A stretch of 63,420 bases of DNA from Okeania sp. KiyG1 (GTDB lineage: Bacteria > Cyanobacteriota > Cyanobacteriia > Cyanobacteriales > Microcoleaceae), in contig NZ_BLZO01000028.1 in assembly GCF_014132355.1 (NCBI RefSeq), positions 1-63,420 on the forward strand, in the 5' to 3' direction. Position numbers and translations under genes: made by a program. Within the stretch, counting starts at the first letter, position 1, and every line of letters starts with the position of its first letter. A model generated the notes under the pieces. It searched no databases, had not been told where the DNA came from, and worked only from the letters and a program-made list of their open reading frames with translations. Below, in pieces: positions 1-63,420 of the stretch.

Positions 1-5
1 CAACT

Positions 6-1298
6 ATGAAACTTATACTTCCTATAGAATTTTATCGTCAAGGTGGAATAGAACGGGTAATTTGTGGAACAATAGAGGAATGGATTGAAATTGACGAAGT
101 AGAGGAAATAATATTAATTTTGCAAAAAAAGATATTCCTCATTTTCAAGAAAAGTTGCCTCAATCTCCAATAATTAAATACGAATCATTTATATTACCTC
201 CTAAATCATTACAATCTCGAATACTTTCTTTAATTAATAAGTTTTCGTCTTTGTCAGCTAATGTTAAGGCACAAAAAGTTAAAAATTTTTTAAGCGTCTC
301 CGTCGTAAATATCAGACTGAGTTTAGTATCAAATATTTAGCTAGTCGTTATCAAGCTACTCATTGTTTGTACTTTCTGGCTAATAGATTAAATCCACCCA
401 ATCTTGATATTCCTTTAACGATTATCACCCATGATATGTTCTGGAGATTTTCACCACTAACTTATCCAGAATCTTATGTTAATGAATACGATTTAAGTTT
501 ATTGGAATGGTTGAAAAAGGTCAATATTGTTTTTACTATTTCTGAAAAAACACGAAAGGATATTCTCTCGGTTTTTCCTGAATTTAGTGGCAAAATAAAA
601 GCTGTACCAATATCAGGTTTTCCAACTAAGTCAAATGCTTCACAAAGATTATTGGATTTAGCAGAAAATTCCCATGAATCTAATGATGAATTACCAATAT
701 TTTATTTGCCTTCTTCTTTTGGTGTTTATAAAGACCACTTAACTTTGCTAAAAGCTGGTATTAAACTTGCTCAAAAAATCTGAAGTTTAAAATAGTTTTG
801 ATTGGTAAAGAAACAGATAATTTGATTGCTGGAAAGATTAGTTTATCTCAGCAAGCTAATAGTCAAGAGTATATTGATTATTTGAATCAATGTCAGGAAA
901 TATCTCAGAATAATCAGAATATAATGCAGGAATATTTTGAGGGGTTAGGATATTGTTCCGATGAAGAGGTAGAAAAATGGTATCGGAAATGTTCCTGTGT
1001 AGTTTTTCCTTCTAAGTATGAAGGTTTTGGTTTAGCTTTATCAGAGTCAGTTGTTAGAGGAATACCTGCTATTGTGTCAGATTTAGAAGTTTTTCGAGAG
1101 CAGGTAGAGCTTTATAATTGTGGGGATATGGTAGATTTTTTCCCGGTTGGTGATGTGGATGCTTTAGCAAATTGTATGGAAAAATTTATTCTTAATCCTC
1201 GGAATAAGTTATCTGCTGAAGAAATAGATCAACGCTTTTCTCATTGGACTTGGAAAGAGACTGCTAAAGAGTATGTTCGTCTTTTAGGAGAGTTGTGA
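6..1298 (+). pseudogene. GT4-family glycosyltransferase, split by three frameshifts
   Basis: Four consecutive reading-frame pieces join into one glycosyltransferase of about 430 residues that would transfer a sugar from an activated donor in cell-surface polysaccharide synthesis. The start is MKLILPIEFYRQGGIERV (ATG at 6), the typical glycine-rich GT-B N-terminus. The C-terminal piece (798-1298) holds the family 4 donor-site signature PSKYEGFGLALSE followed by GIPAIVSD. Frame is lost at an A7 run (124-130), a T6 run (286-291) and an A6 run (773-778), and adding one base to each run restores the full frame. All three lesions are thus single-base homopolymer losses, so sequencing error is as likely as decay. 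No premature stop lies outside these sites. Acceptor and product are unknown. Confidence 0.8.
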
Positions 1299-1515
1299 AA
1301 AGTTAGCAGTAAGTTGAATTTTGAAAAGTAATAATAAAGCAATAATATTGAGTCATAGCTAATTTTATCTTAGTCAGGTAAACTACTAGCGGGCAAGATG
1401 CCTACAGAACTAAACTGTAAATCAATTACTATTTACTAACGCTACTTAATTAGCTGTAATCAAAATTTAACTAAGACGTTTGAGTTAAAGTAATAGTCAG
1501 TGAAGGAATCGCCTG

Positions 1516-2034
1516 TTGTCGTTAATTATTACTCCTCTCACCAGTACAGTTAGAATTGTTCTCTATGCAGGGGTCTCGATTCATTCCCAACGAGATGATC
1601 TTGACAGACAAATTGAATTTTGGCACTCAAACTTTCCAACAGCAGAACATATATCAGAGTTTGGATCGGAACTCAATTTTAGGAGGAAAAAATTCCTCTC
1701 CATTTTGGACAGAGTTCTCACAGGCCATATCTACAAGCTTGTGGTGGCCTACCCAGACAGATTTGTTAGCTGAGGATTTGAACTGGTTAAATGGCTATGC
1801 GAAAAGCATGAGTGTGAACTCTTGGTTCTCCATGAAAACAAGCTCTCAAAAGAACAGGAACTCGTTCAAGATATGTTGTCCATCGTCCATTGCTTCAGTG
1901 CAAGGCTTTACGGACTCAGAAAATACAAAAAGCAAGTCCAACAAGCCTTACAAGAAGACATCCCGCCATGCTCACACCAAAAAGTCGAACAAGATTTCGC
2001 CCAACAGTGTCAAGAAAATCAGGGTATATCCTGA
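1516..2034 (+). pseudogene. tnpA: IS607-type serine recombinase TnpA, truncated and with internal stop
   Basis: The frame encodes the catalytic domain of an IS607 serine recombinase. RIVLYAGVSIHSQRDDLDRQ carries the nucleophilic serine, though the family ARVS motif reads AGVS. An in-frame TGA at 1771-1773 falls where homologs have RFGFELV. Reading continues in the same frame after the stop with GFELVKWLCEKHECELLVL and EQELVQDMLSIVHCFSARL, so this is a nonsense change, not a frameshift. The usual N-terminal MerR-like helix-turn-helix is absent, and the sequence upstream of 1516 cannot encode one. The start shown is a TTG and may be only the edge of the surviving frame. The protein is very likely non-functional. 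Confidence 0.8.
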
Positions 2035-3106
2035 GCGGGATTTACATAAATTGTGGAAACAATGGTTAGCAGCATATCGCAGGGTTTACAATTGGGCGTT
2101 AGAACAATTGAAAGCAGGATTTAAAGGTGATTTACAGAAAGTGTGTCGTGCTAATGATAAGTTTCCTGATTGGGTCTTTGAGTTACCAGGACATCAAAAA
2201 CAGGAAGCTTGTGAGGAGGCATTTGACGCTTATAGACAAGCCAGAAAAAATGGTGGGGAAGCTAAGTTTAAATCTTGTCGTGCTAAGTCTCAAACTATTC
2301 AATTTAAAGTAGGCAACTATAAACATGGTACTTGGTATCCCAGAAAAACTAAAGGTTTAAGTTTTAAAGCTGCTGAACCAATACCACTTGAATCCATATA
2401 TGGTACAGAGTTAGTTTATCAGCGTGGTAAATGGTTTGCTTGTTTTCCTCAATTTGTGGAAATATTACCTACTGGCAGTAATAGAGTAATTGCTTTAGAC
2501 CCAGGAAATAGAACATTTTTAACTGGTTTTGATGGAGAAAATATTTTAGAAATTGGCAAGGGAGATATCGGACGTATTAATAGATTGTGTTCGCACCTTG
2601 ACAATTTAATCAGTAGAATGTCGTCCTCGTCAAAACGTCAAAGATACAAAATGAGAAAAGCTGCCGACCGAATGAGAGCTAAGATTCAAGCAATAGTTAA
2701 GGATTTGCATAATAAAACTACATCATTGCTTGTCAATAGCTATAAATTAATATTTCTACCTACTTTTGAAACATCAAATATGGTGCTAAAACAAGCTAGA
2801 AAAATTAATCGTAAGTCGGTCAGAAATATGCTCTCGTGGAGTCATTACAAATTTGCACAACATTTGATTCAAGCATCAAATCGCAAAGGAGTAATTGTTG
2901 TTCGTTGTAATGAATCCTATACTTCAAAAACTTGTAGTAATTGTGGTCATGTTCATTACTTACTTGGAGGCGCAAAAGTTTTCAGGTGTCCTGAATGTAA
3001 GGCCGTAATTCCTAGAGATATAAATGGCGCACGAAACATTATGATTCGTGCTTTGCAGGCAACTGCCTTCACTGTTAAAGGTGATGCTATACTATGCTCT
3101 GATTAG
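1832..3106 (+). CDS. tnpB: TnpB, RNA-guided nuclease of the IS607-like element
   Basis: TnpB-family RuvC-fold nuclease of about 424 residues, the Cas12 ancestor type that acts with an omega RNA from the element's right end. The N-terminal OrfB helix region IRVYPERDLHKLWKQWL begins about 55 residues in. RuvC motifs follow in order: VIALDPGNRTF (Asp), FLPTFETSNM (Glu), a four-cysteine zinc ribbon (CSNCGH then CPEC), and IPRDINGARN (final Asp). All catalytic acids are present and the frame is open, so it looks intact. The start is uncertain: ATG at 1832 is used, and the frame runs open further upstream through tnpA, but that part reads as out-of-phase tnpA. It overlaps the 3' end of tnpA. Confidence 0.85.
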   Translation: MKTSSQKNRNSFKICCPSSIASVQGFTDSENTKSKSNKPYKKTSRHAHTKKSNKISPNSVKKIRVYPERDLHKLWKQWLAAYRRVYNWALEQLKAGFKGDLQKVCRANDKFPDWVFELPGHQKQEACEEAFDAYRQARKNGGEAKFKSCRAKSQTIQFKVGNYKHGTWYPRKTKGLSFKAAEPIPLESIYGTELVYQRGKWFACFPQFVEILPTGSNRVIALDPGNRTFLTGFDGENILEIGKGDIGRINRLCSHLDNLISRMSSSSKRQRYKMRKAADRMRAKIQAIVKDLHNKTTSLLVNSYKLIFLPTFETSNMVLKQARKINRKSVRNMLSWSHYKFAQHLIQASNRKGVIVVRCNESYTSKTCSNCGHVHYLLGGAKVFRCPECKAVIPRDINGARNIMIRALQATAFTVKGDAILCSD

Positions 3107-3253
3107 TTGATTTGACTGATTTGAGTAGGTTAAATGTTGCACGTTGTAGTTAAGTCCAAATATATAGTTTGCTCAGGAGGCGATCGCTCAAAGCTCGATC
3201 TAAAATCTGATAACTAAGACGTTTTAGTTATAGCGCTCTTCATTCTATTGAAT

Positions 3254-5458
3254 TTAATCAATAATAGGTCGTAAGTCAGGAAGTTGATAAGTGCGTAGAA
3301 ATTTAATGGCGTTTTGCTTATCTGTAAATTGTCCTTTAATCTGATCGCCTGTATTGTAATTAACCTGAATTTCGTATTTTACTAATGGTTGTAAACCTGA
3401 GTCGCCTTGATATCTTTCTATAAATTCAATAGCATCTTTTACTGAATTGTACTCAAACATATTTCCATGTAGTGGCAAAACTTTAATAGAAGTAATTTTT
3501 CTAGTAACATAGTGCCTAAGTTGGTTGATAAATTTTGCAACTACATCTGAATTTAACTCAACCAACTTATTAGCAATATTCGTATAATTTTCTCTAGACA
3601 AAGTTTGACAACTACTAACTTTTTCAGCAAACTCAGCATCAGGAGTTTTCTCATCAAAGTAGGCATTAATACCAACAAATTCAAATGCTTGAATAATGGT
3701 GTTATAAGGGAAGTAAGCTATAGTAAACCCAAGGGAATTTAACTGATTTAAAGAATTTTCAGTAAAACATCCAGCTAAAATTACTCCAATAAATGGAGCA
3801 GCATTTTGATGAGTAGCAACCAGTGGTAGAATAGCTCCCTGAATTTCTTGTGCTTTGTTTCTAGAATGCTTTGTGTAGCGACGCCAAGCAGTTTCTATAA
3901 ATGCCACTGGTGTTCCTATCTGTGTATCGCTGCCTCCATTTTCTAACACAAAATCTAAATCATGCTGATTTCCGTATAAGTCTATCCAACTAACTTTTTT
4001 TCCTTTTCTTGCCAATCGAGAACCCTTTTTATCTAAATAAAGATTATGTTCTCTAACAAAATTTTCCAATAGAGATTCAATAGATATTTCTAAAACATCA
4101 CCAATAATTTGTCCAAATTGATATGATGGAGACTTAGCCATATTATCCCTCAACCCAAAGAATTCCTTCGTGAAGTGGAACCCTATGTTTACGGTTTTCC
4201 ATTTCACATTTCTATCTCTAATTTTTTCAAATTTATAAGACTTAAATCCAGCGGAAATAGCTAGTTTACCCAACCATTTATCCACTGGAACATATATACC
4301 ATAAGGGGCAGAATTTCCTATTATAAAACAAACTAGACAACCTTCCTGAGTTAGCCGTCGCAAAGCTATCCAAACTTCAGCCATATCACTGAAATAAGCA
4401 GCAATCATAGTATGATATGGTTTCTTACCTCCATGATTTTTTCTTTCATTAGCTAATAACTTACAAGTCTCAGTAATTTCTTGATAAATTGGCAAAAGTT
4501 TATGTTGAGCAAGGATATTATCAATCTCTTTATTTAAGCCAGAAATATGCTGAGTACAAGAATGAATTAGATATTGACGAACAGCAGTTTGTAAATCTCC
4601 CCAATTATTAATTTCCCCAAAAAAACTCATTTCTAGTCTAGTAGCATCTGCATAATCATAGTTATTAGCATAGGGAGGTGAAGTGATGACTAAATCTGCC
4701 CATTTACTATTAACTGAATTACATTTTCTAGCATCTTCACAATATAATATTGCTCTCTTATTTAATTGATATTGCTGTTGTTTAGCCATGTCGCTACTCA
4801 TCAAGTAAATCTTAGCTAAAAATGCTTCGTAAGGGTCAACGATTTTAGCTTTATTTTTTTTAGGTAAAACATATTGCCACTGAGCAGTTCCCACAGGAGA
4901 ACATTCTCTTAAAATTGCATTTAGTGCTAACCATGAAAGTTGAGAAAAATAGCTATTATCTTCAGTATTTTTCCATGCTTTTAACAAACTATCTAACTTG
5001 GATAAAATTAGAGGAGGAAAGCATTTATGAATTAAACTTGGATAATCGTCAAAATTTTTGATATTTTCTTTTTGGTAAATAATTTTAGCATTTGCCAAAA
5101 TCTCCATTGCATAACTTCTAAAATCTTGATAATTTTCTCTCCAATAAAGTTTAGCTTGAGCAATACGGGTAACAAAAGGATGAGCTTCAATTCCAATTGC
5201 TTCAACGTTACAAAGTTCGGCAGCTAAAAGTGTAGTTCCAGAACCTACAAATGGGTCGATAATTTTTTGTCTACCTTTCACTTTTTCTATTTGGATTAAT
5301 TCTTTTACCCAATTTGCAGAGAATCCTGCTGAATAACGAAACCATCTATGAATGGGAAGGGATAAATTATCAGAAAAAGTAGGTGTTCGATAATTGTAAT
5401 TTTCTGATTTGTCAACAGAAAATAATTCTAACTGTCTGGGAAATAACGGTTGATTCAT
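3254..5458 (-). CDS. Single-chain DNA methyltransferase/restriction nuclease
   Basis: The 734-residue protein begins with an amino-methyltransferase: the SAM-binding motif DPFVGSGTT lies near residues 68-76 and the catalytic TSPPYANNYDYADATRLE near 260, the SPPY form typical of N4-cytosine enzymes. A second region from about residue 450 reads like a PD-(D/E)XK nuclease. It has LDFVLENGG, then PVAFIETAWRRYTKHSRNKAQEI near 522, a block seen in type II restriction proteins. The position expected to be E-x-K reads E-T-A, so the catalytic lysine may be displaced to the nearby RYTK. Methylation and cleavage would sit on one chain and no separate restriction gene is adjacent. The start MNQPLFPRQLELF at 5458 is a clean ATG. 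Recognition sequence is unknown. Confidence 0.75.
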   Translation of the reverse strand: MNQPLFPRQLELFSVDKSENYNYRTPTFSDNLSLPIHRWFRYSAGFSANWVKELIQIEKVKGRQKIIDPFVGSGTTLLAAELCNVEAIGIEAHPFVTRIAQAKLYWRENYQDFRSYAMEILANAKIIYQKENIKNFDDYPSLIHKCFPPLILSKLDSLLKAWKNTEDNSYFSQLSWLALNAILRECSPVGTAQWQYVLPKKNKAKIVDPYEAFLAKIYLMSSDMAKQQQYQLNKRAILYCEDARKCNSVNSKWADLVITSPPYANNYDYADATRLEMSFFGEINNWGDLQTAVRQYLIHSCTQHISGLNKEIDNILAQHKLLPIYQEITETCKLLANERKNHGGKKPYHTMIAAYFSDMAEVWIALRRLTQEGCLVCFIIGNSAPYGIYVPVDKWLGKLAISAGFKSYKFEKIRDRNVKWKTVNIGFHFTKEFFGLRDNMAKSPSYQFGQIIGDVLEISIESLLENFVREHNLYLDKKGSRLARKGKKVSWIDLYGNQHDLDFVLENGGSDTQIGTPVAFIETAWRRYTKHSRNKAQEIQGAILPLVATHQNAAPFIGVILAGCFTENSLNQLNSLGFTIAYFPYNTIIQAFEFVGINAYFDEKTPDAEFAEKVSSCQTLSRENYTNIANKLVELNSDVVAKFINQLRHYVTRKITSIKVLPLHGNMFEYNSVKDAIEFIERYQGDSGLQPLVKYEIQVNYNTGDQIKGQFTDKQNAIKFLRTYQLPDLRPIID

Positions 5459-5515
5459 AATTTAATTTATTTTTATTGAAATATAGCGATCGGGAATGAT
5501 TTATGAAATATTTTA

Positions 5516-5738
5516 GTAAGCATTTCCTGCGGAATGCTGCGCAAACAGCGGTCAGCTATCAGCTATTCCTAGGTCATGCTGCGCAAACAGCTTTATTACC
5601 TTTAGTGGACAATTTAAGCTAGTTGTTCTTGTGCTTCAATTCTTTTTTTAAAAATGTAGTAGAAGTTAAGCAAGTGTTTGCTTCATTCATTAAAAAGCTG
5701 AATGCAAGCGCATTCCGCAGGAAGAGCTGAATGCTCAC
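5516..5738. repeat. GTAAGCATT-family MITE, diverged copy
   Basis: The segment starts GTAAGCATTTCCTGCGGAAT and ends AATGCTCAC, an imperfect inverted version of the start. It contains the sub-repeat with CTGCGGAATGCTGCGCAAAC and CAGCTATCAGC tracts shared with other family copies in this window. It lies just upstream of the methyltransferase/nuclease gene start. Confidence 0.65.
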
Positions 5739-5817
5739 ATATTTTAAGAACAATATTTACCTCTTCTATCCTAGATAACTAAAGCCTTCTTCCTTCTTTC
5801 TTCTTCCTTCTTATATA

Positions 5818-6045
5818 GCAATTCCTAAAAGTAACGCTATACTTGGGCAATACTTCAGTTATTAATTAATCAAAACAGGTAGAATCACCTTTTTGCTAAT
5901 AATAGCCTAGTTAATGTTAATTATTCTTACTTCTCCCCTACTCCCCTACTCCCCCACTCCCTACTTCCCCTCCTGGGAGGGTTAGGGCGAGGGTGGGTCC
6001 CCTGCTCAACAAAATGTAGAAAAGTTTTTGAGAAATGGTATTACT
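5818..6045. repeat. MITE-like element with inverted copy at 44190-44415
   Basis: About 225 bp, from AATTCCTAAAAGTAACGC to TTGAGAAATGGTATTA, recurs as its reverse complement at 44190-44415, including the internal CCCCTACTCCCCTACT tract and the GAGGGTGGGTCCCC block. The ends resemble TACCAATT / AATGGTA short inverted repeats. No coding capacity is seen. Confidence 0.75.
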
Positions 6046-6091
6046 TCTACCATTACTATTTTTTCAAAAATCTATCCGACGAAACCAAAAG

Positions 6092-6295
6092 GTAAGCATT
6101 CAGCTATCAGCATTTGAAAGAAATAATTAAGCAATGACCAAGGTTAGCAAGTACTATTTCATTTCCTACGGAATACTGCGCAAACATAATTTTTCATTCT
6201 CCTTGAATACTAATTTCTTCTTCCAAGATAATGAATCAAGATAATGAATTAATAACTCATAGCTGATAGCTGATAGCTGACTGCTGAATGCTTAC
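6092..6295. repeat. GTAAGCATT-family MITE overlapping a stop codon
   Basis: This 204-bp element starts GTAAGCATTCAGCTATCAG and ends GAATGCTTAC, perfect 9-bp terminal inverted repeats. Its end supplies the TAA stop (6292-6294) of the upstream minus-strand TPR/OGT gene. The core resembles the copy at 30137-30368. Confidence 0.85.
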
Positions 6296-9200
6296 ACCAA
6301 AAGTTCAACAAATATCTGATACATCTGTTTTGCCAATTTTTTAGGATTCCATAAAGGCGCTAAATTATCTGGATTTTTTGAATTTTGTAAATGCTCCCGC
6401 ACCGAATTTCTTAAACCTAAATCTTTACCTAATTTAATTCCCCATTCTGTATATTCTTCCCAACTCCAAGCTACTCCTATATCCAAATTTACATTCTGCA
6501 AAAATGAGTAACCCATCCGAGATAAATATTGTTCGCCAGCTCTAGTTATTATTGGTAAATTTGCCCATAAAGCTTCCAAATTATGAGTACCTCCATTGTA
6601 GGGATAAGAATCTAATAAAACATCTGCTATCTGATAAATTGCTCGATGTTCTTCTTCTGTTTGAGTTTGCCCTAAAAAGATAATTCGATTAAAGTCTACC
6701 CCTAAATTTTCAGATTCTTGACGATAAGTTTGATAAATTACATCTACGTCTCCTTGACCTTTACGAATTAATATACTTTCTGGTGTATGTTGCAAAATTT
6801 TTAATTGAGCGCGTACCATTTCTGGGTTAGTTTTTCGCCCCGGTGCTATACACAAATAAACCATTTTATCTGAGTCAATACCGATACTATTTCTAGCAGT
6901 ATTTCTATCAACCAAATGACTATCAAACCCACCCACAGCTACAGATGTTTCTGGTAATCTAACTAACTTTTCTAAATAATATTTTTCTCTTCCTTCAGGG
7001 TGGGTATACCAGTCACATAAAAAATAATTATTTTCAGAAATATAAGGTGCATCAAAACCTAGCCAAGAAACACAGACTGGCGCAGGTTTTTCATGGATAA
7101 TATGTACATTTACAGGTAATGTCATTGAATCTAAATCTACTACTACATCTAACTTGTCTTCTAATATTTGTTCGACAATTTCTTCATAGGATGGAAACCC
7201 ATTAGGATACTTTTTCGGCCAATAGGTTTTGACAGACATTTGTTCAAATTTTTGAGTAATATCATCTCGCTTCAACGGACCTGTAATATATAGATGAATG
7301 TAAGGTGTAATTTGAGATAATTCTCGAATTAAGGCTTCGCTACACCAACCTACTGAATGACGACGAAAATGTTTGGAAAGGAATCCTATTTTTAGAGGTT
7401 GGGAAGTAGAAATATGAGTTTTTGGAGTTTGATAGTTTTTGACTCTATTTTGATAATATTGTTTGGCTATTAATTTGTAAAATTTAGAATTTCCTTCTAA
7501 GTTATCCCGGAGGTGAGGTACGGCAAATAAGAAAATTTCATAGAGTAGTTTTATTTCTAGTTCGCTGAAGGTTTCACAGCTTTGATAACAATTTTTTTCT
7601 ACTTCTGAAAGTTTGGAGTTTGCCATACCACTTACTCCAGATTGAAAATAGGCAAATAAAAAGGCAGTTCCTGAAAGAATAGGAGCTATTTCTCCACAAG
7701 AATTACAAAAATTATCGGCTGCTTTTCTAGCATGGGCAAGTTTAGTTGTATGACTGAGTAAATCGCATAATTGTTGATGAGCTTCCACAAATTGTGGTTT
7801 AACTTCGATAGCTTTTTCAAATAAAGCGATCGCTTCTTCCATTTTTTCTTGTTTAATAATATGTCCGATGCGAGAATATACTTCTGCCCAGTTTGGTTTA
7901 AGTTCTAATGCTTTATGATATTTTTCTAGTGCTGATTCTAATAATCCTTTATTGGAAAGTGCTGTTCCTAAATTGGCATAAGCATCATAGGAGTTAGAAT
8001 TATATTTGATTGCTTCCTGATAATGAAATATTGCCTGGTCATAGTCTCCTTTCAGCAATAAATTATTAGCTATTTTTTCATGTAAGTGTTTCAGTTCTGG
8101 ATTAATACTTAATGCTTTCTGATAATATTTTATTACTGCTTCTCTATCTCCTTGTTTACCTAAAATATTAGCTAGATTACTATAAGCTTCGGTATAATCT
8201 GGTTTGAGATTAATAGCTCTTTGATAACTTCTAACTGCGTCGTTAATTCTACTCATTTTAACTAGGGTATTGCCTAATTTAAAGTGAAAATCTGCCTCTA
8301 CTATATCTGGTTGAATTTCTAATGCTTTTTCCCAATATTCCAGAGCTTCATCAACCTTTCCTAAATATTGAAATAGTTTACCAATATTCCAATAAACACC
8401 AGCCAAACCAGGTTTTAAATAAACAGCCTTTTGATAATAAAACAATGCTTGTTTATATTGACCTAACTGCAAATAGACACTACCCACATTTCCATAAACT
8501 TCTGCAACTTCCGGCTCAATTTCTAATGCTCGATTATAAGCAGACAAAGCTGCTGCTAAATTATTTTGTCTATAAAAAGCATTTCCTAAAGTAACATAAC
8601 ATGGAGCATAATCCGGTTGAATTTTTAAAGCTTCTTTACAGCGAGCGATCGCTACTGCTAAATTTCCTTGTCCGAGAGCAATATCGGCTTGATTTCTATA
8701 AGTTTCTGCTGCGGGATATTTTAAGAGTTTTTTGGGAAATTCTGTTTCTAATTCTTGGTTTTCAAAGGTCTTACCTTTACTGAGATTTTCCTGATTTTTT
8801 TCTCCTTGATTTAGACTAGATAAATTATCAGTATTTTTCTCTAAAGCTTCAAATGTTTGCTCTGGAATTAGATTAAAAGTAGTAGCTTGAATTTCATAGT
8901 CTTCATCAGATTCAATAATTTCTCGATTTTGTTCTGCTGTGAATTTTTCCTGTTCTAGATATTGACTTGATTGATACTGAATTACTGAATCTAGATATTT
9001 TTCTGTTTCTAATTCTTGGTTTTCAAAGGTTTTACCTTTACTGAGGTTTTCCTGATTTTTCTTTACTTGATTTAGACCGGGCAAATTCTCGGTATTATTC
9101 TCGCTCCTCTCAAATTTTTGCTCTGGAATTAGATTGAAAGTAGTAGCTTGAATTTCATGGCCTTCATCAGATTCAATAATTTCTCGATTTTGCTCTACTG

Positions 9201-12200
9201 TGAATTTTTCCTGTTCTAGATATTGACTTGATTGATGCTGAATTACTGAATCTAGATATTTTTCTGTTTCTAATTCTTGGTTTTCAAAGGTCTTACCTTG
9301 AATAAATTTATCTTGATTTTTATTGACTTGACTTAGACCGGGCAAATTCTCGGTATTATTCTCGCTCCTCTCAAATTTTTGCTCTGGAATTAGATTTAAA
9401 TTAGCAGTTTTAATTCCATTTTCCTCATCAGACTCAATAATTTCTCGATTTTGCTCTGCTGTGAATTTTTCCTGTTCTAGATATTGACTTGATTGATGCT
9501 GAATTACTGAATCTAGATATTTTTCTGTTTCTAATTCTTGGTTTTCAAAGGTTTTACCTTGAATAAATTTATCTTGATTTTTATTGACTTGACTTAGACC
9601 GGGCAAATTCTCGGTATTATTCTCGCTCCTCTCAAATTTTTGCTCTGGAATTAGATTTAAATTAGCAGTTTTAATTCCATTTTCCTCATCAGACTCAATA
9701 ATTTCTCGATTTTGCCCTACTGTGAATTTTTCCTGTTCTAGATATTGACTTGATTGATGCTGAATTACTGAATATAGATATTTTTCTGTTTCTAATTCTT
9801 GGTTTTCAAAGGTCTTACCTTGACTGAGGTTTTCCTGATTTTTTTCTCCTTGGTTTAGACTAGATAAATTATCAGTATTTTTCTCTAAAGCTTCAAATGT
9901 TTGCTCTGGAATTAGATTTAAATTAGCCGTTTTAATTTCATGGTCTTCATCAGACTCAATAATTTCTCGATTTTGCTCTGCTGTGAATTTTTCCTGTTCT
10001 AGATATTGACTTGATTGATGCTGAATTACTGAATCTAGATATGTTTCTGTTTCTAATTCTTGGTTTTCAAAGGTCTTACCTTGACTGAGGTGTTCCTGAT
10101 TTTTTTCTCCTTGATTTAGACTGGATAAATTATCAGTATTTTTCTCTAAAGCTTCAAATGTTTGCTCTGGAATTAGATTAAAAGTAGTAGCTTGAATTTC
10201 ATAGTCTTCATCAGACTCAATAATTTCTCGATTTTGCTCTACTGTGAATTTTTCCTGTTCTAGATATTGACTTGATTGATGCTGAATTACTGAATATAGA
10301 TATTTTTCTGTTTCTAATTCTTGGTTTTCAAAGGTTTTACCTTGACTGAGGTTTTCCTGATTTTTCTTTACTTGATTTAGACCGTGCAAATTCTCGGTAT
10401 TATTCTCGCTCCTCTCAAATTTTTGCTCTGGAATTAGATTGAAAGTAGTAGCTTGAATTTCATGGCCTTCATCAGATTCAATAATTTCTCTATTTTGTTC
10501 TGCTGTGAATTTTTCCTGTTCTAGATATTGACTTGATTGATGCTGAATTACTGAATCTAGATATGTTTCTGTTTCTAATTCTTGGTTTTCAAAGGTTTCA
10601 CCTTGACTGAGGTTTTCCTGATTTTTCTTTACTTGATTTAGACCGTGCAAATTCTCGGTATTATTCTCGCTCCTCTCAAATTTTTGCTCTGGAATTAGAT
10701 TGAAAGTAGTAGCTTGAATTTCATGGCCTTCATCAGATTCAATAATTTCTCGATTTTGCTCTACTGTGAATTTTTCCTGTTCTAGATATTGACTTGATTG
10801 ATGCTGAATTACTGAATCTAGATATTTTTCTGTTTCTAATTCTTGGTTTTCAAAGGTCTTACCTTGACTGAGGTTTTCCTGATGTTTTTCTCCTTGGTTT
10901 AGACTAGATAAATTATCAGTATTTTTCTCTAAAGCTTCAAATGTTTGCTCTGGAATTAGATTTAAATTAGCCGTTTTAATTTCATGGTCTTCATCAGACT
11001 CAATAATTTCTCGATTTTGCTCTGCTGTGAATTTTTCCTGTTCTAGATATTGACTTGATTGATGCTGAATTACTGAATCTAGATATGTTTCTGTTTCTAA
11101 TTCTTGGTTTTCAAAGGTCTTACCTTGACTGAGGTGTTCCTGATTTTTTTCTCCTTGATTTAGACTGTATAAATTATCAGTATTTTTCTCTAAAGCTTCA
11201 AATGTTTGCTCTGGAATTAGATTAAAAGTAGTAGCTTGAATTTCATAGTCTTCATCAGACTCAATAATTTCTCGATTTTGCTCTGCTGTGAATTTTTCCT
11301 GTTCTAGATATTGACTTGATTTATCTTTTTCTTTTGAGTTTAATCCCCCGTCCTCTACAGAGTATTTATAATTGTTTGGGGTTTGATTCCACATCCACTT
11401 TTTCCTTCTTCCCTCTTCCTTCTTCCCTCTTCCTTCTTCCCTCTTCCTTCTTCCCTCTTCCTTCTTCCTTCTTCCTTCTTCAACCTGAATTACTGAATCA
11501 AGATATCTCTCTATATTATGATTATTTACCAATGCAAAATCTTGCCAATCTGCGAATAAAATATCCAATTCTTGCTCAGTAGTCTCAGGCTTTAGCAACT
11601 TATATAAATCACTAAAAGCCTCTCGATAATTTGGTTTAATAGATAAAGATTTTTGATAATAATCAAAAGCTGGTTCAAGATTTGTATATAGAGCAAATAC
11701 CTCTGCTAACTTGAAATAAGCTTTAGGCTCTTCTGGTTTAAGTTGCTGCAACTTTTGATAACAATAAACTGCCCGATCAAATTCCCCTATATGAGCAAAT
11801 ACATTTCCTAACATCAACTGCACAGATGCCAACTTTGGATTAATCTCTAAAGCTTTTTGATAATTGAAAATAGCTAAATTAAACTGTCTTTGTTTATAAT
11901 AAACACTGCCAAGATTAGCATAAACTTGTGCAAAATCTGGTTGAATATTTAACGCCCGCTCGTAAGTATTAATTGCCTGTTCAAATAAATTTTGACTTTG
12001 AAAAATATTCCCTAAAGTCAAATAAGCAGAAGCAAAATCTGGTTGAATTTTAACTGCTTCTTTGCAAGTGGAAATCGCTGCATCAAAATTACCTTGTAGC
12101 AAATATACTTCAGCTAACTTCTTGTAAGCTTCAACATAGTCTGGTTTAATAGTTAAAACTTTTTGATAAGCAACCATCGCTGTATAAAGTTGTCCAGAAT

Positions 12201-12249
12201 CTTTTAGTTGATTGGCTGTATTGAAATAATTTTCAGCTAACATTTTCAT
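6292..12249 (-). CDS. Giant TPR protein with C-terminal O-GlcNAc-transferase (SPINDLY-like) domain
   Basis: A 1985-residue protein in four parts. Residues 1-230 are about six tetratricopeptide repeats. Residues 255-310 are a Lys/Arg/Glu-rich insert made by a microsatellite. Residues 310-1170 are ten near-identical 87-residue repeats rich in Glu, Gln and Asn. Residues 1175-1545 are a second TPR block. From about 1616 a GT41/OGT-like domain follows: PLKIGFLSKHFRRHSVGW, VSWLGFDAPYI, LLDSYPYNGGTHNLEALWANLPIIT. The family transfers GlcNAc or another sugar to Ser/Thr of partner proteins held by the TPRs, so a cytosolic protein-glycosylation role is likely. A start two codons later (12243) is also possible. 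The stop codon lies inside a MITE, so the ancestral C-terminus may have differed. Confidence 0.88.
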   Translation of the reverse strand: MKMLAENYFNTANQLKDSGQLYTAMVAYQKVLTIKPDYVEAYKKLAEVYLLQGNFDAAISTCKEAVKIQPDFASAYLTLGNIFQSQNLFEQAINTYERALNIQPDFAQVYANLGSVYYKQRQFNLAIFNYQKALEINPKLASVQLMLGNVFAHIGEFDRAVYCYQKLQQLKPEEPKAYFKLAEVFALYTNLEPAFDYYQKSLSIKPNYREAFSDLYKLLKPETTEQELDILFADWQDFALVNNHNIERYLDSVIQVEEGRRKKEEGRRKREEGRGKKEEGRRKKWMWNQTPNNYKYSVEDGGLNSKEKDKSSQYLEQEKFTAEQNREIIESDEDYEIQATTFNLIPEQTFEALEKNTDNLYSLNQGEKNQEHLSQGKTFENQELETETYLDSVIQHQSSQYLEQEKFTAEQNREIIESDEDHEIKTANLNLIPEQTFEALEKNTDNLSSLNQGEKHQENLSQGKTFENQELETEKYLDSVIQHQSSQYLEQEKFTVEQNREIIESDEGHEIQATTFNLIPEQKFERSENNTENLHGLNQVKKNQENLSQGETFENQELETETYLDSVIQHQSSQYLEQEKFTAEQNREIIESDEGHEIQATTFNLIPEQKFERSENNTENLHGLNQVKKNQENLSQGKTFENQELETEKYLYSVIQHQSSQYLEQEKFTVEQNREIIESDEDYEIQATTFNLIPEQTFEALEKNTDNLSSLNQGEKNQEHLSQGKTFENQELETETYLDSVIQHQSSQYLEQEKFTAEQNREIIESDEDHEIKTANLNLIPEQTFEALEKNTDNLSSLNQGEKNQENLSQGKTFENQELETEKYLYSVIQHQSSQYLEQEKFTVGQNREIIESDEENGIKTANLNLIPEQKFERSENNTENLPGLSQVNKNQDKFIQGKTFENQELETEKYLDSVIQHQSSQYLEQEKFTAEQNREIIESDEENGIKTANLNLIPEQKFERSENNTENLPGLSQVNKNQDKFIQGKTFENQELETEKYLDSVIQHQSSQYLEQEKFTVEQNREIIESDEGHEIQATTFNLIPEQKFERSENNTENLPGLNQVKKNQENLSKGKTFENQELETEKYLDSVIQYQSSQYLEQEKFTAEQNREIIESDEDYEIQATTFNLIPEQTFEALEKNTDNLSSLNQGEKNQENLSKGKTFENQELETEFPKKLLKYPAAETYRNQADIALGQGNLAVAIARCKEALKIQPDYAPCYVTLGNAFYRQNNLAAALSAYNRALEIEPEVAEVYGNVGSVYLQLGQYKQALFYYQKAVYLKPGLAGVYWNIGKLFQYLGKVDEALEYWEKALEIQPDIVEADFHFKLGNTLVKMSRINDAVRSYQRAINLKPDYTEAYSNLANILGKQGDREAVIKYYQKALSINPELKHLHEKIANNLLLKGDYDQAIFHYQEAIKYNSNSYDAYANLGTALSNKGLLESALEKYHKALELKPNWAEVYSRIGHIIKQEKMEEAIALFEKAIEVKPQFVEAHQQLCDLLSHTTKLAHARKAADNFCNSCGEIAPILSGTAFLFAYFQSGVSGMANSKLSEVEKNCYQSCETFSELEIKLLYEIFLFAVPHLRDNLEGNSKFYKLIAKQYYQNRVKNYQTPKTHISTSQPLKIGFLSKHFRRHSVGWCSEALIRELSQITPYIHLYITGPLKRDDITQKFEQMSVKTYWPKKYPNGFPSYEEIVEQILEDKLDVVVDLDSMTLPVNVHIIHEKPAPVCVSWLGFDAPYISENNYFLCDWYTHPEGREKYYLEKLVRLPETSVAVGGFDSHLVDRNTARNSIGIDSDKMVYLCIAPGRKTNPEMVRAQLKILQHTPESILIRKGQGDVDVIYQTYRQESENLGVDFNRIIFLGQTQTEEEHRAIYQIADVLLDSYPYNGGTHNLEALWANLPIITRAGEQYLSRMGYSFLQNVNLDIGVAWSWEEYTEWGIKLGKDLGLRNSVREHLQNSKNPDNLAPLWNPKKLAKQMYQIFVELLV
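8740..11318 (-). repeat. Ten in-frame 261-bp repeats coding an 87-residue unit
   Basis: Ten tandem units lie inside the TPR/OGT gene at a 261-bp period (for example GATATTGACTTGATTGATGC at 9218 and 9479). Each encodes SSQYLEQEKFTAEQNREII, then NLIPEQ, TFENQELETE and YLDSVIQHQ. Two sub-types alternate, one with TFEALEKNTDNL and one with KFERSENNTENL. Near-identity between units implies recent unequal exchange or gene conversion. No known domain is recognised in the unit. Confidence 0.92.
11319..11487 (-). repeat. Dispersed microsatellite-bearing repeat captured in frame in the TPR/OGT gene
   Basis: This stretch has the same layout as non-coding repeats at 17355, 20240, 37535 and 58425: GAGTTTAATCCCCCGTC, then GGTTTGATTCC, then a CTTCCTTCTTCCCT tract. 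In the gene it encodes an EEGRRKK-repeat peptide and WNQTPNNYKYSVEDGG. It separates LDSVIQ from SSQYLEQ, which are joined by only HQ elsewhere in the array, so it is an insertion that preserved frame. Confidence 0.8.
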
Positions 12250-12409
12250 GGTAAACCCTTATAGGGGTAATACTTGAGACTGCACTTGATTTTTTGTTAA
12301 TTCTTGGCAATAACTAGAATAAGTTCATCTGGGCATTCCCTACTGTAATTAGTGCTTTTTTTTTAGGATGTTTTTGCCTAGGTTTTGTCATTCTACAAAC
12401 ATCAAAACT

Positions 12410-12742
12410 CTACACTGAAAGCAAATGTGGGCCGTGTGGGTACGTCACTTCAACTTCATATTCTCTAGAGTCTAACAATGAGTAATTTTCCATCCCAAGT
12501 ACTTCCCTAAACTTAGATTCAGTTTCTTGTAATAAAACTTGTGACATAGACTTCCATTGCTCTCGACTCTCCCAATAAACTACGATAATAACTTCATTAC
12601 CTCTGTAGCTATCAAGCCAGACTTCTTTTTTTAAAAAACCCATTTGTAAAGCTAAGAAAGATGTCCAAATTTCTCGATCTTTTTGGAGAAATTTTTCTTT
12701 TAAACTCTCTTCAATCTTGAATTGAAGCCATTCAATTATCAT
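12410..12742 (-). CDS. TIGR03792 family protein (ABM-fold, dimeric alpha-beta barrel)
   Basis: The 110-residue protein starts MIIEWLQFKIEESLKEKFLQ and continues with FLKKEVWLDS and VVYWESREQWKSM, the conserved pattern of the cyanobacterial TIGR03792 family. These are small cytosolic proteins with the ferredoxin-like fold of antibiotic-biosynthesis monooxygenases and heme-degrading enzymes. No biochemical role is established and none can be read here. Length is normal for the family. It stands alone, divergent from rpiA with about 100 bp between starts, so the two promoters share that gap. ATG at 12742 is the only sensible start. Confidence 0.8.
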   Translation of the reverse strand: MIIEWLQFKIEESLKEKFLQKDREIWTSFLALQMGFLKKEVWLDSYRGNEVIIVVYWESREQWKSMSQVLLQETESKFREVLGMENYSLLDSREYEVEVTYPHGPHLLSV

Positions 12743-12843
12743 GGTATTTGTAGCAATAGAGAAAAAAGTATACTTGACTTTAACCTGCCAATTAGTTTAG
12801 CTAAGTTAAACAGTGCTAATAATTCGATTTGGAGTATTAAGAT

Positions 12844-13179
12844 ATGATAACAGAACAAGACCCCACTAAATTAATGAAACAGCAAGTCGGCAAAGCTGCT
12901 GCTGACCGAGTAAAGTCTGGAATGATAGTGGGGTTAGGCACAGGATCGACCGCTGCCTATATGATTCAGTTTTTGGGGGAACGTCTGCAAAGTGGCCAGC
13001 TCAAAGATATTAAAGGTATCCCTACCTCCTTTCAGTCAAACGTATTAGCTAAACAGCATGGCGTACCATTAACGACCCTCGATGAAGTTGACCACATGGA
13101 TATTGCCATTGATGGTGCTGATGAAGTTGACCCACAGAAAAATCTCATTAAGGGTGGTGGAGCAGCTCATACCCGTGAA
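12844..13179 (+). CDS. rpiA: Ribose-5-phosphate isomerase A, exon 1
   Basis: The first 112 codons of rpiA, the isomerase joining ribose 5-phosphate and ribulose 5-phosphate in the Calvin and pentose phosphate pathways. The family blocks [12 protein letters not shown] (phosphate loop) and [23 protein letters not shown] are present, with the catalytic region GADEVD. The coding sequence stops at GAA (13177-13179), immediately before the group II intron 5' end GTGCGAC. Reading on without splicing ends at TAA 13198-13200, giving a truncated, inactive peptide. Joining to 15801 gives a continuous 237-residue RpiA of normal length. A GGAG ribosome-binding site lies about 10 bp before ATG 12844. Confidence 0.95.
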
Positions 13180-13510
13180 GTGCGACTCGTTGGCCACTAA
13201 ACCAGGAAACTAGGTATAAATGGCCGTTCCAAGTCAACACATGAGGGAAACCTCGACTTGTGAATAACTCTTATATCCTTCGAGGTGAAATTCCTCCGCC
13301 TTGTTGTTGGGTAGAAAGCATAGACCACGGAGTAGAGACTGAACATCAATCTCCGAAGCTGGTTTAAAAGCGGGAAAATACCAGTTACCGAGGAACGATA
13401 CCGCAAGCAAAGGTTGACAAGTGGACGAACAGGAAGGTAATTAAACTCTCGTGATATGAACCATCCCCAAGGTAGCTATGGGATGTAGGACGAAAGTCAG
13501 AGGGTCAATG

Positions 13511-13536
13511 GATAATCTTATTTCGCGGAGATTATC
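13511..13536 (+). ncRNA. Intron domain I hairpin presenting EBS1
   Basis: A perfect 8-bp stem, GATAATCT with AGATTATC, encloses a 10-nt loop ending TTCGCGG (13522-13528). The loop can pair with exon bases CCGTGAA (13173-13179), using one G-U pair. This is the expected geometry of exon-binding site 1. The assignment is by complementarity only. Confidence 0.75.
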
Positions 13537-13770
13537 AGCAACCATGCCGAACCCTCCGGGAGATTTTACCTCACTAAATCAGTCGTAATAAAGGAATAAG
13601 GGAACGAGGAAACCTCTCTAGGACACCTAAGAATATAGGTCGAAATCTTAGGAAGCCATTCAAGGTCAATCTACGCTTTGGACGTAGGTCTTAGGGAGAG
13701 TAGGATTGGGTAAGAAGCTCATTGAGCTGACGTACCCACTGTTAGACGTAATGTAAGGTAATAATTAGCG

Positions 13771-15780
13771 ATGAATAAAGCTAAAACACTAAAAAGACGT
13801 TTAGGAAACCCTAAACCATTTCTTGAGTGCGTCTTACATTCTGAGGAGACCTCAGAATTACGCACTCGCTTTTTAAGCGTGGCATGGGATACAAACGATA
13901 TGCCGTCCCAAGTTAGTGTCAATCCTAATCTCAAATGGAGAGATATTAACTGGAAGAGAGTAGAAAAGTGTGTATTTAAGTTGCAAAAATTAATTTACAG
14001 AGCATCCAGCCGTGGCGAAATCCGCAAGATGCGTAAATACCAAAGACTTCTGACCAAAAGTTACTACGCAAGGTTGCTAGCTGTTAGGCGAGTAACACAG
14101 GATAACCAAGGCAAGAAAACTGCTGGGGTGGATGGAATTAAAAACCTTCCTCCAAGGCAGCGCTTTAACTTGGTTGACCTCCTGAACTCACGTTACCTCA
14201 AAGCAAGTCCTACCCGCCGTGTCTGGATACCAAAACCAGGTAAAAATGAAAAGCGAGTGCTAATTGATGAGGTCTCCTCAGAATGTAAGACGCACTCAAG
14301 ACAACGTCCATTAGGCATCCCTACGATGTACGACCGTGCGTTACAAGCCCTGGTTAAGTTAGGTATGGAACCAGAATGGGAGGCACGTTTTGAGCCTAAT
14401 AGCTATGGTTTTCGGCCAGGACGGTCAACACATGATGCCATAGAGGCAATCCATATAAGCATTAACCATAAACCAAAATATGTGCTTGATGCAGATATAT
14501 CCAAATGTTTTGACCGAATTAACCACGATGCACTTCTAGGAAAGATAGGTCAATCTCCCTACAGACGATTAATTAAACAATGGTTAAAGTCTGGGGCGTT
14601 TGATAATAATCAATTCCTAAAATCTGTGGAAGGTACACCACAGGGAGGGGTAATAGGTCCCCTGCTAGGAAACATCGCCCTGCACGGTATGGAACAATGC
14701 TTAAATAAATTTGCTGAATCTTTACCAGGAAAAAAGCGAGATAATAAAACAGCATTATCCTTAATACGCTATGCTGATGATTTTGTTATCCTACACAAAA
14801 ACATCAAAGTAGTGCTACAAGCAAAAGCCGTGATACAGGAATGGTTAAGTCAAATAGGTTTAGAACTAAAACCAGAAAAAACCAAAATTGCCCACACCTT
14901 GGAAGAATATGAAGGAAATAAACCCGGATTTGACTTCTTAGGATTTACAATTAGGCAATTTAAAGTTAAGTCAACCGAACAAGGATTTAAAACGCTGATT
15001 AAACCATCCTTCAAGAGTATAAAAACTCACTATCGGAAACTGGCGGATATATGTGACAAGCTTAAAACCGCTACCACTAAAGCTTTAATAGCTAAATTAA
15101 ATCCGGTAATTAGGGGATGGGCTAACTACTTCTCAACTGTGGTCAGTAAAGAAATATTCAGTAAAATGAATATGCTTTTACTGAAAAGACTATGGGGATG
15201 GGCAAGTAGAAGGCATCCAAATAAATCTGCTAAATGGGTTAAAGATAAGTATTTCCCCCGCTGCAAAGAAACCAGAAATTGGGTACTTAATGACGGCGAG
15301 TATATACTTAACCTGCACTCAGATGTCCCTATTATTAGACACATAAAAGTGAAAGGTGTTAAATCCCCTTATGACGGCGATTGGACTTATTGGAGTAGCA
15401 GAATCGGTAAACACCCAGGCGTAAGGAAAGAAGTCACAACGCTGTTAAAACGGCAAAAGAATAAATGCGCATTTTGTGGACTAACCTTTAGTCCATCTGA
15501 CCTTATGGAAGTTGACCATATAAAACCAAGGTCTAAAGGTGGTGACAACACATATAAGAATAAACAATTGTTGCACCGACATTGCCACGATACAAAAACT
15601 GCCTTAGATAACAAAACATATCCAAAATCGAAGTCACAGGCTTTACCTGAAGGATATTTATGGGTTGACGATATGTTGGTTCTAAGGCAGGGATGTGCCC
15701 ATGACAAGGGACGTTTAGGAGAGGAGCCGTGTGAGGTGAAAGTCTCACGCACGGTTCTGAAGACGAGTCGGGTAGGGTAA
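13771..15780 (+). CDS. ltrA: Group II intron reverse transcriptase/maturase with HNH endonuclease
   Basis: The 669-residue intron-encoded protein splices and mobilises its intron. The RT domain includes AGVDGIK, RPLGIPTMYDRALQALV, SYGFRPGRSTHDAIEAI and the catalytic RYADDFVIL. A maturase (domain X) region follows, with VIRGWANYF, and a C-terminal HNH nuclease with CAFCG, VDHIKPRSKGGDN and LLHRHCHD. Two peptide insertions are odd. ECVLHSEETSELRT (residues about 19-32) and VLIDEVSSECKTHSRQR (about 165-181) come from inverted copies of a palindromic repeat. The second splits the usual KPGK-EKRPLGIPT motif between RT motifs 1 and 2. The last codons overlap domain V. The frame is open, but activity with the second insertion is uncertain. 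Confidence 0.93.
   Translation: MNKAKTLKRRLGNPKPFLECVLHSEETSELRTRFLSVAWDTNDMPSQVSVNPNLKWRDINWKRVEKCVFKLQKLIYRASSRGEIRKMRKYQRLLTKSYYARLLAVRRVTQDNQGKKTAGVDGIKNLPPRQRFNLVDLLNSRYLKASPTRRVWIPKPGKNEKRVLIDEVSSECKTHSRQRPLGIPTMYDRALQALVKLGMEPEWEARFEPNSYGFRPGRSTHDAIEAIHISINHKPKYVLDADISKCFDRINHDALLGKIGQSPYRRLIKQWLKSGAFDNNQFLKSVEGTPQGGVIGPLLGNIALHGMEQCLNKFAESLPGKKRDNKTALSLIRYADDFVILHKNIKVVLQAKAVIQEWLSQIGLELKPEKTKIAHTLEEYEGNKPGFDFLGFTIRQFKVKSTEQGFKTLIKPSFKSIKTHYRKLADICDKLKTATTKALIAKLNPVIRGWANYFSTVVSKEIFSKMNMLLLKRLWGWASRRHPNKSAKWVKDKYFPRCKETRNWVLNDGEYILNLHSDVPIIRHIKVKGVKSPYDGDWTYWSSRIGKHPGVRKEVTTLLKRQKNKCAFCGLTFSPSDLMEVDHIKPRSKGGDNTYKNKQLLHRHCHDTKTALDNKTYPKSKSQALPEGYLWVDDMLVLRQGCAHDKGRLGEEPCEVKVSRTVLKTSRVG
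13822..13854. repeat. 33-bp inverted repeat, copy A, in the intron ORF
   Basis: This segment is an exact reverse complement of 14268-14300. It starts CTTGAGTGCGTCTTACATTC. With the bases to about 13870 it forms its own hairpin: GAGTGCGT pairs with ACGCACTC and ATTCTGAG with CTCAGAAT. It is read in frame as CVLHSEETSE. Confidence 0.9.
14268..14300. repeat. 33-bp inverted repeat, copy B, in the intron ORF
   Basis: An exact reverse complement of copy A, read in frame as DEVSSECKTHS. It sits inside the conserved KPGK-EKRPLGIPT stretch of the reverse transcriptase, where relatives have no such residues, so it is an insertion of about 51 bp. Confidence 0.9.
15724..15757 (+). ncRNA. Group II intron domain V
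   Basis: The 34-nt hairpin from GAGCCGTGTGAG to CTCACGCACGGTTC has a GTGAAAG-type loop and the AGC triad on its 5' strand. It is the catalytic domain V of group II introns and overlaps the last codons of the maturase ORF. Confidence 0.93.
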
Positions 15781-15800
15781 CTTGCCTGGCTTAGTTTAAC

Positions 15801-16178
15801 AAAATTGTGGACTGTTTGGCAGAACAGTTTATTGTAGTAGTAGATAGTTCTAAATTAGTAGATAGGTTGGGTTCTACTTTTTTGCTCCCGGTAGAAGTTA
15901 TACCGATGGCAGTAAATCCTGTAATTCGGGCAATAGAAAAACTTGGTGGTCAACCAGAACTTCGGATGGGCGTGAAGAAAGCTGGACCTGTAGTTACGGA
16001 CGAGGGTAATCTGGTAATTGATGTTAAGTTTAATTCTATTGATAACCCTGCTGAATTAGAAAAAAGTTTAAATAATATTCCTGGCGTTTTGGAAAATGGT
16101 TTATTTGTAGGGGTTGCGGATGTAATATTAGTGGGAGAAATTCGGGATGGGCAGCCAATAGTTCGAGAAATTGCTTGA
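15801..16178 (+). CDS. rpiA: Ribose-5-phosphate isomerase A, exon 2
   Basis: The last 125 codons of rpiA, starting [20 protein letters not shown]. The conserved C-terminal blocks are present: [35 protein letters not shown] and [20 protein letters not shown]. The first codon AAA (15801-15803) follows the intron 3' end at AC 15799-15800, in phase with exon 1. There is no ribosome-binding site or start here, so expression depends on splicing. The stop is at 16176-16178. Confidence 0.95.
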
Positions 16179-16816
16179 AGAAGTTGGCAGGTTGTAGGTG
16201 TTAGGTGTTAGGTGGTCGGTGTGATAGAACCCATTTGGTATCTTTGTCCCCGACCCGCGTTTTTTTACCAGGAGTCAGGAAGAGTGAGTTAGGATATGGA
16301 GAGAAAGAATATGAGAAAAAAAAGGTTGAAAAATACTCTCTACCTCACTATATCTTTAATTCTATAGGTCTTAAATAGGTTATATATAACTTTTCTCGCC
16401 TAGAACCTTAAAATTAATTAAGTCACTTTGTTAACTCTTAGTTATTGAAGACAACAGACAACGGTGGGAAAACTTTTTTTCCTCTATCATTCACTATCAA
16501 TCTATGTCTTAACTAAATCTTTCTTTAAGATACCTACAACCTACACCTTCTTCAAAATTTTCTTGCATAGTGTAGATAAAATTCAAAGCAAAGTTACTAC
16601 AGCAAAATTTATCCAAACTATTCAGACTCTTGATACCAATTTGAAAAAGTCATGATATGTTTTGCTATGTTTTGGCAATTGAGAAAATAACTATCTACAG
16701 AATAAAAGTTACTAAAATTATCAGGCTCGGTATCTTCAAGATACCGGGCTTTACAAGTAACTAATCAGCATGAGAAAAAACTACTATTAACTAGATTAGG
16801 ATTCAAAGAAACTTAT
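16179..16816. other. Non-coding gap after rpiA
   Basis: AT-rich spacer with a short GTTAGGT heptamer tract near 16195-16215. A weak open stretch at 16464-16655 has low-complexity Phe/Leu/Lys composition and no visible homology. I see no convincing gene. Confidence 0.5.
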
Positions 16817-16981
16817 TTAATCCAGTAGTTGTCTTTCAGATTCCAGAGCTTTCACTAATTCTTTATTTCCTTTAGCTCTAGCTGCTTCCAGGCGATGAGC
16901 TAATCTTTTTTCTATATTGACCTTATGAACTTCATTTAATTTCACTAGGCTTTTTGGTGAGTTTTTGTTCATCATGGACAT
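16817..16981 (-). CDS. Small basic alpha-helical protein, 54 residues, unknown
   Basis: Reading the minus strand from ATG 16981 to TAA 16817 gives MSMMNKNSPKSLVKLNEVHK, then RLAHRLEAARAKGNKELVKALESERQLLD. It is highly charged and strongly helix-forming, with no membrane segment. A GAGGA ribosome-binding site lies upstream (16989-16995 on the plus strand as TTCCTC). Alternative starts are the second or third methionine. Codon use and helical periodicity look like a real gene, unlike the microsatellite frames nearby. I cannot assign a function. The pattern RLAHRLEAARAKGN is reminiscent of small conserved cyanobacterial proteins. Confidence 0.6.
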   Translation of the reverse strand: MSMMNKNSPKSLVKLNEVHKVNIEKRLAHRLEAARAKGNKELVKALESERQLLD

Positions 16982-17996
16982 TTTTTTTTCCTCTTTTATT
17001 ATATGGCTTACATTTTTAATTTAGCATCGCGAGAAAAAATAAACCAGCCCGGTTACTGAAAACTATCAGTTGTGATTAGTTAGTAGACACCAAACAAAGT
17101 CTGTTTTAGTAGGCTATCCCTTGTAGAGTCATTCACAAATATTCTGAGTAAATCTTTTTAATAAAATGCCTGAAAGTATTGATAATTAATGGATGTGTAA
17201 ACCATCAGCAATAAGCTGTATGCTTAACTGAGGAGCTTGAAAATCATCTTTTTTTATCCCTGAACAAAGGTGTCTCCTAGTTCATTAAATTTTATTAAGT
17301 AGATTTTGCAGTGTCATACCAAATATTAGTTAAGCCTTAGAAGTTAAATTTTATCCTTTTATTTTGGGTTTAATACCCTGCCGTCTACACCAGGGTCAAT
17401 TTATTGTCACCCTTAGAAAAAGGGAGTGGGGGAGTAGGGTCAATTTATTGGTTGTGCGTCAAGAAAGTGTGGTTCGTGTGGGGAGGGTGGGGACCCACCC
17501 TAACCCTCCCAGGAGGGGAATGTGGGGAGGGTGGGGAGAGCTGAGAAAGTAGGAGGAATAATTCTACCTGTATCTTTTCCTAACTTTTTGGTCCAAGAAG
17601 CTTAAATATTATTTGCACTTTTTTCGCGACCAAAATGCGCTAAAGCTTTATATCTCAGTGCTTTTAGATTAGATTCGCCAGTCATACTTACTTATCCCAC
17701 ACTTTACGCTCTGCACAACCAATTTATTGTCACGCTTAGAAAAATTGTATCCTTTGAAATTTCTTACATCTTGCTAGGATTAGTTAACCAAAAATATAGG
17801 ATATAGAGTTCAGGACTTACGCAAAGGCACTCTTGCGTCTTCCTTCTTCAATAATTTAGAAAAATTTGGTTTTTTCTGCTTCACCTAATAAAAAACCAAA
17901 AAATCTCTGGATACACGCTACAATCCTGTACTGTAAAGGATTATTAATTAGCCAAAATTCTTAGTTAGTTACACAAAAAATTTCAAATTATCTAAC
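16982..17996. other. Repeat-rich gap before ndhB
   Basis: The region holds a copy of the dispersed GGGTTTAATACCCTGCCGTC repeat near 17360-17420 and a GGGAGGGTGGGGACCCACCC tract near 17475-17545 shared with the 5.9 and 44.2 kb elements. A diverged end of the GGGTTTGCTGAA family lies near 17590-17695. An open stretch at 17364-17552 is only the microsatellite read in one frame. The last 200 bp should contain the ndhB promoter, but I cannot place it. Confidence 0.55.
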
Positions 17997-19577
17997 ATGA
18001 TAGATTTCTCTAACATTGCGGCCCAGCTTAACGCAGGCACTATCCTTCCAGAAGCAATAGTTATAATTACCCTACTTGTAGTTCTCGTTGGAGACCTCAT
18101 AGTAGGACGTACTTCTGCTAAATGGACTCCCTACGCAGCCATAGTAGGTCTATTGATCGCTATTGTGGCCTTATATACTCAATGGGACAGTACAAATACC
18201 ATCGGTTTTTTGGGAGGCTTTAATGCTGATGCCCTCAGTGTAGTATTTAGAGGTATCATTGCTCTGTCTGCAATTACCACTATATTGATGTCGGTGGCAT
18301 ACATAGAACAAACTGGGACTCCACTAGGAGAATTTATTTGTATTCTGCTCAGTGCTACTTTGGGGGCAATGTTCCTTTCTGGAGCAGATGAGTTGGTGAC
18401 GATCTTTGTTTCTCTGGAAACCCTGAGTATCTCCTCTTATTTATTAACTGGTTATACAAAACGTGACCCCCGCTCCAATGAAGCAGCATTAAAATATTTA
18501 CTCATTGGTGCTGCAAGTTCGGCAGTTTTTCTCTATGGCATCTCTCTTCTCTATGGTTTGTCTGGTGGAGAAACTCGGTTAACAGCGATCGCCTCTAGTC
18601 TTGCTGATGGATCGAGTGGCGGTGTTTCACTAGCTCTAGTTATTGCCTTAGTATTCGTGATCGCTGGTATTTCTTTCAAAATTTCTGCTGTCCCTTTTCA
18701 CCAATGGACTCCGGACGTATATGAAGGTTCTCCTACTCCAGTTGTGGCCTTTCTCTCAGTGGGTTCTAAAGCTGCTGGTTTTGCTTTAGCTATTCGTCTT
18801 TTGGTTACTGCTTTCCCTTTAGTTTCGGAACAGTGGCATTTTGTATTTACTGCCCTTGCTGTGTTGAGTATGGTATTGGGTAATGTGGTTGCTCTGGCCC
18901 AAACCAGTATGAAACGTCTACTTGCTTATTCATCTATTGGACAAGCGGGTTTTATTATGATTGGTCTTTTGGCGAATACTGAAGCTGGTTACGCTAGTAT
19001 GATATTTTATCTGCTAATTTACTTGTTTATGAATTTGGGTGGTTTTACTTGTGTGATTCTATTTTCTCTCCGTACAGGTACAGACCAAATTAGTGAATAT
19101 GCAGGGTTATATCAAAAAGACCCATTATTAACTTTAGGGTTGAGTCTTTGTTTGCTTTCTTTAGGTGGTATTCCTCCACTAGCAGGTTTCTTTGGCAAGA
19201 TTTATTTGTTTTGGGCAGGTTGGCAAGCTGGGTTATATTGGTTAGTTTTGTTAGGATTAATTACCAGTGTTGCTTCTATTTACTACTACATTCGTGTGGT
19301 GAAAATGATGGTAGTAAAAGAACCGCAGGAAATGTCTGATGTGATTAAAAATTATCCTCCTATTCGTTGGGATATTTCTGGTATGCGTCCTTTACAAGTA
19401 GGGTTGATTTTGTCTGTTTTAGCAACATCTTTAGCTGGAATTTTATCTAATCCTTTGTTTACTTTGGCTAACGATGCTATTGTTAAAACTCCTATGTTGA
19501 ACTCTGTTTTAGTTCAGACTGTTGAAACTAATTCAGTGGCTAGTCAACCAAGTTTTTCTTTGTCGCAAAAAAATTAG
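17997..19577 (+). CDS. ndhB: NAD(P)H-quinone oxidoreductase subunit 2 (NDH-1 subunit N/B)
   Basis: The 526-residue integral membrane subunit of the cyanobacterial NDH-1 complex, which moves electrons from ferredoxin to plastoquinone and pumps protons in respiration, cyclic electron flow and CO2 uptake. About fourteen membrane segments are visible. Conserved pieces include [55 protein letters not shown] with its functional lysine, and [17 protein letters not shown]. Length and start ([20 protein letters not shown]) match cyanobacterial NdhB. It is single, followed by an intrinsic terminator at 19610-19639. No frameshift or unusual residue was seen. Confidence 0.97.
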
Positions 19578-19609
19578 TTTTAATTCTTTTGATTCAGCAA
19601 AAGTAAGAA

Positions 19610-19639
19610 ATGTTCGGCTTATTGAGTCGAGCATTTTTT
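19610..19639 (+). terminator. Intrinsic terminator after ndhB
   Basis: ATGTTCGGCT and AGTCGAGCAT form a 10-bp stem (two G-U pairs) around the loop TATTG, followed by a T6 run. It lies 33 bp after the ndhB stop. Confidence 0.8.
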
Positions 19640-20002
19640 CTGTTTAATAGATAGGTCGAATTGTCGCAGCTTTTATTGCAAAAGGAAGAAGGTTTTAGTT
19701 ATCTAGGAGGTAAGGAAAAATTTTGCGTTGTTTGAGTTTTAAATTTTTTATATGTTCTACTAATCTTTCTTTACTACTGCTATAACAACCTATTTCTTTC
19801 TCTTATATTTCTCTTATACAGGTTCTCATATTAATGAGGTAGAGTATTTTTTTCTCTTCACTTATTCCTTATTACCTTTCCAAAAATTGTCATATATAGC
19901 CTAAATAATTAACAGTTTAGTAAATTTTTTGTATCTAAAATATCACCTGATTTTCTGAAAATTCAATAGGTAATATCAAGCTCAGTTATCTATGTTATCA
20001 AG

Positions 20003-20111
20003 ATACAGCAGATTTCAGGTAAATGAGGTACAAATATAAATGGTAAAGTTTTTCCAGCGCGGGCATCTTGACCGCGACTGGTGTACCTTACTAATATAAA
20101 ATACGCTGTAT
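20003..20111. repeat. ATACAGC-family MITE
   Basis: The element starts ATACAGCAGATTTCAGG and ends AAATACGCTGTAT. It carries an internal GCGGGCATCTTGACCGC palindrome and GGTGTACC. A relative with the same ends is at 45386-45493. Related internal palindromes occur at about 1385 and 38755. Confidence 0.65.
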
Positions 20112-20341
20112 TTAGAGTAGAGGCTAGTTATATTAGAAATAAGTATTTTGGTGGGCTGAATTTATGCCTTTATTTCAAACTACCTCTACATAAAAGTATC
20201 TTAGAAATTTTTCACCATTTCAGAATATTATCTTTTCTTTTGCGGGTTTAATACCCCACCATCTAAACGGTGCAATTGTTTAGGGTTTGTAGCCATAGAA
20301 TGGCGTTCGTTGACTATCCATAAGCACAATTTTCCTTTACG

Positions 20342-20391
20342 CCTTCTTCCTTCTTCCTTCTTCCTTCTTCCTTCTTCCTTCTTCCTTCTTC
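20342..20391. repeat. STRR microsatellite, heptamer CCTTCTT
   Basis: About seven tandem copies of CCTTCTT end 9 bp before the stop codon of the minus-strand gene at 20400. It is part of the dispersed GGGTTTAATACCC repeat that begins near 20243. Confidence 0.9.
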
Positions 20392-20399
20392 AAAGAAAA

Positions 20400-20837
20400 C
20401 TATGCTAGAACTTTGAGAGCTTCTGGTTTAAGAATAACTTGAACTCCTGATTCAACTTTAACGTGCCACATACCGTTTGGTAATTGATTTAGCAACTCTA
20501 CAGCTTTACCTCGGTCTTCTTCTAGTTCTGGACTTGGTGAATCAACTAAAATAACTGTTGTTTTGGTTGATTCTTTTGAAGATATTAAATTAGCAGATAA
20601 AGGGGAGTTTAGAGTAGGAGAATCTTCTGAGAGAGTTGCTAATTGCATTCTCAGTTGGGTTAGTTTATTTTGTAGTTCTTGATTTTCTTTTTGATATTGT
20701 TGTGATTGTTCTGTTAGTTCTTGATTTTCCTGGGTTAATCTTTGAACTTCTAGTTTTAATCTCTGAACTTCTACACATTCATCGATACTAATATTACAAG
20801 CTTTAGCTATAACTTTTTTAATTAGGGGGCTGTACAT
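20400..20837 (-). CDS. Coiled-coil protein of unknown function
   Basis: A 145-residue soluble protein. Residues 1-20 (MYSPLIKKVIAKACNISIDE) look like a short helix-turn-helix-like or capping segment. Residues 22-70 are a clear coiled coil (VQRLKLEVQRLTQENQELTE, then ENQELQNKLTQLRMQL) with Leu every seven. A Ser/Thr/Pro-rich linker follows to about 110. A small globular tail ends NGMWHVKVESGVQVILKPEA. It suggests an oligomeric scaffold or adaptor, but no family is recognised. It stands alone. ATG at 20837 has only a weak GAAAAG ribosome-binding site. Confidence 0.75.
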   Translation of the reverse strand: MYSPLIKKVIAKACNISIDECVEVQRLKLEVQRLTQENQELTEQSQQYQKENQELQNKLTQLRMQLATLSEDSPTLNSPLSANLISSKESTKTTVILVDSPSPELEEDRGKAVELLNQLPNGMWHVKVESGVQVILKPEALKVLA

Positions 20838-21550
20838 AACTTTTCAGTAAATAAATTAAAGTAAATTGTTTTTGTGGAGAGAGAAGTTATTCTTTTTTCT
20901 AACTTCTTTTATCCTACTATTATCGTCTTCTATTTTTCCCATAGGGTATGTGACCCTTTATCGGGTTTTAATGTGATTAAAATCACTCTGAAAATTATGG
21001 GTTAATTATGGGATAAATTTCAAGGATAATAAACTAGAACTCGATAGTAATTAATACTTACATAAAATTGTTTTTTTGAGTTAAATTGAAGTATAACTAC
21101 TCAATTTTTTTATTCTCTTACTTAATTCAGAAGTGTGAGTTAAGTAGATACGCATAATGTATTAAAAAATCCTATCAAGTTAATAATTTATCGATCCCCT
21201 CTATTTTAGAAGTTTAAAAGATTTTTACATATGCTATCTGCCTTGTCAATAGAATTGTGGAAATAGGGTTTTTATTCTCAATGTCAAATCAATTATAGCA
21301 ATCTTATTTGATTTGTGAGATATTTTAGATTTTAGCTAATAGGAAATGAGGAACAGGGGACAGGAAATTAGAAACACCGAAGCAATAAAATTATCACAAA
21401 TGATTTAGGATTGCTATATATTAAATTTTACTACTTCCTCTGTGTTATATCTGGTCAATTTATATATTTTATGTATAATTTTGTAAACGCTTACCTTTAG
21501 ATTTATGATTGAGAAAATCTAGCATTTACTATAAGAGGAAGATAGGTCAT
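20838..21550. other. AT-rich gap with no recognised feature
   Basis: About 700 bp of AT-rich sequence. No open frame with coding character, RNA gene or repeat was identified, although the promoter of the minus-strand gene must lie at its left edge. Confidence 0.5.
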
Positions 21551-22035
21551 TTCAGTTATCAGTTATCAGTAAAATTTTTATATTTTCCGCCAAAAGCAAT
21601 AATTTTTAATTTTTTTATAAAACTTAATCAGGGAAGAAAGAAAACTTTTAATCTATATCTAATTGTCAGAATTATAAATATTTAGGGTTTGCTGAAAAAG
21701 TATGCATGGGTTCGGGTAGGAGTCAGTTATCAGTTATCAGTTATCAGTTATCAGTAAAATTTTTATATTTTCCGCCAAAAGCAATAATTTTTAATTTTTT
21801 TTTATAAAACTTAATCAGGGAAGAAAGAAAACTTTTAATCTATATCTAATTGTCAGAATTATAAATATTTAGGGTTTGCTGAAAAAGTATGCATGGGTTC
21901 GGGTAGGAATCAGTTATCAGTTATCAGTTATCAGTTATCAGTAAAATTTTTATATTTTCCCCCAAAAGCAATAATTTTTAATTTTTTTTTTATAAAAGTT
22001 AATCAGGGAAGAAAGAAAACTCTTAATCTATTTGG
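21551..22035. repeat. Three tandem 186-bp units with embedded TCAGTTA heptamers
   Basis: Near-identical units at a spacing of 185-187 bp share GTAAAATTTTTATATTTTCC (about 21570, 21755 and 21942) and GGGAAGAAAGAAAACT. Each starts with two to five copies of the heptamer TCAGTTA, the copy number growing from left to right. The first two units also include the MITE end AGGGTTTGCTGAAAAAGTAT. A duplication of part of a MITE plus its flank explains the structure. Confidence 0.88.
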
Positions 22036-22224
22036 AGTCAGGAGGACCGAGTCAGGAGAAATGGGAATTATAGAGTAGATAGGAAGAAGAGTTGTCCCTT
22101 GATTTTTCTGCCTTTGTCTGCCCTCAATACTAACTTTTTAGAACAAAAAGCTAGCACTTTTTTCGATCCAAAAAGACTAAAACATTTATCCGTCAATGCT
22201 TTGAGATTTAATCAGCAAACCCTA
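21870..22224. repeat. AGGGTTTGCTGAA-family MITE
   Basis: This element has ends AGGGTTTGCTGAAAAAGT and ATCAGCAAACCCT. The interior shares GAGAAATGGGAATTATAGAG and GATTTTTCTG with the copy at 50055-50290. It is expanded by the heptamer tract and one of the 186-bp units. Confidence 0.75.
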
Positions 22225-22276
22225 TTTATTCATAATTTATGTGATATAGAATCCGATTATACAGCATATGTTTATA

Positions 22277-22671
22277 ACCCACATTCCGCACCACAAAATG
22301 TAGTACAAAAAACAAGTCAAAAGTCAAAAGTAAGAAGGAAGTAAGAAGTAAGAAGTAAGAAATAAGAAGTAAGAAGTAATACCATTTCTCTGTAACAATG
22401 CGCTTAATAATTCTTACCAAAACCTGAATTTTACTAATAGCCGTTATCTTTTATTAAGCGCAACTTCATGGAGAAATGGTATAAGAAGTAAATTATAGTG
22501 GTCAATAGGAGTCAAGGATTCAGTAAGTGTTTATGCTGGCATAAATAATCTGAGAATTTGACTCTCGATTTAGGTAAATGAAGATAATTTATATAGTATA
22601 AATACCTAAGCAAGCTACGGATTTTATACTAATTTTTATGTTACGCTCTTGAAGTGCGGAATGTGGGTTAT
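22277..22671. repeat. ACCCACATTCCGCAC-family MITE carrying a nested element
   Basis: The ends are AACCCACATTCCGCAC and GTGCGGAATGTGGGTT, long terminal inverted repeats. A second copy in opposite orientation at 37264-37531 has the same interior but lacks the 102-bp segment at 22380-22481. A GTAAGAA heptamer tract lies at 22331-22379. A third end-like GTGCGGAATGTGGGTT is at about 22765-22780. Confidence 0.85.
22380..22481. repeat. TACCATTTCTC MITE nested in the larger element
   Basis: A 102-bp element with inverted ends TACCATTTCTC and GAGAAATGGTA. It interrupts the AAGAAGTAAATTATAGTGG junction that is uninterrupted in the 37-kb copy of the host element. Flanking TAA/TAAG sequence is compatible with a TA target, but microsatellite sequence makes the duplication ambiguous. 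Confidence 0.8.
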
Positions 22672-22787
22672 AATTCTATCGACACTTCAATAGCTATGAT
22701 TTTCTCCTAAATTGTGATTCAGTCCTCCTGACTCCTGAATCCTTCTTCTATACTACATTTTGTGGTGCGGAATGTGGGTTTGAAATT

Positions 22788-22907
22788 GGGTGCATCTCAA
22801 TATTTGCAAAAATACTTTTTTCCTATATATTCCCTATTCCCTGTTGCCTGTTGCCTGTTACCTAAAAGCGATAAATTTTTGGCTTTATTCAAAATTGAGA
22901 TGCACCC
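22788..22907. repeat. GGGTGCATCTCA-family MITE
   Basis: A 120-bp element with ends GGGTGCATCTCA and TGAGATGCACCC. It shares the interior AAAAGCGATAAATTTTTGGC with the copy at 29512-29603. It ends 7 bp before the helicase stop codon. Confidence 0.88.
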
Positions 22908-22914
22908 TTGAAAT

Positions 22915-25296
22915 TTATCTAAAACTATCAGAAAACTCAGTCTTCAATACAGGTAAAACTGGGCAAGGTTTTTGCTGCTGCAAATTGTCTGGTTTATTCC
23001 AAGTAAAAGGAGCTAACTTAGCAGCAGACATCCACAACAAACGTTTTGCTCTAGTCATAGCCACATATAATAACCGAAATTCTTCTGCTGTCTTCAAATA
23101 TTCTGCCTGTTTCCAAGCAGTAGAAATATCTGGTAAATCTTGCCCTTGTAAACTAGAACGAATTTGCGCTCTTGTAACTTCAGCTAAGTCAAATTCTCCC
23201 AAAAAACTCACCTGGGGCAAAACTCGTAAATTACCAGGAATTATATTTTCATGTAAAAAAGGTAAAAAGACATAATCCCAATCTAAACCCTTAGCTTTGT
23301 GCATAGTAATAATAGTAAGTTGCTGAGGGCGAGTATAATTTTTTTCTGCATCTTCATCCACTTCAACAGGTTCAAATCTCTCGGAACCTACAATTTCACT
23401 TAAAACTTCTAAAATAGAATTCATCGAACTATTATCAAAAGTTTGTTTAGCAACTCTTTCTGCTAACTTATCCGCAGTTGCTAAATCTGATTGTTGATAA
23501 TTTAAAGCTAAAGCAAGAAAAGAAATTAATTGATATAAAGGTAATTCTGCTTTTGCCCTAAGCAAACTACGACAAAAATCACGACATTTACGCACCTTTT
23601 CTGATTGATAAGGATCGAGAGGTCCTGGGTAAAGAAACTGTTCTGGTTGAGAGGCAAAAACATTATAATCTTGCTTAGGAATTAAGTGTCGATCGCCCAA
23701 AACTTTCAAAGCAGATTTTAAATAATCTGGAGAATGAGGGCGGTCAATAAATTGCATTAATGCCAATATTTCTGCTGGAATTTGAGAGTGGCGCGCCCCT
23801 TGAGAAACATCATGTATTGAAATATTGTGTTTGCTTAAATCAATATCAATTCCATATTTTCCAGGATTAGAAAAAGTATCTGTAATAAATTTACCTTGTT
23901 TATTTTCCCGTACTAATACAGCAAAATTACCATCGGGATTTTCTTTAAATAAATTAATTATGCGCTTACCCATCAACTCAAGTGTTTGGTAAATATCTCG
24001 AGGTTCATATATTTCTAAACCACCACCAGTAGCTGGAGGATTATCATTTGCTGGATGAATATTTTGGTATCGAAATGGTTTTTCTATTCCTGTTAATTCT
24101 GAATTATTTACCCATTTCAACACAAAATTAGCTGCATCTATAATTTTTTGACAACTACGACCTGCTTGTTCCATAGTCGCCAATTTATTTAATTGTTCGC
24201 AGTCTTGACAAAATTGCCGAAAATCTATTGGGTCTGCAGGAGTAAATGTGGAATTAATTGCTTGATTTGGGTCTCCAACACGCATGAGGTTGAGATTATT
24301 TAATTGTGATAATCTTTGCTCTTGAGAAATATCATTATCTTCTGAATTACCATCATTATTTTCACTTGAATTAGCCAGTTTTTTTAAAAGTTTAGTTTGC
24401 AAAGGCGTAGAATCTTGAGCTTCATCTTCAAACACTGCAAAAACTTGATTTTGCCACATCTTTCTAGCACTTTCATTTTCTAATACTCGCAACGCTGCCA
24501 AAATCATTTCATCATAGTCAATTAATTGATTTTCCCTCAATATTTCCTGATATGTTTGATATAAATTAGCAGCAATAGTCACAACTTGATAATGGTCATT
24601 AATTTTGTCTCGTAATTGCCATAAATCTTCTGGTTTAAGACCAGAACTTTTTGCTTGTTGAATTGCTTTCCAAGCTAATTGAGGTAAAACTTCAGTGCGT
24701 AAAACAGACTGCCTTCTTAAACGTTCAGTTTCTTCTCCATCAAATTGAACTCCTTCAATTAAAAGTTGATAATGTCTGGGATTTTTTGCAATCCAATTTT
24801 CTACACAAGTACGAGTTATTCTGTTGCTTGGAGTAGGAAGAATTAAAGTAGTATTTTCTAAATCTAACTCAGATAATTCAGGATGACGTAGGGCAATACT
24901 CAAAGCCAAACCATGTAAAGTATGAACAATAAAACTGCCTTGAGGTAAAGATAATTCCTTTAAATATTTGCGGATTTTAGTTTTAATATTACTAGCTGCA
25001 GAACGGGTAAAAGTAACAACAATTAACTGACGATTACTATGTAGCTGATAACGAGCGATCGCTAAAGCTGCTGCTGCTGCCATACCGTAAGATTTTCCTG
25101 CCCCAGGAACTGCTGAAACTGCTAAAGGTCCTCCTTGCCAGTCAGCCATTTGTTGTTGTCCAGGCCGTAAATTGGAACGAATTTGTTGAATTGCTTTTTC
25201 TCTTAAACTTGCTAATGATAAGTCAATTTCTGTATTTTTTGTATTCGTTTTAATCTCAGTATATGGAGGCAAATTATTATTGAAATCGTCAGTCAC
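22915..25296 (-). CDS. UvrD/Rep-family (SF1) ATP-dependent DNA helicase
   Basis: A 793-residue superfamily 1A helicase, a 3'-5' DNA translocase used in repair or replication restart. Motifs in order: Q-like PGQQQMADW, Walker A AVPGAGKSYG (residue about 60), Ia VVTFTRSAASNIKTKI, Walker B FAVFEDEAQDSTPL (about 290), III VGDPNQAI, V TIITMHKAKGLDWDYVF (about 685), and VI EEFRLLYVAMTRAKRLLW (about 755). All are intact. It lacks the long C-terminal nuclease of RecB/AddA. An acidic Asn/Ser-rich loop (NSSENNDGNSEDNDISQEQ) is inserted between motifs II and III. It is not in an operon. A MITE ends 7 bp beyond its stop. Confidence 0.9.
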   Translation of the reverse strand: MTDDFNNNLPPYTEIKTNTKNTEIDLSLASLREKAIQQIRSNLRPGQQQMADWQGGPLAVSAVPGAGKSYGMAAAAALAIARYQLHSNRQLIVVTFTRSAASNIKTKIRKYLKELSLPQGSFIVHTLHGLALSIALRHPELSELDLENTTLILPTPSNRITRTCVENWIAKNPRHYQLLIEGVQFDGEETERLRRQSVLRTEVLPQLAWKAIQQAKSSGLKPEDLWQLRDKINDHYQVVTIAANLYQTYQEILRENQLIDYDEMILAALRVLENESARKMWQNQVFAVFEDEAQDSTPLQTKLLKKLANSSENNDGNSEDNDISQEQRLSQLNNLNLMRVGDPNQAINSTFTPADPIDFRQFCQDCEQLNKLATMEQAGRSCQKIIDAANFVLKWVNNSELTGIEKPFRYQNIHPANDNPPATGGGLEIYEPRDIYQTLELMGKRIINLFKENPDGNFAVLVRENKQGKFITDTFSNPGKYGIDIDLSKHNISIHDVSQGARHSQIPAEILALMQFIDRPHSPDYLKSALKVLGDRHLIPKQDYNVFASQPEQFLYPGPLDPYQSEKVRKCRDFCRSLLRAKAELPLYQLISFLALALNYQQSDLATADKLAERVAKQTFDNSSMNSILEVLSEIVGSERFEPVEVDEDAEKNYTRPQQLTIITMHKAKGLDWDYVFLPFLHENIIPGNLRVLPQVSFLGEFDLAEVTRAQIRSSLQGQDLPDISTAWKQAEYLKTAEEFRLLYVAMTRAKRLLWMSAAKLAPFTWNKPDNLQQQKPCPVLPVLKTEFSDSFR

Positions 25297-25432
25297 CTTG
25301 TTTTAAATCAAAAGTTAAAAATTAAAATCTTACCGAAAAATTCAGGTATAAAACCTCTCCATTCATGGAGAAAAAAGGAAAAAAATCCTTTGATCCAATC
25401 CTCTCAGTTTATAATAAGAGGTAATTCTAAAT

Positions 25433-25485
25433 TCTAAATTCTAAATTCTAAATTCTAAATTCTAAATTCTAAATTCTAAATTCTT
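25433..25485. repeat. STRR microsatellite, heptamer ATTCTAA
   Basis: About seven to eight perfect tandem copies of ATTCTAA lie between the helicase and the histidine kinase genes. The same motif recurs near 61535-61560. Confidence 0.93.
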
Positions 25486-25519
25486 GAATAGTGAATATTT
25501 AAATTTATTTTTGCCGAAT

Positions 25520-26707
25520 TCAATCTACTTTAGCTATAGGAAAATGAAGATAAAAAGTTGTACCAGAAGATGGACTTGATTCAAAAAAAATCTTCCCATT
25601 ATGAGCATCAATAATTGTCTTAACAATAGCAGTTCCCAATCCAATACCACCCTGTTTTCCATAACTTACAAAAGCTTCAAATAATTTATTCTGAATTTCT
25701 TGAGGAATACCAGGCCCATTATCTGAAAAAGTAATTTCAACTAATTGATCTTTTCTTCTAGCTGTAATTTCTATTTTCCCTTCAGATTGATCGAGAGCTT
25801 CTACAGCATTAGATAATAAATTTTGTAGGACACGGTTAATCTTATTTTCATCAGCATTTATGATTAAACCCTCTTCCACAGAAACTATCAATTCTACAGA
25901 GGCAAAATCAATATAAACCTGGTTTAACTTAGCAAAATTTTGTAAGAGTTTAGCAATATCAATTAGCTGACAATATAATGTTGTATTCCCCTGAGAAAAA
26001 GCAAGAACTTCTTCTGCCATATTCAACATTCTCTGAACTTGCATTGAAATTAAATCGCACCATTCTTGACTTTCTTGATCAGGATGTAGTTCTTTTAACA
26101 TTGAACTTGATAATTGAATACCAGTAAAAGGGCTTCTAAAATCGTGAATAATAGTATTAACCATCTCTCCAATCAAAGTCATTTTCTCTTTATAAGCTAA
26201 TTGATTAACGTAATCAGTCGTCACAGTTCGCAATCTTTGAGATAAAAAACTTAAGATTTGTAAGACTAAATCTCCTTTTGTATTAGCTAATATCTCTGTT
26301 ATGGATTCATAGTAAATTTTCGCCAAAACTGTTTCCTGAGATGTAACTACCCTAGCACTTCTTGGCTTTCTATCTATAATCCCTAACTCCCCCAAATAAC
26401 CATTAGATTTAACAGATGTAATCACAACATAATTATTCCCATCACCACTCCTTTTACTAACTTCTACTTCACCTTCTAGAACTAAAAATAAAGAATCTGA
26501 ATCATCACCTTCTTCAAAAATAATCTCTCGGGGATTAAATTTTTTAATAATAGCAATCTGGGAAATTTGTGCAGCTTGCTCTGGTTCAAAATAGCGAATA
26601 AACTGATGTGATTCTAGTTTCATTTTGTCGTGGGATATAGTATATCTTTCGGTTAGGTAGTCTTGGTAATAATCGATGAATTTATCATAAAAAATATTCA
26701 GTGTCAA
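25520..26707 (-). CDS. Sensor histidine kinase with N-terminal cyclic-nucleotide-binding domain
   Basis: A 395-residue soluble sensor. Residues 30-150 form a cNMP/CRP-type domain: PREIIFEEGDDSDSLFLVLEGEVEV, then GYLGELGIIDRKPRSARVV, with the GELG...RSA phosphate cassette. The H-box IIHDFRSPFTGI is near 185, and the HATPase near 280-390 has N-box NKINRVLQNLLSNAVEAL, G1 FSDNGPGIP and G2 GGIGLGTAIVK. It would phosphorylate a response regulator when a cyclic nucleotide binds, but no regulator gene is adjacent. The TTG at 26707 has AGGATT upstream. ATG at 26623 (MKLESHQFIRYF) is a plausible shorter start of 367 residues. Confidence 0.9.
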   Translation of the reverse strand: MTLNIFYDKFIDYYQDYLTERYTISHDKMKLESHQFIRYFEPEQAAQISQIAIIKKFNPREIIFEEGDDSDSLFLVLEGEVEVSKRSGDGNNYVVITSVKSNGYLGELGIIDRKPRSARVVTSQETVLAKIYYESITEILANTKGDLVLQILSFLSQRLRTVTTDYVNQLAYKEKMTLIGEMVNTIIHDFRSPFTGIQLSSSMLKELHPDQESQEWCDLISMQVQRMLNMAEEVLAFSQGNTTLYCQLIDIAKLLQNFAKLNQVYIDFASVELIVSVEEGLIINADENKINRVLQNLLSNAVEALDQSEGKIEITARRKDQLVEITFSDNGPGIPQEIQNKLFEAFVSYGKQGGIGLGTAIVKTIIDAHNGKIFFESSPSSGTTFYLHFPIAKVD

Positions 26708-26946
26708 AAGTTGTAAATCCTATGACACAACAAAATTTTGAGGCAAAAGAGATAGATAAATCAAAAATCATAACTTTATTGATATTTAGCCATAGCATAA
26801 CAGCTATCCCCTATGTTTTTATCGGTCTATTTTTATTACTAATCAACTAGATAGGAAATAAAGCCGTAGCTTGAGCTTTACCTAAAAACTCCTAAGTTTT
26901 GTAATAGTAAATATTTTGATTGAGTTAGTTTGCCGTTACTTTTATT

Positions 26947-27199
26947 GTAAGCATTCAGCTATTAACAGTCAGCTAGCCTCCTCCGGAGGAACTACGCTCT
27001 TCAGCAATTAATAATTAATAATTAATAATTACTTCTCAGGTTGGGGAAGGAGACTTTGACAGTAACTTTTTATTCTTTCCTCAATTTCAAAGGTTTTTTA
27101 CCTTTCCCAATATTAATAGCTGAAGTTCGCAGTTCCGACCATAGGAGGCTAGCTAATAGCTGACGGCTGTTTGCGCAGCATTCCGCAGGAAATGCTTAC
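26947..27199. repeat. GTAAGCATT-family MITE
   Basis: The element starts GTAAGCATTCAGCTATT and ends GGAAATGCTTAC. Its core (CTTCTCAGG, GTAACTTTTTATTCTTT, AATAGCTGA) matches the shorter copy at 47309-47483. A TTAATAA heptamer tract (27006-27033) and a CTCCTCCGGAGGA palindrome are embedded. Confidence 0.88.
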
Positions 27200-27971
27200 C
27201 TTTTATTAGTTGTCGCTTCATAAAATCTCTTTGACTCGACCATCAATATAGAATATGGACTAAACTGATTACTAAGTTTGTTTTCAAATAGCACTATTTT
27301 TTATGTGAAGTCCGGAATAATAGTTGTCCATATCTGAAGTAAAGTAAAGTTGAATACACTTGATATTCAACTAGCCGAAAACTTACCTCCTAATTTTTTC
27401 CTCTATCCAAGACTCTATTATAAATTACATATCGGTTAGTCCTGTTAGATATTAAGAGTTAACAACCGTTGACCAAAATCTGTAATACCAATTTTATGTG
27501 AGGCTGCACGGATAATGGTGTTAGGTGTTAGGTGTAATACCAGTTTGATAAATATTTGTAACAAATAACTAGGCTACTTCTTAGGAGTCAGTCCTCAGTC
27601 CTCAGGAGTTGTATGGGAATGGCTTCAATATCATTTTTTAGGTGGGAACTTATCTTTTTGGCGTTGGTGAATCAAGCTATGAAACCTAAATTTTGCCAAA
27701 TATAAAATGTTTTTCAGTTAATAGTTAGGCCATCGCCATTAAAGCACAATCATAGCCGAAATCACCAACGCCATCTTTTTCTCTTGGTGCGCGTTCCGCA
27801 AGCAAGCTGGCCTCGTCGCGGGGTCGCACCGCTTAGTCAAAGGGACATCTCCTATAAAATCTCTTAATCAGCCAAATTATTCGTAACATTATTTGTTTAA
27901 AAATGATATAGTACCAATTTTATGTGAGGTGGCACAGAAGAATTATGAAATTTATTTTGACTGCGGGAGGA
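27200..27971. other. Gap with insertion-sequence left-end-like repeats
   Basis: ACCAATTTTATGTGAGG occurs near 27487 and again near 27911, just before the first tnpB right-end relic, so it may be the left end of the same element type. A short GTTAGGT tract lies near 27520. No gene is supported. An open stretch at 27893-28114 runs through the relic itself. Confidence 0.45.
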
Positions 27972-28136
27972 GCAGTGTCAGTCTGTGGAGCGCGCTTTTA
28001 GACCTGAAGGGAGTAAATCTCGTTTATGCGGGTGCTATGTTAGCGCAGCTCCTCCGGAGGAGGAAACAGAAAGCCCCTAACAGTGATGTTAAGGAATCCC
28101 GCGCTGTCTCGTAGAGCAGCGTCGGGAGGATGTCAA
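27972..28136 (+). mobile_element. Solo right end of an IS605/IS1341-type tnpB element, relic 1
   Basis: The segment from GCAGTGTCAGTCTGTGGAG to GGGAGGATGTCAA parallels 28447-28587 and ends with the hairpin CCCGCGCTGTCTCG / GAGCAGCGTCGGG plus AGGATGTCAA, the usual tnpB-element right end. No tnpB body precedes it. It probably derives from an internally deleted element and could still be an omega-RNA scaffold. Confidence 0.7.
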
Positions 28137-28220
28137 AACATAATCTTATCTAAGAGTGGTTTTAAGTTAGACCCTTGCAAATCAAGGTCAGTATATGTTT
28201 TTATTTTGGTCGCTGATCAT

Positions 28221-28250
28221 CTCCCGGTAAATCGAAGATTATACCGGGAG
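28221..28250 (-). repeat. Right-end hairpin like that of the 51.5-kb tnpB element
   Basis: Read on the minus strand it has the form CTCCCGGTA-loop-TACCGGGAG. The 52846-52875 hairpin is CTCCCGTTA-loop-TAACGGGAG with a nearly identical loop. The two differing stem positions change together and keep pairing. Confidence 0.65.
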
Positions 28251-28446
28251 TCCTAACTCGCTCCATTTTAATAGAGTTTTTTTATCTCAACGTTGGTTGA
28301 AGACCCGCGCTCTCCCGTTGGCGGAGGATGGTGGCGGCAGCTATTAGGGGAGCGTCGGGATGTTTGCGCAGCATTCCGGAGGAAAAACCAATCAATTTTG
28401 CGGCGCATGCCAATAGTGTGTTAATCTTAAGTAAGGCTGCTGGGCT

Positions 28447-28587
28447 AGCAGTGTCAGTCTGTGGAGCGACCGTAAGACCAGAAAGAGGTTTGGCCTCGGA
28501 GGCAGGTGCTAGGAAGCAGAAAGTCCTGAACCGCGAGGTTTAGGAATCCCGCGCTGTCTCGTGAGAGCAGCGTCGGGAGGATGTCAA
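28447..28587 (+). mobile_element. Solo right end with tnpB C-terminal tail, relic 2
   Basis: The frame running to TAG at 28541-28543 encodes a TnpB-like C-terminus: LSKAAGLAVSVCGATVRPER, then GLASEAGARKQKVLNREV. The right-end hairpin and GGGAGGATGTCAA follow. The region upstream is interrupted by a copy of the GCGCAGCATTCCG repeat (about 28363-28384). Only the tail of the gene is present, so this is a relic. Confidence 0.72.
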
Positions 28588-28596
28588 GTACTCACA

Positions 28597-29180
28597 TTAC
28601 CACAATCCTCTTACAGGAGGAGGTGGTGGTTGTGGTGGCCGTGTAATAGGTGGTGGTGGCTGAAGTGGTGGAAACTCTAAGGAAGGAGGACCCTGGAAAT
28701 TGTATGTGGGTAACTGAACTTCTACCCGTTCATAATTATAATCTGGGATGACTTTAAAAAAAGTCTATACAACCACAAGGGTCTTCAGGATCGTCATTCT
28801 TTTTGCCGACAATTGCATAGACCCGCATTCCAGGTACTAGACCTGCTATTTCTATTCTATGTCTAGGAGAAAAAAAATAGAGTTCGTAGTTGACCACGTT
28901 CCTCTTCAGGAATTGTGACATAAGTGGGTTCACCATCATTAGGTGCAATGCCCGGAATACCTAATTCGGCTTCTTCATCTACTAGAATTGTGACTACATT
29001 ACCGATAATACCTTTAACATAACCAACAATCTCCATTTGATTTGCTCCCCCTGCTCTAGTTCTTTCCCTTTGGGCAACTTTCTCATTTTCAGGAGCAGCG
29101 ATCGCTGGATAAATTGTTCCAAATGTAATTAACATTGACAAGCAACCACTTGCCAAGTTTGTATATTTTGGAAGACGCAT
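28597..29180 (-). pseudogene. Secreted protein with proline-rich tail, two homopolymer frameshifts
   Basis: Three frames join into one protein of about 195 residues. It starts with a signal peptide (MRLPKYTNLASGCLSMLITF, then a TIYPAIAAP cleavage region). A globular part follows, with MEIVGYVKGIIGNVVTILVD, YVTIPEEERGQL and IEIAGLVPGMRVYAIVGKK. After DPCGCID comes a tail ending PPPPITRPPQPPPPPVRGLW. Frame is lost at a T8 run (A8 at 28870-28877 on the plus strand) and a T7 run (28756-28762). Removing one T from each restores it. Both lesions being in T runs suggests base-calling error or transcriptional slippage rather than random decay. The family is not recognised, and export to the periplasm is likely. 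Confidence 0.7.
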
Positions 29181-29321
29181 GACTACCTCACCAAATTTTG
29201 TCTAAGTGTCTAAGTTAAATTCTGTTTTCACAGGTTTAACTGGACATTGATTAATTGATTGGTTATTTTTATAACAACCTCATCAGGAGCTTACCACCAA
29301 GGCTTATTTTTGGCAAGTAAT

Positions 29322-29356
29322 TTCAGTTATCAGTTATCAGTTATCAGTTATCAGTA
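29322..29356. repeat. STRR microsatellite, heptamer TCAGTTA
   Basis: Four to five tandem copies of the TCAGTTA heptamer lie between the secreted-protein and membrane-protein genes. The same heptamer is at 21551-21942, 37147-37190 and 44110-44128. Confidence 0.88.
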
Positions 29357-29511
29357 CCTCTGACAATAAGGAAGCTTGACATAAGGAATAGTCTCTTTTT
29401 TTTATCCCTTTAAAAAGGGAGGCGCATACCCACAATTTTTCGGTAATTGGCAAGTAAATTTATTGTATATATTAGTAGAGTTTTTTTCTGTTATTGCCAT
29501 TGGGGTGTATC

Positions 29512-29603
29512 TCATATTTACAAAAATACTTTTTTCCTATTTCCTATTCCCTGTTCCCTAAAAGCGATAAATTTTTGGCTTTCTTCAAAACTGAGATGCA
29601 CCC
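29512..29603. repeat. GGGTGCATCTCA-family MITE
   Basis: The ends are GGGTGTATCTCA and TGAGATGCACCC, with the interior AAAAGCGATAAATTTTTGGC shared with 22788-22907. It ends 3 bp before the stop codon at 29607. Confidence 0.87.
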
Positions 29604-29606
29604 TTA

Positions 29607-30041
29607 CTAATTAGCATTTTCTTCTGATTTAATTTTTTTTTCTTCAGGCATATATTCTTCAATATTAATAGATTCTAATCCCTTAGCTTCGACCAATTTA
29701 AACATCGATCCTAATTGTACCCAAATCAATAAAGCCGTTGGAAATACTACTACTGCACCTATGACAATAGATAACCACTCAACAATATTAAAAGTAGAAA
29801 GACTAGCTGATACACATAAAAAGATAAATAAAGTCATGCTCAAATAAGCAGTAATAAGATTAGGTGTTTGATAACCTATTTGTTTTTGAGAGACTTTACT
29901 TTTTAGCCATAGTGTTAATTTATACTCCAACATATCTTTAAAAATAATTCCCAAGATAATAGAGAAAAATAATGTTAACTCAATGACTGTGTAGACAGGA
30001 AAATCAAAAAAAGTATTACTGTACATTTTGTTTAACCACAA
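29607..30041 (-). CDS. Small inner-membrane protein, unknown
   Basis: About 140 residues with three hydrophobic segments: VYTVIELTLFFSIILGIIF (about 17-35), LITAYLSMTLFIFLCVSASL (about 63-82) and WLSIVIGAVVVFPTALLIWV (about 90-109). A charged cytoplasmic tail ends EEYMPEEKKIKSEENAN. The frame opens at a TTG (30041), but the ATG at 30026 (MYSNTFFDFPVY) is the likelier start and gives 139 residues. No family is recognised and there is no operon partner. A MITE ends three bases after its stop. Confidence 0.72.
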   Translation of the reverse strand: MWLNKMYSNTFFDFPVYTVIELTLFFSIILGIIFKDMLEYKLTLWLKSKVSQKQIGYQTPNLITAYLSMTLFIFLCVSASLSTFNIVEWLSIVIGAVVVFPTALLIWVQLGSMFKLVEAKGLESINIEEYMPEEKKIKSEENAN

Positions 30042-30136
30042 ATATTAACAGTTGTAAATCATATCATATTTGTAGCGTTCGAGAAGACACAATTTTTTTA
30101 GTCAAGAATTAAAAATAATAAGAATAAAAACAATTA

Positions 30137-30368
30137 GTAAGCATTCAGCTATTAGCATTTCCTACGGAATGCTCCGCAAACAGCTATCAGCTTTTATTTG
30201 AATCAAGCAAAGACTAAGGTTAGCTGACAGAAATATTTCATTTCCTGCGGAATGCTACGCAAACATAACTTTTAATTCTCCTTGACTACTAATTCCTTCT
30301 TCCAACATAATGAGTTAATAATTCATAGCTGATAGCTGATAGCTGATAGCTGACGGCTGAATGCTTAC
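30137..30368. repeat. GTAAGCATT-family MITE
   Basis: A 232-bp element with ends GTAAGCATTCAGC and GGCTGAATGCTTAC. It holds two internal copies of the CTGCGGAATGCT-CGCAAAC sub-repeat and tandem TAGCTGA heptamers near the right end. Its core matches 6092-6295. Confidence 0.88.
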
Positions 30369-30479
30369 AACAATTATATGGAATCAGTCTGACAAAACAG
30401 GTCAATCAATATTGATTCAACCTGAAGTCATATTATGATTCTGTATTTTCACCCTGTTATAACTAAATTAATCCATAAT

Positions 30480-30665
30480 TAAGCATTCAGCATTTCCGTT
30501 TGTCATGCTGCGCAAACAGATGCATGAACGTAATATACTAATGTAAGCTTGTTACCTTTTTATTTCCTGGGGAATGCTGCATAAAAATAATTTTGAATTC
30601 TCCTTCTAATATAATAAGTTAATAACTGATAGCTGAATGCTGACTGCTGAATGCTGAATGCTTAC
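30480..30665. repeat. GTAAGCATT-family MITE
   Basis: The element starts TAAGCATTCAGCATTTCC and ends TGAATGCTTAC. The interior shares TTTGTCATGCT and TTTTGAATTCTCCTTCTAA with the copy at 49847-50050. It ends 8 bp before the gmk stop codon. Confidence 0.85.
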
Positions 30666-30673
30666 AAATAATT

Positions 30674-31225
30674 TCAGTCAAACAATACTTTTTCCAAACT
30701 TTGCAAAGCCATTTCTAAGTTATCATTTATCAGTTGTACATCAAACTCTTCTGCCGCTTCCACCTCTTTAGTTGCCCTTTCTAGACGCTTAACGATCGCC
30801 TCTTCCGAATCATGTCCCCTACCCCGCAATCTTTTTTCCAATTCAGTCATAGAAGGAGGTAAAATAAAAATACGCAATGCTTCTGGAAAAGTCTGTCTAA
30901 TTTGTCTTGCCCCTTGTACCTCAATCTCCAATAATACTAATTTACCTTGTTTAATATTTTCAATAACTGGTAGACGTGGCGTGCCATAAAAATTACCTGC
31001 AAACTCAGCCCATTCTAATAAATCTTGAGTTTCAATCATTTGTTGAAATTTATCGCGGTCTACAAAGTAATAGCTTTCTCCTTCTACTTCCCCAGGTCGA
31101 GGACAACGAGTAGTCATAGAAATAGATAAAACTAATTCTGGATGACGTTGTAAGAGAGATTTTACCAAAGTCCCCTTACCTACACCGCTAGGTCCTGTTA
31201 AAACAATTAATTTACCAGTTTGCAT
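30674..31225 (-). CDS. gmk: Guanylate kinase
   Basis: A 183-residue enzyme converting GMP and ATP to GDP and ADP in purine nucleotide synthesis. The P-loop is [11 protein letters not shown] (residues 10-20). The GMP-binding region includes [20 protein letters not shown] and [14 protein letters not shown], and the lid follows with [20 protein letters not shown]. Length and order match bacterial Gmk. ATG at 31225 is the start. It lies 86 bp downstream of remA on the same strand, a gmk-remA neighbourhood also known in other bacteria, so co-transcription is likely. Confidence 0.96.
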
Positions 31226-31311
31226 AAATTTTTATCCCATTACAAGCGAGCATAACTAAACTTTTAGTTATTAATAACAAATTCTGGAAAATTAAACATT
31301 AATTACTACAA

Positions 31312-31572
31312 TTAACTGTCCTTATTGTTATTATTAAATATAAATCGATGTGCCACTGTCTCAGGCTGAATTGCCGAAAGAATAATATGATTAGAATCTG
31401 TAATAATCACTGCCCTGGTACGCCGACCATAAGTAGCATCAATTAATTGGCCTCTTTCCTTGCCATCGCTAATCATTCGCTTGATCGGGGCAGACTCTGG
31501 ACTAACAATTGCAACGACTCTATTCGCAGAAACTATATTACCAAAACCAATATTAATTAACTGGATATCCAT
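31312..31572 (-). CDS. remA: RemA-family (DUF370) DNA-binding regulator
   Basis: An 86-residue protein starting [20 protein letters not shown] and continuing with [11 protein letters not shown] and [20 protein letters not shown], the conserved RemA/DUF370 pattern. In Bacillus RemA is a ring-forming DNA-binding activator of matrix genes. The cyanobacterial role is not established. The usual NIGFGN and GRRTRAVI blocks are intact. It is upstream of gmk on the same strand with an 86-bp gap. Confidence 0.92.
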
Positions 31573-31758
31573 GAAACATTATGCAACTCATATATACAAA
31601 CTAAAGTTTTTCAGCTATTAAGAAGAAAATACATAAAAATCTTTATTCATTAAATCAGACTTTTAAGTCAAGTCTAAATCTGTCATTATAGAAGTAATAA
31701 ATGTTTATAGTTATGAATAATTCTCAAACCTGCTCGATCAAATAATTGGTGTTTATAC

Positions 31759-31851
31759 TATAGTAGTTTAACTTAAAAATGAGACGTTTTTTAGTCTGAA
31801 ACTCCCTCATAGCAAGAAAGCTTTGTCTCAATCTAAAGTTAAATGACTATA
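31759..31851. repeat. TATAGT-TTTAACTT MITE, intact copy
   Basis: A 93-bp element with ends TATAGTAGTTTAACTT and AAGTTAAATGACTATA. It contains GAGACGTTTTTTAGTCTGAA and CCCTCATAGCAAGAAAGC. A reverse-complement copy at 60988-61292 is split by another MITE. A diverged end lies near 53050-53080. Confidence 0.88.
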
Positions 31852-32057
31852 AATATTTTTATTGAGAGCAGAGAAGGAGGGAAAATAATTAATCTTTATT
31901 TGTCAACCAAACTTGATATTATAAGTCTCTAAATTTACATGAAAAAAGCAATAAAAATTATTTAAAGATTGTCGCCTGAAAAATAAAAAATCCTATTTTT
32001 AGACACTAAATTTATATCATAGTTTTTTCACTTTGAATTTTTAACTTAAAGCTAACT

Positions 32058-33806
32058 GTGCAACCTGTTGACTATACAACTCTCATAGCTTCATGTTCTG
32101 AACTCCGTGCTAAATGGCTACCAGCACGTTTAGAGCAGGTATATCAGCGCGATCGCTTTACCATTAGTATTGCTCTGCGAACTCTCAAAAAACGTGGTTG
32201 GCTGGACATTTCCTGGCATCCCCAAGGGGCCCGTATTTGTATTAGTGAGCCTCCACCTCGCGCCCCTGATACTTTTACTTTTAGTCAACAATTACGACAC
32301 CAGCTAGGGGGACTAGCTTTAATTGCTATTGTTGAAGTTTCTCCTTGGGAAAGGGTACTGGACTTCCAATTTGCGAAACGTCCTGGAGAAGCACCTCTAT
32401 GGCATCTTTATGTGGAAGTTATGACCAAGTACAGCAATGTTATTCTGACCACTGCGGATAATCTGGTTGTTACCTGTGCCCATCAAGTGAATAGTCAACA
32501 GTCTAGTCTTCGTCAAATTCAAACTGGTCAACCTTATGAACTTCCCCCTTCTCTGACTAACCCTATTCCTAATTTGCAAGAAACGCAACAGCAATGGCAA
32601 GAAAGAATTAGTTTAATACCTGGTGTATTGTGGCGAAATTTAATTAAAAATTACCGTGGCCTCAGTAAGGCTTTAGTACAGCCAATGATTGAAGCTTTAG
32701 GACTAGACCCTCAACAGTCTACTGATGACCTTAGTGCTTCGGACTGGCAAAAATTATTTAAAAATTGGCAAGAATGGTTAAAAAATCTGGAGGATTCAAA
32801 ATTTTATCCTGGTTGGACAGAAAATGGATACACTGTAACGGGTTGGTTAAGTGTAGAATCTGTTGATACTGTCCAGGAATTACTGGATGGTTATTATACT
32901 GGACAGCTGAATCAGCAAGAGTTTAGTCAACTATATCATCAAATTAGCCAAAAACTTAAAAATATTACGGCTAAGTTACAGCTAAAGGCTGATACTTTTA
33001 GCGAACGTTTAGACCAGTCGGAAGGGGCAGAATTTTTGCGATCGCAAGCTGATTTACTTATGGCCAATCTCCACGAATGGCGACCGGGGATGAGGGCTAT
33101 TACTCTCTGTGACTTTGAAACGGGGGAACCGATGGTCATCAAGTTAGATCCAGAGAAAAATGCGGTGCAAAATGCCCAAAGTCTTTATAAAAAGCACCAA
33201 AAGTTGAAACGGGCGCGTGTAGCAGTCGAACCCCTTTTAGCGACAGTCCAAGGGGAAATTGATTATTTGGAGCAAGTGGAAGCTTTTTTATCTCAGTTAG
33301 ATACTTACCAAACTCCAGAAGATTTACGCACTCTTGAAGAGATTCGGGATGAGTTAATTCAGCAAGCTTACCTTAAAGCTCCAGAACATCATCACCAAGA
33401 TAATAAAAAGGATACAGAATTTTACCGTTATGAAACTCCTGGTGGATTTGAATTATTGGTTGGCCGTAATAATCGTCAAAATGATTTGTTAACTTTTCGG
33501 GTGGCGGGAGATTATGATTTGTGGTTTCATACTCAAGAAATTCCTGGCAGTCATGTTTTGTTGCGACTGGATGCTGGTGCAATACCAGATGAAGTTGATT
33601 TACAGTTTGTTGCAGATATCAGTGCCTTTTATAGTCGTGCCCGTCAGAGTGAAATAGTCCCAGTTATTTATACTAAACCTAAGTTTGTTTATAAACCCAA
33701 GGGTGCTAAACCTGGTATGGTTGTATATAAGCAAGAACAGGTTTTTTGGGGTAAACCACAAAGAGCTGAAACCCATATTGCACAATTAATTGGGATACAA
33801 AATTAA
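32058..33806 (+). CDS. rqcH: Rqc2/RqcH homolog, NFACT ribosome-quality-control factor
   Basis: A 582-residue NFACT-family protein (older name fibronectin-binding protein). In bacteria RqcH binds stalled 50S subunits with peptidyl-tRNA and recruits tRNA-Ala to add degron tails. The NFACT-N domain runs to about residue 240, starting QPVDYTTLIASCSELRAKWL. A coiled-coil middle follows (about 270-430), then the NFACT-R domain from about 455 with FELLVGRNNRQNDLLTFRVA, DLWFHTQEIPGSHVLLR and YTKPKFVYKPKGAKPGMVVY. The N-terminal helix-hairpin-helix region looks reduced. The start is a GTG at 32058. It is a single gene, followed by a candidate small RNA and terminator. Confidence 0.93.
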   Translation: MQPVDYTTLIASCSELRAKWLPARLEQVYQRDRFTISIALRTLKKRGWLDISWHPQGARICISEPPPRAPDTFTFSQQLRHQLGGLALIAIVEVSPWERVLDFQFAKRPGEAPLWHLYVEVMTKYSNVILTTADNLVVTCAHQVNSQQSSLRQIQTGQPYELPPSLTNPIPNLQETQQQWQERISLIPGVLWRNLIKNYRGLSKALVQPMIEALGLDPQQSTDDLSASDWQKLFKNWQEWLKNLEDSKFYPGWTENGYTVTGWLSVESVDTVQELLDGYYTGQLNQQEFSQLYHQISQKLKNITAKLQLKADTFSERLDQSEGAEFLRSQADLLMANLHEWRPGMRAITLCDFETGEPMVIKLDPEKNAVQNAQSLYKKHQKLKRARVAVEPLLATVQGEIDYLEQVEAFLSQLDTYQTPEDLRTLEEIRDELIQQAYLKAPEHHHQDNKKDTEFYRYETPGGFELLVGRNNRQNDLLTFRVAGDYDLWFHTQEIPGSHVLLRLDAGAIPDEVDLQFVADISAFYSRARQSEIVPVIYTKPKFVYKPKGAKPGMVVYKQEQVFWGKPQRAETHIAQLIGIQN

Positions 33807-33844
33807 AATTTTTTCTAGAAATTGCTCAATAGTTTGTTACAATT

Positions 33845-33955
33845 AGTGATATAAACATTGTGAGATATATAACCCGCAAATCGCTGCGAACTTGGGAATG
33901 CGTAGCTGCTTGCTTGTTAATCTCGCAGAAATAACAACGGAAAATAATTTTACTT
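33845..33955 (+). ncRNA. Candidate structured small RNA downstream of rqcH
   Basis: Between rqcH and a dead tnpB there is a GC-richer island in AT-rich DNA. It has local pairings such as CGCA-AATCGC-TGCG and a TATAAA box-like hexamer near 33851, and ends in a strong terminator (33956-33987). It does not show tRNA, 4.5S or Yfr1 hallmarks. A 6S-type RNA or a long rqcH 3' end are alternatives. Boundaries are approximate. Confidence 0.35.
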
Positions 33956-33987
33956 AGACCTGCTTGACAAAGTTGGTCTTTTTTTTT
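33956..33987 (+). terminator. Intrinsic terminator
   Basis: The stem AGACC-TG-CTT pairs with AAG-TT-GGTCT around a GACA loop, followed by a run of nine T. Confidence 0.82.
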
Positions 33988-34533
33988 GTCCTCTATTGAA
34001 AAGGTGATAGTGGTTTTTAATATAGACGGACTCCACTAGCCAAAGTATTCTGGGACTCCATAACCCAAAATAATTTTGTAGTCTACTTAAACGTTAAATG
34101 AAAAGCGCTGTAATTTAAAAGCAGTTTATTCACTTCAAAAAAAGTTTGAATCTCCGAGCGAGGAGTTTTTGTCTAGGCTAGAGTCTTTATTAAAATAGGA
34201 GAGCTTAGGTCGCAAATAAGTTTTAGCGTTAAGCTAAATAACGATAATGAATTACAGCATAAAAAAGCATTTTGTAACACAAGGTAATCTGAATGTATAA
34301 TAAACGTTTTACATAAATATAGTCATATATACTCAAGTCAAGTCAAATATCTTAAATCTTTATGTACTGTATAATACGCGACGAAATTGTAGTCAAAAAT
34401 TAATCACTATATTATAAGGAACTTTCATAGTACAATCAAACCAATAAATTAGACTAAGTAAAATGACCAAGGATTAATTGGAAGTCAATAAATTCAAAAT
34501 TTTCACATAAATAATTATTAAATAAACTGATTA
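33988..34533. other. AT-rich gap upstream of dead tnpB
   Basis: Contains a small hairpin CTCC-GAGCGA-GGAG followed by T5 near 34152-34172, terminator-like. The element's left end should lie here but is not identifiable. No gene is supported. Confidence 0.4.
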
Positions 34534-35752
34534 ATGAGATTAGTAGAAAGACATATTATTCAACCAAATCATCGGTTTTATCAATCCATAGACCGACTGT
34601 GTTTCTTCTCAAAAAATCTCTATAACTATGCCAATTATCTAATTCGTCAATCATTTATATATAAGCGAATCTATCGCCACTATAACGACATTCAAAAAAC
34701 CTTACAACATACTGAAGTATATAAAGCTTTGCCCGCCAAAGTATCTCAACAAATATTGATGGTTCTAGACCGGAACTGGAGAAGTTTTTTGGCTGCTAAT
34801 AAAATCGCTAAAGACAAAGAAGACAAGTTTTTAGGTCGTCCCAAACTTCCCAAATATAAAAACAAAGAAACAGGAAGAAATTTGTTAGTATATACAAATC
34901 AGGCTCTGAGTAAACCGCAACTAAAACAAGGAATAATTAATCCCAGTCAAACCCAAATATATCTAAAAACAAAAATTGATAGCTCTAAAATTAAACAAGT
35001 TAGGATAGTTCCTCGACTTAATCATTATGTCATAGAAGTCATCTATGAAGCAGTAGCAAAAAACTATCAGTTAGAAGAAAATAACAGAGCAAGTATTGAT
35101 ATAGGATTAAACAACCTAGCTACATTAACATTCAATCAAGCAGGAATCAAACCAATCTTGATAAATGGCAGACCGTTGAAATCAATCAATCAATACTATA
35201 ACAAAGTCAGAGGAAATCTCCAAGCTGTGCTGCCGGAAAATCAATCAAGTAAGAGGCTAAAAAAACTGTGTAAGAAAAGATAATTCAAAATAAATGATTA
35301 TCTTGCGTATTGCATCTCGTTTGATTATTGATACCCTAATTAAAGAAAAAATAGGAAGTCTAATAATTGGCCAAAATGATAATTGGAAACATAAAATTAA
35401 CTTAGGAAAAAGAAACAATCAAAACTTTGTTCAAATTCCCCATAAAAAGTTAATATAAATGTTATCATATAAAGCCGAAATGGCAGGAATTAAGGTGATT
35501 TCAACCGAAGAGTCTTATACATCAAAAGCAAGTTTCATCGATAATGATTTAATTCCTATATATAAGCATGGGGAGAAAAACAAATCAAAATTTAGCGGAA
35601 AAAGGGTGAAACGAGGTTTGTATCGCACAGGTGGTGGAAGATTAATTAATGCCGATGTTAACGGTTCTTTGAACATTATGAAAAAAGCAGTCCCAAATGC
35701 TTTTAGCTATGGGATAGAGAAGCCAGTGCGTTGGGCGGGTCCCCCGACTTGA
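34534..35752 (+). pseudogene. tnpB: IS1341-type TnpB, inactivated
   Basis: Pieces of one TnpB nuclease. The first piece (34534-35283) carries the N-terminal region, the first RuvC aspartate in SIDIGLNNLATLTF, and stops at TAA 35281-35283. Similarity resumes as KINDYL, then shifts frame near 35305 to IASRLIIDTLIKEKIG. Another in-frame TAA stands at about 35456-35458 where homologs have the glutamate of F-x-E-M. The final piece (35459-35752) has VISTEESYTSKASF and GGRLINADVNGSLNIMKK (last aspartate). Two nonsense changes and one shift mean it is dead. The shifts are not in long homopolymers, unlike other broken genes here. Confidence 0.85.
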
Positions 35753-35881
35753 AGCAACTGGCGTGGTGTTGTAGTTCACCCAGTCAGGGTGACACCTGCA
35801 AAATAAGGATATGTCATATTTGACCATATTTTTATGAACTATGATTAACGTTTAAAGTCTTATATTTGATTGGTAATAACT

Positions 35882-36685
35882 ATGTCACAACAGAGTCTAA
35901 TCACAGTCAACAAAAATGGACAATACGGTCGGCAAAATTTTATATCTCCACCAAAATTGGATCTTGAGGTTGTCAACCAGGAACTTGCCCAAGCAGATGC
36001 TCATACTCTGGTTAAGTGGGGATATGCAACCTTTAGAGAAGGTTTAGTTATGAGTACCAGTTTTGGTATCCAGGCTGCTGTTATGTTACATCTAGTTACA
36101 ACCGTTGTACCTAATATTCCTGTCATTTGGATTGATACAGGATATTTACCCGCCGAAACTTATAGATTTGCTGAAGAGTTGACCGAACGACTGAGGCTTA
36201 ATCTTAAAGTATATCAATCTTCAATTAGTCCAGCTAGAATGGAAGCTCTACATGGCCGACTTTGGGCTGAGAATAATGCTGATGCTCTGAACCGCTATGA
36301 CCAAATTCGCAAAGTAGAACCTATGCAAAGAGCGTTAAAAGAGTTAGGTGCTCAAGCTTGGTTGGCTGGCCTACGGAAAGACCAAACTGACCACCGCAAG
36401 AGTCTGAACCGCATTGGTCAGCAATCGGGAATATATAAGATTTTACCTATATTAAGTTGGAATGCCAGGGATATATACCAATATTTGACTGCTTACGATT
36501 TGCCTTATCATCCATTTTTCGATTTGGGTTATACTACTGTGGGAGATTGGCATTCTAGTCGCCCCTTGACTATGGAAGATGAGAATGAACGGGATACTCG
36601 TTTTCATGGTCTTAAGCAGGAGTGCGGACTACATTTACCTCAGACAGATGGACAAGCTCAAAGTTTAGATTCTAGTTCTTTGTAA
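35882..36685 (+). CDS. cysH: Phosphoadenylyl/adenylyl-sulfate reductase
   Basis: A 267-residue thioredoxin-dependent reductase forming sulfite in assimilatory sulfate reduction. [13 protein letters not shown] is the PP-loop-type nucleotide motif, [20 protein letters not shown] the substrate strand, and the C-terminal ECGLH holds the catalytic cysteine. The extra Cys pairs of [4Fe-4S] APS reductases are absent: only the terminal cysteine is seen, so PAPS is the likely substrate. The chosen start is ATG 35882 ([16 protein letters not shown]). A TTG four codons earlier is also open. It stands alone, in the right-hand flank of the dead tnpB. Confidence 0.94.
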
Positions 36686-37263
36686 TTAATAATCTATCAG
36701 CTATTCTCAGTGAGTTAGGAGTAGGGTAGTGTTCAATAATTAATAATTAATAATTAATAATTAATTATTAGGACTTGCTGATTAAATCTCAAAGCACTGC
36801 TAAATAAAGGTAAGTGCCTTTTTATAATCGAAAAAAGTGTGCCTGTTTCAATTCACTTACCCTCAAAAAATGAGAATTTTGGGGTGAGGGGGGGCAGAAA
36901 AATCAAAGAACAATTATTCCTCCTACTTTCTCTGTCTTCCCATCCTCCCCTACACTTTGCTTTATTGGGTTGAAATCTCTGGAGTTATATTATCTTCAGA
37001 TCGGCCTTGAATAAATAAAATTTAAGAATTGAAAGTAAGGGAGAAATAAATTCTACATTCTCTAATTTTTTCCTTACTTCTATCCTCTTATTTCCTGACT
37101 CCTCCCTAATTATTTATCTTTTTCTTTTGGGTTTAATACCCCACCGTCATTTCAGTTATCAGTTATCAGTTATCAGTTATCAATTATCAGTACCTCTGTC
37201 TGTTTGCGCAGCATTCCGCAGGAAAGTCAGAGACTTGAAATATTGAACTTTATTTTTTTTTAT
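36686..37263. other. Repeat-rich gap after cysH
   Basis: Contains a TTAATAA heptamer tract (36736-36768) and a diverged, inverted member of the AGGGTTTGCTGAA family (about 36770-36980, starting GGACTTGCTGATTAAATC). A GGGTTTAATACCCCACCGTC fragment lies near 37128. TCAGTTA heptamers (37147-37190) and one CTGTTTGCGCAGCATTCCG sub-repeat (37199-37226) follow. No gene. Confidence 0.6.
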
Positions 37264-37531
37264 CCCACATTCCGCACTTCAATTTGTAACATAAAAATTA
37301 GTATAAAATCCGTAGCAAGCTTAAGTATTTATACTATATAAATTATCTTCATTTACCTCAATCGAGGGTCAAATTATCAGTTAAATATTAAGCATAAACA
37401 CTTACTGAATCCTTGACTCCTATTGACCACTATAATTTACTTCTTACTTCTTATTTCTTACTTTTGACTTTTGAATTTTGAATTTTGACTTATATTTTCA
37501 TACTACATTTTGTGGTGCGGAATGTGGGTTT
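37264..37531. repeat. ACCCACATTCCGCAC-family MITE, uninterrupted copy
   Basis: The ends are CCCACATTCCGCAC and GTGCGGAATGTGGGTTT. It is the reverse complement of the 22277-22671 element, without the nested 102-bp insert, and thus serves as its empty site. Confidence 0.86.
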
Positions 37532-37617
37532 TATCCCCTTGAAAAGGGAAGATTCAGACCTTATTTTTTGGTCAACAGGGTTGTTTACAATTGGTTGGAG
37601 TTTGAGTCCCCATCCTC

Positions 37618-37656
37618 TTCTTCCTTCTTCCTTCTTCCTTCTTCCTTCTTCCTTCT
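37618..37656. repeat. STRR microsatellite, heptamer CCTTCTT
   Basis: Five to six CCTTCTT copies directly abut the reconstructed fghA stop codon (37657-37659). They are the tail of the dispersed repeat with GGTTTGAGTCCCCATCC at about 37598. Confidence 0.9.
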
Positions 37657-38504
37657 TTAATTCAAAGCTTCTGTATGATATCTTATATGGTCTTCTATAA
37701 AAGATGCAATAAAATAATAGCTATGATCGTAATTTTTTTGCATTCTTAAAGTTAGATTTACTCCTTTTTTTGACAAGCTTCTTCAAATACTTCTGGTAAT
37801 AATTGTTTTTGGGATAAAAAGGGATCGGCAGTTCCTATATCAATTAAAATCGGACGATCGTAACCATAATTTAAAATTAATTCACTAGCATCATAATCAC
37901 GCCAAAGTTCTTGATTTTCACCTAAATAATTGCTAAAAGCTTTTTCACCCCAAGGACAACGCATTGGCGCAGCAATTGGAGAAAATGCAGAAATAGATTG
38001 ATATTTTGTCGGATTTTTTATAGCACAAATTAATGCTCCGTGACCTCCCATGGAATGACCAAAAATACTTTGTTTATCTGGCTGAATTGGAAAGTTTTTA
38101 GCGATGAGTTCTGGTAATTCTTTAACAACGTAGCTATACATTTGATAATGCTTTTTCCAAGGTTCTAATGTGGCATCAAGATAAAATCCTGCACCTGTAC
38201 CAAAATCCCAATGATCGTTTTCATTTTTAATGCTAGTATTGCGCGGACTTGTATCTGGCACGACTAAAATTAATCCATATTTTGCAGCAAATTGTTGTGC
38301 CCCTGCTTTAGCCATAAAGTTTTCTTCAGTACAGGTTAAACCAGAGAGGAAATACAATACTGGTAATGGTTTTGATTGGGCTTTTTGAGGGATATAAATT
38401 GAAAAACGCATCTCAATATTACAGGTTGAAGATGAGTGAAAATAATAGCTAACTTTGCCACTGAAGCATTGATGTTCTTTTACGAGTTTGAGTTCTGTAG
38501 ACAT
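37657..38504 (-). pseudogene. fghA: S-formylglutathione hydrolase, frameshifted near the C-terminus
   Basis: An esterase-D-family serine hydrolase that releases formate from S-formylglutathione in formaldehyde detoxification. The nucleophile elbow GHSMGGHGALI and the acid DIGTADPFL are present. The first frame stops at 37758 after QKKE, before the catalytic histidine. A one-base gain in the A7 run (T7 at 37765-37771 on the plus strand) continues the frame as [20 protein letters not shown], with the catalytic His in YDHSYYF, to a stop at 37657. The restored length (282) matches the family. If the shift is real, the enzyme lacks its triad histidine. If it is a base-calling error, the gene is intact. 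Confidence 0.88.
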
Positions 38505-39417
38505 AATTTAATCAGGAATAAGAATAGATAAATTTTAATTTGTAATAGGTAAGTAGGTAGGCATCAATAAAGGTTAAAACAAAAAATCTTAAAAATAACC
38601 TAGAAGCAAGTCTTCAAGAGGTTTTCAGAGTTGTCAATCTACATTGCTATTGTACAGATAATTAAACCCACCTACTTAGTTAGTAAGTGTGGTTGAATAA
38701 TTGGTAGTCCTGCTCGCGTAATGATATACAAGGAACAAGGGATGCTTGGGACGGGAGCAAGATGCTCCCACTGCTGTACCTCGTAACAAAAATAATGCAA
38801 TACACGACTATTACAATGCACCGCCACCGAATAATTAATTGTTTCAGATTTACAGCGCTTTTTATTGAAGTAAGCTACAAAATTATTTTTGCTTAGGGAG
38901 CAGGAAATAGGGAGCAGGGAATAGGGAATAGAAAAATGCTTTTGCTACTTTAGTCTTCTATCTATGTGAAAACCGCTATAAAGTCTTTTTTAAGAAAAAA
39001 ATTATTCAAATTTCCTTGGAGTTAATCCTTTTATTCAAAAGAAGAGGTTACTATTAAAAAGCGTTCAGCAGGTAAAATTAATTAGAATATTTAAGCGAGA
39101 AGTTAATAGTTCACAATTATTACGATTAATCTAAAATTTTCATAGCACTGGAATAATTTTCATTTATCTATGTGACTAGATGTTTATATTTTAGGAATTG
39201 CTTACCTAAATACTGCTACTCATAGCTGCTAGAAAAATTGTTAGTCTTGACTGATAACTGATAACTGTTAACTGAAATGACCTTACCTGTAGTAACAGCA
39301 AATCACTCTTTTCTTGAGAAAATCTGATGAAATTATTAACTATTCTGTAATTTGTTAGTGATAAATTGTAGTGATTATTAATTATACTCGCATTTTTACG
39401 GAGTTACAGATAATATT
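38505..39417. other. Gap with a palindromic repeat
   Basis: Contains GGGAGCAAGATGCTCCC (about 38753-38770), an internal palindrome shared with the ATACAGC MITE family, and inverted TAACTGA heptamers near 39250-39280. No open frame with coding character was found. Confidence 0.5.
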
Positions 39418-40065
39418 ATGGGCTTAAATATCAAAGCTGCCAAGGAAGCGATCGCCAAGCGCTACGTCGGAAATACTTCTGTATCTTACTTCCAGCATCC
39501 GAAATTATTAGAAATTGCTCTAACTCATCCAAATCATATTTACGATGGGACTAATATTATTAGGCCGCAACAAAAACAAAGAGCATTAGAGCATCAAGGT
39601 TTGGCCAACTTAGGTTATGTAGTTTTTTGTAGGATTGTTAGTAACTATTTATCAGATAATTTTTCTCATTTAGGCAAAGCAACTATTACTATTATTGAAA
39701 GCGATATTGTGAGCAGAAAAGTGCTTGCTGAGTTTGCTAAGGAGTTAAATTTGAAGCAGTTTTCTCTATTGGGAAAAAGTTATAAATGGAAGCATAAAAG
39801 TGAGCAGAATAAAATTTTAGCTCAAATGTTTGAGGCTTTAGTAGGGGTGATTTTTTTGGAGTTTGACCGAGATTTAGGTTTGACTTATGATTGGTTAGTT
39901 GAAAGTTTTATTGGTCAAGCGGTTAATCAGGTTTTAATTACTGCTGTTAAAGATGATGATTCTGATTTAGAAACAGATTTTCAATTGATAGATTGGATTG
40001 AGGCTTTAAATTTACCTTTATTAAATCAAAATAGTTTATGTAGAAATAAAGAATTCTTTGTTTGA
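39418..40065 (+). CDS. Ribonuclease III-like protein with a degenerate active site
   Basis: A 215-residue protein with an RNase III-type fold. LLEIALTHPNHIYDG matches the start of the RIIID domain and ILAQMFEALVGVIFLEFD its final helix. The signature helix, normally ERLEFLGDAVL with three acidic residues, reads RALEHQGLANLGYVV here. The glycine-aspartate becomes alanine-asparagine and one glutamate is gone. Metal coordination should therefore fail, and there is no double-stranded RNA-binding domain. It may be a structural or RNA-binding pseudoenzyme. The C-terminus (FQLIDWIEALNLPLLNQ) is unrecognised. The frame is clean from ATG 39418. Confidence 0.7.
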   Translation: MGLNIKAAKEAIAKRYVGNTSVSYFQHPKLLEIALTHPNHIYDGTNIIRPQQKQRALEHQGLANLGYVVFCRIVSNYLSDNFSHLGKATITIIESDIVSRKVLAEFAKELNLKQFSLLGKSYKWKHKSEQNKILAQMFEALVGVIFLEFDRDLGLTYDWLVESFIGQAVNQVLITAVKDDDSDLETDFQLIDWIEALNLPLLNQNSLCRNKEFFV

Positions 40066-40286
40066 ATGTTTTGAATAGGAAGTAGGTTCAATGATTGATA
40101 ATTAATAATTGATAATTGATAATTACTTATTCCTAAAAGGAAGAGGATTGAATAAAAGGAAATTTTTTTCTTGTTTCTCCTTTAAAGGAGAGGATTTTTA
40201 CCTTAATTATTCGGTAAAGAGTATAGTAGGCAGGCAAAACTACTTCAGTTCTCAAAATAATGTATTTTTCAATGCACTTTGTTGAA

Positions 40287-40319
40287 GGAAGCAATCTCTA
40301 TGACTTTGGAATTGCTTCC
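40287..40319. terminator. Hairpin, possible terminator
   Basis: GGAAGCAAT pairs with ATTGCTTCC around a 15-nt loop. A short T tract (CGACTTTTG) follows on the plus strand. Confidence 0.45.
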
Positions 40320-40385
40320 CGACTTTTGTAATGACAATTTTTTAATCGGATTTCATATTAAATAAAAGTCAAATCAATCATCAAA

Positions 40386-40490
40386 TTAAAAACTTATTTC
40401 AACGCGACTTTTACTTTCAATTTCATCTAGAATATCAGCAGGAATATTGCTCACCTTTTTAACTTTAGCAGTTACAGTATTGACAAAGTC
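40386..40490 (-). pseudogene. C-terminal gene remnant
   Basis: The minus strand is open for about 34 codons and ends FVNTVTAKVKKVSNIPADIL, DEIESKSRVEISF, then TAA. The composition looks like real protein, but it is cut at its 5' side by the AGTAGGGTG repeat. No family is recognised. Confidence 0.35.
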
Positions 40491-40491
40491 C

Positions 40492-40595
40492 AGTAGGGTG
40501 TGTTAGTGAAATGTAACGCACCACTGTCCCAAATAAATGTTTCGCTCAGTTACGCTTTCCTGCGGAATGCAGAGCAAACGCTAACAGACCCTACC
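40492..40595. repeat. AGTAGGGTGCGTTA-family MITE
   Basis: The ends are AGTAGGGTGTGTTAG and CTAACAGACCCTAC. It contains TGAAATGTAACGCACC and an internal CTGCGGAATGCAGAGCAAAC sub-repeat. A relative is at 46297-46431. It ends 3-4 bp before the PEP-CTERM gene stop. Confidence 0.8.
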
Positions 40596-40598
40596 AAA

Positions 40599-41300
40599 CT
40601 ATCGTGATGTTCGCTTTAACAAGCGTGAACCGAAACCTAGAACACCCAAAGCAATTAAACTTAGTACAGATGTAGGTTCTGGCACAGATTGGTTACCGGA
40701 GGAATTAAGGGTTAGAGAAACTTCGTCAAAAAAACTATCAGAAGATATGCCTAAATTACGGCTTGAATCAAGAATAATTTCTATAGAGCGGGTGTTTACA
40801 GGTACTATTCTTTGATCAAAAAATTGATTCCAGTCAAAGATATCTGGAACAGGGTTGTCAATAAAAACTTCTGATAGGAGTACATTATTACTTTGATCCA
40901 AAAATGATAAGGTTGCTTTTCCAATATCACTTACACCAGGAATGCTACGAGATTGTAATAAAACGCTAAATGAAGACACAATATCACCTTGATCAATTTG
41001 TAGAGCTAGAGAGCTAACATCTATTGATTGTAGCAACGCTTGAGAATCAGCAGGACCTGTGCTACCTGTAAAAGAATAGGTACCAATATCTACTGGAGAA
41101 GGTGACAAGTATGGTCTTGCAGTAGTAACAACATTTATACCCGTACTCAACCATCCAGTAGTATCTCCTGTTTCCGCATTACCATTTTGCACGAGTTCAA
41201 CACCTAGTGTTGCTGCATGAGCATTTCCACTAGCTCCTGCTACGACTATTAATCCTCCAGTAACTGTTAATAATTTACTGAATGTAGTTCCAATTTTCAT
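40599..41300 (-). CDS. PEP-CTERM sorting-domain protein, secreted
   Basis: A 233-residue exported protein. MKIGTTFSKLLTVTGGLIVV with AGASGNAHA is a signal peptide. The mature part is a beta-rich sequence (ELVQNGNAETGDTTGWLSTG, a CBM-like Asn-Gly-Asn start), and the C-terminus is the sorting signal VPEPTSVLSLIALGVLGFG followed by SRLLKR. Exosortase would process it at PEP and release or anchor it at the surface. ATG 41300 is 9 nt after an AGGAG site, better placed than ATG 41306. The frame is open further upstream but lacks signal-like sequence. The function of the mature domain is unknown. Confidence 0.88.
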   Translation of the reverse strand: MKIGTTFSKLLTVTGGLIVVAGASGNAHAATLGVELVQNGNAETGDTTGWLSTGINVVTTARPYLSPSPVDIGTYSFTGSTGPADSQALLQSIDVSSLALQIDQGDIVSSFSVLLQSRSIPGVSDIGKATLSFLDQSNNVLLSEVFIDNPVPDIFDWNQFFDQRIVPVNTRSIEIILDSSRNLGISSDSFFDEVSLTLNSSGNQSVPEPTSVLSLIALGVLGFGSRLLKRTSR

Positions 41301-41516
41301 AATCATTGACTCCTGATAGATATGATTAGGAAATAGAAGGTTTGTTTTACCTTGTAAGGTGGTTTGGTTTGATAAAGAGAGAAACATTATGTGAAATGGA
41401 AATATCCGAAACACACCCTACCCTACTATACTATTTCATAATTTGATGTTCCGTTGGTTTTATTTAGCCATTGTTAGAGATTTTTTATACTAGCAAACAA
41501 TCCTATTTTAGGTTCG

Positions 41517-41577
41517 ATGCCCATTAAATTTGCATGCTATCCCAGCAGAAGCTTTCGCCCTGGTTGAAAAACTTGTA
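41517..41577 (+). pseudogene. NB-ARC-type ATPase gene, 5' fragment
   Basis: A short frame reading PAEAFALVEKLVL (41542 on) resembles the N-terminus of cyanobacterial NB-ARC/WD40-associated ATPases. The matching remainder starts on the other side of the tnpB element at 42858. About 40 residues that normally join the two parts are absent. An ATG at 41517 is out of phase by one base. Confidence 0.4.
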
Positions 41578-41612
41578 TTATTATCTTGCTATAACCCTGG
41601 AAATTTTCCACC

Positions 41613-42842
41613 ATGCGCACTGCCTACCAATATAAATTAAGGCCCAACAAAGAACAAGTAGCCACCATAGAAATGTGGTTAGAATTGTTGCGTCGGCAGT
41701 ACAACTATCGGTTAGGTGAACGGTTATCGTGGTGGGAAGAAAACCTTTGTCCAGTTAACGCTTGCCCCTTAGTCATGCCAATTCCTCAACTAAGAGATAA
41801 TCCAAATTATTACTCTCAAAAAAAAGATTTGGTCAATACCAAACACCAGTTTCCTGAGTACAAGCTGATTCATTCTCAAGTTTTACAGGATTGCATAAAA
41901 CGAGTAAAACTTGCCTTTGATAGATGGTTGAAAGCAGACAAAAATGGACATAAATCAGGGAAACCAAGATTTAAAGGAAAAGGACGTTATCGCAGTTTTA
42001 CTTATCCTCAAATCAAGCAAGACTGCATTCAAGAAAACAAGATAAACTTGCCAAAAATAGGCAATATAAAGTTGATTCAACATCGACCTTTACCTGATGG
42101 TTTTCAAATTAAAACTGTGACGATTAGTCGTAAAGCAGATGGTTATTATGTGACTTTATCCTTAGAAGACAAATTAGTTCCACCTTTAACAACTGAAGTT
42201 GAACCTACATTAAAAAATACTCTGGGAATTGATATGGGGTTGAAGGAATTCTTAGTAACAAGTGAAGGAGAATCTGTCCCCATACCTCAATACTATCGAA
42301 AATCTCAGAAGCGATTAAAGACTCTACAGAAACGTTTATCTCGAAAGAAAAAAGGAAGTAAAAGGTGGCTAAAGGCTGTCAAAGCTGTTGCCAAACAACA
42401 TAAAAAAGTGGCTGATAAACGTAAAGATTTCCACTTTAAAACAGCCAATGAATTGTTATCAAAAGCAGAAGTTATCGCCCATGAAAACTTAAATATAAAA
42501 GGGCTAGCAAAGACTCGTTTGAGTAAATCAATTAACGATGCTGGATGGGGACAATTCCTATCTATTTTAACTGTCAAAGCCGGAAATGCTGGACAGAAAA
42601 CTATAGGAGTGAACCCCAAAAATACCAGCCAAGATTGCTCAAATTGCGGGGAAAAAGTTCCCAAAAAATTATCTCAAAGAACCCATTCTTGTCCGCACTG
42701 CGGCATAGTAATAGACCGCGACTTAAATGCGGCGATAAATATAAAAAATAGGGCGGTAGGGCATTCCGTCTTTAAAGCTCGTGGAGCCCGACGGGATACC
42801 GGGGCTACGAAGCGAGAAGCCGACACTATAGCCTCAGCTTAG
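41613..42842 (+). CDS. tnpB: TnpB, RNA-guided nuclease of an IS1341-type element, intact
   Basis: A 409-residue RuvC-fold nuclease. N-terminal OrfB region: [20 protein letters not shown]. Catalytic motifs: [13 protein letters not shown] (Asp), [14 protein letters not shown] (Glu), a zinc ribbon CSNCGEKV / CPHCG, and [16 protein letters not shown] (Asp). All key residues are present and no frameshift is seen. There is no tnpA, so it is an IS1341-type, tnpB-only element dependent on a transposase in trans. Its right end (42725-42857) overlaps the C-terminal codons, as omega RNAs do. It splits an NB-ARC gene and has a near-identical solo right end at 62512-62645. Confidence 0.9.
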
Positions 42843-42857
42843 TGTGGGAGATGTCAC
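42725..42857 (+). ncRNA. Predicted omega RNA / right end of the tnpB element
   Basis: The last about 120 bp of tnpB plus a terminal hairpin ACACTA / TAGTGT, then GGGAGATGTCAC. The segment is conserved at 62512-62645 with no tnpB body, which points to selection or mobility of the end itself. A guide would be read from the following flank. Confidence 0.55.
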
Positions 42858-44105
42858 TGAAAGTCATGTTAAAAATGTCGGGAAAGAATTATGGAATCTT
42901 CTCTCATTAATATTAGGTGAAAAAATTAGCAAGACTAATTTTAAAGGTATATGTGAAAAGATAAAAGACAGAATTTTTCATCAGCTATTATTTTAGGAAA
43001 TTGTCATACTAATCCCACAGCTAATACTCATAATATTAATATTTTTCCAGATAGAGAGCGATCGCCTACTTCTTCAGAAAATTCCCAAGAATCTAAAAAT
43101 CAACCATAACTAGATTTAGCTGAAGCACCCGAAATTTTCAACTTCTACGATCGCTCTTCCGAACTAACAACTTTAGAAAACTGGATATTAAAAGATTCAT
43201 CTCGCCTCATTGCACTTTTAGGAATTAGTGGTATAGGCAAAACAACCCTAACACTCCAATTAATCAAACAAATAAAAACTAATTTTAATTACATCATTTA
43301 TCGGAGCTTGCGCTTTTCCCCCACCCTTGATGTAACTCTTACCAACCTATTAAAAATTTTTCCCCAAGAAGCAGATATTTCCCAAAATATTGAAACCAAA
43401 ATATCTCAACTACTTAACTACCTAAATCAATATCGTTGTTTGATTATTCTTGATGACCTACAAATGCTTTTTTGTAGTGGAAAAATAGCAGGTCAATATC
43501 AAACCGAATCTGAAAATTACCAGATATTTTTTCAGCTTATTGCCCAAATGAACCATCAAAGTTGCTTAATATTAAACAGTAGAGAAAAACCCATAGAAAT
43601 AACTCAACTAGAAACAAAAAATAATTCTGTGCGATCGCTCATTTTAAGTAGTTTAGGATTAGCAGCAAAACAAATTCTGGATAACCATAAATTATCAGAC
43701 GAAGAAACTTGGGAAAAATTAATTGATATCTATCAAGGCAACCCTCGGTGGATAGAATTTACTGCCACTATGATTCAAGAATTATTTGACAGTAGTGTTG
43801 CTAAATTTTTGCAATGGGAAAAAGTAATTTTAAGCGAATCTCTAGTAGCATAATTAGATAAAATTTTCCCACGAATAACTCAGAATGAGCAAACAATCAT
43901 AATTCAACTTGCTCAAGAAAATAAACCTGTTACCTTGCATAAAATTGACAAAATTGTGGAGTTATCAACATCAGACTTATTGAATTCTATACAGTCACTA
44001 AAAAGACGATTATTATTAGATATCAAACAAGAAGATAAGACTACTTATTTTAGTTTAAATTCAGTCTGGAAACAGTATGTTCTGTGGACAGAAGAGGGAA
44101 AGTAA
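42858..44105 (+). pseudogene. NB-ARC/AAA-type STAND ATPase, degraded
   Basis: Remains of a STAND-class signalling ATPase. After the tnpB element the frame resumes with ESHVKNVGKELWNLLSLILG, the N-terminal helical domain of this cyanobacterial family. A frame change near 42990 leads to APEIFNFYDRSSELTTLENW, Walker A LLGISGIGKTTLTL (about 43220) and Walker B RCLIILDDLQ, then SCLILNSREKPIEI and a winged-helix-like part to 44105. In-frame stops interrupt it at about 43108 (QP-stop-LDLAEAPE) and 43851-43853 (SLVA-stop-LDKIFPRI). No WD40 tail follows. Several independent lesions make this a genuine pseudogene. Confidence 0.78.
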
Positions 44106-44189
44106 TTTTAGTTATCAGTTATCAGTACCTCCGATTTTAGTCAGAGGTTTGAAATATGTATGGTGAATATTTTTTTTATCCCCTTAATA

Positions 44190-44415
44190 CCATTTATCAA
44201 AAACTTTTCTACATTTTGTTGAGCAGGGGACCCACCCTAACCCCTCCCAGGAGGGGAAGTAGGGGAGTAGGGGAGTGGGGGAGAAATAAAAAGTAAGAAT
44301 AATTAACATTAACTAGGCTATTATTAGCAAAAAAATGATTATAGCTGTTTTGATTAATTAATAATTGAAGTTTTACCCAAGTATAGCGTTACTTTTAGGA
44401 ATTGGTATAAAAGGG
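44190..44415. repeat. MITE-like element, inverted copy of 5818-6045
   Basis: Runs from TACCATTTATCAAAAAC to AGGAATTGGTATA and is the reverse complement of the 5818-6045 element over its whole length, including GGACCCACCCTAACCC and TATAGCGTTACTTTTAG. Confidence 0.78.
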
Positions 44416-44551
44416 GAAGCTTTGAACCTCATTTTTTGGTAATAATTTAGTGTTGGTGTAAATAATTCTGTGTATATAAATCCTAAAATAGGTTGTAATA
44501 TTTTATCTATAGCAATTCCCAAGAAGAGTGAGGTATAAAATTCGTTGGTCT

Positions 44552-45052
44552 ATGGATAAAAATACAACATTACATTTCTTTTGTGGAAAAATGGCTGCTG
44601 GAAAATCTACTTTAGCAAAACATTTATCAGAGAAACACAATGCTCTTCTTTTAGAAGAAGACAATTGGCTTTCCCAACTTTATCCAGAAGAAATAACCGA
44701 TATTCCTGGGTATATAAAATATTCGAGTCGTCTGAAAAATATCATGTCAGAACATATTAAGTTACTACTTTCTCATGGTATATCTGTAGTGCTAGATTTT
44801 CCCGGAAATACCCCAGCTCAACGTAATTGGTTTCGTGGTATTTATGAACAGGTAAATGTGTCACATATTCTTCACTTCATTGATGCGAGTGATGAAATTT
44901 GTAAGCGTCAACTGAAAGAAAGAAGCAAAGATAAACCGAATGGAGCGCGATTTACTTCAGAAGAAGAGTTTGATGCAATTACTAAATATTTTCAGCCTCC
45001 ATTAGAAAGTGAAGGATTTAATTTAATTAGGTACGAACGAAAAGATATTTAG
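44552..45052 (+). CDS. P-loop kinase, AAA_33/zeta-toxin-like
   Basis: A 166-residue P-loop protein. Walker A is FFCGKMAAGKSTLAKHL (residues about 8-24), followed by LLEEDNWLSQLYPEE, a candidate catalytic acid. GISVVLDFPGNTPAQRNWFR looks like the Walker B strand, and an Arg-rich lid (CKRQLKERSKDKP) follows. This is the layout of small-molecule kinases such as gluconate kinase, chloramphenicol phosphotransferase and AAA_33 proteins. The substrate cannot be deduced. No antitoxin-like gene is adjacent, so a zeta-type toxin role is unlikely. ATG 44552 is used. A GTG at 44528 would add eight residues. Confidence 0.75.
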   Translation: MDKNTTLHFFCGKMAAGKSTLAKHLSEKHNALLLEEDNWLSQLYPEEITDIPGYIKYSSRLKNIMSEHIKLLLSHGISVVLDFPGNTPAQRNWFRGIYEQVNVSHILHFIDASDEICKRQLKERSKDKPNGARFTSEEEFDAITKYFQPPLESEGFNLIRYERKDI

Positions 45053-45385
45053 GGTTTGCGCTCAAAAGTCTTTTAGTAGGGGTAGGAGACAAGAGACAGG
45101 AGACAGGAGACAGGAGAAATGGATCGGGAGCGAGGAGGTAGGAGCAATACCATTTCTCAAAAAGAATGCCATATCTGATTGGGTGGAGAAGTGTGGGAAG
45201 TGTGGGAGGTGTGGGGAGAGGTTAAAAGTAGTAAAAATAATTACTAACCGACTAATAATAATTAATAATTACCTCTTTTTGTAAAGAAAAAGAGCGGTCG
45301 CTTTTCCAACTTATCTAAAACTTTAGAAATGATTGGTTTTCCAGTTAGTAATTAATATTATTTGTAAGGTAGGTGTTATTTTATA
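45053..45385. other. Gap with heptamer repeats
   Basis: Starts with TTTAGGGTTTGCGCTCAAAAG, a diverged AGGGTTTGCTGAA end, then GAGACAG heptamers (45083-45116) and an isolated ATACCATTTCTC end at about 45149. No gene. Confidence 0.5.
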
Positions 45386-45493
45386 ATACAGCGTATTCCA
45401 CTTCAGTGAGGTACACTTACGCGAGCAAGATGCTAGCACTGAGAAGATTTAATTATTAATATTTGTACTTCAGATACTTGTAATTTGCTGTAT
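45386..45493. repeat. ATACAGC-family MITE
   Basis: The ends are ATACAGCGTATTCCACTTC and CTTGTAATTTGCTGTAT. It contains GAGGTACACTTACGCGAGC and AAGATGCTAGC, matching the plan of 20003-20111. Confidence 0.68.
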
Positions 45494-45594
45494 AATCAGG
45501 AGTTACGCAGGCAAACTCAGAAACCTGGTTTCTTTATTCTTCTTATTTAATAAGAATAGGTAATTGTTAATTATTTATTATTCATTATTTAAAA

Positions 45595-46194
45595 ATGTCT
45601 TACAGTAAATTTAACTTAGATGAACTACTAACAAATTTTAATCTAAATTTAGTTGAACTTAGAGGTAAATTCAACAATTTACCAGAAGTTTTACCTAGTA
45701 AAATTTTACAAGAACTTTTCCAAGACTATATACCTTTAGCAGTTGCTATTGGTTCAGAAAAAGCACGTTCTGAGTTAATTGTTGCACCAATGTTAGTAGA
45801 GGTAAAGAAACAACTCAATAATCAAATTAGCATTTTTTCAGGAATAGAATTTAACGTTAATTCTGACCAAGGTTTAAATGGTTTTTGTGATTTTATTATT
45901 AGTCGTTCTACCAGACAACTTGTGATTGAAGCGCCAGTTGTTGCTTTGGTAGAAGCCAAAAACGATAATCTGAAATCTGGTTTTTCTCAATGTATTGCAG
46001 AGATGATAGCTGCTCAAATTTTTAATCAAAGAAAAGGCAACAATATTAATAAAATTTATGGTGTTGTGACAACGGGAACAGTTTGGCAATTTTTAGAGCT
46101 AGAGTCCGAAACTATAACTGTAGATTTGGAGGAATATTCTATCAATAATTTATCAAAAATTTTCGGTATTTTAATTAGTTTGCTTAGAGTCTAG
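45595..46194 (+). CDS. PD-(D/E)XK nuclease-superfamily protein
   Basis: A 199-residue protein. After a helical N-terminus (NLPEVLPSKILQELFQDYIP) comes a nuclease-like core: GFCDFIISRSTRQLVIEAPV supplies the aspartate and VVALVEAKNDNLKSG the E-x-K, with FSQCIAEMIAAQIFNQ helices after it. This is the pattern of restriction-endonuclease-like domains and of many cyanobacterial stand-alone nuclease-fold proteins of unknown role. GVVTTGTVWQFLELE closes the fold. No methyltransferase or recombinase gene is adjacent, so a restriction role is not supported. The frame is intact from ATG 45595. Confidence 0.78.
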   Translation: MSYSKFNLDELLTNFNLNLVELRGKFNNLPEVLPSKILQELFQDYIPLAVAIGSEKARSELIVAPMLVEVKKQLNNQISIFSGIEFNVNSDQGLNGFCDFIISRSTRQLVIEAPVVALVEAKNDNLKSGFSQCIAEMIAAQIFNQRKGNNINKIYGVVTTGTVWQFLELESETITVDLEEYSINNLSKIFGILISLLRV

Positions 46195-46296
46195 TAGTAG
46201 CGCGTCAAGCTTAAAATAGGGTAATAGGAAAATGGCAAAATTTATATATATTGTTTTTGTCCAAAATTTTAATACAACATTTAAGGCTTGACACGA

Positions 46297-46431
46297 TAGT
46301 AGGGTGCGTTAGCAAAGCGTAACTGATCGAAATATTTGGTTTATAAATATTTAGGATATTGAAGAAATATTTGGGATATTAGAAATATTTGAGAGAGGCG
46401 GTGCGTTACATTTCATTAACGCACCCTACTA
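46297..46431. repeat. TAGTAGGGTGCGTTA-family MITE
   Basis: A 135-bp element with ends TAGTAGGGTGCGTTAGCAAA and TTAACGCACCCTACTA, plus internal GAAATATTTGGGATATT repeats. A relative is at 40492-40595. Confidence 0.85.
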
Positions 46432-46462
46432 GAATTAAACTATAACTGTTTCCGTCTCTTAT

Positions 46463-47206
46463 TCATTTTCCTTCCAATAAACGGTGTTGGTTCAGCTTTT
46501 CGTAGTATGGCATACACAAATTGTAGAGAGAAAGCAATTTTTGGTCTTGATGAATTTTTAAGTAAGATTTCTCAGTATTTTGAAACCCATAACTAATTCG
46601 TAAATTGTCATGCAAACTTCCATTATCCCACCAACTTATTTCATTAGAATTGCCAGGAGGATTCCAATTTAATGCTTCTGGTATAAACGGAATACCTATT
46701 CTCGAACAATACTCCTTAATTATATTTGTTGTATTTTCTACAAGATCGTCAGCATTAATAACAACAGGAATTTTACCTGTAGACTCAATGACTTTGTTGA
46801 AAAGTTCAAAAAGTTGTTTATAACCACATTCCTCAAAATCAATATCGGGCATTTTATAATAATAGAAAAGTAGCATTTGAGCAGGATTGCGAATTAAAAA
46901 AGTATGCTGGAAATAATCAATAAATTCATTATTTATAATTTGCATAAAGTGTAAAGGAAAATCTTTTATAAACAATCTGTTATTCTGAGATTTTACCTTT
47001 AAGTCTTGCAATACATTCTGATAATTATATTCTGCTTGTGGTGTGATATCTGGCACACGATTAAAAATACGTTCCTCACTATAGTGTGCTGAACGACCAA
47101 AAGGTTCATGAAGTACCAAAAAATCACCTCTTTGCTTAACCATCCACCTAAAAGCTGTGGATCTGGAGCGAGGAGTAGACCATAATGCAATTATTTTTTG
47201 ATTCAT
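46463..47206 (-). CDS. Sulfotransferase-family protein
   Basis: A 247-residue PAPS-dependent sulfotransferase-like enzyme. IALWSTPRSRSTAFRWM gives the 5'-phosphosulfate loop, and FLIRNPAQMLLFYYY gives the 3'-phosphate-binding arginine and following residues. VVINADDLVENTTNIIKEYC and EALNWNPPGNSNEISWWDNG match the C-terminal region of sulfotransferases acting on small molecules in cyanobacteria. The acceptor is unknown. ATG 47206 (MNQKIIALWSTP) is preferred. The frame is open further to 47293, but that part is hydrophobic and unlike the family. Confidence 0.85.
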   Translation of the reverse strand: MNQKIIALWSTPRSRSTAFRWMVKQRGDFLVLHEPFGRSAHYSEERIFNRVPDITPQAEYNYQNVLQDLKVKSQNNRLFIKDFPLHFMQIINNEFIDYFQHTFLIRNPAQMLLFYYYKMPDIDFEECGYKQLFELFNKVIESTGKIPVVINADDLVENTTNIIKEYCSRIGIPFIPEALNWNPPGNSNEISWWDNGSLHDNLRISYGFQNTEKSYLKIHQDQKLLSLYNLCMPYYEKLNQHRLLEGK

Positions 47207-47308
47207 TATTACTCTAATCAGAAGATTTAGTAACAGAAATAATATTTGTTGTTTGCCAAATATCATCAAGGTTGGCAACTTTACCTCTCCCATTTGTTAT
47301 ATTTACTG

Positions 47309-47483
47309 GTAAGCATTCAGCTATCAGCAGTCAGCTATCAGCAATTAGTAATGAATAATTACTTCTGAGGTTTTGTCCAGGAACTTTGGTAGTAACTTTT
47401 TATTCTTTTTCAATTTTAAAGGTTGCTTTTACCTTCCCTAAAATTAATAGCTGATAGCTAATAGCTGACGGCTGAATGCTTAC
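47309..47483. repeat. GTAAGCATT-family MITE
   Basis: A 175-bp element with ends GTAAGCATTCAGCTATCAGC and GGCTGAATGCTTAC. It is a compact version of 26947-27199. It sits between the divergent sulfotransferase and nadE genes, ending 37 bp before the nadE start, so it may carry or displace the promoter. Confidence 0.87.
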
Positions 47484-47520
47484 ATTTACTGTACACACAG
47501 TCTCTAATAATTTAAAAATT

Positions 47521-49272
47521 ATGAAAATTGCAATTGCTCAACTTAATCCCACTATTGGTGATATTAAAGGAAATGCCAAATTAATTTTAGAAGCTGCACA
47601 AAAAGCAGAAAATTTAGATGCCAAATTGATGATAACTTCAGAATTATCTCTCATAGGTTATCCACCACGAGATTTATTAATTTATCCTAGTTTAATTGAA
47701 GCTGCTGCTACAGAGTTAGAAAAGTTAGCCAAAAATTTACCATCAGAAATAGCAGTTTTAGTGGGAACTGTAACTTTTAATTCTCAAGCTAATGAAACAG
47801 GAGGGAAGTCATTATTTAATAGTGCTGCTTTATTAGGTAATGGAAAAGTCAAACAAATATTTCATAAAAGGCTTTTGCCTACTTATGATGTATTTGATGA
47901 GCAACGATATTTTGAACCTGGTAAAACTAGCGATTTTTTCACGTTAGAAATTCCTGGTAAAAGCTCAGAATCTTTAGTAAAAATTGGTGTGACTATTTGC
48001 GAAGATTTATGGAATGATGCTGAATTTTGGGGAAGGCGAAATTATACTTGTGACCCAATGAAAGAATTAGCAGAAAATCAAGTTGATTTTGTCGTAAATA
48101 TGTCTGCTTCTCCATATCAAGCAGGAAAGCAAAAATTGCGAGAGGCAATGTTAGAAAATAGTACAAATAGTTATCAAATACCAATTATTTATGTTAATCA
48201 GGTAGGCGGTAATGATGATTTGATTTTTGATGGTTGTAGTGTGGCTTTTAATAAGACTGGTAATGCTATTTATCGTGCTAGTGCTTTTGCAGAAAATTTG
48301 GCAGTTGTTGAATTTAACCTAGCAAAAAAAGATTTGATTGTGACTAATTTTGAAAGTCTATATTTAGCAGAAAGTGAGGATGAAGAAATTTGGTCTGCTT
48401 TGGTCTTAGGGGTAAAAGATTATCTGCGTAAGTGTGGTTTTTCTAAAGTTATTCTTGGTTTAAGTGGGGGAATAGATTCGGCTTTAGTCGCAGCGATCGC
48501 TACTGCTGCTTTAGGTAAAGAAAATGTTTTTACTATTTTAATGCCTTCTCCGTACAGCTCCGATCATTCTGTTAAAGATGCTTTGGAATTAGCGGAAAAT
48601 TTGGGTATTGCTAAACAAGTTATTCCTATTGGGGATTTAATGAAAAGTTATGACAATAGTTTGCAAGATTTATTTGCGGGTACAAATTTTGGAATTGCTG
48701 AAGAGAATATTCAATCTCGGATTCGTGGCAATTTATTAATGGCAATTTCTAATAAGTTTGGTCATTTGCTTTTATCCACGGGTAATAAGTCAGAAATGGC
48801 GGTCGGTTATTGCACTCTTTATGGTGATATGAATGGTGGATTAGCAGTAATTTCTGATGTTCCGAAAACTCGTGTTTATTCTCTGTGTCGGTGGTTGAAT
48901 CAACAGGCATTTAATAATAATCAAAATTTCTATGGAGCTGAAAACTTACTAATTACTGAACAGCAAAATATTATTCCAGAAAATATTCTGACTAAAGCTC
49001 CTAGTGCTGAGTTGAAAGAAGGTCAAAAAGATGAGGACTCTTTACCATCTTATGAAGTTTTGGATGATATTTTATACCGCTTAGTAGAAAAGTGTGAGTC
49101 TTTGGCAGAAATTATTGCAGCAGGACATGATTCAGAAGTAGTAAATAAGGTTATAAAGTTAGTGATGCGGGCAGAATTTAAACGTAGACAAGCACCCCCT
49201 GGGTTGAAAATTAGCGATCGAGCTTTTGGCACTGGTTGGCGGATGCCTATTGCTAAGAAAAGTTCTTGGTAG
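47521..49272 (+). CDS. nadE: Glutamine-dependent NAD+ synthetase
   Basis: A 583-residue two-domain enzyme making NAD from deamido-NAD, ATP and glutamine. The N-terminal nitrilase-like amidase (1-270) holds the triad in TSELSLIGYPPRD (Glu), FHKRLLPTYDVFDE (Lys) and GVTICEDLWND (Cys). The synthetase domain (about 300-583) has GLSGGIDSALVAAIA, STGNKSEMAVGYCTLYGDM and the C-terminal FKRRQAPPGLKISDRAFG. All catalytic residues are intact. Start ATG 47521 (MKIAIAQLNPTIGD) matches homologs. The open frame upstream to 47476 is MITE sequence. Confidence 0.95.
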   Translation: MKIAIAQLNPTIGDIKGNAKLILEAAQKAENLDAKLMITSELSLIGYPPRDLLIYPSLIEAAATELEKLAKNLPSEIAVLVGTVTFNSQANETGGKSLFNSAALLGNGKVKQIFHKRLLPTYDVFDEQRYFEPGKTSDFFTLEIPGKSSESLVKIGVTICEDLWNDAEFWGRRNYTCDPMKELAENQVDFVVNMSASPYQAGKQKLREAMLENSTNSYQIPIIYVNQVGGNDDLIFDGCSVAFNKTGNAIYRASAFAENLAVVEFNLAKKDLIVTNFESLYLAESEDEEIWSALVLGVKDYLRKCGFSKVILGLSGGIDSALVAAIATAALGKENVFTILMPSPYSSDHSVKDALELAENLGIAKQVIPIGDLMKSYDNSLQDLFAGTNFGIAEENIQSRIRGNLLMAISNKFGHLLLSTGNKSEMAVGYCTLYGDMNGGLAVISDVPKTRVYSLCRWLNQQAFNNNQNFYGAENLLITEQQNIIPENILTKAPSAELKEGQKDEDSLPSYEVLDDILYRLVEKCESLAEIIAAGHDSEVVNKVIKLVMRAEFKRRQAPPGLKISDRAFGTGWRMPIAKKSSW

Positions 49273-49298
49273 ATTTGAGGTTGTGAGTTTCCAATTTT

Positions 49299-49758
49299 GG
49301 CTAGAAGTTAATCTCTGCTCTGACAAATAGCTGCTAAAATGCAATGAAGAAGTTATAGTCATTTTTATCGACTAAAACTTCATTCTGAACGCCACCAGAA
49401 AACACAGGAGATGGCAATCAATCTCAACCCTCAAATATTGGAAAACTTATTTGGCTAGAAGTTAATCTCTGCTCTGACAAATAGCTGCTAAAATGCAATG
49501 AAGAAGTTATAGTCATTCTTATCGACTAAAACTTCATTCTGAACGCCACCAGAAAACACAGGAGATGGCAATCAATCTCAACCCTCAAATATTGGAAAAC
49601 TCATTTGGCTAGAAGTTAATCTCTGCTCTGACAAATAGCTGCTAAAATGCAATGAAGAAGTTATAGTCATTTTTATCGACTAAAACTTCATTCTGAACGC
49701 CACCAGAAAACACAGGAGATGGCAATCAATCTCAACCCTCAAATATTGGAAAACTCAT
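49299..49758. repeat. Three tandem 154-bp direct repeats
   Basis: Units start GGCTAGAAGTTAATCTCTGC at 49299, 49453 and 49607, exactly 154 bp apart and nearly identical. Each contains ACAGGAGATGGCAATCAATC, where an AGGAG motif directly precedes an ATG opening a 15-codon frame (MAINLNPQILENSFG) that ends in the next unit. Possibly duplicated 5' ends of a lost gene, or a small-RNA/leader array. No longer open frame. Confidence 0.92.
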
Positions 49759-49846
49759 TTGAGTAAAAAGCAAAGAATGATAATCCAAAAAATGTTTAAT
49801 TTTTAGCAAATATCTATCCAAACAGTATTACTTATTCTTAACTAAG

Positions 49847-50050
49847 GTAAGCATAGTATTCAACATTTTCGTTTGTCATGCTACCCTTGCCAGAAGCATG
49901 AACATACAGAAGTTACTAAGGTTAGTTTGTTACCTTTTTCTTTCCTACGAAATGCCGCATAAACATAATTTTGAATTCTCCTTCTAAGATAATAAGTTAA
50001 TAACTGAATGGTGACTGCTGTTAGCTCCGCATTCCGCAGGAAATGCTTAC
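49847..50050. repeat. GTAAGCATT-family MITE
   Basis: The ends are GTAAGCATAGTATTC and GGAAATGCTTAC. It shares TTCGTTTGTCATGCT and TTTTGAATTCTCCTTCTAA with 30480-30665. It directly precedes the next MITE. Confidence 0.83.
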
Positions 50051-50054
50051 TAAC

Positions 50055-50290
50055 TAGGGTTTGCTGAAAAAGTCTTATGGGTGAGGGTAGGAGTCAGGAG
50101 TCAGGAGTCAGGAGAAATCGGAATTATAGAGGACTTAGGAGGAAGAATAGTCTTTTGATTTTTCTGCGCAACTATGCGCCTGAAATGCTAATTTTTTGAA
50201 CCTAAGCACCTAAAAGCTTGGATTTTTTTCAACTAAAAAATGCTAAAACCTTTATATGTCAATGGTTTTAGATTTATTCAGCAAACCCTA
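50055..50290. repeat. AGGGTTTGCTGAA-family MITE, best-defined copy
   Basis: A 236-bp element with ends TAGGGTTTGCTGAAAAAGT and TTATTCAGCAAACCCTA. Contains GGAGTCA heptamers (50092-50114). It ends one base before the ureD stop codon. Confidence 0.88.
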
Positions 50291-50291
50291 A

Positions 50292-51125
50292 CTAAGACCA
50301 AACTCGCGGAGAACAACTAGGTCTTTTTAAATAAAAAAGCCGGAGAAAATGCCAAACCAAATTAAACCAATTTTTCACATTAATTATTGACTGCCCACAA
50401 TAGCGACAAATCATCCCTTTAGGAATACGAGTAACACCTGCTTCACCAGACATATCAATATCTAAACTTTGCCACAAGTCACGAGCTTTTGTAACAACTT
50501 CTGACGTAACAGGTTGCCCAACAAAAATGAAAGTTCCAACTACAGAATTATCAGCTAAACCCAAGAGACTATTAACCATTTCCGACCCTCCTTTTAAGCA
50601 TTGTCTGTCTATCCAGATAGGAGAATTTTCTTGCCAAACCTCAGTATACGAACGCCAATTTCCTGCTAAAAATTTTTCCCCTCTAGCACTCCTGCCAAAT
50701 CTAATAATTTCCCAACTCATCCAACTTGCTTCTACTCCTAAATGTACTTTTAAATCTTGCCGATACTCAGCACCATTAAAAAGTATTGTTGGTTGAGGGA
50801 ACCATTCTAAACAAGACTGACTACCAAGGTAAATACTAATATTTTGTTGAGCAAGCTGACCATTACTACGATAAATTTTACTAGCAGCAGCAGTAGTAAT
50901 TAAAGCATGGGTAGTTGGTTGTAATTCGATATTAATAGAAAGGCGATCGCCTCCAACAACACCACCAGCAGTATGTAAAATTACACTATGACAAACTTCA
51001 TTTCCTTCTGGATAAAAAGGTCTTTGTATTTTTAATGGTGCTTGATTTTTACTTGTCAGAATTTGAGTATTGTTGTTTTGCTTGCCATAAATTAAATTGA
51101 GACTACCGTGCCATTCTTTAGTCAT
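50292..51125 (-). CDS. ureD: Urease accessory protein UreD
   Basis: A 277-residue chaperone that, with UreF and UreG, inserts nickel and carbonate into urease. Conserved blocks: QAPLKIQRPFYPEGNEVCHS, ILHTAGGVVGGDRLSINIEL, ALITTAAASKIYRSNGQLAQ, FGRSARGEKF and the C-terminus FLRLFYLKRPSCSPRVWS. Full family length and an intact frame from ATG 51125. No ureA, ureB, ureC, ureE, ureF or ureG gene lies in this window, so the urease set must be scattered, as in several cyanobacteria. A MITE touches its 3' end. Confidence 0.93.
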   Translation of the reverse strand: MTKEWHGSLNLIYGKQNNNTQILTSKNQAPLKIQRPFYPEGNEVCHSVILHTAGGVVGGDRLSINIELQPTTHALITTAAASKIYRSNGQLAQQNISIYLGSQSCLEWFPQPTILFNGAEYRQDLKVHLGVEASWMSWEIIRFGRSARGEKFLAGNWRSYTEVWQENSPIWIDRQCLKGGSEMVNSLLGLADNSVVGTFIFVGQPVTSEVVTKARDLWQSLDIDMSGEAGVTRIPKGMICRYCGQSIINVKNWFNLVWHFLRLFYLKRPSCSPRVWS

Positions 51126-51271
51126 AATTAGGATTTTTTTAGAGACTTTTTATATAGGAGAACCGAAGTTGGAAGAAGGAAAAATCTTACGTTGTCTGAG
51201 TTTTAAGCTTTTGATCTTTGCTAACCTTTCCTTCAACTGCTATATCCATCAGAAAAAATAGCTATTGGGGA

Positions 51272-51302
51272 CTCCCGTTATAATCTGTGATTTAACGGTG
51301 AG
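51272..51302. repeat. Right-end hairpin copy left of a tnpB element
   Basis: CTCCCGTTA, loop, TTTAACGGTGAG: the same hairpin as 52846-52875 (right end of the following tnpB), in the same orientation. It is probably a solo right end left by an earlier copy. Confidence 0.68.
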
Positions 51303-51563
51303 AGGAAAACAGGCAGCATATAAACTATTTTCCTCTTAGACTTAATTTTCAGATTTTTAAACTGACTTTTTAGACTTAAGTTTTAGTGAATCAATGAAAT
51401 CACTAATTACCTGGGTCATTGTTTTCTCATTCTCGACTGCATATAACCTTAGCTTATTTAACCTGTTTTGACTTATCCGTAAGTTTAATCCAGTTTTTTT
51501 CATAATGCCTACACAATATTTATGCAAAGTATTAGAATAAATTTCTGGTCAAAAAAGAAGAAA

Positions 51564-52842
51564 ATGCTCGTAAGTCATTGCTACAAAATCAAGCCAAGTC
51601 AAGAGCAAATAACCAAGATAGATAATTGGTTAGAACTTTTGAGAAGACATTACAATTATGCTTTAGGTCAAAGATTAGATTAGTTGAATAGAACCAGATG
51701 TCAAATAGACCGTTGTTCATTGATTTCATGTCCTATTGGTGAGATTCCAGGCCAACCAAACTATCATTATCAATCGGCTCAATTAAAACAAACTAAGAAA
51801 CTATTTCCAGAATACAAAGAGATATATTTTGAAGTACAACAAAATAATCTCAGAAGATTAGACAAATCTTGGCAACGTTGGTTAATACCAGATAAAACAG
51901 GTAAAAGATTTGGTAGGCCAAGATTCAAAAAATCAGGCAAGTTAAGGTCATTAAGTTTTAGTAGAGTTAATCATCCTAAAGCAGCAGTTAAGTTTGATGG
52001 TAAACACATAATTATTAGTAGATTTGGTTCTATTTCAGTAATAGTTCATAGACCAATACCAGATGGATTTACGATTAAAACTGCAACTATAACTAAAAAA
52101 GCTGATGGATATTATGTCAGTTTTAGTCTAGAAGATAAATCAGTTCCTAGTTTAATTCCTACAGATAATATTAAAACTGCTGTAGGAGTAGACGTTGGTT
52201 TAAAAGAGTTCTTGACTACTAATACTGGTGAGACTGTTTCTGTTCCTAATTTTTATAGAAAAGCACAATCTAATTTAGCTAGGAAACAAAGGAAAGTATC
52301 TAGAAAAAAAATTGGCTCTAATAACTGGAAAAAAGCACAGAACACAATTGCTAGATTACACCAGAAAGTTGCTAGACAAAGAGAAAATTTTCACTATAAA
52401 ACAGCTCATAAATTAGTTAAAAAATATGATTTAATTGCCGTTGAAGACTTAAACATTAGAGGTTTAGCTAGAAATACTAAACTATCTAAATCAATTTATG
52501 ATGTTGCTTGGGGAGAATTTATAATAAAACTGAATGCAGTAGCGGTAAAACGCGGTATTCATGTAAGTAGGGGCGAATGGCCATTCGCCCCTACATCCTC
52601 ATAATACTTCTCAAAATTGTAGTAATTGTGGCCACAAAGTACCTAAGACTTTATCAGTTAGAACTCATTCTTGTCATAAATGTGGAACAGTTTTAGATAG
52701 AGATGAAAACGCTGCAATTAATATATTAAATAAAGGGTTAAACGAGGTGGGTATCATCTTGTCTGCTTGTGGAGGCTTAGATGTTAATCAGCCTGTGAAA
52801 CAAGAAACTTCTGAAGCTTGGGTTCAATTATCTTTGTTTTAG
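51564..52842 (+). pseudogene. tnpB: IS1341-type TnpB, broken by a stop and a palindrome insertion
   Basis: An about 425-codon TnpB gene. The N-terminal part from ATG 51564 (MLVSHCYKIKPSQEQITKI) meets an in-frame TAG at 51681-51683, a single-base change from the expected Trp. Body: VGVDVGLKEFLTTN (Asp) and LIAVEDLNIRGLARN (Glu). At 52567-52594 a 28-bp perfect palindrome is inserted and shifts the frame. After it, in another frame, HNTSQNCSNCGHKVPKTLS, CHKCG and VLDRDENAAINILNK (zinc ribbon and last Asp) continue to 52842. Without the two lesions all catalytic residues would be present. The right-end hairpin follows at 52846-52875. Confidence 0.88.
52567..52594. repeat. 28-bp perfect palindrome inserted in tnpB
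   Basis: GTAGGGGCGAATGG followed at once by its reverse complement. It is absent from intact TnpB relatives at this point. Similar GTAGGGGCG palindromes are a dispersed family in cyanobacterial genomes. Confidence 0.9.
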
Positions 52843-52845
52843 AAG

Positions 52846-52875
52846 CTCCCGTTATAATTTCCGATTTAACGGGAG
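52846..52875 (+). ncRNA. Right-end hairpin of the broken tnpB element
   Basis: CTCCCGTTA pairs with TAACGGGAG around a 12-nt loop, followed by AGAACTTCAC. It is the probable 3' hairpin of this element's omega RNA, with copies at 51272 and, with compensatory changes, 28221. Confidence 0.6.
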
Positions 52876-53549
52876 AGAACTTCACAAATATAGAGATAAT
52901 ATTCTCATCATTACTGTGGGATAGTCAATTTTAGTTATAACGAAAAAATGGAGCTTAGTGTCATACCTATGTTGAAAGGATTAAAGCAAAATATTGACTT
53001 GAAAAACTTACCCTAATCAAAAGTACTTCATGGCAATAAATACTTGTCTCAATCTAAACTGAAATGACTGTAACTCCAAAATTACTGTTAAGTTTTCTAG
53101 TGAGCTTTTCTTACCCTATTACCAATTATTTAGGGTTTGCTGAAAAAGTATTTTTGTAGGAGTCAGGATATAAGAATTTTCTGGGGAATGCTGCACAAAA
53201 AGCGGTCAGCTATCAACTCTCAGCTATTAATTCATTGCCTTTATAGTAGGAGTTAGTATTGATAAATTTAAAGAGAATTCAAAGCTTTGGAAAAAAAACT
53301 AACCTTGACCTGAGAAGTGTATATTCATTATTTATGAAACAGCTAAAAGCTGACTGCTCATAGCTGTTTGCGCAGCATTCCGCAGGAAATGCTTAGGTCA
53401 GGAGTTAGGGAAATGTAGATTTAAACGAAGAAGTAGAAAAAATAATTTTCAGATATTTTTTAGCCCTTGTTTACTAAAAGTCCTCACATTTTACAGCACT
53501 TTTTAAGATGGTGAAGTACAGTTCAACATTTATCTCTCTTTCCTACTGC
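52876..53549. other. Repeat-rich gap
   Basis: Holds a diverged end of the TATAGT-TTTAACTT MITE (about 53045-53080), an isolated TTAGGGTTTGCTGAAAAAGT end (about 53130), and a diverged GTAAGCATT-family element (about 53176-53394, ending GGAAATGCTTA). No gene. Confidence 0.55.
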
Positions 53550-53999
53550 CTACTCCCTACTTCCTTCTCCACTAACTTGTACTAATATATTTCGTTTTCT
53601 AGGTCCGTCTAATTCAAAAAATAATACTGACTGCCAAGTTCCTAAAGCTAATTTTCCATCCACAACAGGAATAACTTCATTATTATTTAAAGTCATTGCC
53701 ATCAGATGAGAATGAGCATTAATAGGTTCATCAGGAGGAACATCTCGCAGGTGCAAATCATTATGGAGATATTTGTCAGACTCCGGCGCTAACTTTCTCA
53801 GATATACCTTTAGGTCTGCAATTAATCTTTCCTCATTTTCGTTAATAGCTAAAGCTGTAGTCGTGTGTCGAGAAAATACAATTACTTGCCCATTTTTTAT
53901 ACCACTCGCATTTAAGATATCAATAATTTGAGGAGTAAGATTGTATATTTCTATTCCAGCAGCAGTTTCTATTTCTAGAAATTCATTTTTGATCGACAT
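53550..53999 (-). CDS. YjbQ/UPF0047 family protein
   Basis: A 149-residue conserved protein with the UPF0047 blocks IVFSRHTTTALAINENE, INAHSHLMAMTLN, and LGTWQSVLFFELDGPRKRN. The histidine and acidic residues form a metal site in known structures. Members such as E. coli YjbQ have weak thiamine-phosphate synthase activity, but the physiological role is unsettled. Length and start (MSIKNEFLEIETAAG) are normal. It is single and upstream of an MDR oxidoreductase gene's 3' end, with a 230-bp gap holding a TTAATTA heptamer tract (54174-54199). Confidence 0.9.
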   Translation of the reverse strand: MSIKNEFLEIETAAGIEIYNLTPQIIDILNASGIKNGQVIVFSRHTTTALAINENEERLIADLKVYLRKLAPESDKYLHNDLHLRDVPPDEPINAHSHLMAMTLNNNEVIPVVDGKLALGTWQSVLFFELDGPRKRNILVQVSGEGSRE

Positions 54000-54230
54000 A
54001 TCAATTTATTACCGAATAATTAAGGTTTAAAGCCTTTCCTTTAAAGGAGAAAAGCCGTCGAGGGATGGCGAGGAAACCCGCTCTTGCAGAGCCGCTCCGC
54101 TAACGCTATATCCAACCTATCAAGAGAAGAAAAATTTTCCTTTTAGTCAATCCTCTTCTTTTCAAAGAGAGGTAATTATTAATTATTAATTATTAATTGT
54201 TGAACTTATCTATAGTAATAGTAGAAAAAA

Positions 54231-55193
54231 TTAGTCAACTAAACTTGTTTCTTCAGTTGTAATAGCAATTTTTCCTACAGCATGACCCATTTCACTATAG
54301 GCATGAGCTTCTGCTATTTCTTCTAATTTATATGTACGGCCAATAATTGATTTAACTAATCCATCTTCAATGAATTCTCGCAGAGCATTTAAGTCACGGG
54401 GGTTTGGTTGGGCAAGAATTAATTTAGATTTTTTACCAGGCACAAATAAGCTTAAGAAAGTAGGAGGTAAATTGTCTACAGTTGGCAGAGTAGATATATA
54501 AATTCCCTCTGGTTTCAAGATATTTTCACAACTAGAAAAAGTTTCTTTGGCCACAGCATCAAAAATAAGATCGTACTGCTCTAATTCTTTAGTAAAATCA
54601 ATTTGATTATAATCAATAACCCGACTCGCTCCTAAACTTTCTACTAGGGTAATATTGTTACTACTACAAACACCTATTACTTCAGCTTTCATTGCTTTTG
54701 CAATTTGTACTGCAAAGATACCAACTCCACCAGAAGCACCATTAATTAATACTTTTTGTCCTGGTCTAATTTGACCTAAATCAAGTAATCCTTGAAAAGC
54801 GGTTAAACCTGCAACTGGAACTGTTGCTGCTTGAGAATGAGTCATATTTTTTGGTTTTAATGCAGCAGTATTTACAGGTATAGCAATATATTCAGCATAA
54901 GCACCTCCTGTTAATGGATTAGTAAATGTATAAATTTCATCTCCTGGTTCAAAATTTTTTACTTGTTCTCCTACTTCTAATACAACTCCAGATAAGTCAG
55001 AACCTAGAATAATAGGAAAGTTAAAACCTGATAATAATTGTAGTTGCCCTTGTCGAATTTTCCAATCTACAGGATTAACACTTGTAGCGTGAATTTTTAC
55101 TAATAATTGATTTGGTGTAATTTGAGGTTGGTTAATATCTGAATATTCCAAGACATCAATAGAACCATACTGATTAATAGTGACGGCTTTCAT
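54231..55193 (-). CDS. Zinc-independent MDR-family NAD(P)H oxidoreductase (quinone reductase-like)
   Basis: A 320-residue medium-chain dehydrogenase/reductase. The GroES-like N-terminus includes MKAVTINQYGSIDVLEYSDI, VNPVDWKIRQGQ and ILGSDLSGVVLEVGEQV. The Rossmann domain has INGASGGVGIFAVQIAKAM. Zinc-binding cysteines of classical alcohol dehydrogenases are absent, as in quinone oxidoreductases and enone reductases. It likely reduces a quinone or an alpha,beta-unsaturated carbonyl with NADPH. The substrate is unknown. ATG 55193 is used. An in-frame extension to 55253 lacks family similarity. The gene is single. Confidence 0.9.
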   Translation of the reverse strand: MKAVTINQYGSIDVLEYSDINQPQITPNQLLVKIHATSVNPVDWKIRQGQLQLLSGFNFPIILGSDLSGVVLEVGEQVKNFEPGDEIYTFTNPLTGGAYAEYIAIPVNTAALKPKNMTHSQAATVPVAGLTAFQGLLDLGQIRPGQKVLINGASGGVGIFAVQIAKAMKAEVIGVCSSNNITLVESLGASRVIDYNQIDFTKELEQYDLIFDAVAKETFSSCENILKPEGIYISTLPTVDNLPPTFLSLFVPGKKSKLILAQPNPRDLNALREFIEDGLVKSIIGRTYKLEEIAEAHAYSEMGHAVGKIAITTEETSLVD

Positions 55194-55565
55194 AGAGTTT
55201 TGTTGTAAAATTAGGATTTTAATTAGAATACCAATAATTTCCTTGTTTAGCAAGGTACGTTCAACAATTAATAATTAATAATTAATAATTACCTCTTCTT
55301 TTCAAGGAGAAGATTGACGCTTAAGGAAAGTTTTTTCTTATCTTGGTCGATTGGATATTGCTAGGATGACCAAACCATCCCTCAACCGCTTTTTTATCCT
55401 TTAAAGGAGAGGCTTTAAACCTTAATTATTCGGTAATAAGGAAGAAATGAAATTTGCAGATGGAAGAATGAATAAAAGGAAATAATGATAGAGATAGGTA
55501 GAATATTGGATTTGATAGCAACTCATTATATCCATCAGTTGATAATTAGCTTTTTGTAGAATTAT
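55194..55565. other. Gap before the 207-bp array
   Basis: Contains the promoter side of the MDR gene, a TTAATAA heptamer tract (55266-55291) and a short TTTAAAGGAGAGGCTTTAAACC dispersed sequence also near 40180, 54025, 60150 and 61630. No gene. Confidence 0.5.
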
Positions 55566-58165
55566 AGTCATTTTAGTTGAGATTGACACCAGGATTTATT
55601 CCCTATAAATATTTCAGCAAAAACAGTGTTTCATTGTTATTTTCAATTACTATATTTGCGCAAATTGTCGTGATTTTATTCAGATTTTGCAGCCAGAATA
55701 AATCAGGAAAAGGGAATAATAAATCACAGGAAATAATCAGATATACAAAAAATCACTGTTTGTAGAATTATAGTCATTTCAGTTGAGATATATCAAATGG
55801 TTTCTTCCCTAGAAATACATTCAGCCGAAACAGTGTTTCATTGTTATTTTCAATTACTATATTTGTGAAAATTGCCATGACTCCCTTCAGATTTTGTAGC
55901 CAGAATAAATCAGGAAAAAGGAAGAATCAATCAAGGGAAATAATTATAGATATAAAAATTTCACTGTTTGTAGAATTAGAGTCATTTCAGTGGAGATTGA
56001 CACCAGGGTTTCTTCCCTATAAATATTTCAGCCGAAACAGTGTTTCATTGTTATTTTCAATTACTATATTTGTGAAAATTGCCATGACTCCCTTCAGATT
56101 TTGTAGCCAGAATAAATCAGGAAAAGGGAATAATAAATCAAAGGAAATAATCAGATATACAAAAAATCACTGTTTGTAGAATTATAGTCATTTCAGTTGA
56201 GATATATCAAATGGTTTCTTCCCTAGAAATACATTCAGCCGAAATAGTGTTTCATTGTTATTTTCAATTACTATATTTGTGAAAATTGCCATGACTCCCT
56301 TCAGATTTTGCAGCCAGAATAAATCAGGAAAAAGGAAGAATCAATCAAGGGAAATAATTATAGATATAAAAATTTCACTGTTTGTAGAATTAGAGTCATT
56401 TCAGTGGAGATTGACACCAGGGTTTCTTCCCTATAAATATTTCAGCCGAAACAGTGTTTCATTGTTATTTTCAATTACTATATTTGTGAAAATTGCCATG
56501 ACTCCCTTCAGATTTTGTAGCCAGAGTAAAGCAGGAAAAAGGAAGAATCAATCAAGGGAAATAATCATATATATAGAAAATTAGCTGTTTGTATAATTAG
56601 AGTCATTTCAGTTGAGATGGATACCAGGGTTTATTATCTAGAAATACATTCAGCCAAAACAGTGTTTGATTGTTATTTTCAATTACTAAATTTGTGAAAA
56701 TTGCCATGACTTTCTTCAGATTTCGTAGCCAGAATAAATCAGGAAAAAGGAAGAATCAATCAAGGGAAATAATTATAGATATAGAAAATTCGCTGTTTGT
56801 ATAATTAGAGTCATTTCAGTTGAGATGGATACTAGGGTTTATTCCCTGGAAATACTTTCAGTCTCAACAATATTTCATTGTTATCTAAAATTACTAAATT
56901 TGTGAAAATTGCCATTACTTTCTTCAGATTTCATTGAGATGGATACCAGGGTTTATTATCTAGAAATACATTCAGCCGAAACAGTGTTTGATTGTTATTT
57001 TCAATTACTATAATTTGTGAAAATTGCCATGATTAGCTTCAGATTTTGTAGCCAGAGTAAAGCAGGAAAAGGGAAGAATCAATCAAGGGAAATAATTATA
57101 GATATAGAAAATTCGCTGTTTGTAGAATTAGAGTCATTTCAGTGGGGATTGACACCAGGATTTCTTCCCTATAAATATTTCAGCCGAAACAGTGTTTCAT
57201 TGTTATTTTCAATTACTATATTTGTGAAAATTGCCATGACTCCCTTCAGATTTTGTAGCCAGAGTAAATCAGGAAAAAGGAAGAATCAATCAAGGGAAAT
57301 AATTATAGATATAAAAATTTCACTGTTTGTAGAATTAGAGTCATTTCAGTGGGGATTGACACCAGGATTTCTTCCCTATAAATATTTCAGCCGAAACAGT
57401 GTTTCATTGTTATTTTCAATTACTATATTTGTGAAAATTGCCATGACTCCCTTCAGATTTTGTAGCCAGAGTAAATCAGGAAAAAGGAAGAATCAATCAA
57501 GGGAAATAATCATATATATAGAAAATTCGCTGTTTGTAGAATTAGAGTCATTTCAGTGGGGATTGACACCAGGATTTCTTCCCTATAAATATTTCAGCCG
57601 AAACAGTGTTTCATTGTTATTTTCAATTACTATATTTGTGAAAATTGCCATGACTCCCTTCAGATTTTGTAGCCAGAGTAAATCAGGAAAAAGGAAGAAT
57701 CAATCAAGGGAAATAATCACAGATATAGAAAATTCGCTGTTTGTAGAATTAGAGTCATTTCAGTGGAGATTGACACCAGGATTTCTTCCCTATAAATATT
57801 TCAGCCGAAACAGTGTTTCATTGTTATTTTCAATTACTAAATTTGTGAAAATTTCCATGATTAGCTTCATATTTTGTAGTAAGAATAAGTCAGGAAAAGG
57901 GAAAAATAAATCAAGGGAAATAATCACAGATATAGAAAATTCGCTGTTTGTAGAATTAGAGTCATTTCAGTTGAGATATATCAAATGGTTTCTTCCCTAG
58001 AAATACATTCAGCCAAAACAGTGTTTAGTTGTTATTTTCAATTACTAAATTTGTGAAAATTTCCATGATTAGCTTCATGTTTTGTAGTAAGAATAAGTCA
58101 GGAAAAGGGAAATAATCAGAGATATAAAAAATTTGCTTTTTCCAGAATTCGAGTCATTTCAGCTT
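55566..58165. repeat. Thirteen tandem 207-bp repeats
   Basis: The landmark CAGTGTTTCATTGTTATTTT recurs at 55624, 55831, 56038, 56245, 56452, 56660, 56868, 56982, 57190, 57397, 57604, 57811 and 58019. The spacing is 207-208 bp except one 114-bp step, a deletion. Two unit types alternate: GATTGACACCAGGG with CTATAAATATTTCAGCC, and GATATATCAAATGG with CTAGAAATACATTCAGCC. Because 207 is divisible by three, long frames appear (for example 57017-58000, coding a 69-residue unit SLLFSITIFVKIAMTPFRFC), but other units carry stops in that frame. Each unit contains (A/G)AGTCATTTCAGT(T/G)G, similar to the ends of the 31759 MITE. Confidence 0.93.
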
Positions 58166-58529
58166 AGAAAGTATCGAACCATTAGAGTAGCTCTTCAGAT
58201 GACAGAACTGCCAAAAAAAATCCTTAACTGAACCGAATTGAGTCCTAACCTACCTGTGTATTGCTATATTTCATAAATAGACATCTCCGATCATAAAAAT
58301 ACAATTAATTATCGTACAGAAATTATTAATTATTTCCACCTACTCCATACTACCTACTTCCTCTTTTATGGAGATGTCTAATATAAGATTAGAAATAAAA
58401 TTTAAATTGAAATTATCATTTTATTTTGGGTTTAATACCCTGCCGCCTACACGATGCTGACAATTGGTTAGGGTTTGAGTCCCCATCCATCTTTTCTTCC
58501 TTCTTCCTTCTTCAATGCTTGTTTAATCA
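58166..58529. other. Gap after the 207-bp array
   Basis: Contains another copy of the dispersed GGGTTTAATACCCTGCCGCC repeat (58425-58515) with GGTTTGAGTCCCCATCC and a short CCTTCTT tract. No gene. Confidence 0.6.
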
Positions 58530-59842
58530 TCAAAATATCATTCGACAAACGACAAGAGAAGCTAAAATTCCTGCCACATCAGCACATAAAGCAGCAGGTA
58601 AAGCATATCTAGTTTTTTTAATTCCGACACTACCAAAATAAACAGCCAATACATAAAAAGTAGTTTCAGTAGAACCCTGCATAGTTGATACTAAATAAGA
58701 AAGAAAACTATTAGGTTCATTTGTCACTATTTCCGACATAATACCAAAAGCACCACTGCCAGATAAAGGTCTAATCAATGCCATAGGTAGTGCTTCAGTC
58801 GGCATTCCAATTAAATTAGTGATAGGCGATAAAATTACAGCCAAAATATCTAGAGCGCCACTAGCTCTAAACATTCCAATTGCCACAAAAATTGCCACCA
58901 TAAAAGGAATTATTCTGACGGCAACTTCAAATCCTGCTTTTGCTCCTTCCGTCATTTTTTCATAAACTTTAACTCCTCGAAAATAGCCAAAAAGTAGAAA
59001 AGAACAAATTAATATTGGCAATAACCAATTAGACAAACTCTCCAGAAAAGCAAAACTAAAAATATAGGTTATGCCTTTGAGATTTAAGCGATAAATTACC
59101 GCACCGAAAAAGCACCAATTAAACTAGCAAAAATTAATTTTCCAATTTTATTAGGTGGAGTTAATTCAGATATCTGTGTCTCGCCTTCTAATAAATCATT
59201 GCCGTCTAAATCTTCTGACGAAATAGATTGATTTAAACTAGGCATTGATTGCCGACGTGCGAAAAACTTTGCTGCGAAAATAGCCGTAATTGTAGAACAA
59301 CAAGTAGCAAAAATTGCAGGTAAAATAACATCTCCAGGGTTAGTAACACCAGCACTAGCTCGAACAGTTATTACACTAATAGGAATAATCGTAACTGAAG
59401 AAGTATTAATAGCTAAAAATAAACACATAGCATCTGTGGCAGTTCCCTTTTCTGGATTTAATTTATCCATTTCTACCATCGCTTTTAAACCCATTGGCGT
59501 CGCAGCATTTCCTAACCCTAAAGCATTAGCAGCTATATTCAAAATAATGGCAGACATTGCAGAGTGAGATGCAGGTATATCAGGAAAAAGTTTCACCATT
59601 ACAGGACGAATTAAACGAGCAATTACAATCATTCCTCCTGCTGCTTCAACTACTTGAATTATGCCTAACCATAATGCCATACTACCAATTAATCCAATGG
59701 CTAAAGTAACAGCATTTTTTACAGATTCAAATGATGCTTCAGTTATTTCTGTCATCCTACCGTTATATGCTGCTATAACTGTAGCTGAAACTATCATAAA
59801 TAGCCAAATATTATTAATTGGTGATACTTGTGATTTATTCAT
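58530..59842 (-). pseudogene. SpmA-SpmB-type fused nucleoside-recognition membrane protein, split by a one-base shift
   Basis: Two consecutive frames together give one protein of about 437 residues with two Gate (nucleoside recognition) domains. The first frame (59842-59096) is SpmA-like: GSMALWLGIIQVVEAAGGMI, ALGLGNAATPMGLKAM, LFLAINTSSVTIIPISVI. The second is SpmB-like: MTEGAKAGFEVAVRIIPFMV, RPLSGSGAFGIMSEIV, STMQGSTETTFYVLAVYFGS. Between them the second frame continues upstream without a stop as VIYRLNLKGITYIFSFAFLE to the end of the first, and the second has no ATG start. A one-base gain at the GG at 59099-59100 (CC on the plus strand) fuses them. It is a multi-pass inner-membrane protein, transport role unproven. 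Confidence 0.8.
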
Positions 59843-59872
59843 TTAAAGCAGGGAATAGGGAATAGAATAGAA

Positions 59873-60072
59873 GTAAGCATTCAGCCGTCAGCTATCAGCT
59901 ATTTCTTTTAGTAGGTGATAAAAGTTTTATTAATTGAGAAACGAAAAATCTGACTACAAAAGTTAACTCCAAAGTCTATATTCATTTAAACTCTGTCCTT
60001 AAGCACAGGGTCTTATTACTGATAGATGACAGCTAATAGCTGTTTGCGCAGCAGTCCGCAGGAAATGCTTAC
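59873..60072. repeat. GTAAGCATT-family MITE
   Basis: A 200-bp element with ends GTAAGCATTCAGCCGTC and GGAAATGCTTAC, just upstream of the spmA-spmB fusion gene. Confidence 0.87.
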
Positions 60073-60567
60073 GAATAGAAATTAAAGATAGGTATATTTC
60101 ATTAGTTTAAGAAACGCTATAAACTCTAACTTTACCGAATAATTAAGGTTTAAAGCCTCTCCTTTATTTAAAGGGGAAACAAGACAAAATTTTCATTATT
60201 AGTCAATCCTATCCGTTTTCAAGGAGAGGTAATTGTTAATTATTAATTATTAATTATTAATTGTTGAATACTAGCTTTTATCCCAAATAATTAAAGATAT
60301 AGTAGAAGGAATAAGTAAGAAGTAAGAAGGTATTAGTCATCTAAGATATCGGGAAAAATCGTGCTTTGTCTGAGTTTTAAGCTCTTGATATGTCCACTCC
60401 TTTTCCTTCGACTACTATAAAAGATATTAGCTAAATCGAAGTATTACTTAGTAAATAATTATTTTTATAGCAGAAGAAAGAAAGAAGAAGTCCTTTAGTT
60501 ATTTAGGAGAGAAGAAAAAATCTGGGTTGTCTGAGTTTTAAGCTATATCTGATTCATTATTTTTAGT
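60073..60567. other. Gap with TTGTCTGAGTTTTAAGC repeats
   Basis: TTGTCTGAGTTTTAAGCT occurs near 60367 and 60527, each preceded by a TTAGTTATTTAGGAG-like part. Related sequence lies near 19690 and 51190. A TTAATTA heptamer tract is at 60234-60264. No gene. Confidence 0.55.
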
Positions 60568-60771
60568 TTATTTCAATAAATCAATCATTTCAGCTTGCCG
60601 ATTATTTCTCTCTGCGTTTAGATTAATAATTTTTTCTTGCTGGCTTATGATTCGGTCATATTTAATTTTAGTTGACTCATTTTCTTTTCTAATCCTTTCA
60701 AGAGATAATTGGATTTTTTCTAAGCGATCAACAATTAAATTAATGCCAAAAATCCATCGGATTACTATCAT
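60568..60771 (-). CDS. Small membrane-anchored coiled-coil protein, tentative
   Basis: From ATG 60771 the frame gives 67 residues: MIVIRWIFGINLIVDRLEKI, then LSLERIRKENESTKIKYDRI, then EKIINLNAERNNRQAEMIDL. It is a short hydrophobic N-terminus followed by a charged heptad-like helix. The frame is open to a TTG at 60798, which would add a more hydrophobic anchor (LLLPIYM). No recognised family. Such short membrane-coil proteins are common in cyanobacteria. The ribosome-binding site is weak. Confidence 0.45.
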   Translation of the reverse strand: MIVIRWIFGINLIVDRLEKIQLSLERIRKENESTKIKYDRIISQQEKIINLNAERNNRQAEMIDLLK

Positions 60772-60987
60772 ATAAATAGGTAATAGTAAGAATAACAAAA
60801 GTAGAGAAGAAGAATTTCCATAAAAATAAAACTACGAATTCAGAAAGGTTTAATATTAATACAAAACTTGAAATTAAGAGATAGACAACCTCTCAATAAT
60901 TAGGCGATGCGTGACAACTCCAGTAGTAGGATGATCAAAATTAAATTAAGATTCTATCTTTACAGCAGAGCTATCACATTTTGCAAA

Positions 60988-61292
60988 TATAGTCATTTAA
61001 CTTTAGATTGAGACAAAGCTTTCTTGTTATGAGGGAATTTCGTAAGCATTTCCTGCGGAATGCGCTCGCATTCAGCTATTAGCAGTCAGCTATAAGCTTT
61101 TTAATGAATGAAGCAAGCATTCGTTTCATTTCTACTACATTCTCAACCAGAAATTCATTCGTACTCTGAAGCTTTGATAAAATTGCTTTTTTCTCCTTTA
61201 AAGATGATCAAGCTGATAGCTGACTGCTTAATGCTTAATGCTTAGGGAGTTTCAGACGAGAAAACGTCTCATTTTTAAGTTAAACTACTATA
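60988..61292. repeat. TATAGT-TTTAACTT MITE split by a nested MITE
   Basis: Outer parts 60988-61041 and 61245-61292 together are the reverse complement of the 93-bp element at 31759-31851. The interruption is the GTAAGCATT-family element at 61042-61244. Confidence 0.92.
61042..61244. repeat. GTAAGCATT-family MITE nested in another MITE, with a 9-bp duplication
   Basis: A 203-bp element from GTAAGCATTTCCTGCGGAAT to TAATGCTTA. It is flanked by GGGAATTTC (61033-61041) and GGGAGTTTC (61245-61253). The uninterrupted copy of the host repeat (31759-31851) has this sequence once, so it marks a 9-bp target-site duplication. Confidence 0.9.
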
Positions 61293-61371
61293 TTTGTTCA
61301 CAAAAAATCTTCATAATCAATAGACAAATTAGTCTGTAGAACAACAAGTTCGGTTGACAGCATAGATACTT

Positions 61372-61545
61372 ATGCAACCCTACATTATTACTTCACCTAG
61401 CCAACCTTACATTACTGAAAAACTGACAGAAACTCAGACTGAAGTTGAAACCCTCAAGGCACAAATAGCACAGATGCAGCAACTTCTAACCGGAATGATA
61501 TCTGGCAGAACACCCCTCCTTTTTAGGAAGAGTTCAAGAATTTAG
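61372..61545 (+). CDS. Small coiled-coil protein, 57 residues, tentative
   Basis: ATG 61372 to TAG 61545 reads MQPYIITSPSQPYITEKLTE, then TQTEVETLKAQIAQMQQLLT and GMISGRTPLLFRKSSRI. The centre is an amphipathic, coiled-coil-like helix with good codon periodicity. The final residues run into an ATTTAGA heptamer tract and may replace the original C-terminus. It is GC-richer than its surroundings. No family is recognised and no strong ribosome-binding site is visible. Confidence 0.5.
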   Translation: MQPYIITSPSQPYITEKLTETQTEVETLKAQIAQMQQLLTGMISGRTPLLFRKSSRI

Positions 61546-61710
61546 AATTTAGAATTTAGAATGCGCGAATTACCTCTCCTTTAATAGAAGAGGATTGACT
61601 AATCATGAAAAATTTTTATTTATTATCCCCTTAAAAGAGGAGGCTTTAAACCACAATATTTCGATAGTAATTAATTATTAATTATTAATTATTAATTTCT
61701 GAACAACGCC

Positions 61711-62397
61711 TTACTTTTTCAATCTCTCCATCAAAATAAATTCTGCTACTCTTAAATCCACAGGAGTTGTCACCTTAAGATTAGTCTCCTCCCCCACAAC
61801 AACCTTTACAGACAAACCACATTTTTCAAACAAAGCAGCATCATCAGTAACTTCCCAACCTAACTGACGCCCCTTTTCGTGACATTCCTTCAACAACTTC
61901 ACCTCAAAACCTTGAGGCGTCTGAGCAGCCCATAAATTACGACGATCTGGTGTATCCTGAATTACACCCGATGAATCAACAACCTTAATCGTGTCCTTAA
62001 CTGGCACAGCAGCAATTAAACCAGGACACTTCAGAATTTCCTCCGCACACCTATCCAATAGTTCTGGAGTAGCCAAACACCTTGCCCCATCGTGAATTAA
62101 CACCTGTTCCGCCTCCGGGGGCAAAGCCTGTAAACCCTTATAAACAGACTCCTGACGAGTCGATCCTCCCTCAATCAACTCTACATACTTATTAGTAGAC
62201 AAACCAGAAATCATCTTTTGAAAATCTGGAAAATCAACAGGTTGGCCAATAATACCAATCCAATTAATATAATGAGATTTGAAAGCAGCCTCAAGAGTCC
62301 AACTGAGCAAAGGTTTATCCAATAGAGTCAGTAAAAGCTTGTTTCGCGAGCTTCCCATGCGTCGTCCCATACCAGCAGCAGGAATCAATAAATACAT
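61711..62397 (-). CDS. ispD: 2-C-methyl-D-erythritol 4-phosphate cytidylyltransferase
   Basis: A 228-residue enzyme joining CTP and MEP to CDP-ME in the MEP isoprenoid pathway, which feeds carotenoids, phytol and quinones. The N-terminal LIPAAGMGRRMGSSRNKLLL carries the nucleotide-binding Gly/Arg/Lys signature. VLIHDGARCLATPELLDRC, AVPVKDTIKVV, LWAAQTPQGFEVKLL and TDDAALFEKCG are the family blocks. Length and start (ATG 62397) are normal and no lesion is seen. It is single, divergent from the family 9 glycosyltransferase. Confidence 0.96.
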   Translation of the reverse strand: MYLLIPAAGMGRRMGSSRNKLLLTLLDKPLLSWTLEAAFKSHYINWIGIIGQPVDFPDFQKMISGLSTNKYVELIEGGSTRQESVYKGLQALPPEAEQVLIHDGARCLATPELLDRCAEEILKCPGLIAAVPVKDTIKVVDSSGVIQDTPDRRNLWAAQTPQGFEVKLLKECHEKGRQLGWEVTDDAALFEKCGLSVKVVVGEETNLKVTTPVDLRVAEFILMERLKK

Positions 62398-62511
62398 TTA
62401 ATTTTGTGTTTTAAATTTCTAATGAATAATTCTGAATAATTCAATATAGTGGTAAAAATTGAATGTCTATTACAGAAATAGCTCCCATCATAATCGTAAG
62501 ATATGGTTAGT

Positions 62512-62645
62512 TGAATGCAGCAATAAATATAAAAAATAGGGCGGTAGGGCATTCCGTCCTTAAAGCTCGTGGAGTCCGACGGGATACCGGGACTGCGAAA
62601 CGAAAGCCCACACTATACCGCAAGGTTAGTGTGGGAGTATGTCAC
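62512..62645 (+). mobile_element. Solo right end of the 41.6-kb tnpB element type
   Basis: This about 134-bp segment aligns end to end with 42725-42857. It encodes the TnpB tail [20 protein letters not shown], then the hairpin ACACTATACC / GGTTAGTGT, and ends GGGAGTATGTCAC. The rest of tnpB is missing. It lies 39 bp before the start of the glycosyltransferase gene. Confidence 0.85.
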
Positions 62646-62684
62646 TATTGTGTTCCACTAATAATTAAACTAAATTCCTTAAAT

Positions 62685-63420
62685 ATGAGAATACTAGCCC
62701 TTGTCCCTGGTGGAATTGGCGACCAAATCTATTCTTTCCTACTCTGGATGACCTAAAAAAATCTTATCCAGAATCTCAAATTGATGTAATTGTAGAACCT
62801 CGCTCAAAGGGTGCATACCGAGTTTGTAAGTCCGTACAGGATGTCCTCGCCTATGACTTCAAAGATGCCAATAGTCTCGCTGACTGGGGAAACTTGTTAG
62901 GTATTATGCGCGATCGCGAATACGAAGCAGTAATTTCTCTCGGACAACGTTGGACAGTTGGCCTATTGCTGTGGTTAACAGGAATTCCTCAACGGGTAGG
63001 TTATGCAGGTAATGGGGCCATCTTTCTCACGAGCCCTATACCCCTGAAAACTGAACAATATGCAGCTCAGATGTACCATGATTTATTGCCAGGAATGGAT
63101 GTTGTCACACCTTTCCCTGGGCTATCTATTAATGTACCTAAAGCAGATATTGATTGGGCAGAAGCTGAACAACAACGTTTAGGAGTGTCGGAAAGTGGGT
63201 ATGTTCTGATTCATGGCGGTTCTAGCCAACTAGCTCAGATTAAAGGTATTGATAAAATCTACCCTACTAATTATTGGCAGGAGATTATTACAGAACTACA
63301 GCAGAAGCAACCTAATTTACCAGTAGTGGTAGTCAAAGGTCCTGAAGATGGAACTTGGGTCAATGAAATTACTCGATTTTGTCCAGATGTCAAAATAGTG
63401 ATGCCTGGGGATATAGGTAA
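62685..63420 (+). pseudogene. Glycosyltransferase family 9 (heptosyltransferase-like), frameshifted, 3' end beyond the window
   Basis: ADP-heptose:LPS heptosyltransferase-type protein. ATG 62685 begins MRILALVPGGIGDQI, the family nucleotide-site motif. The frame is lost near 62728 (ATCTATTC; a second C, ATCCTATTC, would restore it). It then continues LFFPTLDDLKKSYPESQIDV, AVISLGQRWTVGLLLWLTGI, VGYAGNGAIFLTSPIPL and YVLIHGGSSQLAQIKGI up to the window edge. Apart from this one-base loss the sequence is well conserved, so an assembly error is possible. Cyanobacterial homologs act on sugar-containing cell-surface material. The acceptor is unknown. Confidence 0.85.

Follow-up and report, generated by a model that had tools for sequence, protein, structure and literature searches.

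The window, meaning the whole stretch of 63,420 nt that we analysed, is one contig of the Okeania sp. KiyG1 genome (198 contigs, 10,982,302 bp, or 10.98 Mb), which is described as having been assembled from single-amplified genomes (PMC7660993). It carries rpiA split by a group II intron, and two copies of a palindromic repeat, A and B, lie inside the intron's open reading frame (ORF). The features, in window coordinates, are:

12844 to 13179, forward strand: rpiA exon 1 (ribose-5-phosphate isomerase A); joined exons open, PF06026 match
13180 to 15800, forward strand: group II intron, 2621 nt, GTGCGAC...TTTAAC; placed by comparison with intron-less rpiA, the joined frame and an Rfam Intron_gpII match at the 3' end
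13771 to 15780, forward strand: intron-encoded reverse transcriptase/maturase/HNH endonuclease ORF, 669 aa, with both insertions inside
13821 to 13873, forward strand: palindromic repeat copy A, 53-nt unit; net insertion of 51 nt at 13819-13869
14249 to 14301, reverse strand: palindromic repeat copy B, in the opposite orientation; net insertion of 51 nt at 14252-14302
15721 to 15800, forward strand: intron domains V-VI (Rfam RF00029, 60.4 bits, 15722-15800; RF04357 from 15721)
15801 to 16178, forward strand: rpiA exon 2; PF06026 match, joined frame

The intron junctions were set by the intron-less rpiA genes of four genomes (G002, G003, G005 and G026) together with the joined frame; read without the intron, the exons give an open 237-aa RpiA. 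PF06026 has only two matches in the KiyG1 genome, one on each side of the intron, and this profile search found no second rpiA; an RpiB-type enzyme is represented by a single short partial match, above the family cut-off. Among the nine genomes in which rpiA was seen, the site is occupied in five (G000, G001, G004, G017 and G022) and the intron is absent from it in the four that set the junctions; G035 gave no rpiA match. With a domain V/VI and reverse transcriptase (RT), maturase and HNH domains, the intron has the parts of a mobile group II intron. Its ORF matches RVT_N, RVT_1, GIIM and HNH, its closest solved structure is 6me0 chain C (E 4.9e-106), and viral contigs yielded one distant relative of the RT (45%) and no other.

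Two inverted repeat copies lie in frame within the intron ORF

The first-pass annotation, made from the sequence of the window, had described two inverted copies of a palindromic repeat in this ORF, and that is what we find: the arms, at 13821-13873 and 14249-14301, are 53 nt long, 375 nt apart and 91% complementary. The exact core that it reported is also there, although the longest shared run is 34 nt rather than 33; by simple arithmetic with equal base frequencies, an exact match of that length would be expected about 1e-11 times within 63 kb. Copy A folds alone into a hairpin of -23.6 kcal/mol, in keeping with the hairpin ascribed to it.

Each copy adds 17 residues to the protein. Those from copy A lie near the N-terminus, ahead of RVT_N, and those from copy B interrupt KPGKNEK / RPLGIPT, the RT motif that one copy had been said to split. 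When aligned to 6AR1, copy B falls between IPK (K69) and RQLGIPT (R75) of the GsI-IIC RT, two residues that presumably contact the incoming nucleotide, and alignment to 6me0 leaves an 18-residue gap at the same site. Four of the six frames of the 51-nt unit are open, as read from its sequence, and since 51 nt make 17 codons, the frame is preserved whenever no stop arises.

The insertion sites, read from the empty orthologue described below, are T-rich. Copy A occupies the only place where the empty ORF has five consecutive T, copy B occupies one of its nine runs of five A, and, allowing for orientation, the T-run adjoins the same element end in both copies. Three comparisons of filled and empty sites each give a net gain of 51 nt; a TTT duplication at A is inseparable from the T-run, and no target duplication is clear at B.

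The intron of a sister species is empty at both sites

Okeania SIO2C9 (G004) has the same intron at the same position of rpiA. Its ORF differs from that of KiyG1 by eight mismatches in 1908 aligned bases (four synonymous and four non-synonymous changes) and by just two indels, both exactly 51 nt long, which correspond to A and B; the SIO2C9 intron is empty at both sites. The nearest mismatches lie at 13724 and 14097 around A and at 14172 and 14413 around B. The proposal that the repeat had twice added a peptide while keeping the frame is thus upheld, and on the time scale of the sister-species intron the two copies are very recent gains here or very recent losses elsewhere. Three further rpiA introns (G001, G017 and G022) are likewise empty at both sites, and because they agree with SIO2C9 in this, the simplest reading is that A and B were gained in the lineage of KiyG1, as was probably the case.

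Between KiyG1 and SIO2C9 there are 30 differences in the 587 nt of the 5' part of the intron and 62 in 1178 nt on the exon-1 side, upstream DNA included. The tract at 13725-15868 is about 99.6% identical between the two species, and the neighbouring DNA is about 5% diverged. Given that the ORF is far more alike than the intron 5' part or the exon-1 side, the comparison suggests a recent exchange of tracts between the two introns. With the shared ORF tract looking recently exchanged, gain rather than loss is a direction that we infer.

Occupancy of the two sites does not follow the intron tree

We compared 51 intron copies from ten genomes, 11 of them from KiyG1 and 40 picked from matches elsewhere. 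Copy A is present in 22, copy B in seven, both in five and neither in 27; some of the 40 were picked because they bear the element, so the 22 of 51 should not be read as an unbiased frequency. The added residues are therefore not common to all related maturases, the first of two findings that would have spoken against an insertion, and comparison with copies that lack the repeat, which had been proposed as a check, revealed clean empty sites at both A and B. Among the introns of KiyG1 itself, A is filled in seven of 11 and B in three of 11, again with clean empty sites in the alignment. Elsewhere, site A is filled in six genomes (G003, G004, G005, G017, G022 and G035) and site B in G004.

A tree of 46 introns, with five short copies left out, requires at least 14 changes at site A for 20 filled introns; shuffled labels gave a mean of 15.2, with 180 of 500 shuffles at 14 or fewer. 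Site B requires six changes for six filled introns, which is the maximum. The distribution of A and B among the introns is out of step with their tree, which has itself probably been scrambled by recombination. That the element recurs at one and the same base is as much a sign of recombination between introns as of transposition. The elements at site A also vary, with variants of the right arm and 75-nt forms that carry another inner stem-loop; in L226, L230 and L233, which have such 75-nt forms, the inner stem-loop resembles another dispersed repeat.

Among filled introns 12 of 24 have a frame of at least 600 aa, and among empty ones 18 of 27, counting those cut by contig ends. Median dN/dS is 0.165 for filled introns (10 of the 12 intact ORFs, 45 pairs) and 0.154 for empty ones (15 of 18, 105 pairs), values that include time before the insertions. 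By this measure, filled and empty intron ORFs appear to evolve alike. Six of the 11 intron ORFs in KiyG1 look broken, perhaps partly through read errors, and three intact ones (L033, L037 and L038) could aid splicing in trans.

The repeat is dispersed in KiyG1 and in other cyanobacteria

A repeat unique to this locus was the second finding that would have spoken against an insertion, and the repeat is instead dispersed through the genome. KiyG1 has at least 47 copies (43 aligned and four further places); the search gave at least 41 places at E<1e-11, with 40 of 98 candidates scored. Ten of the 43 aligned copies are in introns, 19 are flanked by heptamers like ACTTTTG/ACTTCTG and 14 have other flanks, and 28 of the 33 copies outside introns lie outside any ORF of at least 120 aa. 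Within each of three groups (L061-L064; L049 and L057; L039, L048 and L054) the copies have common flanks, which places them inside other, larger repeats. A short hairpin, GCATTCCGCAGGAAATG, recurs near 5519, 30237 and 61045 of the window and is apparently a separate dispersed repeat.

Beyond KiyG1, the repeat has matches in 15 of 59 other genomes, of which G008 is marginal. Among the matches listed, the element pattern occurs in Okeania, Hydrocoleum, Crocosphaera, Cyanothece BG0011, two further cyanobacterial records and a Gracilibacteria metagenome-assembled genome (MAG). One plasmid record, from Gloeothece, has the element; there was no match to it in phages and no exact match to its pattern in viral contigs.

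The element ends in GTCTTGAG and CTCGCT, and its three-base hairpin loop is freely variable. Covariation in the stem amounts to 47 double-change cells, mainly in three stem pairs, against a mean of 12.3 and a maximum of 19 in 300 shuffles; these cells, from 155 ungapped copies of all loci (79 distinct), count sequences rather than events. Rfam gave two matches in the element region, both far below the family cut-offs.

Copies are spanned in frame by other proteins

We scanned 202 records, with 158 distinct copies, for open frames that cross the repeat with at least 40 residues on each side. Eighteen copies are spanned: six intron B copies, one at L043, and 11 in ten loci. The L043 case, a 127-aa open stretch across the repeat, was judged spurious. 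Pfam searches on nine of the ten loci (L179 was left out) identified polyketide synthases (L055, L153 and L186), a sensor kinase (L045), a kinase-GUN4-Macro protein (L159) and TnpB (L151 and L133), and gave no match for L058 and L121. Nine of the 11 in-frame copies outside introns read KRVRNSEVSSECKTHSR or a variant of it; those in L045 and L151 differ.

Empty sites were confirmed by alignment for the intron and for L058, where the orthologous region of G001 has a gap of exactly 51 nt and so makes a filled/empty pair outside introns. The copy in L045 lies within a larger block that is absent from four relatives. At L058, a repeat of about 100 nt (2344-2443) stands beside the element, in frame in the same gene, and has very many matching places, at about 90% identity, in seven related genomes; a 168-nt block holding both the element and this repeat is absent from three relatives.

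A copy on a plasmid of Gloeothece PCC 7822 (L269:2443-2934) lies in frame within a transposase annotated as IS5/IS1182, which is only 163 aa long. The TnpB copy at L133:258-310 is on a contig labelled as a Gracilibacteria MAG, which may reflect transfer or a mis-binned cyanobacterial contig. Two more copies, at L065:1878-1930 and L060:3384-3436, close ORFs of 282 and 501 aa at the 3' end and may encode the C-termini of the products.

Discussion

We consider it likely that A and B belong to a family of short mobile repeats, hairpin-forming and non-autonomous, which Okeania has in common with some other cyanobacteria. Insertion would take place at T-rich sites, often within heptamer repeats, with the orientation fixed and no clear duplication of the target; of the insertions into genes, those that persist would be the ones that leave the frame intact and lie in a loop or linker able to tolerate them. 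Where it lies in a group II intron, the repeat may be carried along with that intron, and may spread from one intron copy to another by recombination or by inserting anew at these sites. The peptides that it adds are most probably neutral passengers.

It is quite possible, though we lean against it, that A and B entered the KiyG1 rpiA intron by gene conversion from introns that were already filled, rather than by fresh insertion. Copy A occupies the identical base in 22 of the 51 selected introns, uncorrelated with the tree; tracts do seem to move, as the contrast between the ORF (8/1908) and the intron 5' part (30/587) or exon-1 side (62/1178) indicates; and a possible donor in the KiyG1 genome, L031, matches the window for 19 nt to the left and 25 nt to the right of A. 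However, the flanks of A are identical to the empty orthologue for 94 nt on the left and more than 220 nt on the right, such that a conversion tract would need to be very short. For B, the inner variant of the window occurs in a solo copy (L039) and, slightly different, in the intron L035, but the flanks are mismatched in both; the flanks of L029 match, but its variant differs. Moreover, the L058 and G001 pair shows that filled and empty states exist outside introns.

Loss is an improbable alternative to the gain of a mobile repeat. Short direct repeats on either side of a hairpin favour its precise deletion, and if the filled state were ancestral, slippage of a polymerase or RT across the hairpin could have excised both copies precisely from the other rpiA introns. 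Copy A, with TTT on both sides, would be suited to this, but copy B is almost without a flanking repeat, and all four of the other rpiA introns examined would have to have become empty at both sites.

We also think it doubtful that the hairpin parasitises the intron RT, moving through an RNA intermediate that group II intron RTs copy, and is for that reason gained again and again at two tolerant sites of their ORF, in both orientations, with turnover faster than intron divergence. The repeat and the RT do not keep strict company: G011 has an RT 84% identical but lacks the repeat, whereas in G009 and G047, which have it, the RTs are only 64% and 60% identical. These mismatches make the link imperfect, and it is also confounded by kinship.

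A function in the intron, with an A:B duplex or the added peptides tuning translation, splicing or RT activity, is very unlikely. The first-pass annotation had suggested that the copies could pair across the intron RNA, and folding does predict this: the region folds far better than shuffled sequences, in a structure that pairs A with B (-205.6 kcal/mol, z -10.3), and B sits between the residues aligned to K69 and R75. Nonetheless, both copies are present in only five of 51 introns and neither in 27, such that the pairing cannot be needed by the ribozyme, and dN/dS is alike in the filled and empty groups. Lastly, an artefact of assembly or amplification hardly merits belief: KiyG1 comes from single-amplified genomes and six of its 11 intron ORFs look broken, but genomes assembled independently also have these sites filled (A in six, B in G004).

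If A and B are indeed copies of a mobile repeat, its closest parallel in way of life is with the palindromic elements of Rickettsia (RPEs), a likeness raised in the first-pass annotation. RPEs, of 105-150 bp, are described as lying in frame in many unrelated protein genes of Rickettsia and also between genes, and an RPE-bearing guanylate kinase is reported to be active (PMC10969869, PMC2229807, PMC3733652). Compared by description, the Okeania repeat is likewise palindromic, in frame in several unrelated proteins and also intergenic. The likeness does not extend to membership, since the Okeania repeat adds 51 nt net (75 nt in its longer form) and its hosts are cyanobacterial.

Among cyanobacterial repeats, the small dispersed repeats (SDRs) of Elhai and colleagues (2008) are said to be short hairpins of 21-27 nt with compensatory changes, within heptamer repeats and minitransposons and in some cases nested. 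The Okeania repeat resembles that description in its hairpin with compensatory changes and its heptamer flanks (19 of 43 copies), and its 75-nt forms suggest nesting, but at 51 nt it is longer. To our knowledge, that account does not include in-frame residence in an intron RT. REP/REPIN sequences with RAYT (IS200-like) transposases are also dispersed short hairpins, mostly outside genes; unlike REP, the Okeania repeat has no GTAG or CGTC at its ends. The Correia and ERIC miniature elements (MITEs) are also described as small and mobile, with open frames that have become fused into proteins (PMC2229807); they are larger and make target duplications, which are not clear for the Okeania repeat. 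Hairpin repeats of 10-100 nt in or near introns are described for Volvox organelles and Podospora mitochondria, and a group II intron RT has been proposed as mover of the ultra-short Podospora element (PMC2670323). The Volvox mitochondrial intron repeats are described there as restricted to non-ORF parts, in contrast to the Okeania repeat, which lies in frame inside the ORF. Among the papers listed by a literature search, which did not extend to the SDR paper or the original RPE paper, none dealt with palindromic repeats lying in frame within the ORF of a bacterial group II intron.

The KiyG1 rpiA intron thus presents one selfish DNA inside another: a hairpin repeat within the RT gene of a self-copying intron, adding peptides to that intron's protein. 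Protein-invading palindromes are not special to Rickettsia, and they can ride in the genes of other mobile elements (a group II intron, TnpB and IS5). The series of filled and empty introns, including the near-identical rpiA pair, makes 17-residue insertions in the finger loop of an RT directly testable.
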